This document shows positions 1 to 35,511 of a stretch of 35,511 bases of DNA, one piece after another; position 1 is the stretch's first letter, and each line of letters starts with the position of its first letter. The position numbers were made by a program, and so were the translations under genes. The DNA comes from an uncultured Acidobacteriota bacterium. Lineage in GTDB: Bacteria > Acidobacteriota > Vicinamibacteria > Fen-336. The notes below the pieces were generated by a model. That model worked only from the letters and a program-made list of their open reading frames with translations, made no database searches and was not told the DNA's origin. The stretch lies in the NCBI GenBank assembly GCA_902826455.1, contig CADEEV010000046.1, forward strand, positions 1 to 35,511. Reading direction: 5' to 3'.

Positions 1-2
1 AG

Positions 3-236
3 GTGCGCCTGTTCGCCGCGCTGCGCGAGAGCGCGGGCCGCGGCGACCTGGCCGTCGACCTGCCCGAGGGCGCCACGGCCGAGGACGCCTTCCGCGAGCT
101 GGCCGTCCTCCACCCGGCCCTGGCGCCCCGCCGCGCCCACCTCCAGGCGGCCGTCAACCGGCGCTACTCCCCGTTCGACGCCCCCCTGGCCGACGGCGAC
201 GAGCTCGTGTTCATCCCGCCGGTCTCGGGCGGCTAG
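3..236 (+). CDS. moaD: MoaD/ThiS-family sulfur carrier protein (molybdopterin synthase small subunit-like)
   Basis: This 77-residue protein has the length and pattern of a ubiquitin-fold sulfur carrier. It opens with a beta strand (VRLFAALRE) typical of MoaD and ends in the diagnostic Gly-Gly (VFIPPVSGG), which is adenylated and thiocarboxylated in this family. The FIPPVSGG ending is closer to MoaD than to ThiS. In molybdenum cofactor synthesis MoaD hands sulfur to precursor Z together with MoaE. The start used is a GTG two bases from the window edge, so a few upstream residues could be missing. No other cofactor gene is visible, so the partner and pathway are inferred from the family only. 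The next gene follows 11 bases later on the same strand. Confidence 0.75.
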   Translation: MRLFAALRESAGRGDLAVDLPEGATAEDAFRELAVLHPALAPRRAHLQAAVNRRYSPFDAPLADGDELVFIPPVSGG

Positions 237-247
237 CCTCGATCCGC

Positions 248-2545
248 GTGCGCCGCGCCGTTGCGATCGTCCTCGTGGCGGGTCTCCTGGCAGGGGCCTG
301 GGTCTACCTCGCGAAGCCGCGCTGGGCCCGCGCGGTCGTCGGCTCGAAGGCCCCGCGCAACCTGCTGCTGGTCACGATCGACACGCTCCGCGCCGACCAT
401 CTCGGGTCCTTCGGCTACGCGGAGGCCCAGACGCCGCGCCTCGACGCCCTCGCCCGCGGCGGCCTGCGCTTCGCCCGGGCGACCACGGTCATGCCGCTGA
501 CGCTGCCGGCCCACTCGTCGCTCATGACCGGCACGTTCCCGGCCTGGCACGGCGTGCGCGACAACGGCGGCTTCTACCTCGCGGACGACCAAGTCACCCT
601 CGCCGAGACGCTCCGCGACCGCGGCTACCGCACCGGCGGCTTCGTGTCGTCGTTCGTCCTCGACCACCGCTGGGGCATCTCCCAGGGCTTCGAGCGCTAC
701 TTCGACGACTTCGACCTCGACAAGTTCGGCGACGCGCCGGGCATGGACGTGATCCAGCGCCCGGGCTCGGAGACCGTCGACCAGGCGCTCTCGTGGATCG
801 GCGGCGAGCCCGACAAGCCGTTCTTCGCCTGGGTGCATCTCTACGATCCCCACACGCCCTACGAGGCGCCCGAGCCCTTCCGCTCGCGCTTCCCGCGCAC
901 CATGGTCGGCGCCTACGACGCGGAGATCGCCTCGAGCGACTCCCAGGTGGGCCGCCTGCTCGACGCCTTGCAGTCCGCGGGCCGCCTCGACGACACCCTG
1001 GTGATCGTCACGGGCGACCACGGCGAGATGCTGGGCGAGCACGGCGAGCAGAGCCACGGCTTCTTCATCTACGACGCCGCCACCCACATCCCCGTGATCG
1101 TCTCGGGCCCGGGCGTGCCGGTGCGCGAGGTTCCCGACCAGATCCGCATCGTGGACCTCATGCCCACGGCCCTCGAGCTGCTCCGCGTGGCGGGGCCGAA
1201 GGCGACGCAGGGCGTGAGCCTGCTCCCGCTCGCCCGCGGCGAGCGCCTCGGCCTGATCGCCCAGTCCGAGAGCTGGTACCCGCGCTACCACTACGGCTGG
1301 AGCGAGCTGCTCTCGGTGCAGGACGAGCGCCACCAGTACATCCGCGCCCCGCGGCCCGAGCTCTACGATCTCGAGGACGATCCGCGCGAGCTCGCCGATC
1401 AGTCGGCGGGCGACGCCGCGCGCCTCGCGACCCTCGACAAGGCGCTCACCGACCATCTCGCGCGCATGACGAACCAGGCGGCGGCCAAGGGGCCGCAGAC
1501 CGTGGACAGCGAGGCCGAGGAGAAGCTCGCCGCCCTGGGCTACGTGGGTGGCGGGGTCAGCGCGCGCCATCTCGAGGACCGGCCACGCGGCGACCCCAAG
1601 GACAAGATCCGGCTCTACAACCTGCTGAAGCTGGCCGGCACGTCCTCGGTCGAGGGCCGCACCGACGAGGCGATCGCCCAGGTGCGCGAGGCGCTCGCCG
1701 CCGACCCCGACATCGTCGAGGGCTACATGCTGCTCGGCAACTTCCAGAAGAAGGCGAAGCGGCCGGCCGAGGCCATCGCCTCGTACAAGCAGGCCCTCGA
1801 GCGCGACCCCGAGCACCAGGGCGCGCTGTTCAGCCTCGCGCTCGCGTACAAGGACCAGGGCCGCCTGAAGGACGCCCAGCTGGGCTTCGAGCACGCCCGC
1901 ACCTTGGACCCGCGCAACGGCAAGGTGCTGTGGCAGCTCGCGGACCTCTTCATGCGCGAGGGCGACCAGGCGAAGGCCCAGGCCGTCATCCACGACGCCC
2001 TCGCCCGCAAGGTCGACGAGCAGCGCTTCCTGCTGAAGCTCGGAGAGAGCCAGATCGAGGGCAAGCAGTTCGGCGAGGCGGAGACGTCGCTCAAGCGTGC
2101 CCTCGAGAAGAAACCGAACCTCGACACCGCGAGCTTCAACCTGGGCCTCGTGTACGAGGAGCGCGGCGAGATCGACAAGGCGATGGCCGCCTACGAAGCC
2201 GAGCTGGCCCACAACGACAAGGCGCACCGCGCGGCCTTCAACCTCGCGAAGCTGCTGCAGAAGCAGGGCCGGCTTCCCGAGGCGATCGCCCGCTACCGGC
2301 GCGTCACCGAGATCCAGCCGGGCTTCGGCACCGGCCAGCTCTATCTCGCGAAGGCGCTGCTCGACAGCGGCGACCTGACCGGGGCCGAGGAATGGGCGCG
2401 CAAAGGCCTGGCCGCGAACCCCGAGAAGAACATCGCGCCCCTCGGCCACTACGTGCTGGCCGACGTGTTCAACCGCCTGGGCCGCGGGCCCGAGGCGCGC
2501 CGCGAGGTGGCGGCCGCCGAGCGGCTCCAGCGCGGCGGCCGCTAG
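248..2545 (+). CDS. Membrane-anchored sulfatase/alkaline-phosphatase-fold protein fused to TPR repeats
   Basis: This 765-residue protein begins with a short basic N-terminus and one hydrophobic segment (about residues 4-21), so its catalytic part should lie outside the cytoplasm. Residues about 38-330 form a sulfatase-type domain, with the metal motif TIDTLRADH (D45) near the start and GDHGEMLGEHG (D257, H258) later. Where sulfatases carry the formylglycine motif C-x-P-x-R, this protein has T85-L-P-A-H89, so it cannot make formylglycine there. A Thr nucleophile is instead typical of phosphoethanolamine transferases and related alkaline-phosphatase-fold enzymes. From about residue 440 to the end there are roughly nine TPRs. 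The GTG start lies 11 bases after the sulfur-carrier gene. Its stop shares the bases CTAG with the stop of the convergent next gene. Substrate is unknown. Confidence 0.85.
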   Translation: MRRAVAIVLVAGLLAGAWVYLAKPRWARAVVGSKAPRNLLLVTIDTLRADHLGSFGYAEAQTPRLDALARGGLRFARATTVMPLTLPAHSSLMTGTFPAWHGVRDNGGFYLADDQVTLAETLRDRGYRTGGFVSSFVLDHRWGISQGFERYFDDFDLDKFGDAPGMDVIQRPGSETVDQALSWIGGEPDKPFFAWVHLYDPHTPYEAPEPFRSRFPRTMVGAYDAEIASSDSQVGRLLDALQSAGRLDDTLVIVTGDHGEMLGEHGEQSHGFFIYDAATHIPVIVSGPGVPVREVPDQIRIVDLMPTALELLRVAGPKATQGVSLLPLARGERLGLIAQSESWYPRYHYGWSELLSVQDERHQYIRAPRPELYDLEDDPRELADQSAGDAARLATLDKALTDHLARMTNQAAAKGPQTVDSEAEEKLAALGYVGGGVSARHLEDRPRGDPKDKIRLYNLLKLAGTSSVEGRTDEAIAQVREALAADPDIVEGYMLLGNFQKKAKRPAEAIASYKQALERDPEHQGALFSLALAYKDQGRLKDAQLGFEHARTLDPRNGKVLWQLADLFMREGDQAKAQAVIHDALARKVDEQRFLLKLGESQIEGKQFGEAETSLKRALEKKPNLDTASFNLGLVYEERGEIDKAMAAYEAELAHNDKAHRAAFNLAKLLQKQGRLPEAIARYRRVTEIQPGFGTGQLYLAKALLDSGDLTGAEEWARKGLAANPEKNIAPLGHYVLADVFNRLGRGPEARREVAAAERLQRGGR

Positions 2546-3006
2546 GGCAGCGAGTACTCGAAGGCGTACGAGTGCTTGCCCCCGGGGGCAATCTCGATCG
2601 TCATGCGGCCGGTGAGGCCCGCGAGTTCCTCGGTGCCGGAGTCGGGCACCACCACGATCGACAGGGAAGGGGCGCCGCGGTCCATCGTGCCGCTGTGCTG
2701 CAGCACGAAGCTGCCCTTGCGCCCTCCTAGCGTTCCCGTCACCTTCTCGATCGCGACGTAGCCCGCGGAGCCCTTGACGCTCGTCGCGGCGCTCAGCATC
2801 GTGCCCTTGCTGGTCGCGTCGAGGTCGCCGTGGAACACCTTGTCGAGCGCCATCCGGCCGATGTTGGCGTCGGCCGTGCCGTCGTCCATCGCGAGAGGTG
2901 CGAGCTTCACGTCGAACGGCCCCGTCGCCCGTTTCGTCATCGCGGCTCCCATGAAAAGGCCCAGGCTCGCGAGCCACACCAGGGCGTTCCTGCTCCGCAT
3001 CGTCAT
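2542..3006 (-). CDS. DUF3224 family protein
   Basis: This 154-residue protein matches the DUF3224 family, a small beta-barrel-like group of unknown function. Recognisable blocks are KVFHGDLDATSKGTML, KGSAGYVAIEKVTGTL, SFVLQHSGTMDRG and a C-terminal GKHSYAFEYSLP. The first about 22 residues look like a hydrophobic leader, which many members lack; a shorter protein starting near MTKRATGPF is also possible. The ATG at 3006 overlaps the stop of the upstream VWFA gene in an ATGA; a second ATG two codons later (3000) is an alternative, with a purine-rich GGGGGAG just before it. It is the last gene of the leftward chain that begins with DinB. Confidence 0.85.
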   Translation of the reverse strand: MTMRSRNALVWLASLGLFMGAAMTKRATGPFDVKLAPLAMDDGTADANIGRMALDKVFHGDLDATSKGTMLSAATSVKGSAGYVAIEKVTGTLGGRKGSFVLQHSGTMDRGAPSLSIVVVPDSGTEELAGLTGRMTIEIAPGGKHSYAFEYSLP

Positions 3007-3965
3007 CTCCCCCTCTCGACCGCGACCCAGTAGCCGCGGCGGGACTGTACCTTGCCCTTGCCTTTGCGCAGACGCACGGCGAGCTCGTGCCAGCCGCCGG
3101 GCGCGACTCCCTGCGGCTCATAGCGCAGCACGTAGCGCTGGCTCAGGGACGCGGCGATCGCGGCAAAGGCCTCGCGCAGGCGGCCCGGCGACTCTGCAGT
3201 CCAGTAGCGACCACCGGAGGCCTCCGCGATCTCGCGCAGGGCCCGCTTCTGTTCGTTCTCGCCGGTAGGAACCGGCGTGCCCGAACTCGTGCGGATGCCT
3301 GCCCGGGTGCCGAGACCCAGCCGGCCGTCGAGCTCCGGGGCCGTCTCGTTCGCCTTCGCGGCGTCCTCGCGCAACCCCACCACGTGCACGAGGGCGTTCG
3401 AGCGCTCGGCCACGGTGCGCAGCTGCCGCTCTCCGAGGATGCTGGAGTTGTCGTTGCCGTCGGTGAACAGCACGACGAGAGACCGGCCCTGCGGGTCGGC
3501 GAGCGCCAGCGCCCCGTAGAGCGCGTCGAACACGGCCGTGGCCCCCTCCGGCTCGAGGCCCGCGAGAGCCGAACGCAGCAGGCCGCGGTCGCGCGTGGGC
3601 TCGACGGGCCGCGCCACCTCTTCGCCGAAGGTCACGAGCGCGGCCTCGTCGCTCGCGCGGAGCCCTGCGAGGAACGCCTCGCCCGCGGCTCGCAGCGCCA
3701 CGAGCTTGGCGCCGGCGACGCTGCTGCTCGTGTCGAAGACGAGCGTCGCCTGCACCGGCCGCGACTCGGCCGCGACGAGCGCCACGACCTGCGGAACGCC
3801 GTTGTCCATGAGCTCGAAGTCGGCGGCCTGCAGCCCGGCCACGGGCCGACCCCGCTCGTCGACGAAGACGTCGACGTGGACGGACGCCACCTCGGACCGG
3901 AACACGGGCGGCGTCTGCGGCGCCGTCACGACGGCCGCGAAGGCGAACGCCAGGGCCGCCCTCAC
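3003..3965 (-). CDS. Secreted VWFA-domain protein (acidobacterial type)
   Basis: The product is 320 residues. It has a signal peptide (MRAALAFAFAAVVTAPQT), a short beta-rich region (VHVDVFVDERGRPVAGLQAADFEL) and then a von Willebrand factor A domain. The metal site (MIDAS) motif D78-T-S80-S-S82 is intact, with a following VTFGEE and an LFTDGNDNSS strand. This architecture fits the VWFA-related domain first described in acidobacteria (TIGR03436). Members are secreted or periplasmic adhesion or scaffold proteins of unknown role. I chose the GTG at 3965, which overlaps the upstream TPR gene's TGA as GTGA and places the signal peptide at the N-terminus. The open frame continues 206 codons further upstream, but that part is arginine/proline-rich antisense of the TPR gene. 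Confidence 0.85.
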   Translation of the reverse strand: MRAALAFAFAAVVTAPQTPPVFRSEVASVHVDVFVDERGRPVAGLQAADFELMDNGVPQVVALVAAESRPVQATLVFDTSSSVAGAKLVALRAAGEAFLAGLRASDEAALVTFGEEVARPVEPTRDRGLLRSALAGLEPEGATAVFDALYGALALADPQGRSLVVLFTDGNDNSSILGERQLRTVAERSNALVHVVGLREDAAKANETAPELDGRLGLGTRAGIRTSSGTPVPTGENEQKRALREIAEASGGRYWTAESPGRLREAFAAIAASLSQRYVLRYEPQGVAPGGWHELAVRLRKGKGKVQSRRGYWVAVERGR

Positions 3966-5026
3966 TGCCGCGTCTCCCGGCGCAGGATCTCGAAGCGCGC
4001 CTCGGCCGAGGCGGCGTTGCTCGCCACGTAGTCCCAGTAGAGATCGCGGAGCTCCCGACGTCCGGCGCAGGCGAGGGACTGGGCCACGAGGGCGCGGGAG
4101 CGGCCTGGGTCGCCCGCGAGCAGGGCCACGTGAGACAAGCCGATCGCGGCGGCCTGCGACTGGGGATCGATCTCGAGGGCGCGGCCGAAGGCGCGCGCGG
4201 CCTCCTCCGTGCGCCCGGCGCGCTCGTGGACCTGGCCGAGGAAGAGCTCCGCCAGGAACAGGAGCGGAGCCTCGATGCGACGCCCCGCTGCTTCCTCGAG
4301 GGTGGCCCGGGCGGCCGCGTCGTCTCCCAGGCGCCACTGCACGCGACCGAGGTGGACGCGGGCGTCGTCGCGCGTGGCGTCGACGGCGATCGCCTCCTTC
4401 AGGACGCGCGCGGCCTCGGTGTAGCGCTCGGAGCGCTCGCGGGGCGACTGCGGCTGGAACACCGTCGCCCACTCCTCGAGCGTCGCGCCGAGGCTCAACA
4501 AGAGCGCCGGATCCGAGGGGAAGCGCTCGAGACCGTCGCGGGCCCACTGCGTCGCGGCCTCGAGGCAGAAATCCCACTGGCAACGCTCGGACATGCCGAG
4601 AAAGAAGCGCCGCGCGAACTCCCGCTCGCGCACGCCGCGGGTCGCGAGCACCGCGGCGAGCTGGCCGGCGCGGCGCGCGTGAACCCCGGGGCAGGCCCGC
4701 GCGTGCTCGCTGCCCGTGGCGGCAGGATGCTCGGCCTCGTCCCGGTCGGCGTGGAGCATCACGGCCGCGCGCAGCGGCAGGTCGTCGAGGGGATCGGCGC
4801 AGGTCGCACAGCGGGCGGCGTCCTTCGCGCGCCGCTGGATGGCGCGGATCTGGTCGTCGACGTCGCCGGGTCGCATCCGGCCGAGCGCCGACACCGCCGC
4901 GGCCGTGTCGCCGCGGGCGTACTGCCGGAGCAGGCCTTCGTAGTCGAGACGGACGACCTGCCCCTGCGCCTCGAAAGCCGCCGCGGCGACCGCGGCGATC
5001 GCGAGCCCGAGGCGCGCCCGGATCAC
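3962..5026 (-). CDS. Secreted TPR-repeat protein
   Basis: This 354-residue protein starts with a signal peptide (IRARLGLAIAAVAAAAFEAQGQ) and then carries helical repeats. The clearest TPR units lie in the C-terminal half (RVHLGRVQWRLGDDAAARATLEEA, LGQVHERAGRTEEAARAFGRAL). The N-terminal half has a CATC pair and three further cysteines, suggesting disulfides or a bound cofactor. I found no enzyme motif. The GTG start overlaps the stop of the YjbR-like gene as GTGA, and its own stop overlaps the start of the VWFA gene the same way. The tight coupling suggests that the TPR and VWFA proteins are made in fixed proportion and may act together outside the cytoplasm; this is inference. Confidence 0.75.
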   Translation of the reverse strand: MIRARLGLAIAAVAAAAFEAQGQVVRLDYEGLLRQYARGDTAAAVSALGRMRPGDVDDQIRAIQRRAKDAARCATCADPLDDLPLRAAVMLHADRDEAEHPAATGSEHARACPGVHARRAGQLAAVLATRGVREREFARRFFLGMSERCQWDFCLEAATQWARDGLERFPSDPALLLSLGATLEEWATVFQPQSPRERSERYTEAARVLKEAIAVDATRDDARVHLGRVQWRLGDDAAARATLEEAAGRRIEAPLLFLAELFLGQVHERAGRTEEAARAFGRALEIDPQSQAAAIGLSHVALLAGDPGRSRALVAQSLACAGRRELRDLYWDYVASNAASAEARFEILRRETRQ

Positions 5027-5394
5027 GGCTGCCGCTTCGCGAGGAGCGTCTTCGGGGCTTGCTCCTGCCACGCTTGCTCGACGAGGCGCTCGAGCAGGTC
5101 GACCCTCACCTGCTTCAAGCGCACGAGCATCGCCGGATAGTCGCGGTAGTGATCGGTCAGGAAGAACGCCACCGGGTCGAGCTCGAGGAGGATGTCGCGG
5201 TCGTCGAAGCCGACCCGGATCGCGATCGTCTCGCCGTCCTCCTTGAGCCGCGCCAGGAACTTCTTCTTCACGCGCAGGGAGGGCGTCCCGTACGACGTTC
5301 CCGCCTCGACTCCCGGCAGCTTGAGCGCCATGGCGCAGACGGCCTTCCAGGTGGTGCCGCGCCGCGCGGTCTTCTTCTTGATCTCCGGGCTCAC
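5023..5394 (-). CDS. YjbR/MmcQ-like (DUF419) protein
   Basis: This 123-residue protein resembles the MmcQ/YjbR fold. It has the opening pattern CAMALKLPGVEAGTSYGTPSLRVKKKFLARL, a strand rich in acidic residues (GFDDRDILLELDP) and the closing RLVEQAWQEQAPKTLLAK. The family binds DNA or nucleotides in some members, but most have no assigned function. The start is a GTG at 5394 that overlaps the DinB stop as GTGA; the stop again overlaps the next gene. DinB-like and YjbR-like genes are often neighbours, which supports the reading. Confidence 0.8.
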   Translation of the reverse strand: MSPEIKKKTARRGTTWKAVCAMALKLPGVEAGTSYGTPSLRVKKKFLARLKEDGETIAIRVGFDDRDILLELDPVAFFLTDHYRDYPAMLVRLKQVRVDLLERLVEQAWQEQAPKTLLAKRQP

Positions 5395-5870
5395 TCCCAG
5401 TCCTTCTTCAGCAGCAGCTCCTCGATACGGTACGCGTGGAGCAGGTCGTGCATCGCGAGGTGCCGGAACATGATGAACACCGAATACTGGTTGTACTCGC
5501 CGTGCTCGGCCGTGCGGTCCCAATCCTCCGGCCGCAGCGCCCGCAGCCGCGCGACGAGCCGGCTGCGGTCCCGCTCGAAGCGCTGGAGCGCCTCTTCGAG
5601 ATCGACCTGGAGCAGCGCGTCGTCGGGATCGTCCTGGTCCGGCAGGTACGGCCGGATCGTGGCAGGCGGCTCGGCCAGGATCAGGTCCAGGCGCGAGAAG
5701 AACAGCGGGTGGACCGCGGCCAGGTGGCAGGCGTGCTCGTGCGCCGACCACTTGCCGGCACGAGGCCGGCGCCTGCGTATCGTCTCGGGGACGGAGCGCG
5801 CCAGGGGAACGACGATCGACGGCGTGCGCGCGAGCGACTCGATCACCGGCTGGTAGAGGGCGGCATCCAT
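5391..5870 (-). CDS. DinB-like four-helix metal-binding protein
   Basis: This 159-residue protein matches the DinB/DinB_2 superfamily, a four-helix bundle that often binds a divalent metal through three His. Candidate ligands lie in KWSAHEHACHLAAVHPLFF (H44, H46, H49, H54) and in HLAMHDLLHAYRIEEL near the C-terminus. I place the start at 5870 because AGGGAG (5879-5884 on this strand) sits 8 bases upstream. An in-frame ATG at 5894 would add eight residues but lacks a ribosome site. It leads a five-gene chain with 4-base overlaps. The family includes thiol-S-transferases and damage-inducible proteins of unknown role; no specific activity can be assigned. Confidence 0.82.
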   Translation of the reverse strand: MDAALYQPVIESLARTPSIVVPLARSVPETIRRRRPRAGKWSAHEHACHLAAVHPLFFSRLDLILAEPPATIRPYLPDQDDPDDALLQVDLEEALQRFERDRSRLVARLRALRPEDWDRTAEHGEYNQYSVFIMFRHLAMHDLLHAYRIEELLLKKDWE

Positions 5871-5878
5871 GAGCTCGA

Positions 5879-5884
5879 CTCCCT
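5879..5884 (-). promoter_or_regulatory. Shine-Dalgarno sequence of the DinB gene
   Basis: On the minus strand AGGGAG lies 8 bases before the ATG at 5870. It decides the start in favour of 5870 over the upstream ATG at 5894. Confidence 0.6.
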
Positions 5885-5982
5885 GAGCGCTCATGATGCC
5901 ACGACGTGCGAAAGGCGCTGCGCGGCCCCCGCCAGGACCGCCGCGAAGCCCACAAGAGGCCCTGACGCGCGCAGCACCCGGG

Positions 5983-5988
5983 ATTCTA
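5983..5988 (-). promoter_or_regulatory. Candidate -10 element for the DinB chain
   Basis: TAGAAT on the minus strand matches the -10 consensus at five of six positions. It lies in the about 160-base gap between the SnoaL-like gene and DinB, the longest gap in the window. It would give a leader of roughly 100 bases before DinB. No clear -35 box is visible. The rest of the gap shows nothing recognisable. Confidence 0.35.
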
Positions 5989-6029
5989 GGAACGGCCGGC
6001 GGACCGCGCTTCCACGTTCTTGCGCGAGG

Positions 6030-6470
6030 TCAGCGACGGCTGTTGCCGTTGTCCATGTCCGAGACGATGAGCCAGCGGCCGCTCGCGTCCTTGCGCAGCG
6101 TCAGCGTGAACTTGCCGACATCCGGCTCGCCCTTCTGGCGCGTGTAGCCGCCGAGGATGAAGCCGATCGCGCCCTCGGTCGCGAAGGCGAAGGCCCGCAG
6201 CGAGAGCGCACCGCCCTGACCCGTGTAGTGCTTCTCGATGGCGGCACGGCCGCGCACCGGCTCCGTGCCCGAGGAGAGGACGAAGCCATCTTCGGCGAAC
6301 AGCGCCGCCAGGCCCGCGGCATCCTTTTTTTGCCAAGCGGACTCGTAGTCCGTGAGGACGCGGGCGAGGGGTGCGGGCAGCACGACCGCGGGTACCTCGG
6401 CGGCGCGGGCAAGCGCCGTCGTCGCCAGGATCAGGACGAGCCCCAGTCGTGTTCGCAGGACTTGCCTCAC
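6030..6470 (-). CDS. Secreted SnoaL/NTF2-like (DUF4440-type) protein
   Basis: This 146-residue protein has a signal peptide (LRTRLGLVLILATTALARA) followed by an NTF2-like fold. Its signs are YESAWQKKDAAGLAALFAED, GRAAIEKHY and a closing KFTLTLRKDASGRWLIVSDMDN. Proteins of this fold form a cone-shaped pocket used by isomerases, cyclases or as a ligand trap; no catalytic set can be fixed here. The GTG start at 6470 overlaps the stop of the TonB_C gene as GTGA. The longer open frame upstream is antisense-like and was rejected. Confidence 0.78.
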   Translation of the reverse strand: MRQVLRTRLGLVLILATTALARAAEVPAVVLPAPLARVLTDYESAWQKKDAAGLAALFAEDGFVLSSGTEPVRGRAAIEKHYTGQGGALSLRAFAFATEGAIGFILGGYTRQKGEPDVGKFTLTLRKDASGRWLIVSDMDNGNSRR

Positions 6471-7036
6471 TTGAGCCGCCGGAATCGGACCGGCGCGTTC
6501 GCGATCGTGGCGCGACGTGCGCCGCCGATGCGCGCCGGCTCGAAGGTCCATTGGGCGACGCAGGCGAGCGCGGCCTCGTCGAGCATCGGGATCGACTCCC
6601 GCAGCTCGACGTGAGCCACTTCGCCCTCCTCCCCGATGAGGATCTCGACCAGCACCTGTCCCTGGACCTTCGCATCGAAGGCCTTCGGCGGATAGGTGGG
6701 GCGGGAGATGTGGACGGGCTTGGGCGGTGTGTCGTACTCGGTGGGTCCCAGATGCTCGAACGCCCACGCCGCGGCGTACCTCACGGATCGCTGGGCGTCG
6801 GACTGAAGGGGTTGGAGCGCGGTCCGTATCTCGGCCTCGCGCTCCTTCGCGCCGGCGAGCTGCCACGCCGCGTCGGCACGCACGCTGAAATCGATGGACA
6901 CGAGCTTCTTCAGCAGGTCGTCGATCGGCTCGCGCGGGAGCGCGAGCGGGATCACGACAGGCTTCGCGTCCTTAGCGAAGGCGCTTCCAGCGAGCAGGAT
7001 GCCCATCAGCGCCACTGAGCCAACGACGACTCTCAC
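6467..7036 (-). CDS. Periplasmic HEAT-like/TonB C-terminal domain protein
   Basis: This 189-residue protein has a signal peptide ending near GSAFA, then a helical region resembling one or two HEAT repeats (DFSVRADAAWQLAGA, RSVRYAAAWAFEHLG). It ends in a TonB_C domain (RPTYPPKAFDAKVQGQVLVE, EEGEVAHVELRESIPMLDEAALACVAQWTFEPA). It lacks the long Pro/Lys linker and stable membrane anchor of a true TonB, so it is more likely a periplasmic binding or adaptor protein than an energy transducer. The GTG at 7036 overlaps the transporter stop as GTGA. A TonB-dependent receptor is encoded just beyond the transporter, though it is transcribed separately. Confidence 0.78.
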   Translation of the reverse strand: MRVVVGSVALMGILLAGSAFAKDAKPVVIPLALPREPIDDLLKKLVSIDFSVRADAAWQLAGAKEREAEIRTALQPLQSDAQRSVRYAAAWAFEHLGPTEYDTPPKPVHISRPTYPPKAFDAKVQGQVLVEILIGEEGEVAHVELRESIPMLDEAALACVAQWTFEPARIGGARRATIANAPVRFRRLK

Positions 7037-7728
7037 GCAGCCACTCCGAACAGCGCGCCGATGGCTGCGGTCACGCCCATCGCCAGGGCTCCCCAGAAGG
7101 TCACGCGGACAGCGGCCACCACGGGATTGGCGCCACCGGCGATGGCCGACACGACACCGAGGCCAGCGAGGAAGAGAAGCGACGTCCCGGCTACGATCCA
7201 CGGCAGCCGAGTCCCCACAGCCAGGAGCACGGTCAGCAGGGGCAGCGCGGCGCCGACCGAGAAGGACGTGGCGGACGCGAGCGCCGCCTGCACCGGCCGC
7301 GCCGCGTTGATCTCCGAGATCCCGAGCTCGTCGCGCACGTGGGCGCCGAGGGCGTCGTGCTTCGTCAGCTGATCCGCGACCTGCTTTGCGAGCAGGGGCT
7401 CGAGGCCGCGGTGGATGTAGATTGCGGTGAGCTCGTTCAACTCGTGCTTCGCGTCGTTCTGGAGCTCCTCGCGCTCGAGCTCGATGTCGGCGCTCTCGGT
7501 GTCGGCCTGTGAACTGACCGACACGTACTCTCCCGCCGCCATCGACATGGCGCCGCCCACGAGCCCCGCGACTCCGGCGATGAGGATGTTGTCGCGGCTG
7601 GCGTTCGCCGCAGCGACGCCCACCACGAGGCTCGCCGTCGACACGATGCCGTCATTGGCCCCGAGCACGGCCGCCCGCAGCCAGCCGACGCGCTGCGACT
7701 TGTGGGCCTCGTGGTGACGCTTGCGCAT
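7033..7728 (-). CDS. VIT1/CCC1-family divalent-metal (Fe/Mn) transporter
   Basis: This 231-residue protein has the VIT1/CCC1 layout. It has a basic N-terminus, TM1 with the signature WLRAAVLGANDGIVSTASLVVGVA, and TM2 with GLVGGAMSMAAGEYVSVSSQADTE. A cytoplasmic Glu/His-rich segment (about residues 77-140) forms the metal-binding domain in this family, and three more TM helices follow. Plant and yeast members load iron or manganese into vacuoles; bacterial members are thought to export these metals, and direction here is inferred. The ATG at 7728 follows the receptor terminator region, and a weak TAAGCT lies 5 bases upstream. It heads a three-gene chain with the TonB_C and SnoaL-like genes. 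Confidence 0.9.
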   Translation of the reverse strand: MRKRHHEAHKSQRVGWLRAAVLGANDGIVSTASLVVGVAAANASRDNILIAGVAGLVGGAMSMAAGEYVSVSSQADTESADIELEREELQNDAKHELNELTAIYIHRGLEPLLAKQVADQLTKHDALGAHVRDELGISEINAARPVQAALASATSFSVGAALPLLTVLLAVGTRLPWIVAGTSLLFLAGLGVVSAIAGGANPVVAAVRVTFWGALAMGVTAAIGALFGVAA

Positions 7729-7755
7729 GCCGAAGCTTACGTCAGGCGGTCAAGG

Positions 7756-7794
7756 AAAAAGGCCCGTGCGCGCGGCCGTCGCGGGCACGGGCCT
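7756..7794 (-). terminator. Rho-independent terminator of the TonB-dependent receptor gene
   Basis: Two perfectly complementary 10-base arms (7760-7769 and 7785-7794) form a GC-rich hairpin with a 15-base loop. Read leftward it is followed by a run of five T (7760-7756). It starts about 18 bases after the receptor stop codon. This is the only textbook terminator in the window. Confidence 0.88.
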
Positions 7795-7812
7795 CGTCGC
7801 GTCAGGCGGCGA

Positions 7813-10668
7813 TCAGAAGCGCAGCTTGGCTCCGACCATGACCCGGCGGGGATCGATCGGATCCGCCGGGTACCAGAAGACCGAGCTCGTCGGGATCGTG
7901 CTCTGCACCGTCTGGGTCGCGTTCTCGTCGAGCACGTTGAAGATGTCGGCCGTGACGGCGAGCCGCACCTTCTCGCCCAGCTTGAAGTTCTTCTCGACGC
8001 GCACGTCGAACAGCGTGACGCTGTCGATGCGGCCGTTGTCGCCGCGCGGCTGGAGCAGCAGCACGTTGTTGTCGGGGATGTTCGTGATGTCCCCCGGCAC
8101 GCGGTAGCGGCGGATGAGCCAGGCGCCGCTGCGGTACGACAGCGCGCCCGAGACCATGAAGCCGGCCGGCAGCTGGTACACGACCTGGGACTTGATCTGC
8201 CACTCGACGTCGCTGCGCAGGCGCCCCTCGGCGTTCACGAACTGGTTGGGGTTGCGGCCGAAGTTGCGGAACTGCAGGCCGCCGCGCTGGGTGATGCCGA
8301 CGCCCGAGCCCTGCTCGCCGGCGCCGCCCTGGCCTTCCTGCAAGGTGCCCGTCGCGCGCAGCCACGTGGCCGACGCGTTCAGGGACAGGTTGTTCTTCAT
8401 GGGCCGCACGATGCCGAAGCTCACGGCGTTGATGTTGCTCTTGTGCAGCGGCGAGTTCGTGATGCGGAACTGGCGGTCGGCCGGGTCGCTGAGCAGCCGG
8501 TAGATCGGGAACGTGTTGCCCGTGGCGCCCACGCCGATGTCGTCGGTGAAGGGGATCTGGTCGTAGGTCCCGGCCGTCTCTTCCCAGGCGGCGATGTCGC
8601 CGCCCTTCTTGTGGACGTAGTTCACGAACGTCCCGAGCCCCGGAATGACCTCGCGCTCGAAGCTCAGGATGTACTGGTCGGTGTAAGGACTCTTGTAGTC
8701 GGGGTCGACGCTGAGGTTCGAGTTGCTCGAGATCTGCGTGAGATCCAGGAACTGGTTCGTGACCGTGTCGTAGCCGCCCGCGAAGTACGGCTTCACGTTG
8801 GGGCCGATCACGTTCGCGTACTCGCCCGTGGCCACCGCCCGGTGATAGCGGCCGAAGTGGCCCTTCAAGGCCGTGCGCCCGTCGGCGGTCAGCTTCAGGT
8901 TGAAGCCGACGCGCGGCGAGAACTGCGTCCAGGTGTAGAAGTCCGTCTCGGGGAACACGACGCCGGTGGGCCGCTCGTCCGCGCCCAGCTCGTCCTGCTT
9001 GGCCGAGTACGCGCGGTTGTGATCCCAGCGCACGCCCACGTTCACGGAGAGGCGATCGTTGACCTTGACCGCGTCGTCGAAGAAGACGCCCAGGTTCCGG
9101 CTGTTGCCGCTGTAGCTGAACGGCGTGCGGGCGATGCCGTAGCCGTAGCCCGGCGACGAGATGCTGTAGGTGTAGACCAGGTTGTTGTAGCCGTAGATGC
9201 CCTTCGCCACCGCGTCCGAGTACTGCACGCCGAACTTGAAGTCGTGGCTGGCGCCCAGGAAGTTGTCGGCGAGGTGCGAGATCTTGGCCGTGGCCGTGTT
9301 CCGCTTGGGGTCGAGCTCGTACCAGTAGTAGTGGCCGCCCGAGATGAAGCCCGTGTCGTTGTCGATGAAGCGGGTCAGGTTCTTGGGCTGGCTGGGATCC
9401 GTGGGCCCGCCGCTCACCGAGCCGTAGAAGCCCGAGTAGCGCACGTCGAGGACCGTCTTGTCCGAGAGCACGCCCGTGTAGGCGATGCCCGGCGTCGGGG
9501 TCTTGCCGTAGCGCGTCCAGGCCGTGGTGGGCGCCGCGTTGAGCGAGAGGCCGTTGTCGCGGTGGCCGTCGTCGAGGTGGAACGTCGCGACCAGCTTGTG
9601 CTTCGGCGAGAGCTGCCAGTTGAGCTTGCCGAAGTAGCGGTCGGTCACGTCGCGCACCCGGAACAGCTCGTTCGAGCTCGGGACGCTCACGTCGAAGTAC
9701 GAGTCGCGCTGCTGCTGGTACGACGCGAAGAACCAGAGCTTGTCCTTGATCAGCGGCCCGCCGATCTGCGCCGTGAAGTCGTTGTAGGCGTCGCGCGTCC
9801 ACGGACAGTGGGCCTCCGGGTCGTCGGCGCACGTGTTGAGGAACGAGCCGTCCGGGTTCTTGATGTCGCTGCTGTTGTCCGAGGTGAGCCCGTCGCCCTG
9901 CCAGAAGAAGTTCACGTCGCCGTGGAACTCGTTCGTGCCCTGGCGGGTCACGATGTTGTACACGGCGCCCGTCAGGTTCCCGTACTCGGCCGGCGCGCCC
10001 AGGGACAGCACCTCGACCTCCTGGATCGCGTCGACGTTGGGCTCGGCCAGCGCCTCGTTGAAGTAGTTGTCCGTGATGTCGACGCCGTCCACCGAGAAGG
10101 AGTTCTCGTCGTAGGACGAGCCGTACACCATGGTGCGGCCGCTGCCGTTGCCGCTGCCGGCGCCGCCCGCGAGGGAGCCCGGAGCCTGGGCCACGAGGTC
10201 GAAGAAGCTGTTGCGCGCGATCGGGGCGTTGTCCACCCAGTCGCGGCCGAAGTTCGTGCCGACCTCGTTCGACGACGTGTCGACCACGGAGGCCTCGGCG
10301 GTCACCTCGACCGACTCCTGGAGCGAGCTCACCTCGAGCGAGGCGTTCTCCTCGATCGTCACGCCGAGGCTCACGCGCAGGGCGCGGCGGGTGACGGTCT
10401 TGAAGCCGCTCATCGTGAAGGTGAGGGTGTACTCGCCCGGCGGGACGCTCGGGATCCGGTAGAAGCCCGCTTCGTTCGTCGTCGTGCCCTGAGACCCGAC
10501 CACGTTCGGGCCGGTGACCGCGACGGTGGCCCCGGGGAGAACGGCGCCCGAGGCGTCCTTCACGGTGCCCGTGATGGTGCCGGTGGTGCGCTGGGCAAAG
10601 ACGAACGGCGCCGTCGCCAGGAGGGCGAGGGCCACTGCGACGGATCCGAGAATCCTGCGCATGTGCAT
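7813..10668 (-). CDS. Oar-like TonB-dependent receptor with N-terminal carboxypeptidase-regulatory domain
   Basis: This 951-residue outer-membrane protein has a signal peptide (RRILGSVAVALALLATAPFVFA). A carboxypeptidase-regulatory-like domain follows at about residues 28-115 (GTITGTVKDASGAVLPGATVAVTG). Then come a plug domain (SFSVDGVDITDNYFNEA, QEVEVLSLGAPAEYGNLTGAVYNIVTRQG) and a long beta-barrel ending in the aromatic outer-membrane signature MVGAKLRF. Such receptors are greatly expanded in Acidobacteriota and resemble Myxococcus Oar. Ligands may be glycans, peptides or metal chelates, and none can be named. A cysteine pair in the barrel (near NTCADDPEAHCPW) may make a loop disulfide. AGGAG lies 4 bases before the ATG at 10668 and 10 bases before a second ATG at 10662, so either could be used. 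It has its own promoter and terminator. Confidence 0.92.
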   Translation of the reverse strand: MHMRRILGSVAVALALLATAPFVFAQRTTGTITGTVKDASGAVLPGATVAVTGPNVVGSQGTTTNEAGFYRIPSVPPGEYTLTFTMSGFKTVTRRALRVSLGVTIEENASLEVSSLQESVEVTAEASVVDTSSNEVGTNFGRDWVDNAPIARNSFFDLVAQAPGSLAGGAGSGNGSGRTMVYGSSYDENSFSVDGVDITDNYFNEALAEPNVDAIQEVEVLSLGAPAEYGNLTGAVYNIVTRQGTNEFHGDVNFFWQGDGLTSDNSSDIKNPDGSFLNTCADDPEAHCPWTRDAYNDFTAQIGGPLIKDKLWFFASYQQQRDSYFDVSVPSSNELFRVRDVTDRYFGKLNWQLSPKHKLVATFHLDDGHRDNGLSLNAAPTTAWTRYGKTPTPGIAYTGVLSDKTVLDVRYSGFYGSVSGGPTDPSQPKNLTRFIDNDTGFISGGHYYWYELDPKRNTATAKISHLADNFLGASHDFKFGVQYSDAVAKGIYGYNNLVYTYSISSPGYGYGIARTPFSYSGNSRNLGVFFDDAVKVNDRLSVNVGVRWDHNRAYSAKQDELGADERPTGVVFPETDFYTWTQFSPRVGFNLKLTADGRTALKGHFGRYHRAVATGEYANVIGPNVKPYFAGGYDTVTNQFLDLTQISSNSNLSVDPDYKSPYTDQYILSFEREVIPGLGTFVNYVHKKGGDIAAWEETAGTYDQIPFTDDIGVGATGNTFPIYRLLSDPADRQFRITNSPLHKSNINAVSFGIVRPMKNNLSLNASATWLRATGTLQEGQGGAGEQGSGVGITQRGGLQFRNFGRNPNQFVNAEGRLRSDVEWQIKSQVVYQLPAGFMVSGALSYRSGAWLIRRYRVPGDITNIPDNNVLLLQPRGDNGRIDSVTLFDVRVEKNFKLGEKVRLAVTADIFNVLDENATQTVQSTIPTSSVFWYPADPIDPRRVMVGAKLRF

Positions 10669-10696
10669 TTGGCTCCTTTTGTGAGTACTGGCGCGG

Positions 10697-10724
10697 ATCA
10701 TATACCCATCGCCGGAGCCGGCAA
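10697..10724 (-). promoter_or_regulatory. Sigma70-like promoter of the TonB-dependent receptor gene
   Basis: On the minus strand TTGCCG (10724-10719, four of six consensus matches) and TATGAT (10702-10697, five of six) are separated by 16 bases. Transcription would start near 10690 and give a leader of about 22 bases that carries the AAAAGGAG ribosome site at 10673-10680. This is the only promoter in the window with both a -10 and a plausible -35. Confidence 0.6.
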
Positions 10725-10729
10725 CGCCT

Positions 10730-10752
10730 AAAAAATTGGACGCGCCCTGTCC
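10730..10752 (-). terminator. Weak candidate terminator after the DAHP-synthase-like gene
   Basis: On the minus strand GGAC and GTCC (10752-10749 and 10741-10738) can pair in a 4-base stem, followed by AA and six T. The stem is short, so it is only suggestive. Its position, just past the stop at 10758, is right for ending the four-gene operon. Confidence 0.3.
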
Positions 10753-10757
10753 CCCGG

Positions 10758-11867
10758 TCAGGCCCCGGCGGCGCGGGCGCGGCGCTCTTCGTAGGCGCGC
10801 CGCGCGATCTTCACGTCCTCGAGGAAGCCCGGCAGCTCCTCGAGCAGCAGCGCCTGCGGCCCGTCGCACAGCGCCTTCTGGGGCTCGGGGTGCACGTCGA
10901 CCAGCACCATGTTGGCGCCGGCGATCACGCCCTGGGCCGTCACGTTGAAGATGTCGAGCAGGCCGTCGGGGCCGATCGCGCGGCGCCCGACCGAGTGCGA
11001 CGGGTCGATGCCCACGGGCAGCCGCGTCAGCCGCTTCACCACCGGCACGTGGGCGAAGTCCACGAAGTTGCGGTGGGGATCGCCCAGGTTCGTCTTCATG
11101 CCGCGCAGGCAGAACACGATGCGGCGGTTGCCGCCCGAGGCCACGTACTCGCAGGCGTTCAGGGATTCCTCGAGGGTGATGCCCATGCCGCGCTTGAACA
11201 GCACGGGCAGCTCGCTCTCCTGGCCCACGGCCTTCAGCAGCTCGAAGTTCTGGGCGTTGCGCGTGCCGATCTGCAGCATGACGCCCGTGGCGTTGCCGGA
11301 CTCCGTGAGGGCCTTGCGGATCTCGCCGACGTGGGACTCGTGGGTCACCTCCATCGAGACGATGCGGATCCCGTACTTCCCCGCCATCTCGAAGACCCAC
11401 GGCAGGCACTTGGCGCCCATGCCCTGGAAGTCGTACGGGCTCGAGCGCGGCTTGTAGGCGCCGGCGCGGGTCGTGACGATGCCGAGCTGCTGCAGCGTCT
11501 TGAACGTCTTCTCGAGGTTCTCGGGCGTGTCGACGGCGCAGACCCCGGCGAACACCTGCAGCGTGTCCTGGGACAGGTGCACGCCGTTGTAGTCGAAGCC
11601 GAGCTGCTCGAGCCCCCCGTCGTGGCGGCCGATCGAGCGGAACGTCTGGGTCACGCGCACGACCTTCTCGACCGACTCGAACTCCTCGAAGGGCGCGACG
11701 GGCACGACGCCCGTGGGACCGAGCAGGTAGACCTCGGTGAGCGAGCGGCTGGCGCCCTGGATGCGTCGGACTTCGGTGCGCACGCCCGGGTAGCTCTCCG
11801 CCAGGGAGACGACCTGCCTCAGCTGCGGCGAGTCCTCGGCCAGGCCCGCCTTCATCACGATGATCAT
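10758..11867 (-). CDS. aroF: DAHP-synthase-like aldolase (type I, ferredoxin-like N-terminal domain), divergent active site
   Basis: This 369-residue protein has the layout of the Thermotoga-type 3-deoxy-D-arabino-heptulosonate-7-phosphate synthase. A ferredoxin-like regulatory domain at about residues 1-75 (MIIVMKAGLA, ESVEKVVRVTQTFRSIGR) precedes a TIM barrel. The family joins phosphoenolpyruvate and erythrose-4-phosphate, the first step of aromatic amino-acid synthesis. Conserved parts are GAYKPRSSPYDFQG (K139, R141), LQIGTRNAQNF, LFKRGMG and DPSHS. The probable metal ligands are C110, H291, D324 and D335. Unusual changes are GVCAVD where GPCSVE is typical, CLRG (L254) where CERG is typical, and D324 where Glu is usual. 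Its ATG overlaps the response-regulator stop as ATGA. It could be a DAHP synthase or a related aldolase with another aldehyde substrate. Confidence 0.8.
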   Translation of the reverse strand: MIIVMKAGLAEDSPQLRQVVSLAESYPGVRTEVRRIQGASRSLTEVYLLGPTGVVPVAPFEEFESVEKVVRVTQTFRSIGRHDGGLEQLGFDYNGVHLSQDTLQVFAGVCAVDTPENLEKTFKTLQQLGIVTTRAGAYKPRSSPYDFQGMGAKCLPWVFEMAGKYGIRIVSMEVTHESHVGEIRKALTESGNATGVMLQIGTRNAQNFELLKAVGQESELPVLFKRGMGITLEESLNACEYVASGGNRRIVFCLRGMKTNLGDPHRNFVDFAHVPVVKRLTRLPVGIDPSHSVGRRAIGPDGLLDIFNVTAQGVIAGANMVLVDVHPEPQKALCDGPQALLLEELPGFLEDVKIARRAYEERRARAAGA

Positions 11868-12592
11868 GAACGCCGCTCCTCGGGGACTTCCGTGGCGGGC
11901 TCCAGGTTCAGCCTGTAGCCCGCGCCACGGACCGTGACGAGATGCCGGGGCTCGCGAGGGTCGTCCTCGACGAAGCGCCGCAGTCGCACGATGAAGTTGT
12001 CGACGGCCCGCGTCTGGGTGTCGGGCGAGAGGTTCCAGACCTTCTCGAGGATCTCCCCCTTCGACACGACGCGGCCCGCATTCTGGACCAGAAGCTTGAG
12101 GAGCATGGCCTCGAGCAGGGTCAGCGGCTGCCGGACGCCTTTGGTCGTGACCTCGAAGGTCGCGAAGTCCACGTCGGCGGCGCCGATGCGCGCGCGCTGC
12201 GGGCCGTGCTCGGGGCTGCGCGCCCAGTCGCGCCGGCGCAGCAGGCCCTTCACCCGCGCCAGCAGCACCGTGAGGTCGAAGGGCTTCGAGAGGTAGTCGT
12301 CGGCGCCCGCCTCGAGGCCCTGCACCACGTCGGCCGGCAGGCCCTTCGCCGTGAGCATCAGCGTCGGCGTGAAGTCGCCGCCCTTGCGCAGGCGGTCCAC
12401 GAGCTCGAAGCCGTCCATGCCCGGCAGCATCACGTCGAGGAGGATCAGGTCGAAGGCCGGCGGCTGCTGCAGTCGCTCGAAGGCGAGCACGCCGTCGGCG
12501 ATCACCTCGATCTCGTAGCCCTCGAGCTCGAGGTTGAACTTGATGCCGTTCGCGAGATGGGCCTCGTCCTCGACGACCAGGATGCGGGCCAT
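11864..12592 (-). CDS. OmpR/PhoB-family response regulator
   Basis: This 242-residue regulator has a receiver domain with acidic pocket E8/D9/E10, phosphoacceptor D53 (LILLDVMLPGMDGF), T81 and K103 (DDYLSKPFD). A C-terminal winged-helix DNA-binding domain follows (PLTLLEAMLLKLLVQNAGRV, VDNFIVRLRRFVEDD, TVRGAGYRL). It should be phosphorylated by the kinase encoded three bases upstream and bind direct repeats as a dimer. Its stop overlaps the DAHP-synthase-like start, so the regulator and that enzyme are co-translated. The target genes are not evident from the sequence. Confidence 0.95.
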   Translation of the reverse strand: MARILVVEDEAHLANGIKFNLELEGYEIEVIADGVLAFERLQQPPAFDLILLDVMLPGMDGFELVDRLRKGGDFTPTLMLTAKGLPADVVQGLEAGADDYLSKPFDLTVLLARVKGLLRRRDWARSPEHGPQRARIGAADVDFATFEVTTKGVRQPLTLLEAMLLKLLVQNAGRVVSKGEILEKVWNLSPDTQTRAVDNFIVRLRRFVEDDPREPRHLVTVRGAGYRLNLEPATEVPEERRS

Positions 12593-12595
12593 CGG

Positions 12596-13534
12596 CTAGG
12601 CCATCACGCCGGGGAGCGTGATCGTGAAGACCGAGCCGCGGTCGGGGCCGGCGCTCTCGGCCGAGACGGTGCCGTGATGCCCCTTCACCACCGACTTCAC
12701 GATGAAGAGTCCGAGGCCGGTGCCGGGGCGGCTGCGCCGCACCTCGGTGCCGATGCGGTAGAAGCGGTTGAAGATGAACGCGATGTGGGCCCGGCTCATG
12801 CCGACGCCGTGGTCGCGCACGCGCAGGTGGGCCTGGCCGTCGCCGTGCTTGCCCACTTCCACCTCGATCGCGCTGCCTTCCTTCGAGTACTTCACCGCGT
12901 TGTCGAGAAGGTTCAAGGCCGCGGTCTCGAGGGCCGCCGCGTCGCCGCGCAGCGCGAGGGACTCCGGGCCCTCGTACGTGATCGTGCCCTCGGGGAGCTG
13001 ATGGCGCGTGCGCGTGAGCTCGATCGACTTGCGCACGAGCCGCGCGAAATCCAGGGGCTCGGGGTCCACGACGGGCCGGTCGGTGTACATGGCCGCGTTC
13101 AGGACGTTGTTGATCGTGGCGTTCAGGCGCTCGATGTCCTGGCGCATCGTCTTGTAGAAGTCCTGGCGCCGCGCCTCGGACACGTCGCGCAGCTCGAGGG
13201 TGTCGAGATACAGCTTGAGGGAGGCCACGGGGGTCTTGAGCTCGTGGGTCACGGCGGAGACGAAGTTGGACTGGCGCTCGTTGAGCCGCACCTCGCGCAG
13301 CAGCAGGATCACGAGCAGGCCGAGGCCGCCGATCAGCAGCAGGAAGAGGACGAGGCCGAAGAAGTACACGACGAAGCGCAGCGTCTGGAAGTCGGCGGCG
13401 ACCCGCGCCTCTTCCGAGGCGAGGAACTGCCAGCCGGCGGCGAGCGCCACCGCCATGACGATGAGCGACACGCCCATCAGGACGTGGAACCACTTGGGAC
13501 GCCGGGCCGACGAGAGCTGGGAGTCGGACGCCAT
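12596..13534 (-). CDS. Membrane sensor histidine kinase
   Basis: This 312-residue kinase has two membrane helices (about residues 16-38 and 54-79) separated by only about 15 residues, so there is almost no extracytoplasmic sensor. No HAMP domain is obvious. The H-box is FVSAVTHELKTPVASLKLYL with phosphoacceptor H97. The ATPase part shows the N-box (NLLDNAVKYS), G1 (DHGVGM), F-box (FNRFYRI) and G2 (GTGLGLFIVKS). Such short-loop kinases usually sense the membrane, a partner protein or an intracellular signal. The ATG at 13534 lies two bases past the aldehyde dehydrogenase stop, and the response regulator follows three bases after its own stop. Confidence 0.93.
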   Translation of the reverse strand: MASDSQLSSARRPKWFHVLMGVSLIVMAVALAAGWQFLASEEARVAADFQTLRFVVYFFGLVLFLLLIGGLGLLVILLLREVRLNERQSNFVSAVTHELKTPVASLKLYLDTLELRDVSEARRQDFYKTMRQDIERLNATINNVLNAAMYTDRPVVDPEPLDFARLVRKSIELTRTRHQLPEGTITYEGPESLALRGDAAALETAALNLLDNAVKYSKEGSAIEVEVGKHGDGQAHLRVRDHGVGMSRAHIAFIFNRFYRIGTEVRRSRPGTGLGLFIVKSVVKGHHGTVSAESAGPDRGSVFTITLPGVMA

Positions 13535-13536
13535 GG

Positions 13537-15207
13537 CTAGAAGAGCTTGTCGAGGTTCCGGAGCAGGTCGAGCGGGCTCAGCCGGTTCCAGAAGCGCGCG
13601 CTCGCCGCGAGGCCCAGCTGGTGGCGCAGGCGCGCGACGAGCGAGCGCGCGTGCAGCGCCGGGTTCGCGGCGGTCATGAAGGACTCGAAGGGCGCGCCGT
13701 ACGGGTACCACCACACCATGGAGCCCCGGCTGCGGTCGCGGCTGACGAACTTCGACTGCGTCATCTCCCGCAGCCCGAGCACGCCGTGGGAGCGCCCGAT
13801 GCCGCTGCGCTTCATGCCGCCGTAGGGCGCCGCGGGTTCCGCCAGGCTCGAGATGCAGTCGTTGATCGTCACGACGCCGGCCCGCAGCTCGCGCTGCAGG
13901 CGCGCGGCCGTCGTCGCGTCGCGCGTCCAGCCGCTGGCCGTGAGGCCGTACTCGCTGTCGTTCGCGAGGCGCACCGCCTCGTCGAGGTCGGCCACGGCCA
14001 TGATCGGCAGCAGCGGGCCGAAGGTCTCGTCGCGCATGGCCCGCATGTCGTGGTTCACGTTCGTAAGGACGGTCGGCGGGTAGAAGAAGCCCGGCCCCTT
14101 CGGCCGCGCGCCGCCGGTCTCCGCACGCGCTCCGTGGGCGAGCGCGTCGGCCACGTGGTCTTCGACGATCGCGCGCTGCCGCTCCATCGTCATCGGGCCG
14201 ATCTCGACCTCGCCGGCGAGCGGATCGCCCATGCGGAGCTTCCGCGTCTCCTCGAGGACCTTGCCGAGGAACGCCTCGGCCACGGGGGCTTCGACGTAGA
14301 CGCGCTCGACCGAGACGCAGGTCTGGCCGGCGTTCATGAACGCGCCCCACACGATGCCCTTCGCGGCGCGGTCGAGGTCGGCGTCGCGGCACACGATGGC
14401 CGGGTCCTTGCCGCCGAGCTCGAGCAGCACCGGCGTCACGTTCGTCGCGGCGGACGTCATGACCTTGCGGCCCGTACCGACGCTGCCGATGAACACGACC
14501 TTGCCGATACGCGGATCCTCGACGAGCGCCGGCGCCAGCCGATCGTCCACGGCCACGACGTTGAGGACGCCGTCGGGCAGCCCGGCCTTGCGGAAGATCT
14601 CGCCGAGCTTCAGGCCCACGAGGGTCGTGGCCGGGGCCGGCTTCAGGACCACGGCGTTGCCGGCCGCGAGGGCCGCGGCCACGGTCGAGAGCGCCATGAA
14701 CAGCGGGTAGTTCCAGGGCGTGATCACGAGGACGACGCCGAACGGCTCGTACACGACCCGGGCGTCCTTGTGGGCGAGCAGCAGCACGTCGCTGACGACC
14801 GGCTCGTCGCGCAGCGCCTGTTCCGCATGCGCGGCCAGGTGCTTCAGGGTCTCGAGGGACGGGAAGATCTCGGCGGCGTGTGCCTCGGCCGGCGGCTTGC
14901 CCTGCTCACGGGTGATGAGGCGCGCGATGTCGGCGGCTTCGGAGAGCAGCACCTCGCGCGCCCGGAGCAGGATCGCGCCGCGTTCCTGGAAGGACAGGGC
15001 GCGCCAGCCCAACGCGGCGGCGCTGGCGGCGGCGATCGCTTCCGAGGCCTGAGCGGCGTCGAGCAGGCTGGCCCGGGCGAACGCCTCGCCGGTGGCGGGC
15101 GAGATGGCCGGCCGGGCGCCCGCGCGACCCGGCACTTCCCGGTTGCCGACCCAGGAATGGTGCGTGGCCAACGCGGGGCTGGCGGGACTCTCGACGACCG
15201 TCGCCAT
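13537..15207 (-). CDS. Aldehyde dehydrogenase with C-terminal extension
   Basis: This 556-residue NAD(P)-dependent enzyme shows the catalytic set of the family. N166 is in ITPWNYP, K189 in VVLKPAP, E263 in LELGGKDP and C297 in NAGQTCVSVERVYVE. It therefore should oxidise an aldehyde to the acid; the specific substrate is not evident. It is about 50 residues longer than the usual 480-500, with a C-terminal tail (about residues 500-556: MVWWYPYGAPFESFMTAANP, then basic helices) that may bind membrane or mediate oligomerisation. The ATG at 15207 is only 6 bases after a TAGAAT -10 box, predicting a leaderless message. It heads the operon that continues into the kinase, regulator and DAHP-synthase-like genes. 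Confidence 0.92.
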   Translation of the reverse strand: MATVVESPASPALATHHSWVGNREVPGRAGARPAISPATGEAFARASLLDAAQASEAIAAASAAALGWRALSFQERGAILLRAREVLLSEAADIARLITREQGKPPAEAHAAEIFPSLETLKHLAAHAEQALRDEPVVSDVLLLAHKDARVVYEPFGVVLVITPWNYPLFMALSTVAAALAAGNAVVLKPAPATTLVGLKLGEIFRKAGLPDGVLNVVAVDDRLAPALVEDPRIGKVVFIGSVGTGRKVMTSAATNVTPVLLELGGKDPAIVCRDADLDRAAKGIVWGAFMNAGQTCVSVERVYVEAPVAEAFLGKVLEETRKLRMGDPLAGEVEIGPMTMERQRAIVEDHVADALAHGARAETGGARPKGPGFFYPPTVLTNVNHDMRAMRDETFGPLLPIMAVADLDEAVRLANDSEYGLTASGWTRDATTAARLQRELRAGVVTINDCISSLAEPAAPYGGMKRSGIGRSHGVLGLREMTQSKFVSRDRSRGSMVWWYPYGAPFESFMTAANPALHARSLVARLRHQLGLAASARFWNRLSPLDLLRNLDKLF

Positions 15208-15213
15208 CCGAGG

Positions 15214-15219
15214 ATTCTA
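15214..15219 (-). promoter_or_regulatory. -10 element of the aldehyde dehydrogenase operon (leaderless)
   Basis: TAGAAT on the minus strand (five of six matches) ends 6 bases before the ATG at 15207. Transcription starting 6-8 bases downstream would begin at or next to the start codon. No Shine-Dalgarno sequence and no -35 box are visible. Confidence 0.55.
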
Positions 15220-15235
15220 CGCCTGGCCCGCGGCC

Positions 15236-15475
15236 CTAGCGCAGGTGGCCGATCTTGCTCTGCAGGAAGGCGCGGCCGCGCTTGAACTCGGCGATGTCGC
15301 CGCGGGCGAGGGCCGCCACGGTCTCGGAAGCGCGGGCCGAAAGCTCGGGCTCCTCGAGCTCCAGGAGCAGGTCGCGGACCTGTCCCAGCTTCACCGCGAT
15401 GCTGTCGAGCGTGCCGACATCGGTGGCGTTCAAGGTGGAGAGCAGCATGTCTATCCGGTCGGGAGCGGCCTTCAT
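15236..15475 (-). CDS. Small helical protein of unknown function
   Basis: The product is 79 residues, predominantly helical and acidic in the middle (KLGQVRDLLLELEEPEL, ETVAALARGDIAEFKRGRAFLQSKIGHL). It has no signal peptide, cysteine or recognised motif. I consider it real because it has a normal amino-acid composition for this genome, fills the gap between aldehyde dehydrogenase and trxB exactly, and starts 9 bases after a palindromic -10 box shared with trxB. I do not recognise the family. The heptad-like leucines allow a short coiled coil or a four-helix dimer. Transcription may continue into the aldehyde dehydrogenase gene 28 bases downstream. Confidence 0.62.
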   Translation of the reverse strand: MKAAPDRIDMLLSTLNATDVGTLDSIAVKLGQVRDLLLELEEPELSARASETVAALARGDIAEFKRGRAFLQSKIGHLR

Positions 15476-15484
15476 GGACCGCCG

Positions 15485-15492
15485 AGTATACT
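15485..15492. promoter_or_regulatory. Palindromic bidirectional -10 element (AGTATACT)
   Basis: The 8-base palindrome reads TATACT, a five-of-six -10 match, on both strands. Rightward it ends 7 bases before the trxB ATG at 15500; leftward it ends 9 bases before the ATG of the 79-residue protein at 15475. Only 24 bases separate the two start codons, so both messages would have almost no leader and the two polymerases would exclude each other. No -35 box is evident on either side. Confidence 0.55.
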
Positions 15493-15499
15493 GGCCTTC

Positions 15500-16459
15500 A
15501 TGCCCAACAAAGAACGCTACAGGATCGTCATTCTCGGCTCGGGGCCCGCCGGATTGACGGCAGCGCTCTATGCGTCACGCGCGAATCTCGAGCCCCTGGT
15601 GGTCGAAGGCGGGGGCGGCGACGACCCCACGGACATCCCCGGCGGCCAGCTCATGCTGACCACCGACGTCGACAACTATCCGGGCTTTCCCGAAGGCATC
15701 CTCGGGCCCGAGCTCATGACGCGGATGCGCAAGCAGGTGGAGCGCTTCGGCGCCGAGTTCGCGACCGGCGCCCTCAAGGAAGTGAACCTGCGCGAGCGGC
15801 CCTTCTCCCTGAAGCTGGCCGAAGGCACCGTCCACTCCGACGTCCTCATCATCGCGAGCGGCGCGACGGCGCGCTGGCTGGGCCTGCCCGAGGAGCTGGA
15901 GTTCCGCACCAAGATCGGCGGCGTGTCGGCCTGCGCCACCTGCGACGGCTTCTTCTACAAGAACAAGGAAGTGCTCGTGGTGGGCGGCGGCGACACGGCC
16001 ATGGAGGAGGCGACGTTCCTCACGAAGTTCGCCTCGAAGGTCACGATCGTCCACCGCCGCGAGGAGCTGCGGGCCTCGAAGATCATGCAGGATCGCGCGC
16101 AGTCGAACCCGAAGGTGGCGTGGCTGCTCAACAGCGAGATCCAGCAGATCCTGGGCGGGGCCGGCAAGGGCGTGACGGGCGCGAAGATCCGCAACACGAA
16201 GACGGGCGCCGTGACCGAGGTCGCGGCCGGCGGCATCTTCATGGCGATCGGCCACGTGCCCAACACCGCGCCGTTCAAGGACCAGCTCGAGATGGACGAG
16301 AGCGGGTACCTGCTCACCCACGGCGGCACCACGGCCACGAGCCTGCCCGGCGTGTTCGCGGCCGGCGACGTGCAGGACCACCGCTACCGCCAGGCGATCA
16401 CGGCAGCCGGCAGCGGCTGCATGGCCGCGATCGACGCCGAACGGTTCCTCGACCACTAA
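15500..16459 (+). CDS. trxB: Thioredoxin reductase
   Basis: This 319-residue flavoprotein has the full low-molecular-weight thioredoxin reductase layout. The FAD motif GSGPAGLTAALYASRANL is followed by GGQLMLTTDVDNYPGF. The NADPH domain carries the redox pair C145-A-T-C148 followed by DGFFYKNKEVLVVGGGDTAMEEA and HRREELRAS. A C-terminal FAD motif is GVFAAGDVQDHRYRQAITAAGSGCMAA. It moves electrons from NADPH to thioredoxin in the cytoplasm. The ATG at 15500 is 7 bases after the shared -10 box and has no Shine-Dalgarno sequence, so the message is probably leaderless. The glycosyltransferase gene follows 3 bases after its stop. Confidence 0.97.
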   Translation: MPNKERYRIVILGSGPAGLTAALYASRANLEPLVVEGGGGDDPTDIPGGQLMLTTDVDNYPGFPEGILGPELMTRMRKQVERFGAEFATGALKEVNLRERPFSLKLAEGTVHSDVLIIASGATARWLGLPEELEFRTKIGGVSACATCDGFFYKNKEVLVVGGGDTAMEEATFLTKFASKVTIVHRREELRASKIMQDRAQSNPKVAWLLNSEIQQILGGAGKGVTGAKIRNTKTGAVTEVAAGGIFMAIGHVPNTAPFKDQLEMDESGYLLTHGGTTATSLPGVFAAGDVQDHRYRQAITAAGSGCMAAIDAERFLDH

Positions 16460-16462
16460 GGC

Positions 16463-17617
16463 TTGGCCCGCATCCTCTTTCTCGCGCCCCAGCCGTTCTT
16501 CGAGGTGCGCGGGACGCCGCTCGCGGTGCGTGCGATGGTCTCGACGCTCACGGCCGCGGGCCACGAGGTCGACCTCCTGTGCTATCCGCAGGGCGAGCCC
16601 GTCGCGCTGCCCCGGCTGCGGATCCTGCGCAGCCTGCGCCTGCCCGTGGGCCGCGTGAAGGCCGGCCCGACCCTCGGCAAGCTCCTGCTCGACGTCCCCT
16701 TCACCGTCGAGGCCGTGTGGCGTCTCGGCTTCGGCCGCTACGACGTCGTCCATGCGGTCGAAGAGGCGGCCCACCTGATCGCGCCGTTCGCGCGGCTCCG
16801 GGGCGTGCCGCTCGTCGCGGACGTGGACTCGTCGATTCCGGAGCAGCTGCGGGAGTCGGGCTTCGCCACGCGCGGACCGCTGCTCTGGCTGGCGGAAGCG
16901 CTCGAGGGCTTCGCGCTGCGCGGCTCGGCCGCGGTCGTGACCGTGTGCCGCAGCCTCACGGACGGGGTCAAGCGGCGCGTGCCGCAGGCGCGCGTGTTCC
17001 AGATCGAGGACCCACCGCTCGTGGACGGCTCCCATCCGCCGTCGTCCGCGGCGGTCGCGGCGCTGCGGCAGTCGCTCGGCCTCGCCGACGGACCGGTGGC
17101 GTTCTACTCGGGCAACTTCGAGGGCTACCAGGGCGTCCCGCTGCTCGTCGACGCCATGGCCCTCGTGCCCGAGCTCCAGCTCGTGCTGGTGGGCGGCGAA
17201 CCGGAACAGGTGGCGGCGCTGGGGGCGCGCGCGAACGCGAGCGGCGCGCGCTGCGTGTTCGCGGGCAAGCGGCCGCCCGGGGAGCTGCCGGCGTTCCTGG
17301 CCCTGGCCGACGTGCTGGTCTCGCCGCGCTCGAAGGGCGTCAACACGCCGTTCAAGATCTACACCTACCTCGCCTCGGGCAAGCCCCTGGTGGCGACGCG
17401 CATCGTCACGCACACGCAGCTCCTCGACGATTCGCTGGCCGTCCTGACGGACGTCTCTCCGGCCGGCCTCGCCGCGGGCCTGCGCTTCGTCCTCCAGCAC
17501 GCGGAGGACGCCCGGGCCCGGGCCGCGCGCGGCGTCGCCCTGCTCGAGCGCGAGTTCAGCGCGGAACGCTACGCGGAGAAGGTACGGGCCGCCTACGCGG
17601 CGATCCTGAAAGCCTGA
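16463..17617 (+). CDS. GT4-type glycosyltransferase
   Basis: This 384-residue protein has two Rossmann-like halves. The N-terminal half has the opening ARILFLAPQPFFEVRGTPLAVRAMV of GT-B enzymes; the C-terminal half has VAFYSGNFEGYQGVPLLVDAM and a sugar-nucleotide site region SPRSKGVNTPFKIYTYLASGKPLVAT. The last motif replaces the usual Glu-rich EX7E by a shorter FKIYTYLASGKP form, seen in some GT4 subgroups. It should move a sugar from a nucleotide donor, probably at the inner face of the membrane, to a lipid or surface glycan. Start is TTG at 16463, three bases after trxB. The C-terminal neighbour, on the other strand, is a polyprenol-sugar transferase. Confidence 0.85.
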   Translation: MARILFLAPQPFFEVRGTPLAVRAMVSTLTAAGHEVDLLCYPQGEPVALPRLRILRSLRLPVGRVKAGPTLGKLLLDVPFTVEAVWRLGFGRYDVVHAVEEAAHLIAPFARLRGVPLVADVDSSIPEQLRESGFATRGPLLWLAEALEGFALRGSAAVVTVCRSLTDGVKRRVPQARVFQIEDPPLVDGSHPPSSAAVAALRQSLGLADGPVAFYSGNFEGYQGVPLLVDAMALVPELQLVLVGGEPEQVAALGARANASGARCVFAGKRPPGELPAFLALADVLVSPRSKGVNTPFKIYTYLASGKPLVATRIVTHTQLLDDSLAVLTDVSPAGLAAGLRFVLQHAEDARARAARGVALLEREFSAERYAEKVRAAYAAILKA

Positions 17618-17630
17618 GCGCGACCGCGGC

Positions 17631-18929
17631 TCACTGCGGCGGCGCCTCCTCGAAGGCGGGCCGCTCGACGACGCTCGCCACGACCGAGGCTCCGAGGATC
17701 AGGCCGAGCGCCAGGGCGAGAGCCCGGCGCCGGCCGTCGAGCGGGCGCCACGCGCCCTCGCGCCAGGCCGCGACCGCCCCGGCCGCGAACACGACCAGCA
17801 CCGGGACGATCGGCAGCCGATAGCGGGCGAAGCCGTGGGTCGCGACGTGGAGCAGCGTGTAGTACGCGACGAAGCCGAGCAGGAGCGCGGCGCGCCGGTC
17901 GAGCCGGGCCTGGGCGACGCCGGCCACGAACAGCGCGAGCAGCGCGAGGTAGGGCGCGACCAGGACGACGGCCGCGGCGCGGTAGGCCGACGGCCCCACG
18001 GCGCCGTAGGCCTCGCGGCGGATGTGGGCGAGGGCCAGGCTGTCGGCCTCCCAGAAGCGCGGCATCTCGGCCACGAGCTTCTCGAAGAGCCACGCGGGCT
18101 GACGCTCGGCGATCGCCTTCAGGCCCTCGCGCTGCCCCGTGCGGTACTTCTCGATGCGGCCCGGCACCCGGGCGTAGAGCGCGTAGACCTCTTCCCGCGA
18201 CAGCCGCGCGTTGCCCTGCCAGAGATTGAGGCCGCCGGCCGTCGAGACCGGCACGAACGCGCCGTACACGACGTAGTTGCGGACCGTCCACGGCACGACG
18301 ACCAGGAAGGCGACGAGCAGGAACGCGGCCGCACGACGCAGCGCCGCCGGGCGCTCGCGCGAGACGCCCAGCCACAGCGCCGCGACCGGCGCGAAGTAGA
18401 GCGCCGTCTCGCGGGTGAGGATCGCGAGGCCGTAGAGGAGCCCGGCCAGGAGCGCCGCGGTCCGGTCGCCGTCGCGGTCGGCGGCGATCAGGCGCTCGAA
18501 CGCCCACCACAGCAGGACGAGGAACACGGTCTCGGACCAGAAGTGGGTCGAGTACCAGACGAGGTCGGGATAGAAGGCGGTGAAGACTGCCGCGATTGTA
18601 CCGGCGCGTCGCCCGAACGTGGCGTCGGCGACACGGCCCACGGCGGGGATCAGGAGCGGGCTCAGCAGGACCTGGCACCACTTCACGGCCGTGAGGGTGC
18701 CGAACAGCGCGAGGGGCGCGGCGATGAAGTACGGGTACACCGGCGGGTAGAAGATGAGGCGCGTCGCGGTGGGCGAGAACCCGACGGCGGCGCTCGCCAC
18801 GTCCTGGCCCCACGCGGTCCAGGTGTGCTCGTCGCCCACGAGCCGTGCCGCGGGCTCGAGCAGCAGGAACGCGATCCGTGCCGCGAGCCCCGCGAGGGTG
18901 AGTCGCACGAAGCCTCGGGCGCGCTCCAT
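17631..18929 (-). CDS. Polytopic GT39/PMT/ArnT-like membrane glycosyltransferase
   Basis: This 432-residue protein has about ten membrane helices and belongs to the dolichyl/polyprenyl-phosphate-mannose-type transferases. The first large outer loop carries acidic residues (DEHTWTAWGQD) that match the catalytic Asp region of the family. Other marks are LTRETALYFAPVAALW and VPWTVRNYVVYG followed by PVSTAGGLNLWQGN, a typical region of this group. It probably moves a sugar from a polyprenyl phosphate onto a lipid or protein at the outer face of the inner membrane. The start is ATG at 18929, 15 bases after TATGGT. It converges with the GT4 gene with only 13 bases between stops and no visible terminator. 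Confidence 0.85.
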   Translation of the reverse strand: MERARGFVRLTLAGLAARIAFLLLEPAARLVGDEHTWTAWGQDVASAAVGFSPTATRLIFYPPVYPYFIAAPLALFGTLTAVKWCQVLLSPLLIPAVGRVADATFGRRAGTIAAVFTAFYPDLVWYSTHFWSETVFLVLLWWAFERLIAADRDGDRTAALLAGLLYGLAILTRETALYFAPVAALWLGVSRERPAALRRAAAFLLVAFLVVVPWTVRNYVVYGAFVPVSTAGGLNLWQGNARLSREEVYALYARVPGRIEKYRTGQREGLKAIAERQPAWLFEKLVAEMPRFWEADSLALAHIRREAYGAVGPSAYRAAAVVLVAPYLALLALFVAGVAQARLDRRAALLLGFVAYYTLLHVATHGFARYRLPIVPVLVVFAAGAVAAWREGAWRPLDGRRRALALALGLILGASVVASVVERPAFEEAPPQ

Positions 18930-18944
18930 CGGGGTCGTGCGGCG

Positions 18945-18964
18945 ACCATAACACGTGCTACAAG
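18945..18964. promoter_or_regulatory. Adjacent divergent extended -10 elements
   Basis: Leftward, TGT-TATGGT (18953-18945) has an extended -10 TGn and lies 15 bases before the membrane glycosyltransferase ATG. Rightward, TGC-TACAAG (18956-18964) also has TGn and lies 6 bases before the gph ATG, which would be leaderless. Divergent start codons are 41 bases apart. No -35 boxes are visible. Confidence 0.45.
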
Positions 18965-18970
18965 AACCCG

Positions 18971-19612
18971 ATGAAGCGCCTGGTGGTGTTCGATCTCGAC
19001 GGCACGCTGGTGGACTCCAGCACGGACATCGCGACGGCATTCGGCCGCACGATCGAGCGGCTCGCCCCGGGCACGCCGCCCCTCGACGTCGACACCGTGC
19101 GCGCGCTGATCGGCAACGGCGCGCGCAGCCTCGTGGAACGGGGCCTCGCGCGGCTCGGGCTCTCCCGGCCGGCCGAGAGCGTCCTGCCCGTGTTCCTCGA
19201 CGAGTACCGGAAGTGCCTCCTCGACACGACGCGGCTCTATGCGGGCACGGCCGACGCCCTCGGCGCCTTGCGCCCACGGGTCCTGGCGGTGCTGACCAAC
19301 AAGCCCGGGGACCTGTCGCGGGCCCTGGTCGACGGCCTGGGGGTCGGGAGCGCCTTCGCCCGCGTCCTCGGCAGCGGCGACGGTTTCGCGAACAAGCCCG
19401 ACCCGGCGGGCCTCGTGGAGCTGATGCGGGCCTTCGGGGCGTCGCCGGCCGAGACGCTCATGGTCGGAGACTCGCCGGTGGACGTGGCGACGGCGCGCGC
19501 GGCCGGCGTCGAGGTCGCGGGCGTCGGCTACGGCCTCGATCCCGAGCGTCTCGCCGAGGCCCGTCCCGATTTCACGGTGAGCCACCCGCGAGAGCTCGTC
19601 GAGTTGTGCTAA
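18971..19612 (+). CDS. gph: HAD-family phosphatase, phosphoglycolate phosphatase-like
   Basis: This 213-residue HAD hydrolase has motif I VFDLDGTLVDS (D8, D10), motif II VLTNKP, the motif III lysine in NKPDPAG and motif IV MVGDSPVDVATARAAG. The helical cap, with NGARSLVERGL, is of the phosphoglycolate phosphatase/PGMB type. Gph clears 2-phosphoglycolate formed during DNA repair; related enzymes act on other sugar phosphates, so the substrate is probable rather than certain. The ATG at 18971 has no Shine-Dalgarno sequence and sits 6 bases after an extended -10 box. It leads a rightward run ending with hemolysin III. Confidence 0.85.
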   Translation: MKRLVVFDLDGTLVDSSTDIATAFGRTIERLAPGTPPLDVDTVRALIGNGARSLVERGLARLGLSRPAESVLPVFLDEYRKCLLDTTRLYAGTADALGALRPRVLAVLTNKPGDLSRALVDGLGVGSAFARVLGSGDGFANKPDPAGLVELMRAFGASPAETLMVGDSPVDVATARAAGVEVAGVGYGLDPERLAEARPDFTVSHPRELVELC

Positions 19613-19640
19613 CCTGAATCCAGATCAGGACTTCCTGTCC

Positions 19641-21617
19641 ATGGCGAGCATTCTCATCTGGGGTCGGCTGCGTGACGTGATCGCGGGCGATCTTCCGCCT
19701 GGAATCCTGGCGAAGGAAGTCTCGAGCCTCGCGGAGCTCCAGTCCCAGCTCGACGGCCGCAGCGGCACCCTCGTGCTGGCCGAGCCCGAGCGGCTCGAGG
19801 CCGAGCGCTCCGCCCTCGAGGGCTGGCTCAAGAGCGGCGGAAGGCTGGCGGCTCTGTTCGTGGCCGTCTCCGAGGCCGACGTCGCCGACGACGTCCTCAA
19901 GCGCTTCCCGTTCCTCGACGACCTCATCTTCAAGCCGGTGACGCCGGGCCGCATGCGGCTGCGCCTCGACCGCGCCCTCGACACGATCCACAACCGGCGC
20001 GTCATCGCCCAGCTCGACCAGGCCCTCGCCCGCAAGAGCGAAGAGCTCCACGAGCTCAACAAGATCGGCGTCGCGCTCTCCTCGGAGCGCGACATCAAGA
20101 AGCTCCTCGAGCTGATCCTGCAGAAGAGCCGGGAGATCACGGCGGCCGACGCGGGCAGCCTCTACCTCGTCGAGCGCGGCAAGGACCCCCAGACCCGGAC
20201 CGACGACCTGCTCCGCTTCAAGCTCACCCAGAACGACTCGGTGCAGGTGCCCTTCGAAGAGTTCACGATGCCGCTCTCGGAGACCTCGATCGCGGGCTAC
20301 GTGGCGCTCTCCGGGCAGGTCGTCAACGTCACCGACGCCTACCACCTGCCGAGCGGCTCGCCGTTCAAGTTCCCGCGCTCCTTCGACGAGAAGTCGGGCT
20401 ACCGCACGAAGTCCATGCTGGTCGTGCCGATGCGCGACCACAAGGACGAGGTGATCGGCGTCGTCCAGCTCATCAACAAGAAGCGCGACGCCAAGACGGT
20501 CCTGCAGCCGGTCGCGCAGGTCGACGCCTCGGTGATCCAGTTCACCTCGGTCGACGAGGAGCTCGTGGGCTCCCTCGCCAGCCAGGCGGCGGTGGCCTTC
20601 GAGAACACGCTGCTGATCCAGAACATCCGCAACCTCTTCGAGTCCTTCGTCGAGGCCTCCGTCACCGCCGTCGAGTCGCGCGACCCCACCACCTCGGGCC
20701 ACTCCCGGCGCGTCGCGATCCTGACCTGCGGCCTCGCCGAGCGCGTGGACGCGAGCGAGCGCGAGCCGTTCCGCGACCACTCCTTCACCCGCGACCAGAT
20801 CCGCGAGATCAAGTACGCGAGCCTGCTCCACGACTTCGGCAAGGTCGGGGTGCGCGAGAAGGTGCTGATCAAGGGCAAGAAGCTCTACGTGGGCGAGTGG
20901 CTGCTCATCAAGCAGCGCCTCGCCTACATCAAGCGCACCCTCGAGGCCGAGCACTACCGGGCCAAGGCCGACCAGGTGATGCAGGGCGCGTCCCGGCAGA
21001 TGCTCGACGACATGGAGCGGGCCTTCGCCGCGCGCCTGGCGGAGACCGACGCGATCCTCAAGACGATCACCCAGGCCAACGAGCCCACGATCCTCGAGGA
21101 AGGCAGCTTCCGGGCCCTCATGGACCTGCCCAACCGCAGCTTCAACGACATGGACGGCAACCGTCAGCCGTACCTGACGCCCGACGAGGTGCAGGCCCTC
21201 TCGATCCGCCGCGGCAGCCTCTCCGAGAAGGAACGCCGGGAGATCGAGAGCCACGTCACCCACACCTACCGCTTCCTGGCCGAGATCCCGTGGACGGGCG
21301 AGTTCGCGCGCGTGCCCGAGATCGCCTACGCGCACCACGAGAAGCTCGACGGCACGGGCTATCCCCTGAAGCTCACGGCGGTGCAGATCCCGATCCAGTC
21401 CAAGATGATGACGATCTCGGACATCTTCGACGCGCTCGTGGCGTGGGACCGGCCCTACAAGAAGGCGGTGCCGGTCGAGAAGGCCCTCGACATCCTGCGT
21501 GACGAGGCGGGGCACGGCAAGCTCGACATGGCGCTCTTGTCCCTCTTCATCGACGCGAAGGTCTACGAGAAGACGCCGCGCCGCGAAGGCGCCGAAGCCG
21601 AAGTCGCGCGCAGCTAG
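19641..21617 (+). CDS. GAF-HD-GYP signalling protein with an expanded HD domain
   Basis: This 658-residue soluble protein has three parts. Residues about 1-120 form a receiver-like fold without a clear phosphoacceptor (ends in FLDDLIFKPVTPGRMRLRLDRAL). A GAF domain lies at about 145-330 (ALSSERDIKKLLELILQKSRE, ADAGSLYL, SIAGYVALSGQVVNVTDAY, VIGVVQLINK). The HD-GYP domain starts at about 340 (TSGHSRRVA), with H397-D398 and GKVGV, then HHEKLDGTGYP (GYP 573-575). HD-GYP enzymes hydrolyse cyclic di-GMP. HD and GYP are about 175 residues apart here against about 65 in RpfG-like enzymes, because of a helical insertion. ATG at 19641; AGGA lies 10 bases upstream within imperfect inverted repeats (19626-19640) that could fold over it. 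Confidence 0.88.
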   Translation: MASILIWGRLRDVIAGDLPPGILAKEVSSLAELQSQLDGRSGTLVLAEPERLEAERSALEGWLKSGGRLAALFVAVSEADVADDVLKRFPFLDDLIFKPVTPGRMRLRLDRALDTIHNRRVIAQLDQALARKSEELHELNKIGVALSSERDIKKLLELILQKSREITAADAGSLYLVERGKDPQTRTDDLLRFKLTQNDSVQVPFEEFTMPLSETSIAGYVALSGQVVNVTDAYHLPSGSPFKFPRSFDEKSGYRTKSMLVVPMRDHKDEVIGVVQLINKKRDAKTVLQPVAQVDASVIQFTSVDEELVGSLASQAAVAFENTLLIQNIRNLFESFVEASVTAVESRDPTTSGHSRRVAILTCGLAERVDASEREPFRDHSFTRDQIREIKYASLLHDFGKVGVREKVLIKGKKLYVGEWLLIKQRLAYIKRTLEAEHYRAKADQVMQGASRQMLDDMERAFAARLAETDAILKTITQANEPTILEEGSFRALMDLPNRSFNDMDGNRQPYLTPDEVQALSIRRGSLSEKERREIESHVTHTYRFLAEIPWTGEFARVPEIAYAHHEKLDGTGYPLKLTAVQIPIQSKMMTISDIFDALVAWDRPYKKAVPVEKALDILRDEAGHGKLDMALLSLFIDAKVYEKTPRREGAEAEVARS

Positions 21618-21624
21618 GCCCGCC

Positions 21625-22365
21625 TTGCCTCCTCTCGTGATCGCGCACCGGGGTGATTCCGCCCACCGCCCCGAGAACACCCTCGCGTCGTTCCGGAACG
21701 CCCTCGCGATCGGCGCGGAGTTCCTGGAGCTCGACGTGCAGCTCTCGCGGGACGGCGAGGCCGTGGTGCTCCACGACGGCACGCTCGAGCGGACCACGAA
21801 CGGGACGGGCCCGGTGGGCGCCCTCAGCCTCGCCGAGCTCAAGGGGCTGTCGGCCGGCTACCCGGAGCGCTTCGGCGACGCCTATCGCGACGAGCGCATC
21901 CCCGCCCTGGCCGAGGTGCTGGCCCTGGCCCGCGGGCGCGCCCGGGTGATGATCGAGTTCAAGAAGGAGTCGGTCCTGGACGACGGCATCCTCGAGGCCC
22001 GCGTCATCGCCGTGGTGCGCGAGGCCGGCATGGAGACGGAGGTCGTGCTGATCTCCTTCGAGCGACGGGCGCTCACCCGGCTGCGGACCCTCGATCCCGC
22101 GATCCGCCGCGGCCACCTGTTCTACCGCGCGACGCCCGAGGAGGTCGTCGCCGGGGCCCGCGAGGTCGAAACCGACCTGGTCATGCCCGAAAAGGGCATG
22201 CTCTCCGACGGGCTGATCTCCGCCTGCCGCGCGGCAGGCCTGAAACCGGCCACCTGGGTGGTCGACGATCCCGGCGAGCTTCTTGCACTGGAGCGGTTCG
22301 AGCTGTACGGGATCGGCTCCAATCGGCCCGGGGTGCTGTTGGACGCGATCCGCAAACGGGGGTAG
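21625..22365 (+). CDS. Glycerophosphodiester phosphodiesterase
   Basis: This 246-residue TIM-barrel enzyme matches the GDPD family. It has the catalytic IAHRGDSAHRPENT (H8, R9, E17), metal ligands in FLELDVQLSRDG (E35, D37), the second catalytic His in VVLHDGTLERTTNGTG (H50) and VMIEFKKES. It releases glycerol-3-phosphate and an alcohol from deacylated phospholipids. No signal peptide is seen, so it is cytoplasmic. I place the start at TTG 21625, 7 bases after the HD-GYP stop; GTG at 21637 would shorten the N-terminal strand. The zinc peptidase gene follows 4 bases after its stop. Confidence 0.92.
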   Translation: MPPLVIAHRGDSAHRPENTLASFRNALAIGAEFLELDVQLSRDGEAVVLHDGTLERTTNGTGPVGALSLAELKGLSAGYPERFGDAYRDERIPALAEVLALARGRARVMIEFKKESVLDDGILEARVIAVVREAGMETEVVLISFERRALTRLRTLDPAIRRGHLFYRATPEEVVAGAREVETDLVMPEKGMLSDGLISACRAAGLKPATWVVDDPGELLALERFELYGIGSNRPGVLLDAIRKRG

Positions 22366-22369
22366 AGCG

Positions 22370-23206
22370 ATGCGCTGGGAAGGCGGCCGGGAGAGCGGAA
22401 ACGTCGAGGACCGTCGCGGCATGCGGATGATCCCGGGGGGCGGCGCGGGCCTCGGCATCGGCGGCGCCCTGTTGATCCTGGTCTTCAGCCTGATCACCGG
22501 CAAGGACCCGCGCATGCTGCTGCAGCTCCTGAGCTCGGTCCAGGAGGCCGTCCCGCAGCAGGAGCAGCCTTCGGCGGGGCCGCCCAAGGACGAGCTGGGT
22601 CGCTTCGCGTCCGTGGTGCTGGCCGACACCGAGACCTCCTGGGGCGAGATCTTCCAGTCGGCGGGCGAGCGCTACCAGCAGCCGAAGATGGTGCTGTTCT
22701 CCGGGGCCGTGCGCTCGGCCTGCGGCACGGCGTCCTCGGCCGTGGGACCCTTCTACTGCCCCAGCGACCAGAAGGTCTACCTCGACCTGACGTTCTTCGA
22801 CGAGCTCGCGCGGCGCTTCGGGGCGCCGGGCGACTTCGCCCAGGCCTACGTCATCGCCCACGAGGTGGGACATCACGTCCAGAACGTGCTCGGCATCTCC
22901 GACCAGATCCACACGGCGCAGCAGCGCGCCCGCTCCGAGGCCGAAGCGAACGCGCTCTCGGTGCGCCTCGAGCTGCAGGCAGACTGCCTGGCCGGGGTGT
23001 GGGCCAAGCACACGAAGATCGAGCTCGAGGCCGGCGACGTGGAAGAAGGCCTGCGAGCCGCGGCGGCCATCGGCGACGACCGGCTGCAGAAGCTGTCCCA
23101 GGGCGAGGTGCAGCCCGAGTCGTTCACCCACGGCTCGTCGGAGCAGCGGGTCGAGGCGCTGCGCCGCGGCGTGCAGACCGGGGACGTCAACAGCTGCAGG
23201 ACCTAG
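22370..23206 (+). CDS. Neutral zinc metallopeptidase (YpfJ/UPF0042-unrelated, putative zinc peptidase family)
   Basis: This 278-residue protein matches the YpfJ-type putative neutral zinc metallopeptidases. It starts with MRWEGGRESGNVEDRRG, followed by one glycine-rich membrane helix (about residues 22-43), so the catalytic part is extracytoplasmic. The zinc motif is H164-E165-V-G-H168-H, with a downstream RLELQADCLAGVWA that supplies the third ligand (Glu). The segment SACGTASSAVGPFYCPSDQKVYLDL is highly typical and contains two cysteines. Substrate is unknown. Its last codons overlap the probable start of hemolysin III. Confidence 0.9.
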   Translation: MRWEGGRESGNVEDRRGMRMIPGGGAGLGIGGALLILVFSLITGKDPRMLLQLLSSVQEAVPQQEQPSAGPPKDELGRFASVVLADTETSWGEIFQSAGERYQQPKMVLFSGAVRSACGTASSAVGPFYCPSDQKVYLDLTFFDELARRFGAPGDFAQAYVIAHEVGHHVQNVLGISDQIHTAQQRARSEAEANALSVRLELQADCLAGVWAKHTKIELEAGDVEEGLRAAAAIGDDRLQKLSQGEVQPESFTHGSSEQRVEALRRGVQTGDVNSCRT

Positions 23207-23865
23207 TCGATTCCCAGGGTCGTCGCCTCGTCCTCGACCGCTCCCAGTCCCTCGGGGAGGAGATCGCGAACGCCATCAGCCACGGCGTCGGGTTCGTGGC
23301 GGCGGCGATCGGCGCGCCGTTCCTGATCGCCCACGCCGCCCGCCAGGGGACGACCTCCACCGTCGTGGGCGCGAGCGTGTTCTCGGCGACGATGCTGATC
23401 CTGTACCTCGCCTCGACGCTGTACCACGCCCTGCCGCCGAGCCGCGCCAAGCACGTCTTCCGCATCCTCGAGCACAGCGCGATCTTCCTGCTCATCGCCG
23501 GCACCTACACCCCGTTCACGCTGGGGGTCCTGCGGGGACCGTGGGGATCGACGCTGCTGAGCCTCGTCTGGACGCTGGCGCTCGTGGGAATCCTCCTGAA
23601 GGTGCTCGGGGGCGTCCGCTATCCCATCGTGTCGACGGCGCTCTACGTCGGGATGGGCTGGCTCGTGGTGATTGCCGTGCAGCCCCTGTCGGTGAAGGTG
23701 GCCCAGGCCGGGCTGTGGTGGCTGATCCTGGGCGGCCTCGCCTACACCCTGGGCGTGATCTTCTTCGCCATGAAGGGCCTGCGGTACTCCCACTTCATCT
23801 GGCACCTGTTCGTGCTGGCCGGCACCGCGTGCCACTTCTTCGCGGTGCTGTGGTACGCGGGCTGA
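23194..23865 (+). CDS. Hemolysin III / PAQR-family membrane protein, non-canonical start
   Basis: The product is about 223 residues with seven membrane helices and the family marks GEEIANAISHGVG, LYLASTLYHALP, FRILEHSAIFLLIAGTYTPFT and a final HFIWHLFVLAGTACHFFAVLWY. The conserved Ser, His and Asp/Glu residues form the metal site of PAQR proteins. The role in bacteria is uncertain despite the name. No ATG, GTG or TTG lies in frame at a sensible place: the nearest are a GTG at 22999, deep inside the peptidase gene, and a GTG inside the first helix. I therefore mark CTG at 23194, which overlaps the peptidase stop, as the most likely start; this is tentative. Confidence 0.8.
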   Translation: MQDLVDSQGRRLVLDRSQSLGEEIANAISHGVGFVAAAIGAPFLIAHAARQGTTSTVVGASVFSATMLILYLASTLYHALPPSRAKHVFRILEHSAIFLLIAGTYTPFTLGVLRGPWGSTLLSLVWTLALVGILLKVLGGVRYPIVSTALYVGMGWLVVIAVQPLSVKVAQAGLWWLILGGLAYTLGVIFFAMKGLRYSHFIWHLFVLAGTACHFFAVLWYAG

Positions 23866-23869
23866 GGTC

Positions 23870-25006
23870 CTAGCCGGCGAGCTGGGACGCCGCGATCGTC
23901 AGCTCGGCCGCGCCGTCGTCGGCCGGCAGGGACTCGGCCAGCGTCGTCGCGCGCGCCAGCGCGTCCTCCCGCGACGTGGCCTCGATCAGGTCCGTCGCGA
24001 AGCGCGTGTGGGTCTCGGGCCGCGCGTCGGCCAGCAGCCGCTCGAGCGGCGACGCGTCCTCGGCCAGGGCGATGCGCGACTGCATGAGCGGGTGCTCGAG
24101 GGACTGCCCCCCGAAGGCCGCCTCCGGCAGCGGCCGGTAGCGGCAGAAGAAGTTCAGGTGCCAGGGCAGGAACTGCAGCATCCGCCTGCGGCCCTTCTCG
24201 TCCTCGCGGAAGTGCTCGCGCAGCAGCTCGACGAAGCGATGCAGGAGGCCGATGCGCTCCTCGCCCGTCGGGTTCCACGCGCGGTTCTCGCGGATCTCGC
24301 GGAACAGCCAGGGCTTGATGAGGGCGCCGCGGGCCAGCATCACGGAGGTGACGCCCGAGCGCTGCATGCGCTCGCGGGCCTCGTAGTGGGTGAGGATGTC
24401 GCCGTTGCCCACGACCGGAATGCCGCGCTCGGCCGCGACCTGCCCGATCAGGTCCCAGTCGGCGGACTTCGTGTAGCGCTGCTCGCGGGTGCGGCCGTGG
24501 ATCGTGATCGCGGCGGCGCCCGACTCCTCGCACACCTTCGCGACCTCGTTCACGTTCTCCTTGCCCTGGTGCCAGCCGGTGCGGATCTTCACGGTCACCG
24601 GCACGCTCACGGCCTGGCGCATCGCCTCGACCAGCCGCCCCAGCCGTGACGGCTTGCGCAGCAGGCTCGAGCCGAGGCCGTGGCGCGTGATGGCGTCGAT
24701 GGGACAGCCGCAGTTGAGGTCGATGAAGCGCGCGCCCCGGGCCTCGGCCAGCTTCGCGCCGGCGGCCATCGCGTCGATCTTGCGCTCCGCGAGCTGCGCG
24801 CCGAAGAACGGCTCGCTCGGGTGGCTGCGCAGGAGCGCGAACTCGCTGCCCTTGTCCTTGAGCAGCCGGAACACGACGGCCATCTCCCCCACCGTGATCT
24901 CGGCCCCCTGCTCGACGCACAGCCGGCGGAACGGAAGGTTGCCCCCGAAGGTGAGGGGGGCGAGCCAGAGCTTGTGGGAGAAGGGCGACGGCGCGGTGTT
25001 GGTCAA
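23870..25006 (-). CDS. dus: tRNA-dihydrouridine synthase, Dus3-like
   Basis: This 378-residue FMN enzyme reduces uridines of tRNA to dihydrouridine. The barrel shows LAPLTFGGNLPFRRLCVEQGAEITVGEMA, the catalytic-Cys loop DLNCGCPIDAITRHGLGSSLL, VKIRTGWHQ, TIHGRTREQRYTKSADW and VGNGDILTHYEARERM. The GNLPFRRLC and CGCPIDxxxxxGxGSxLL blocks resemble eukaryotic Dus3 more than bacterial DusA/B/C, which have NMGCP followed by other residues. A Dus3-like WHLNFFCRY also occurs in the C-terminal helical domain. Start is TTG at 25006, 6 bases after TACAAT, so a leaderless message is predicted. It shares a 24-base promoter region with the divergent MFS gene. Confidence 0.9.
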   Translation of the reverse strand: MTNTAPSPFSHKLWLAPLTFGGNLPFRRLCVEQGAEITVGEMAVVFRLLKDKGSEFALLRSHPSEPFFGAQLAERKIDAMAAGAKLAEARGARFIDLNCGCPIDAITRHGLGSSLLRKPSRLGRLVEAMRQAVSVPVTVKIRTGWHQGKENVNEVAKVCEESGAAAITIHGRTREQRYTKSADWDLIGQVAAERGIPVVGNGDILTHYEARERMQRSGVTSVMLARGALIKPWLFREIRENRAWNPTGEERIGLLHRFVELLREHFREDEKGRRRMLQFLPWHLNFFCRYRPLPEAAFGGQSLEHPLMQSRIALAEDASPLERLLADARPETHTRFATDLIEATSREDALARATTLAESLPADDGAAELTIAASQLAG

Positions 25007-25012
25007 GCGCCC

Positions 25013-25022
25013 ATTGTACGAT
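25013..25022. promoter_or_regulatory. Overlapping divergent -10 elements of dus and the MFS gene
   Basis: Leftward TACAAT (25018-25013, five of six) lies 6 bases before the TTG of dus. Rightward TACGAT (25017-25022, four of six) lies 8 bases before the GTG of the transporter. The two hexamers overlap by two bases, and only 24 bases separate the start codons. No -35 box or ribosome site is seen for either gene. Confidence 0.5.
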
Positions 25023-25030
25023 CGGCCCAG

Positions 25031-26281
25031 GTGATCGCCCTGTTCCGTGGTTCCCCCGGCCGCCCGCCGGTCTTCGACTGGCCGCGCGACGTCACGCCGG
25101 CCGAGCGTCGCTCCCTCCTCGCGGGCGGGCTCGGCTGGATGCTGGACGCCATGGACGTGATGCTGTACTCGCTCGTCGTCACGCACCTGATCCGCGACTT
25201 CGGCCTCGACAAGGCGACCGCCGGGCTCCTCAACTCCCTCACGCTCGTGGCCTCGGCGATCGGCGGTCTCGCCTTCGGCTTCCTCGCCGACCGCGTCGGC
25301 CGCACCCGCGCGCTCTCGCTCTCGATCCTCGTCTATTCCCTCGCGAGCGGCGCCTGCGGGCTCAGCCAGACGATCGAGCAGCTCGCGATCTGCCGCTTCG
25401 TCCTGGGCCTCGGCATGGGCGGCGAGTGGACGACGGGCGCTGCGCTCATCGCCGAGACCTGGCGGGCCGAGCACCGCGGCAAGGCCCTGGGCCTCATGCA
25501 GTCGAGCTGGGCGATCGGCGAGATGATCGCGGCCGGCGTCGTGGCCCTGGTGCTTCCCGGCTACGGCTGGCGCGCGGTGTTCTTCGTGGGCGTGCTGCCG
25601 GCGCTGGTCGTGTTCTGGATCCGGCGCGACGTCGAGGAGCCGCGGCTCTGGACCGAGCGCGCTCCGGCGCCCGCCGGCGGGCCGTCGCTGTGGCGCGGCG
25701 CGCTGCTCCGCAACGGCGTCCTCGCCACCGCCATGAACGCCTGCGCGATGTTCGGCTACTGGGGCCTGTTCACCTGGATCCCGTCGTACCTGTCGCTGCC
25801 CGCGGCCGACGGCGGCCGCGGCCTCGACCTCATGAAGACCACGGCCTGGCTGCTGGTCATGGGCGTCGGCAAGTGGCTCGGCTACGCGTCGTTCGGGTTC
25901 TTCGGCGACGCCTTCGGCCGGCGCCGCAGCTACGTGACGTACCTGCTGATCGCGGCCGTGCTCGTGCCGCTGTACGGCACGGCCACGACGCCGTTCTGGC
26001 TGCTGGTGCTCGGGCCTTTCGTGGCGTTCTTCGGCACCGGCTTCTTCTCGGGCTTCAGCGCGATCGCGTCGGAGCTCTTCCCGACGCCGGTGCGCGCCAC
26101 GGCCATGGGCGTCAGCTACAACCTCGGACGCGGCCTCTCGGCCGCGGCGCCGTTCGTGGTGGGAGCGCTCGCCAAGGACCACGGCCTGGGCGCCGCGTTC
26201 TTCCTGCAGGCGGCGGCGTTCTTCGTCGCGGCCTTGCTGGCGCTGCTGCTCCCCGAGACGAAAGGCCGCGCGCTCGCCTAG
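25031..26281 (+). CDS. MFS transporter (sugar/organic acid:H+ symporter type)
   Basis: This 416-residue protein has 12 membrane helices and the major facilitator motifs. TM1 is GWMLDAMDVMLYSLVVTHL, the loop 2-3 motif is GFLADRVGRTRAL, TM4-5 includes GLGMGGEWTTGAALIAETW followed by RGKALGLMQSSWAIGEMIAAG, and a second half repeats FFGDAFGRRRS. The TM1 aspartates and MGGEW are typical of aromatic-acid, sialate or sugar:proton symporters. The substrate cannot be named. The GTG at 25031 is 8 bases from its -10 box. It ends in a CTAG shared with the stop of the convergent GGDEF gene. Confidence 0.92.
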   Translation: MIALFRGSPGRPPVFDWPRDVTPAERRSLLAGGLGWMLDAMDVMLYSLVVTHLIRDFGLDKATAGLLNSLTLVASAIGGLAFGFLADRVGRTRALSLSILVYSLASGACGLSQTIEQLAICRFVLGLGMGGEWTTGAALIAETWRAEHRGKALGLMQSSWAIGEMIAAGVVALVLPGYGWRAVFFVGVLPALVVFWIRRDVEEPRLWTERAPAPAGGPSLWRGALLRNGVLATAMNACAMFGYWGLFTWIPSYLSLPAADGGRGLDLMKTTAWLLVMGVGKWLGYASFGFFGDAFGRRRSYVTYLLIAAVLVPLYGTATTPFWLLVLGPFVAFFGTGFFSGFSAIASELFPTPVRATAMGVSYNLGRGLSAAAPFVVGALAKDHGLGAAFFLQAAAFFVAALLALLLPETKGRALA

Positions 26282-29151
26282 CCGGCGAGGCGGTCGCGGC
26301 CTTCCTGCTTCGCGCGGTAGAGCTCGCGGTCCGCCCGTTCGACGATCTCGTGGGCCTCGCCGGCGCCGGGCACCATGGCCGCGACGCCGAGGCTCAGGGT
26401 GACGACCGCCGCGGTCGCGGATTCCTTGTGGGGAAGGCCGAGGGCGCGCACCGCGAGCCGGGCTTCCTGGGCCACGCGCCGCGCGCCGACCACGTCGGAG
26501 TCGCGCAACAGCAGCGCGAACTCCTCTCCGCCGTAGCGCGCCGCCAGATCGGTCTGGCGCTGGAGCACGCCGCCCAGGGCGCGCGCCACGGCGCGGAGCG
26601 CCTGGTCGCCGGCGGGATGGCCGTAGGCGTCGTTGTACGCCTTGAAGTGGTCGACGTCGCAGACGACGACCGCGAGGGACGCGCCGCGACGACGGTGGTC
26701 GGCCCACGCCCCGCGCAGGGCCTCGTCGAAGGAGCGGCGGTTGGGAATCTGCGTGAGCCCGTCGAGGCTTGCGAGCCGCTCCAGCTCGCGGTTCGCGGCG
26801 TGCAGGTCGCGGGTGCGCTCGGCCACGACCGCTTCGAGCTCGCGCTGGCGCGCCTGGTAGCGGAGGACGCGCACGCGGTATCCCGAGTACAGCGCGAGAG
26901 CCGCGCCGAGTATCGCCAGGGCACGGAAGGCGCCGGTCTCGTACCAGTGCGGGGCGATACGGAAGGCGACCCGGGCCGGTTCGGCGCTCCACGACTCGCC
27001 GTCGCTGCTCGCGACGGCCTGGAAGACGTACGTGCCGTGGGGCAGACCCGCGTAGTTCAGGGTGCGACGCGAGCCGACGTCCTTGAAGACCTGGTCGAAC
27101 CCGTCGAGCCGGATCCGGAATCGCACCCGGGAGGGCTGCAGGAGGCTCAGGCCCGCGTACTGGATCTCGAGGTTGTGGGCTCCGGCGGGGATCTCGAGAG
27201 GCGCGGCCGCGGCCCGGTCGACCCGCCGGCCATCGATGCGGATCTCCTCGACGACGACCGGTGGAGGCGGCGCGGCGGCGCGCGGAGACGCGGGGTCGAC
27301 GACGACCGCACCCCGGATGGTGGGAAACCAGAGGCGACGGTCGTGAGCCTTCCAACCCGCGGGCTGATAGCCGGCGACGCCCTCCGGGCTGCGCATGCCG
27401 TCGGCGATGCCGAAGAGCGTGACCTCGACGCGTTCGGTGCGGCCGTCCATGACGTCCTCGAGGGCGCGCCGCGCGACTCGGGTGAGCCCGTGGTCGCCGC
27501 TCATCCAGAAGTGCTGCGATCCGTCCTGCAGGATGCGGCCGATCATGTCGTCGGCCAGTCCCTGCCGCGTCGTGACGGCGGCGAAGCGCCCCTCCTTGAA
27601 CCGGGCGATGCCGCCGCCCGCCGTGCCGATCCAGAGGACTCCCGCTTCGTCCTCGTGCAGCGAGAGCACGGACTTGTCCGACAGGCCTTCGGCCCGGGCG
27701 AAGACCTGCACCTTTGCCCCGTCCTTCAGGACGAGGCCTTCGCCGGTGCCGATCCAGAGGCGCCCCGAGCGACCCTCGAGCAGTGCCTGCACCGCGAAGC
27801 CGGGCACTCCGGGCACGTCGGACAGCGCGCCCCCTTCGAGCCGCACGAGGCCCGCCGTAGTTCCGATCCACAGGACGCCGTCGGCGCTCGGCAGCAGCGC
27901 TTGCACCCCGCGATTGCGCAGGGCCTGGGCGGTGACGGGGCGCGTGAACCGGCCGCCGTCGAGTCGCGCCAGGCCGCTCCCGTAGGTTCCGACCCACAGC
28001 CTGCCGTGCGCATCCTCGGCGATCGACGAGACCGAGTCGTCGGGCAGGCCCTCGTTGCGCCCGAACAGGCGCCGCTCGCCTCCAGCGAGACGGACGAGGG
28101 CGCCGTTGCGCATGCCGAGCCACAGCGTCCCGGAGCGGTCCTCGAGGATCGAGTGGACGACGTCGTCGGGCAGGCCCTCCTCGCGACCGAACGTCGCGAG
28201 CCTTCCGTCCCGAAGCCGGACCAGGCCGCCGGCGCGCGTGCCGATCCACAAGCTGCCCTCGCCATCCTCGTGGATCGCTTCGACCGTGGCGCTCGGCAGG
28301 CCGTGCGTCTCGTCGAGGACCTCGATCCGGTCCTGCCGCATGCGCGCGACACCACCGCCCTGGGTGCCGACCCAGAGGCTGCCGGCCGAGTCGCGCCAGA
28401 GCGCGCGGACGTGAGACGGCCCCCCGCCGTGCCCGTCGCCGCGGACCCGCCCGTCGCGATAGGTCTGCACGCCGGACTCGCCGCCGATCTGGACCGAGCC
28501 GTCCGGGTCCGGCCAGACGTCGAACGTGCTGTCGTCGAGCAGCCCTTCCGCCTTGCGCAGGACCTGCACCGCCCCGTTTCCGAAGTGGACCACGCCCGCT
28601 TCGGTGGCCGCCCAGAGGGAGCCGTCGGGCGCACGGCGGAGCGTGCGGACGCGGCGTCCCGGCCAGCTCCCTCCTTCTGCGGCAGGCACGAGGCGGCCCG
28701 CGTCCAGGACCTGCAGGCCGTCGCCGAGCGTGCCGGCGAGGAGACGGCCGGCCCGGTCCTCGGCCAGGGTCACGACGCGCAGCTCCTTGTCGGACGGCAC
28801 GGCCGTGATGGCGCCCGCCTCGCGGCGGGCCAGGCCGCGCGAGGTTCCGATCCAGAGCCGGCCGGCGCGGTCCTCGTACAGCACCGAGACGGAGTTGTGG
28901 GGCAGCGCGCTGTTCGAGCGGTCGAAGACGGTGAACCTCACGCCGTCGAAACGCACGAGCCCCTGCTCGGTTCCCAGCCACAGGTAGCCGTCGCGCGTCC
29001 TCAGGATCGCGGAGACGGTGTTCTGGGGCAGCCCCTCCGCGGTCTGCCAGTTGTCGCGCACGTACTGCGTGAGCGCACGGCTCGGGTCGAGGGCCGCGGC
29101 CGTCGGGGCGCCGGCGAGCCCTGCGAGCAGCAGCGTCGCGCCGAGCCGCAA
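26278..29151 (-). CDS. Sensor diguanylate cyclase: periplasmic propeller, Y_Y_Y domain, TM, GGDEF
   Basis: This 957-residue protein has a signal peptide (RLGATLLLAGLAGAPTAAA). Then come about a dozen two-component-regulator propeller repeats of the form DGYLWLGTEQGLVRFDG, a Y_Y_Y domain ending in PHWYETGAFRALA, one membrane helix, a coiled coil (RQRELEAVVAERTRDLHAANRELERL) and a GGDEF domain. The catalytic ARYGGEEFALLL is intact, and RQTD five residues before it is a complete inhibitory I-site. It should make cyclic di-GMP in response to a periplasmic ligand, perhaps a glycan as in hybrid two-component systems with this sensor. I chose TTG at 29151, 5 bases after the esterase stop, because it puts the signal peptide at the N-terminus. 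The frame runs far upstream as antisense-like sequence. Confidence 0.92.
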   Translation of the reverse strand: MRLGATLLLAGLAGAPTAAALDPSRALTQYVRDNWQTAEGLPQNTVSAILRTRDGYLWLGTEQGLVRFDGVRFTVFDRSNSALPHNSVSVLYEDRAGRLWIGTSRGLARREAGAITAVPSDKELRVVTLAEDRAGRLLAGTLGDGLQVLDAGRLVPAAEGGSWPGRRVRTLRRAPDGSLWAATEAGVVHFGNGAVQVLRKAEGLLDDSTFDVWPDPDGSVQIGGESGVQTYRDGRVRGDGHGGGPSHVRALWRDSAGSLWVGTQGGGVARMRQDRIEVLDETHGLPSATVEAIHEDGEGSLWIGTRAGGLVRLRDGRLATFGREEGLPDDVVHSILEDRSGTLWLGMRNGALVRLAGGERRLFGRNEGLPDDSVSSIAEDAHGRLWVGTYGSGLARLDGGRFTRPVTAQALRNRGVQALLPSADGVLWIGTTAGLVRLEGGALSDVPGVPGFAVQALLEGRSGRLWIGTGEGLVLKDGAKVQVFARAEGLSDKSVLSLHEDEAGVLWIGTAGGGIARFKEGRFAAVTTRQGLADDMIGRILQDGSQHFWMSGDHGLTRVARRALEDVMDGRTERVEVTLFGIADGMRSPEGVAGYQPAGWKAHDRRLWFPTIRGAVVVDPASPRAAAPPPPVVVEEIRIDGRRVDRAAAAPLEIPAGAHNLEIQYAGLSLLQPSRVRFRIRLDGFDQVFKDVGSRRTLNYAGLPHGTYVFQAVASSDGESWSAEPARVAFRIAPHWYETGAFRALAILGAALALYSGYRVRVLRYQARQRELEAVVAERTRDLHAANRELERLASLDGLTQIPNRRSFDEALRGAWADHRRRGASLAVVVCDVDHFKAYNDAYGHPAGDQALRAVARALGGVLQRQTDLAARYGGEEFALLLRDSDVVGARRVAQEARLAVRALGLPHKESATAAVVTLSLGVAAMVPGAGEAHEIVERADRELYRAKQEGRDRLAG

Positions 29152-29156
29152 GGGCG

Positions 29157-30884
29157 TCAGTACACCCAGCTCTTGAGGTCGGACCCGGCCGGCGCCGTCT
29201 TCTTGATGCGCTCGGCGATCCTCGGGATGAACATCTGGTGGTAGCGCAGGCGTGAGATCGCGTTGGGCTGGGTGTGGTCGCCGTTCCAGCAGTGCTCGGC
29301 GCGGGCGCCGTAGTCGACCTCGCCCCCGAAGGCCGGGTCCTTCGCGGCCCTGAGCGTCTTCTCGATCGAGTAGACCGCGTCGTTCAGGTAGTAGTTGTCG
29401 GCCTCGCCCACGTAGACGTTGAGCTTGCCTTCGAGCTTCTTGCCGAGGCCCTTCGACCAGTCGCGGGCGAGGATGTGGTTGATGTCGAAGTTCTCCTTCC
29501 AGTACGCCGCGACCTTCTTGTCGATCTTCCCCGTCTTCTTGTCGAAGATGCGCTGCGGGTAGCCGTCGGCGCCCACGGGCGAGTAGACCGCCTCCCACGC
29601 GTCCCACTGCTGGCCCGAGCGCGACTTCGTGCCGAGCACCAGCTCGTAGCGGTTCACGTCCTCGATCGTGGCGGAGATCTGGCCCAGGTAGTCGCGGTGG
29701 GCCGGGCGCGCGACGCGGCGCCACGGCGCCTCCTTGCCCTCGGGGTAGAACGCGTTCGCGTCCTTGTAGATGTCCACGGTCATGTAGTGGCTGAAGTCCA
29801 GGGGATCGGGGCACGCCGCGTAGCAGCCGTTGAACTCGTCGGGATAGAGCGTCTGCACGGCGATCGCTTCCCAGCCGCCCGTCGAGCCCCCGTACATGAA
29901 GCGCGCCCAGCCCTTGCCGAGGCCGCGGTACTTCTTCTCGATGTACGGGATCAGCTCTTCGAGGATCGCGTCGCCGTAGGGTCCGACGTTCTGGGAGTTC
30001 ACGGCGTAGGAATCGTCGTAGTACGGGTTCGCGTGCTGGATCTCCATCACGATCACGCGCGGGAAGCTGGGGGCGGTCCAGTCCTTGTAGAGCTGGTAGG
30101 ACCACTCCTCCTCGGTGCGGTTGTAGCCCTCCCACTGGAAGCGCTCGGAGAACGTGGGCTTCAGGTTCGGGTCGGGCGGCGTCTCGCGCCAGCCGGCGAT
30201 CGTCGGACCGAAGTGGCCGTGGTTGATCACGAGCGGGTAGCGCGCGTCGGGGTGCTCGTCGAAGCCGAAGGGCAGCAGCAGCGCGGCACCGATGTACATG
30301 TCGCGGCCCCAGAACTTCGAGAGCTTCTCGCTCTTGATGCGCTCGTGCCGGAGGTACTTCGTGTCCTTCTGCGGCTCGATGGGCGGGATCACCGTGTCGA
30401 GGGCGATCGCCACCGGCAGCGCGGCCTTCGGGTCGTAGACGATCTTCTTCGGCGTGCTGTAGAGGTTGCCGGGCGCGCGGTTCCACTGCTGGCCCTCGCC
30501 ACGGTCCATGGGCAGCTTCACGACGTGGCCGTCGGCGCGGTGGAAGGTCTCGTACTTGTGGAGCAGCACCTGCACCGTGTACGTGCCGGCCGGCAGTTCC
30601 TTGAGCGTTTCGATCGGGAAGCCCAGGACCGTGGCGTCGAAGCCCTTCTTCTGCCCCGGCTTCCAGCCCTCGACGTCGATGCCGAATGCGAGCTGCGTCT
30701 TCAGGCTCGAGTCGTTCACCTGGAAGCGCGGCTCGTCGGCCGGGTCGTTGGAGACCAGGAGCAGGAGGCGTCCGTCGAACGGACCCGCGCCGAGGCTCGC
30801 GGGGTAGGTGACCTGGAACTTCGCGAGCGGCGTCGGGGCGGTCGCGGCGGCCAGCAGGAACGAGGCGAGGAGGGAGAGGGTCAT
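29157..30884 (-). CDS. Secreted alpha/beta-hydrolase, esterase-like
   Basis: This 575-residue protein has a signal peptide (MTLSLLASFLLAAATA), a beta-sandwich N-terminal region (about residues 22-165, with GTYTVQVLLHKYE) and an alpha/beta-hydrolase domain. The nucleophile elbow is YGGSTGGWEA (S334). The oxyanion side starts at YPLVINHGHFGP. D496 (GEADNYYLND) and H531 or H537 (AEHCWNGDHTQ) are the likely acid and base. It resembles Fes/esterase-D-like enzymes, so an ester or peptide outside the cytoplasm is the likely substrate. AGGAG lies 7 bases before the ATG at 30884, 21 bases after the DUF1015 stop. It is upstream of and nearly abuts the GGDEF sensor gene, so enzyme and sensor may concern the same substrate. 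Confidence 0.82.
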   Translation of the reverse strand: MTLSLLASFLLAAATAPTPLAKFQVTYPASLGAGPFDGRLLLLVSNDPADEPRFQVNDSSLKTQLAFGIDVEGWKPGQKKGFDATVLGFPIETLKELPAGTYTVQVLLHKYETFHRADGHVVKLPMDRGEGQQWNRAPGNLYSTPKKIVYDPKAALPVAIALDTVIPPIEPQKDTKYLRHERIKSEKLSKFWGRDMYIGAALLLPFGFDEHPDARYPLVINHGHFGPTIAGWRETPPDPNLKPTFSERFQWEGYNRTEEEWSYQLYKDWTAPSFPRVIVMEIQHANPYYDDSYAVNSQNVGPYGDAILEELIPYIEKKYRGLGKGWARFMYGGSTGGWEAIAVQTLYPDEFNGCYAACPDPLDFSHYMTVDIYKDANAFYPEGKEAPWRRVARPAHRDYLGQISATIEDVNRYELVLGTKSRSGQQWDAWEAVYSPVGADGYPQRIFDKKTGKIDKKVAAYWKENFDINHILARDWSKGLGKKLEGKLNVYVGEADNYYLNDAVYSIEKTLRAAKDPAFGGEVDYGARAEHCWNGDHTQPNAISRLRYHQMFIPRIAERIKKTAPAGSDLKSWVY

Positions 30885-30905
30885 CGTCGGGCTCCTATGG
30901 GGCGG

Positions 30906-32132
30906 TCAGGCGAGCAGCGGGTGGATCACGAGGCCGGAGGGCAGCTTCGGGTGGAAGAACGTGCTCTTCGCGGGCATCGACTCCGAGGCGTCGGCGACGT
31001 CGAGGATCTGCTGCACGGGCGTCCCGCGCAGCAGGATCGCGAGGTGGCAGCGCCCCGCGGCCACGGTCTCCTCCGCCTCGTGCAGCGAGTGCACGTACTC
31101 GACCGCGTCGTCGCCGACGCCGAGCCGCGGCAGGACCGCACGGTGCAGGAAGTAGGTGTCGAGGGCGCACAGCGAGGGCGGATCTCCCGCCGGAAGCATC
31201 GAGCGCGCGCCGTCCTTCGCCTCCACCACGAGCGCCTCACCCGACGGCCAGGCGAGGGCGAAGGCGTAGGGCGCCGTCGACGCGGCGACGCGCGCGGCCG
31301 CGTCCGCCGCGCCCTTCGCGGCCGACACGAGGAACGCCGGCTCGAGCTTCGCGCGCGCCGCGGCCGGGCTCGGACCCGAGGACAGGATGCGGTGGTACGG
31401 CAGCACCAGCAGACCCGGCGCCTCGATCGGGGTGAAGTAACCCAGGGTGAAGGCGCCGTCGGGACCGTTCCCGTCGCGGTAGCGCAACGCCGTCGCGTAG
31501 CGATGATGGCCGTCGGCGATGTAGGCCGGCACGGCCCCGAGCAGCGCGCGGAAGCGATCGACCGTCGGGGCGTCCGAGACGGCCCAGACCCGGTGCCCGA
31601 TGCCGGCGTCGTCGACGTACTGCGCGGTGGGCGGCGCCACCAGCACGTCGAGCATCGCGGTCGAGAAGTGGCCCTCGGGATCCGGCAGCATCATGAAGAT
31701 CGGGCTGAAGTTCGCCTTCGTGGCGTTCAGCACGCGCCAGCGGTCTTCCTTGGCCGCGGCGCGCGTCTTCTCGTGGGGCAGCACCACGCGCTTCTCCGGG
31801 TCCTCGGCGCGGAAGCGCGCCAGCAGGCCGAAGCGGCGGATGGTGCGGCCCTCGTGGGGGAACGACTGCTCGAGGACGTAGAGCGACTCGGCCGCGTCCG
31901 CGGCCAGCACGCCGTCCTTCACGAGCGTCGCGTAGGTGTCGCCCGCCGACGCGTAGCCGGCGTCGCCCGGCTCGCGGTTCAGGATCACGCGGACGATGTT
32001 GCGCGGGTCGCGGGCGTAGAGCGCCTCGCGGTAGGCGTCGGGGATCACGTCGTAGGGCGGCGCCAGTACCTTGCCGAGGTCGGCATCGGGTACGGCGTAA
32101 CGCAGACCGCGAAAGGGGCGGATCTCGGGCAA
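30906..32132 (-). CDS. DUF1015 family protein
   Basis: This 408-residue cytoplasmic protein matches DUF1015 along its length. It starts with PEIRPFRGLRYAV, followed by LAPPYDVIPDAYREALYARDPRNIVRV, a central AYIADGHHRYATALRY and a final MPAKSTFFHPKLPSGLVIHPL. The DGHHR motif resembles that of ParB/Srx-fold free-serine kinases, so a nucleotide-dependent activity is possible; I infer this from the motif only. The start is TTG at 32132, chosen because a strong AAGGAG sits 6 bases upstream (32139-32144). The gene is 13 bases from the PATAN-FHA gene and 21 from the esterase. Confidence 0.88.
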   Translation of the reverse strand: MPEIRPFRGLRYAVPDADLGKVLAPPYDVIPDAYREALYARDPRNIVRVILNREPGDAGYASAGDTYATLVKDGVLAADAAESLYVLEQSFPHEGRTIRRFGLLARFRAEDPEKRVVLPHEKTRAAAKEDRWRVLNATKANFSPIFMMLPDPEGHFSTAMLDVLVAPPTAQYVDDAGIGHRVWAVSDAPTVDRFRALLGAVPAYIADGHHRYATALRYRDGNGPDGAFTLGYFTPIEAPGLLVLPYHRILSSGPSPAAARAKLEPAFLVSAAKGAADAAARVAASTAPYAFALAWPSGEALVVEAKDGARSMLPAGDPPSLCALDTYFLHRAVLPRLGVGDDAVEYVHSLHEAEETVAAGRCHLAILLRGTPVQQILDVADASESMPAKSTFFHPKLPSGLVIHPLLA

Positions 32133-32138
32133 CTTCGT

Positions 32139-32144
32139 CTCCTT
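32139..32144 (-). promoter_or_regulatory. Shine-Dalgarno sequence that fixes the TTG start of the DUF1015 gene
   Basis: AAGGAG on the minus strand, 6 bases before TTG at 32132. It overlaps the spacer directly after the PATAN-FHA stop (32146), so the two genes are probably coupled in translation. Confidence 0.65.
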
Positions 32145-32145
32145 G

Positions 32146-33369
32146 CTACGAGGCGGAACTGGTGTAGTCGATCTTGTACACGAGGCGCGCCGTGCCCACG
32201 CGGATCTCGTCGCCGGCCTTCAAGCGGCTGGTCTCGATCTTGCGCCCGTTCACGTACGTGCCGTTGCGGCTCTTCAGGTCCACGATCTGGAAGCCGTCCA
32301 GGGTGCGGTCGATGCGCGCGTGGAACGAGGAGACCTTGGGGTCCGAGATGACGATGTCGTTGTTGCGGTGGCGGCCCAGGGTGTGGGCGTCCCGCGTGAG
32401 CGGCACCGAGGTCTCGTGGCCGTCCTTCAGCATCGTGAGGCGGCTGACGATGACCTTGGTCGACGCGCCCATGTACTGGACCGCGTTGCGGTTCACGACT
32501 TCCTTCGTGTCGTCGTCGAGCTTGCGCGCCAGGAACGCCTGGTTGAACTCGACCTCGACGGGCTCGGCCGGCGGCGGATCCTTGAGCAGCGACGTGCCCT
32601 CGACCGCCTGCACGACGCCGGCGACGTCGGCCAGGCTCTCGGGAGCCGCCGGCAGCGGCGCCAGCACGGCCACGAACTGGGCCTGGAGCAGGTGGAACAG
32701 GATCTGGAGCGTCGCGAGCTCGTCGGGGTTGCCCACGAGGCGGCAGATCTCGTTCAGGCTGCGGCGGCCGTCCACCAGGAAGAAGACCTGCCACTCCTCC
32801 TTGGTGAGGTTGACGCTCTGCTTGACCCGCTCCGGGTTCGCGAGGGCCTCGACCACCATGTTGAGGTCGGGGAACAGGTCCGCGAGGCGGCCGCGCTCGT
32901 CGAGGCGCCGCACGCCTTCCATGATCAGGTTCTGCAGCTGCATCTCGAGGGTGACGGCCGTGGCCGGCGGCGGCACCTTGTCGTAGAAGTTGAAGGCCCC
33001 GGCGTGCCAGTCGAAGGTGTCGAAGATGACCTCGGAGACCTGGATCTTGAGGAAGCTCGCGAGCTCCTCCTCTGTGAGCAGGCGCTGGGCCAGCAGGATC
33101 TGCCCGAGGCGGAAGCCGCCGCCCTGACGCTCCAGGGCCTTCTCGACGACGGGCGCCTTCAGCTTGCCGCTGCGCACGAGCAGGTTGCCGAGGCGCAGGG
33201 TGTCCTGGGTGGAGGTCGCGAACACCGGCCGGCCGTCGCGCAGGAAGAGCTTCGTCTCCTGGCCGTCGCGCTCGAGGACGAGCACTCCGGTGCGGCGCCC
33301 CATGCTGAGGAACGTCAGGAGGTCCGGCACCTCGAAGCGGTCGAGATTCCCTTCGAGGATTTTTTCCAT
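32146..33369 (-). CDS. PATAN (DUF4388)-FHA signalling protein
   Basis: This 407-residue cytoplasmic protein begins with a DUF4388/PATAN domain (GNLDRFEVPDLLTFLSMGRRTGVLVLE). A second helical region carries LGQILLAQRLLTEEELASFLKIQVSEVIFDTFDWHAG and a further winged-helix-like part (VDGRRSLNEICRLVGNPDELATLQ). The C-terminal FHA domain shows TLGRHRNNDIVISDPKVSSFHARI and LKSRNGTYVNGRKI, an intact phosphothreonine-binding set. PATAN and FHA proteins act in motility and two-component-like phospho-signalling in Myxococcota and Acidobacteriota. No kinase is encoded nearby. The ATG at 33369 has no ribosome site and lies 16 bases after an extended -10 (TGTTACAAT). Confidence 0.88.
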   Translation of the reverse strand: MEKILEGNLDRFEVPDLLTFLSMGRRTGVLVLERDGQETKLFLRDGRPVFATSTQDTLRLGNLLVRSGKLKAPVVEKALERQGGGFRLGQILLAQRLLTEEELASFLKIQVSEVIFDTFDWHAGAFNFYDKVPPPATAVTLEMQLQNLIMEGVRRLDERGRLADLFPDLNMVVEALANPERVKQSVNLTKEEWQVFFLVDGRRSLNEICRLVGNPDELATLQILFHLLQAQFVAVLAPLPAAPESLADVAGVVQAVEGTSLLKDPPPAEPVEVEFNQAFLARKLDDDTKEVVNRNAVQYMGASTKVIVSRLTMLKDGHETSVPLTRDAHTLGRHRNNDIVISDPKVSSFHARIDRTLDGFQIVDLKSRNGTYVNGRKIETSRLKAGDEIRVGTARLVYKIDYTSSAS

Positions 33370-33385
33370 CTTGGAAGACCGGGCG

Positions 33386-33394
33386 ATTGTAACA
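33386..33394 (-). promoter_or_regulatory. Extended -10 promoter of the PATAN-FHA operon
   Basis: TGT-TACAAT on the minus strand is an extended -10 (TGn plus five of six -10 matches) in the 39-base gap after the M28 gene stop. Transcription would start about 9 bases before the ATG, leaving a very short leader. No -35 is visible, as expected for an extended -10 promoter. Confidence 0.55.
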
Positions 33395-33408
33395 TCCGGC
33401 CCGCGCGG

Positions 33409-34782
33409 CTAGCGAGGAGGAAGGCCGCCCTTCTTCCTGCCCTTGGCGGCCTTCTTGGGCTTCCCGCCCCGCGGCGCGCCACCCCCGGCCGGCAGCGAGG
33501 ACAACACGAGGAGCACCGCCCCGGCCGCGATCTCCCACGGGGCCCACCAGGTGCCGTGCACGAACTCGCGCGACCAGGCGAGGGCGCCGAGACCCATGAG
33601 GGACAGCGCCGGCAGGAGCGACACGAGCACGGTCGACCAGCGGCGCGGCGCGAGCGGCGCCAGGTTCGGGAGCAGGAACACGAACAGGGCTGGAACGGGG
33701 TGCTGGAAGAACAGATAGCCGAACAGGGCCGTGGCGACGAGGCGCGCGCCGAGAGCGCTCGCGCCCTGGCGCAGACCGAGGCGCAGGCCCGGCAGCACCG
33801 ACACGAGCGCGATCGCGAACAGGAGCACCGGGCCCAGGACGGCCCCGAAGGCCGAGAACCAGTGGGGCTCGGCGGCCGCGCCCCGCGGCGCCGTCTCGAG
33901 GTCGCGCAGGATCGCGAGCACGCCGCGGCCCATGCGGCCGAGGGAATCCGGATCGAGCTTGTCCGTCGTATCGCTCCCGGTGTGGTACCAGGGGTAGAAC
34001 GCGGTGAAGGACGAGTCCGACACGAACAGGGCCGGCAGCCCGGCCTGCAGGAACGCGAGGTCGTCGCCGTACATGTCCGCGCGGAACGTCCGCACCGTGG
34101 CCTGGTAGAGCCAGGGGATCCAGGGGTCCCCCACCACGAACGGCACGCCCGCGCCGCGCGCGGCGGACGAGGCCCGCTGCAGCAGCCACGCGGGCGCGAT
34201 GACGCTCTGGCCGGGCCGCAGCGGATCGGCGTAGGCGATCGGCTGGAAGGCCGGTGTCCCGCCCTTCCAGCCGCACATCTCCACCACGAAGGCGGCGGTC
34301 AGGTTCCGGCTCTCGGCACCCAGCGCCTTGATGTAGGCGCGGGACCCGGCGGTCGTGGTCTTGCCGGTCGACCAGGCCTCCTCCCCGTCGAACGAGACGA
34401 ACACGAACGTGCGGTGGCGCTCCTTGTCCTTCGCGAGGGCGCGGGCCGCCTCGATCAGCACGCCGACGCCGCCGCCGTCGTCGTAGGCGCCGGGAGCCTC
34501 GGGAGCCGTGTCGTGATGGGCGCCCACCACGACGAACTCCGGCCCCGGCGCCCGCAGCACGCCGATCACGTTCTGACCGGAGACGCCGTGGCTCTCGAAG
34601 GGCTGGAGGCGCACCTCCTGGAGTCCCGCGTCGCGGAACTGCGAGGCGACGTACTGGGCGGCGAGGGCGTTGCGGGGCGAGCCCCAGGGATGCGGACCGA
34701 GGGCCGCCAGGCGCGAGGCGTGCTCGTGGGCCGCGGCGCCGTCGAGGCCCGCGGCGAGCGCCAAGGCGTAGAGGAAGTGCAT
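33409..34782 (-). CDS. M28-family zinc aminopeptidase with C-terminal membrane domain
   Basis: This 457-residue protein has an M28 domain at about residues 18-305. The co-catalytic zinc set is complete: VVGAHHDTA, AYDDGGGVGVL (Asp), SFDGEEAW (Glu-Glu) and, near the end, FYPWYHTGSDTTDKLD (His). About five membrane helices follow (from LLFAIALVSVLPG to AAGAVLLVLSSLPAG), and a Lys-rich tail (KPKKAAKGRKKGG) should be cytoplasmic. It lies closer to ER-metallopeptidase-like layouts than to secreted aminopeptidases, which lack membrane helices. The N-terminus MHFLYALALAAGLDG may be a signal peptide or anchor. The start is ATG at 34782, 11 bases after a perfect TATAAT. Confidence 0.88.
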   Translation of the reverse strand: MHFLYALALAAGLDGAAAHEHASRLAALGPHPWGSPRNALAAQYVASQFRDAGLQEVRLQPFESHGVSGQNVIGVLRAPGPEFVVVGAHHDTAPEAPGAYDDGGGVGVLIEAARALAKDKERHRTFVFVSFDGEEAWSTGKTTTAGSRAYIKALGAESRNLTAAFVVEMCGWKGGTPAFQPIAYADPLRPGQSVIAPAWLLQRASSAARGAGVPFVVGDPWIPWLYQATVRTFRADMYGDDLAFLQAGLPALFVSDSSFTAFYPWYHTGSDTTDKLDPDSLGRMGRGVLAILRDLETAPRGAAAEPHWFSAFGAVLGPVLLFAIALVSVLPGLRLGLRQGASALGARLVATALFGYLFFQHPVPALFVFLLPNLAPLAPRRWSTVLVSLLPALSLMGLGALAWSREFVHGTWWAPWEIAAGAVLLVLSSLPAGGGAPRGGKPKKAAKGRKKGGLPPR

Positions 34783-34793
34783 GAAGGCCGCGA

Positions 34794-34801
34794 ATTATAG
34801 C
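34794..34801. promoter_or_regulatory. Overlapping divergent -10 elements of the M28 and cupredoxin genes
   Basis: Leftward TATAAT (34799-34794), a perfect -10, lies 11 bases before the peptidase ATG. Rightward TATAGC (34796-34801, four of six) lies 8 bases before the cupredoxin-gene ATG. The two overlap by four bases in a 27-base intergenic region. No -35 or ribosome site is visible. Confidence 0.55.
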
Positions 34802-34809
34802 GTGCTAAG

Positions 34810-35511
34810 ATGCGGCCGTTTCGTCTGGAGGCCTCCCTGCGCGTTTCCGCGGCCCTGCTGGGCCTCGCCGTGGTCTTCCCCGCGTCGGCCGGCACCGTCA
34901 CGGGCACGATCTCGGTTCTCGAGAAGGACGGCCGCCAGGCCAACGATCTCGGCGACGTCGTCGTGTGGGTGGACGGCGTCAGCGCCAAGGCCCGCCCCGA
35001 AGCGAAGCCGGACGCCGCGAAGGCGCGCATCGTGATGCGCGCGAAGAGCTTCACCCCCCACGTCCTCGCCGTGACAGCCGGCTCTCCCGTCGAGTTCCCG
35101 AACGACGACCCGATCTTCCACAACGCGTTCTCCGTGTCCGGAGAGAACCGCTTCGACCTCGATCTCTACAAGCGGCCCAAGAGCGGCCAGTGGACCGCGG
35201 TCGCCCCGGGCATCGTCCGGGTGTTCTGCAACATCCATCCGCAGATGAGCGCGATCGTCGTGGTGCGCGACAACCCGTTCTTCGCGAAGGCCGGCGCCGA
35301 CGGCAGCTTCCGCATCCCGGGCGTGCCGGCCGGTCAATACACCGTGAAGGCCTGGCACGAGCGGGGCGGCGAAGGATCGATCGCGGTCACGGTGCCCGCC
35401 ACCGGCGAGGTCGGCACGCGCCTCGTGCTCGACGCCTCCAACTACAAGCGCTCCGGCCACAAGAACAAGTTCGGCAAGGACTACTCCGCCTCGGGGGCTG
35501 ACAAGTACTGA
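34810..35511 (+). CDS. Secreted cupredoxin-like protein with carboxypeptidase-regulatory-like domain
   Basis: This 233-residue protein has a signal peptide (ALLGLAVVFPASA), then a beta-sandwich with the layout of a blue-copper protein. A characteristic VEFPNDDPIFHNAFSVS supplies H104, and RVFCNIHPQMSAIVVV supplies C140, H143 and M146, a complete type 1 copper set. A C-terminal carboxypeptidase-regulatory-like region follows (GSFRIPGVPAGQYTVKAWHE). Similar proteins are annotated as methylamine-utilisation or plastocyanin-like electron carriers. The predicted role is periplasmic electron transfer or copper binding. The gene ends exactly at the window end with TGA. Its ATG is 8 bases from a weak -10 box. 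Confidence 0.88.
   Translation: MRPFRLEASLRVSAALLGLAVVFPASAGTVTGTISVLEKDGRQANDLGDVVVWVDGVSAKARPEAKPDAAKARIVMRAKSFTPHVLAVTAGSPVEFPNDDPIFHNAFSVSGENRFDLDLYKRPKSGQWTAVAPGIVRVFCNIHPQMSAIVVVRDNPFFAKAGADGSFRIPGVPAGQYTVKAWHERGGEGSIAVTVPATGEVGTRLVLDASNYKRSGHKNKFGKDYSASGADKY

Follow-up and report, generated by a model that had tools for sequence, protein, structure and literature searches.

We propose that the octamer AGTATACT at positions 15485-15492 of the window, by which we mean the whole 35,511-nucleotide stretch of DNA analysed here, is quite probably the core of a bidirectional housekeeping-sigma promoter in a minimal, double-leaderless form, derived from the collapse of two promoters. It lies between trxB and a divergently oriented gene for a small conserved protein in a genome of 5.26 Mb and 71% G+C; the host and the relatives with which it was compared are uncultured Vicinamibacteria of the Acidobacteriota. 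The elements concerned are the following.

15485..15492, both strands: the octamer AGTATACT, a symmetric predicted common -10 element, assigned from the sequence and from the symmetric form kept in the related genera g7 and g8
15487..15492, plus strand: the trxB -10 hexamer TATACT, followed by 7 nt (GGCCTTC) and the ATG at 15500
15485..15490, minus strand (read 15490-15485): the -10 hexamer TATACT of the small gene, followed by 9 nt (CGGCGGTCC) and the ATG at 15475
15476..15499: the spacer between the two start codons, 24 nt
15500..16459, plus strand: trxB, thioredoxin-disulfide reductase, 319 aa, predicted to be leaderless (TIGR01292, 374.8 bits against a cut-off of 343.45)
15236..15475, minus strand: a conserved protein of 79 aa, role unassigned, with a predicted four-helix fold (conservation, dN/dS, AF2)

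Rereading of the sequence, with the ATGs at 15500 and 15475, showed the initial annotation to be exact in describing a palindrome that presents the same TATACT -10 on both strands, at 7 nt from one start codon and 9 nt from the other, and within 24 nt in all. The two hexamers overlap, having TATA in common, and each carries a T at -7 and an A at -11; the outer A at 15485 constitutes the T at -7 of the minus strand. At trxB (7 nt) as well as at the small gene (9 nt), the last base of a TANNNT motif is thus separated from the start codon by a distance in the range of about 6-9 nt. No -35 element was detected in either direction, the best candidates in the window matching at most 2 of 6 positions and a promoter scan also returning none, and the lack of a visible -35 is the usual state in this genome. 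AGTATACT occurs once in the window, where shuffles lead one to expect 0.01 occurrences, and the genome of 5.26 Mb contains three copies in all. One of the others has a ruvX-like start at 11 nt and, divergent from it, a protein-kinase-like start at 30 nt, both names having been given by reading the translations. Of note, the sequence GGCCTTCATG is found twice, at 15467-15476 and 15493-15502, the copies being 26 bp apart and spanning the region of both start codons, which is perhaps due to chance or to an old partial duplication.

In the mechanism that we envisage, region 2 of sigma would read the self-complementary TATA within the hexamer TATACT on either strand, and the outer A and T would provide the essential T at -7, one for each direction. 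The orientation of the polymerase would decide which gene is copied. In the trxB orientation, transcription would start at or next to the ATG (~15499-15500), and in the opposite orientation 0-4 nt from the ATG of the small gene (~15478-15475). Both mRNAs, leaderless or nearly so, would be translated without a Shine-Dalgarno site. Transcription of both strands and the exact start sites are what we infer here.

That trxB is leaderless in this genome is well supported, and the position of its start matches the starts in relatives. In the upstream regions of trxB across the family (L005-L008, L068), TATACT is kept while the leader varies from ~6 to ~50 nt, those genes that have a leader also showing GGAG-like sites; this variation indicates that leaderless and led translation of one gene interchange within one family. 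The small unknown protein had been taken for a genuine gene product, and this was borne out by its presence in 11 of 14 family genomes, and also in the sister family, with a dN/dS of about 0.14-0.35, which is indicative of purifying selection. The conserved core of its alignment ends with RAFLQSKIGHLR, and it is modelled by AF2 as four helices with confidence (pLDDT 91.4). No Pfam or NCBIfam family was matched, and a fold search against the PDB returned only non-significant helical-bundle matches. For this gene we predict a leader of 0-4 nt, judging from the 9-nt gap; in relatives the gap is mostly 6-7 nt. The greater distance in the window counts against a common box.

The hypothesis of leaderless expression was supported by a genome-wide signal. 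The frequency of TANNNT over 1.19 Mb of the genome was 12-24 per 1000 at 6-9 nt upstream of candidate ATGs, as compared to a background of ~4 per 1000 at other distances and 0.55 before ATGs inside genes. Overlapping -10s between divergent candidate starts numbered 7 versus 0.7 in shuffles, and none of 500 shuffles gave as many. The arrangement as a whole recurs in the class: the pattern CAT-N5-9-ANTATANT-N5-9-ATG, ANTATANT being the symmetric form of the octamer, was found 48 times in 60 Vicinamibacteria genomes versus 2 for a reversed control, and 4 times versus 0 in the present genome. With spacers of 12-16 nt the counts were 7 and 7, so that the excess is confined to the leaderless spacing. 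Since AT-rich genomes match by chance phylum-wide and give high controls, only the class-level count was used. Of 28 cases of the pattern that were fetched, 21 were flanked on either side by an open frame of 70 aa or more, and the products were often recognisable; one example is pdxJ (PF03740) beside a membrane protein, and in the relatives of pdxJ no common promoter was seen. All 25 genomic ANTATANT octamers lie no more than 60 nt from a plausible start and 21 have a start on each side, a figure that may be too high owing to antisense frames, the DNA being GC-rich. Hence, the arrangement is less unusual than was originally claimed, and its recurrence across the class means that it is very probably not an accident. 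The proposal that one -10 drives two leaderless genes is supported by the conservation of the octamer, the TANNNT peak and the 48:2 ratio, with the reservation that the small gene is predicted to have a leader of 0-4 nt.

Comparison of both upstream regions across the family distinguished two states, one with a -10 common to both genes and one with separate promoters. The common-box state was seen in three genera only, namely that of the window (g1, AGTATACT), g7 (AATATACT, two species) and g8 (ATTATACT, two species). The starts are close in all three, the octamer is of the symmetric form, and the -10 of the small gene reads TATACT, TATATT or TATAAT at 6-9 nt from its ATG. As trxB has a leader of ~30-40 nt in g8, the small gene alone would be leaderless there. 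In the separate state, represented by two species of g4 and by g10, the divergent orientation is retained, with the TATACT of trxB further off, and the small gene has a promoter of its own, TTGACA-N17/18-TACGGT, 6-7 nt from its ATG. In g3, g5 and g6 the small gene is relocated, again with its own promoter (TTGACA/TACGGT in g6, TTGACA/TAGTGT in g5 and TAGCGT in g3), and g2 yielded no copy of it. The palindrome, which had been expected to be conserved wherever the two genes are divergent, is thus kept in g7 and g8 but not in g4 and g10, the genera in which a separate promoter serves the small gene.

Given that the separate-promoter state is still seen in g4 and g10, the common box most likely originated by promoter collapse, in which two promoters, originally apart, would have lost the intervening DNA, leaving one box to serve both genes; this is the direction of evolution that we infer. 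The trxB, gyrA and concatenated trees do not resolve the order of g1, g7 and g8, and are compatible with a single origin of the common box or with up to three, the reverse direction also being possible. For rpoB (TIGR02013), no match was obtained in this assembly (listed completeness 100%) or in several of the relatives, and the gene may be absent from the bins or have been overlooked by the search.

It is conceivable, if rather unlikely, that the class repeatedly collapses promoters into CAT-N5-9-ANTATANT-N5-9-ATG and that exclusion between polymerases then became regulatory coupling at some sites, the trxB/small-gene site included. We regard as quite unlikely a reading of the initially proposed strand-choice switch in which the common box forces the polymerase to choose, the expression of trxB opposes that of the small gene, and selection acts on this coupling. 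Mutual exclusion of the polymerases does follow from the geometry, as the 4-bp overlap of the hexamers sterically precludes simultaneous binding, and at bidirectional promoters of E. coli, strong activation in one direction can lead to repression of the opposite one (PMC12825309). The switch itself found no support here, however: at all five E. coli bidirectional promoters tested, basal activity was too low for polymerase competition (PMC12825309), the pairing of trxB with the small gene is not stable, the two being separated in g3, g5 and g6, and the same design joins unrelated gene pairs. Such unstable pairing, together with the unrelated pairs found elsewhere, suggests compaction more than coupling.

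A further alternative is that the octamer is the promoter of trxB only, in which case the TATACT of the minus strand would be incidental to the symmetry of TATA, and transcription of the small gene would start elsewhere or be next to nil. It could be argued in its favour that TATA is self-complementary, and partial symmetry comes free, and that TATACT is conserved upstream of trxB in g1, g2, g3, g4, g5, g6, g7, g8 and g10, that is, even in the absence of the small gene. The outer A, which is useless to trxB, speaks against it. This base, which gives the T at -7 on the minus strand, is A in 5 of 5 common-box species and in 0 of 7 others (G in six and T in one), that is, only where the small gene starts adjacently; an exact count gives 1 in 792 by species and 1 in 84 by genus, ignoring relatedness, and by genus the contrast is at most 3 versus 6 genera. 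Among 105 leaderless-type promoters of this genome, A occupies the outer position in 13 (12%) and G in 51, implying that G is preferred there and that A is not what a promoter serving trxB alone would usually carry. In addition, the TTGACA/TACGGT promoter that the small gene has in g4, g6 and g10 is missing here, and no other -10 was seen near its start. We consequently hold this alternative to be improbable. That AGTATACT is instead an operator for a dimeric repressor or activator, as a perfect 8-bp palindrome between divergent genes might suggest, is very unlikely indeed, since its second base varies (G, A or T) while the -10 letters stay, its position fits TANNNT at 6-9 nt from the starts, and this class of octamer precedes many unrelated genes.

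Returning to the bidirectional promoter core, the reading that best accommodates the sequence is that the trxB box belongs to the symmetric bidirectional promoters of Warman/Grainger type, as an almost minimal variant in which both genes are leaderless or nearly so. In such promoters (Warman et al., 2021), as portrayed in passages of PMC10268837 and PMC12825309, a pseudo-symmetric -10 is used on both strands, with starts 7-25 bp apart and spacings of 18, 10 and 23 bp being common. Similarly, the trxB box would offer one -10 to both strands without need of a -35, and the predicted starts, 21-25 bp apart, fall within the 7-25 bp range. As to spacing, it differs in that the hexamers here overlap by TATA within an 8-bp palindrome, which would set the starts 21 bp apart if each lay 7 nt from its hexamer; it differs also in that both genes begin at, or a few nt from, the predicted transcription start. 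Leaderless genes have been predicted to make up 9.7-19.4% of genes in three genomes of Acidobacteria (Zheng et al., 2011, PMC3160421), and TANNNT 6-9 nt before the ATG resembles the ORF-adjacent -10 of leaderless genes described there and for Deinococcus-Thermus (PMC12340547). Unlike the present case, both of these papers treat single genes, and the words bidirectional and divergent are absent from them. For Mycobacterium tuberculosis, passages of PMC3898074 describe divergent promoters as common, with prpD and its divergent regulator both leaderless; these passages contain no single common palindromic -10 with start codons 5-9 nt to either side. The trxB box would unite symmetric bidirectional promoters with leaderless genes, both of them known phenomena, in two start codons around one 8-bp box. 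Moreover, the series within the family from separate (g4, g10) to common (g1, g7, g8) promoters makes the evolution of promoter sharing, and the costs and benefits of polymerase exclusion, directly testable, and the pattern is simple enough for finding such pairs and correcting start-codon annotation in any GC-rich genome.

Another of the fetched cases of the pattern, and a more conserved pair, is formed by a uridine kinase gene (PF00485) and a divergent ftsX-like gene, the latter named by reading its translation, with a palindromic -10 between them (L175 ~1490-1520; L217-L231) that is kept in most family species in which the two are divergent neighbours. Either ATTATAAT or ATTATACT is kept in g1, g4, g7, g8 and g9, at 6-8 nt from the kinase ATG, and on the ftsX side the distance amounts to 8 nt in g1 and in g4b, being greater in the others and reaching ~18 nt or more. 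In g6, the promoter of the uridine kinase is palindromic (ATTATAAT) although ftsX does not adjoin it, which shows that symmetry by itself is no proof of two-way use.

The window contains a second divergent pair, at 34782-34810, consisting of a gene for an M28 peptidase (ATG 34782, minus strand) and one for a 233-aa protein (ATG 34810, plus strand); overlapping -10s are found in the intervening 27 nt, with TATAAT on the minus strand 11 nt and TAGCGT on the plus strand 6 nt from the respective starts. In a relative from the class (L193), the match CATGGGAGGGATTATAATCCCTCCCATG, bounded at either end by a start codon, is over its whole length a perfect 28-bp palindrome; it is flanked by a glycogen-synthase-like frame on one side and a second long frame on the other.
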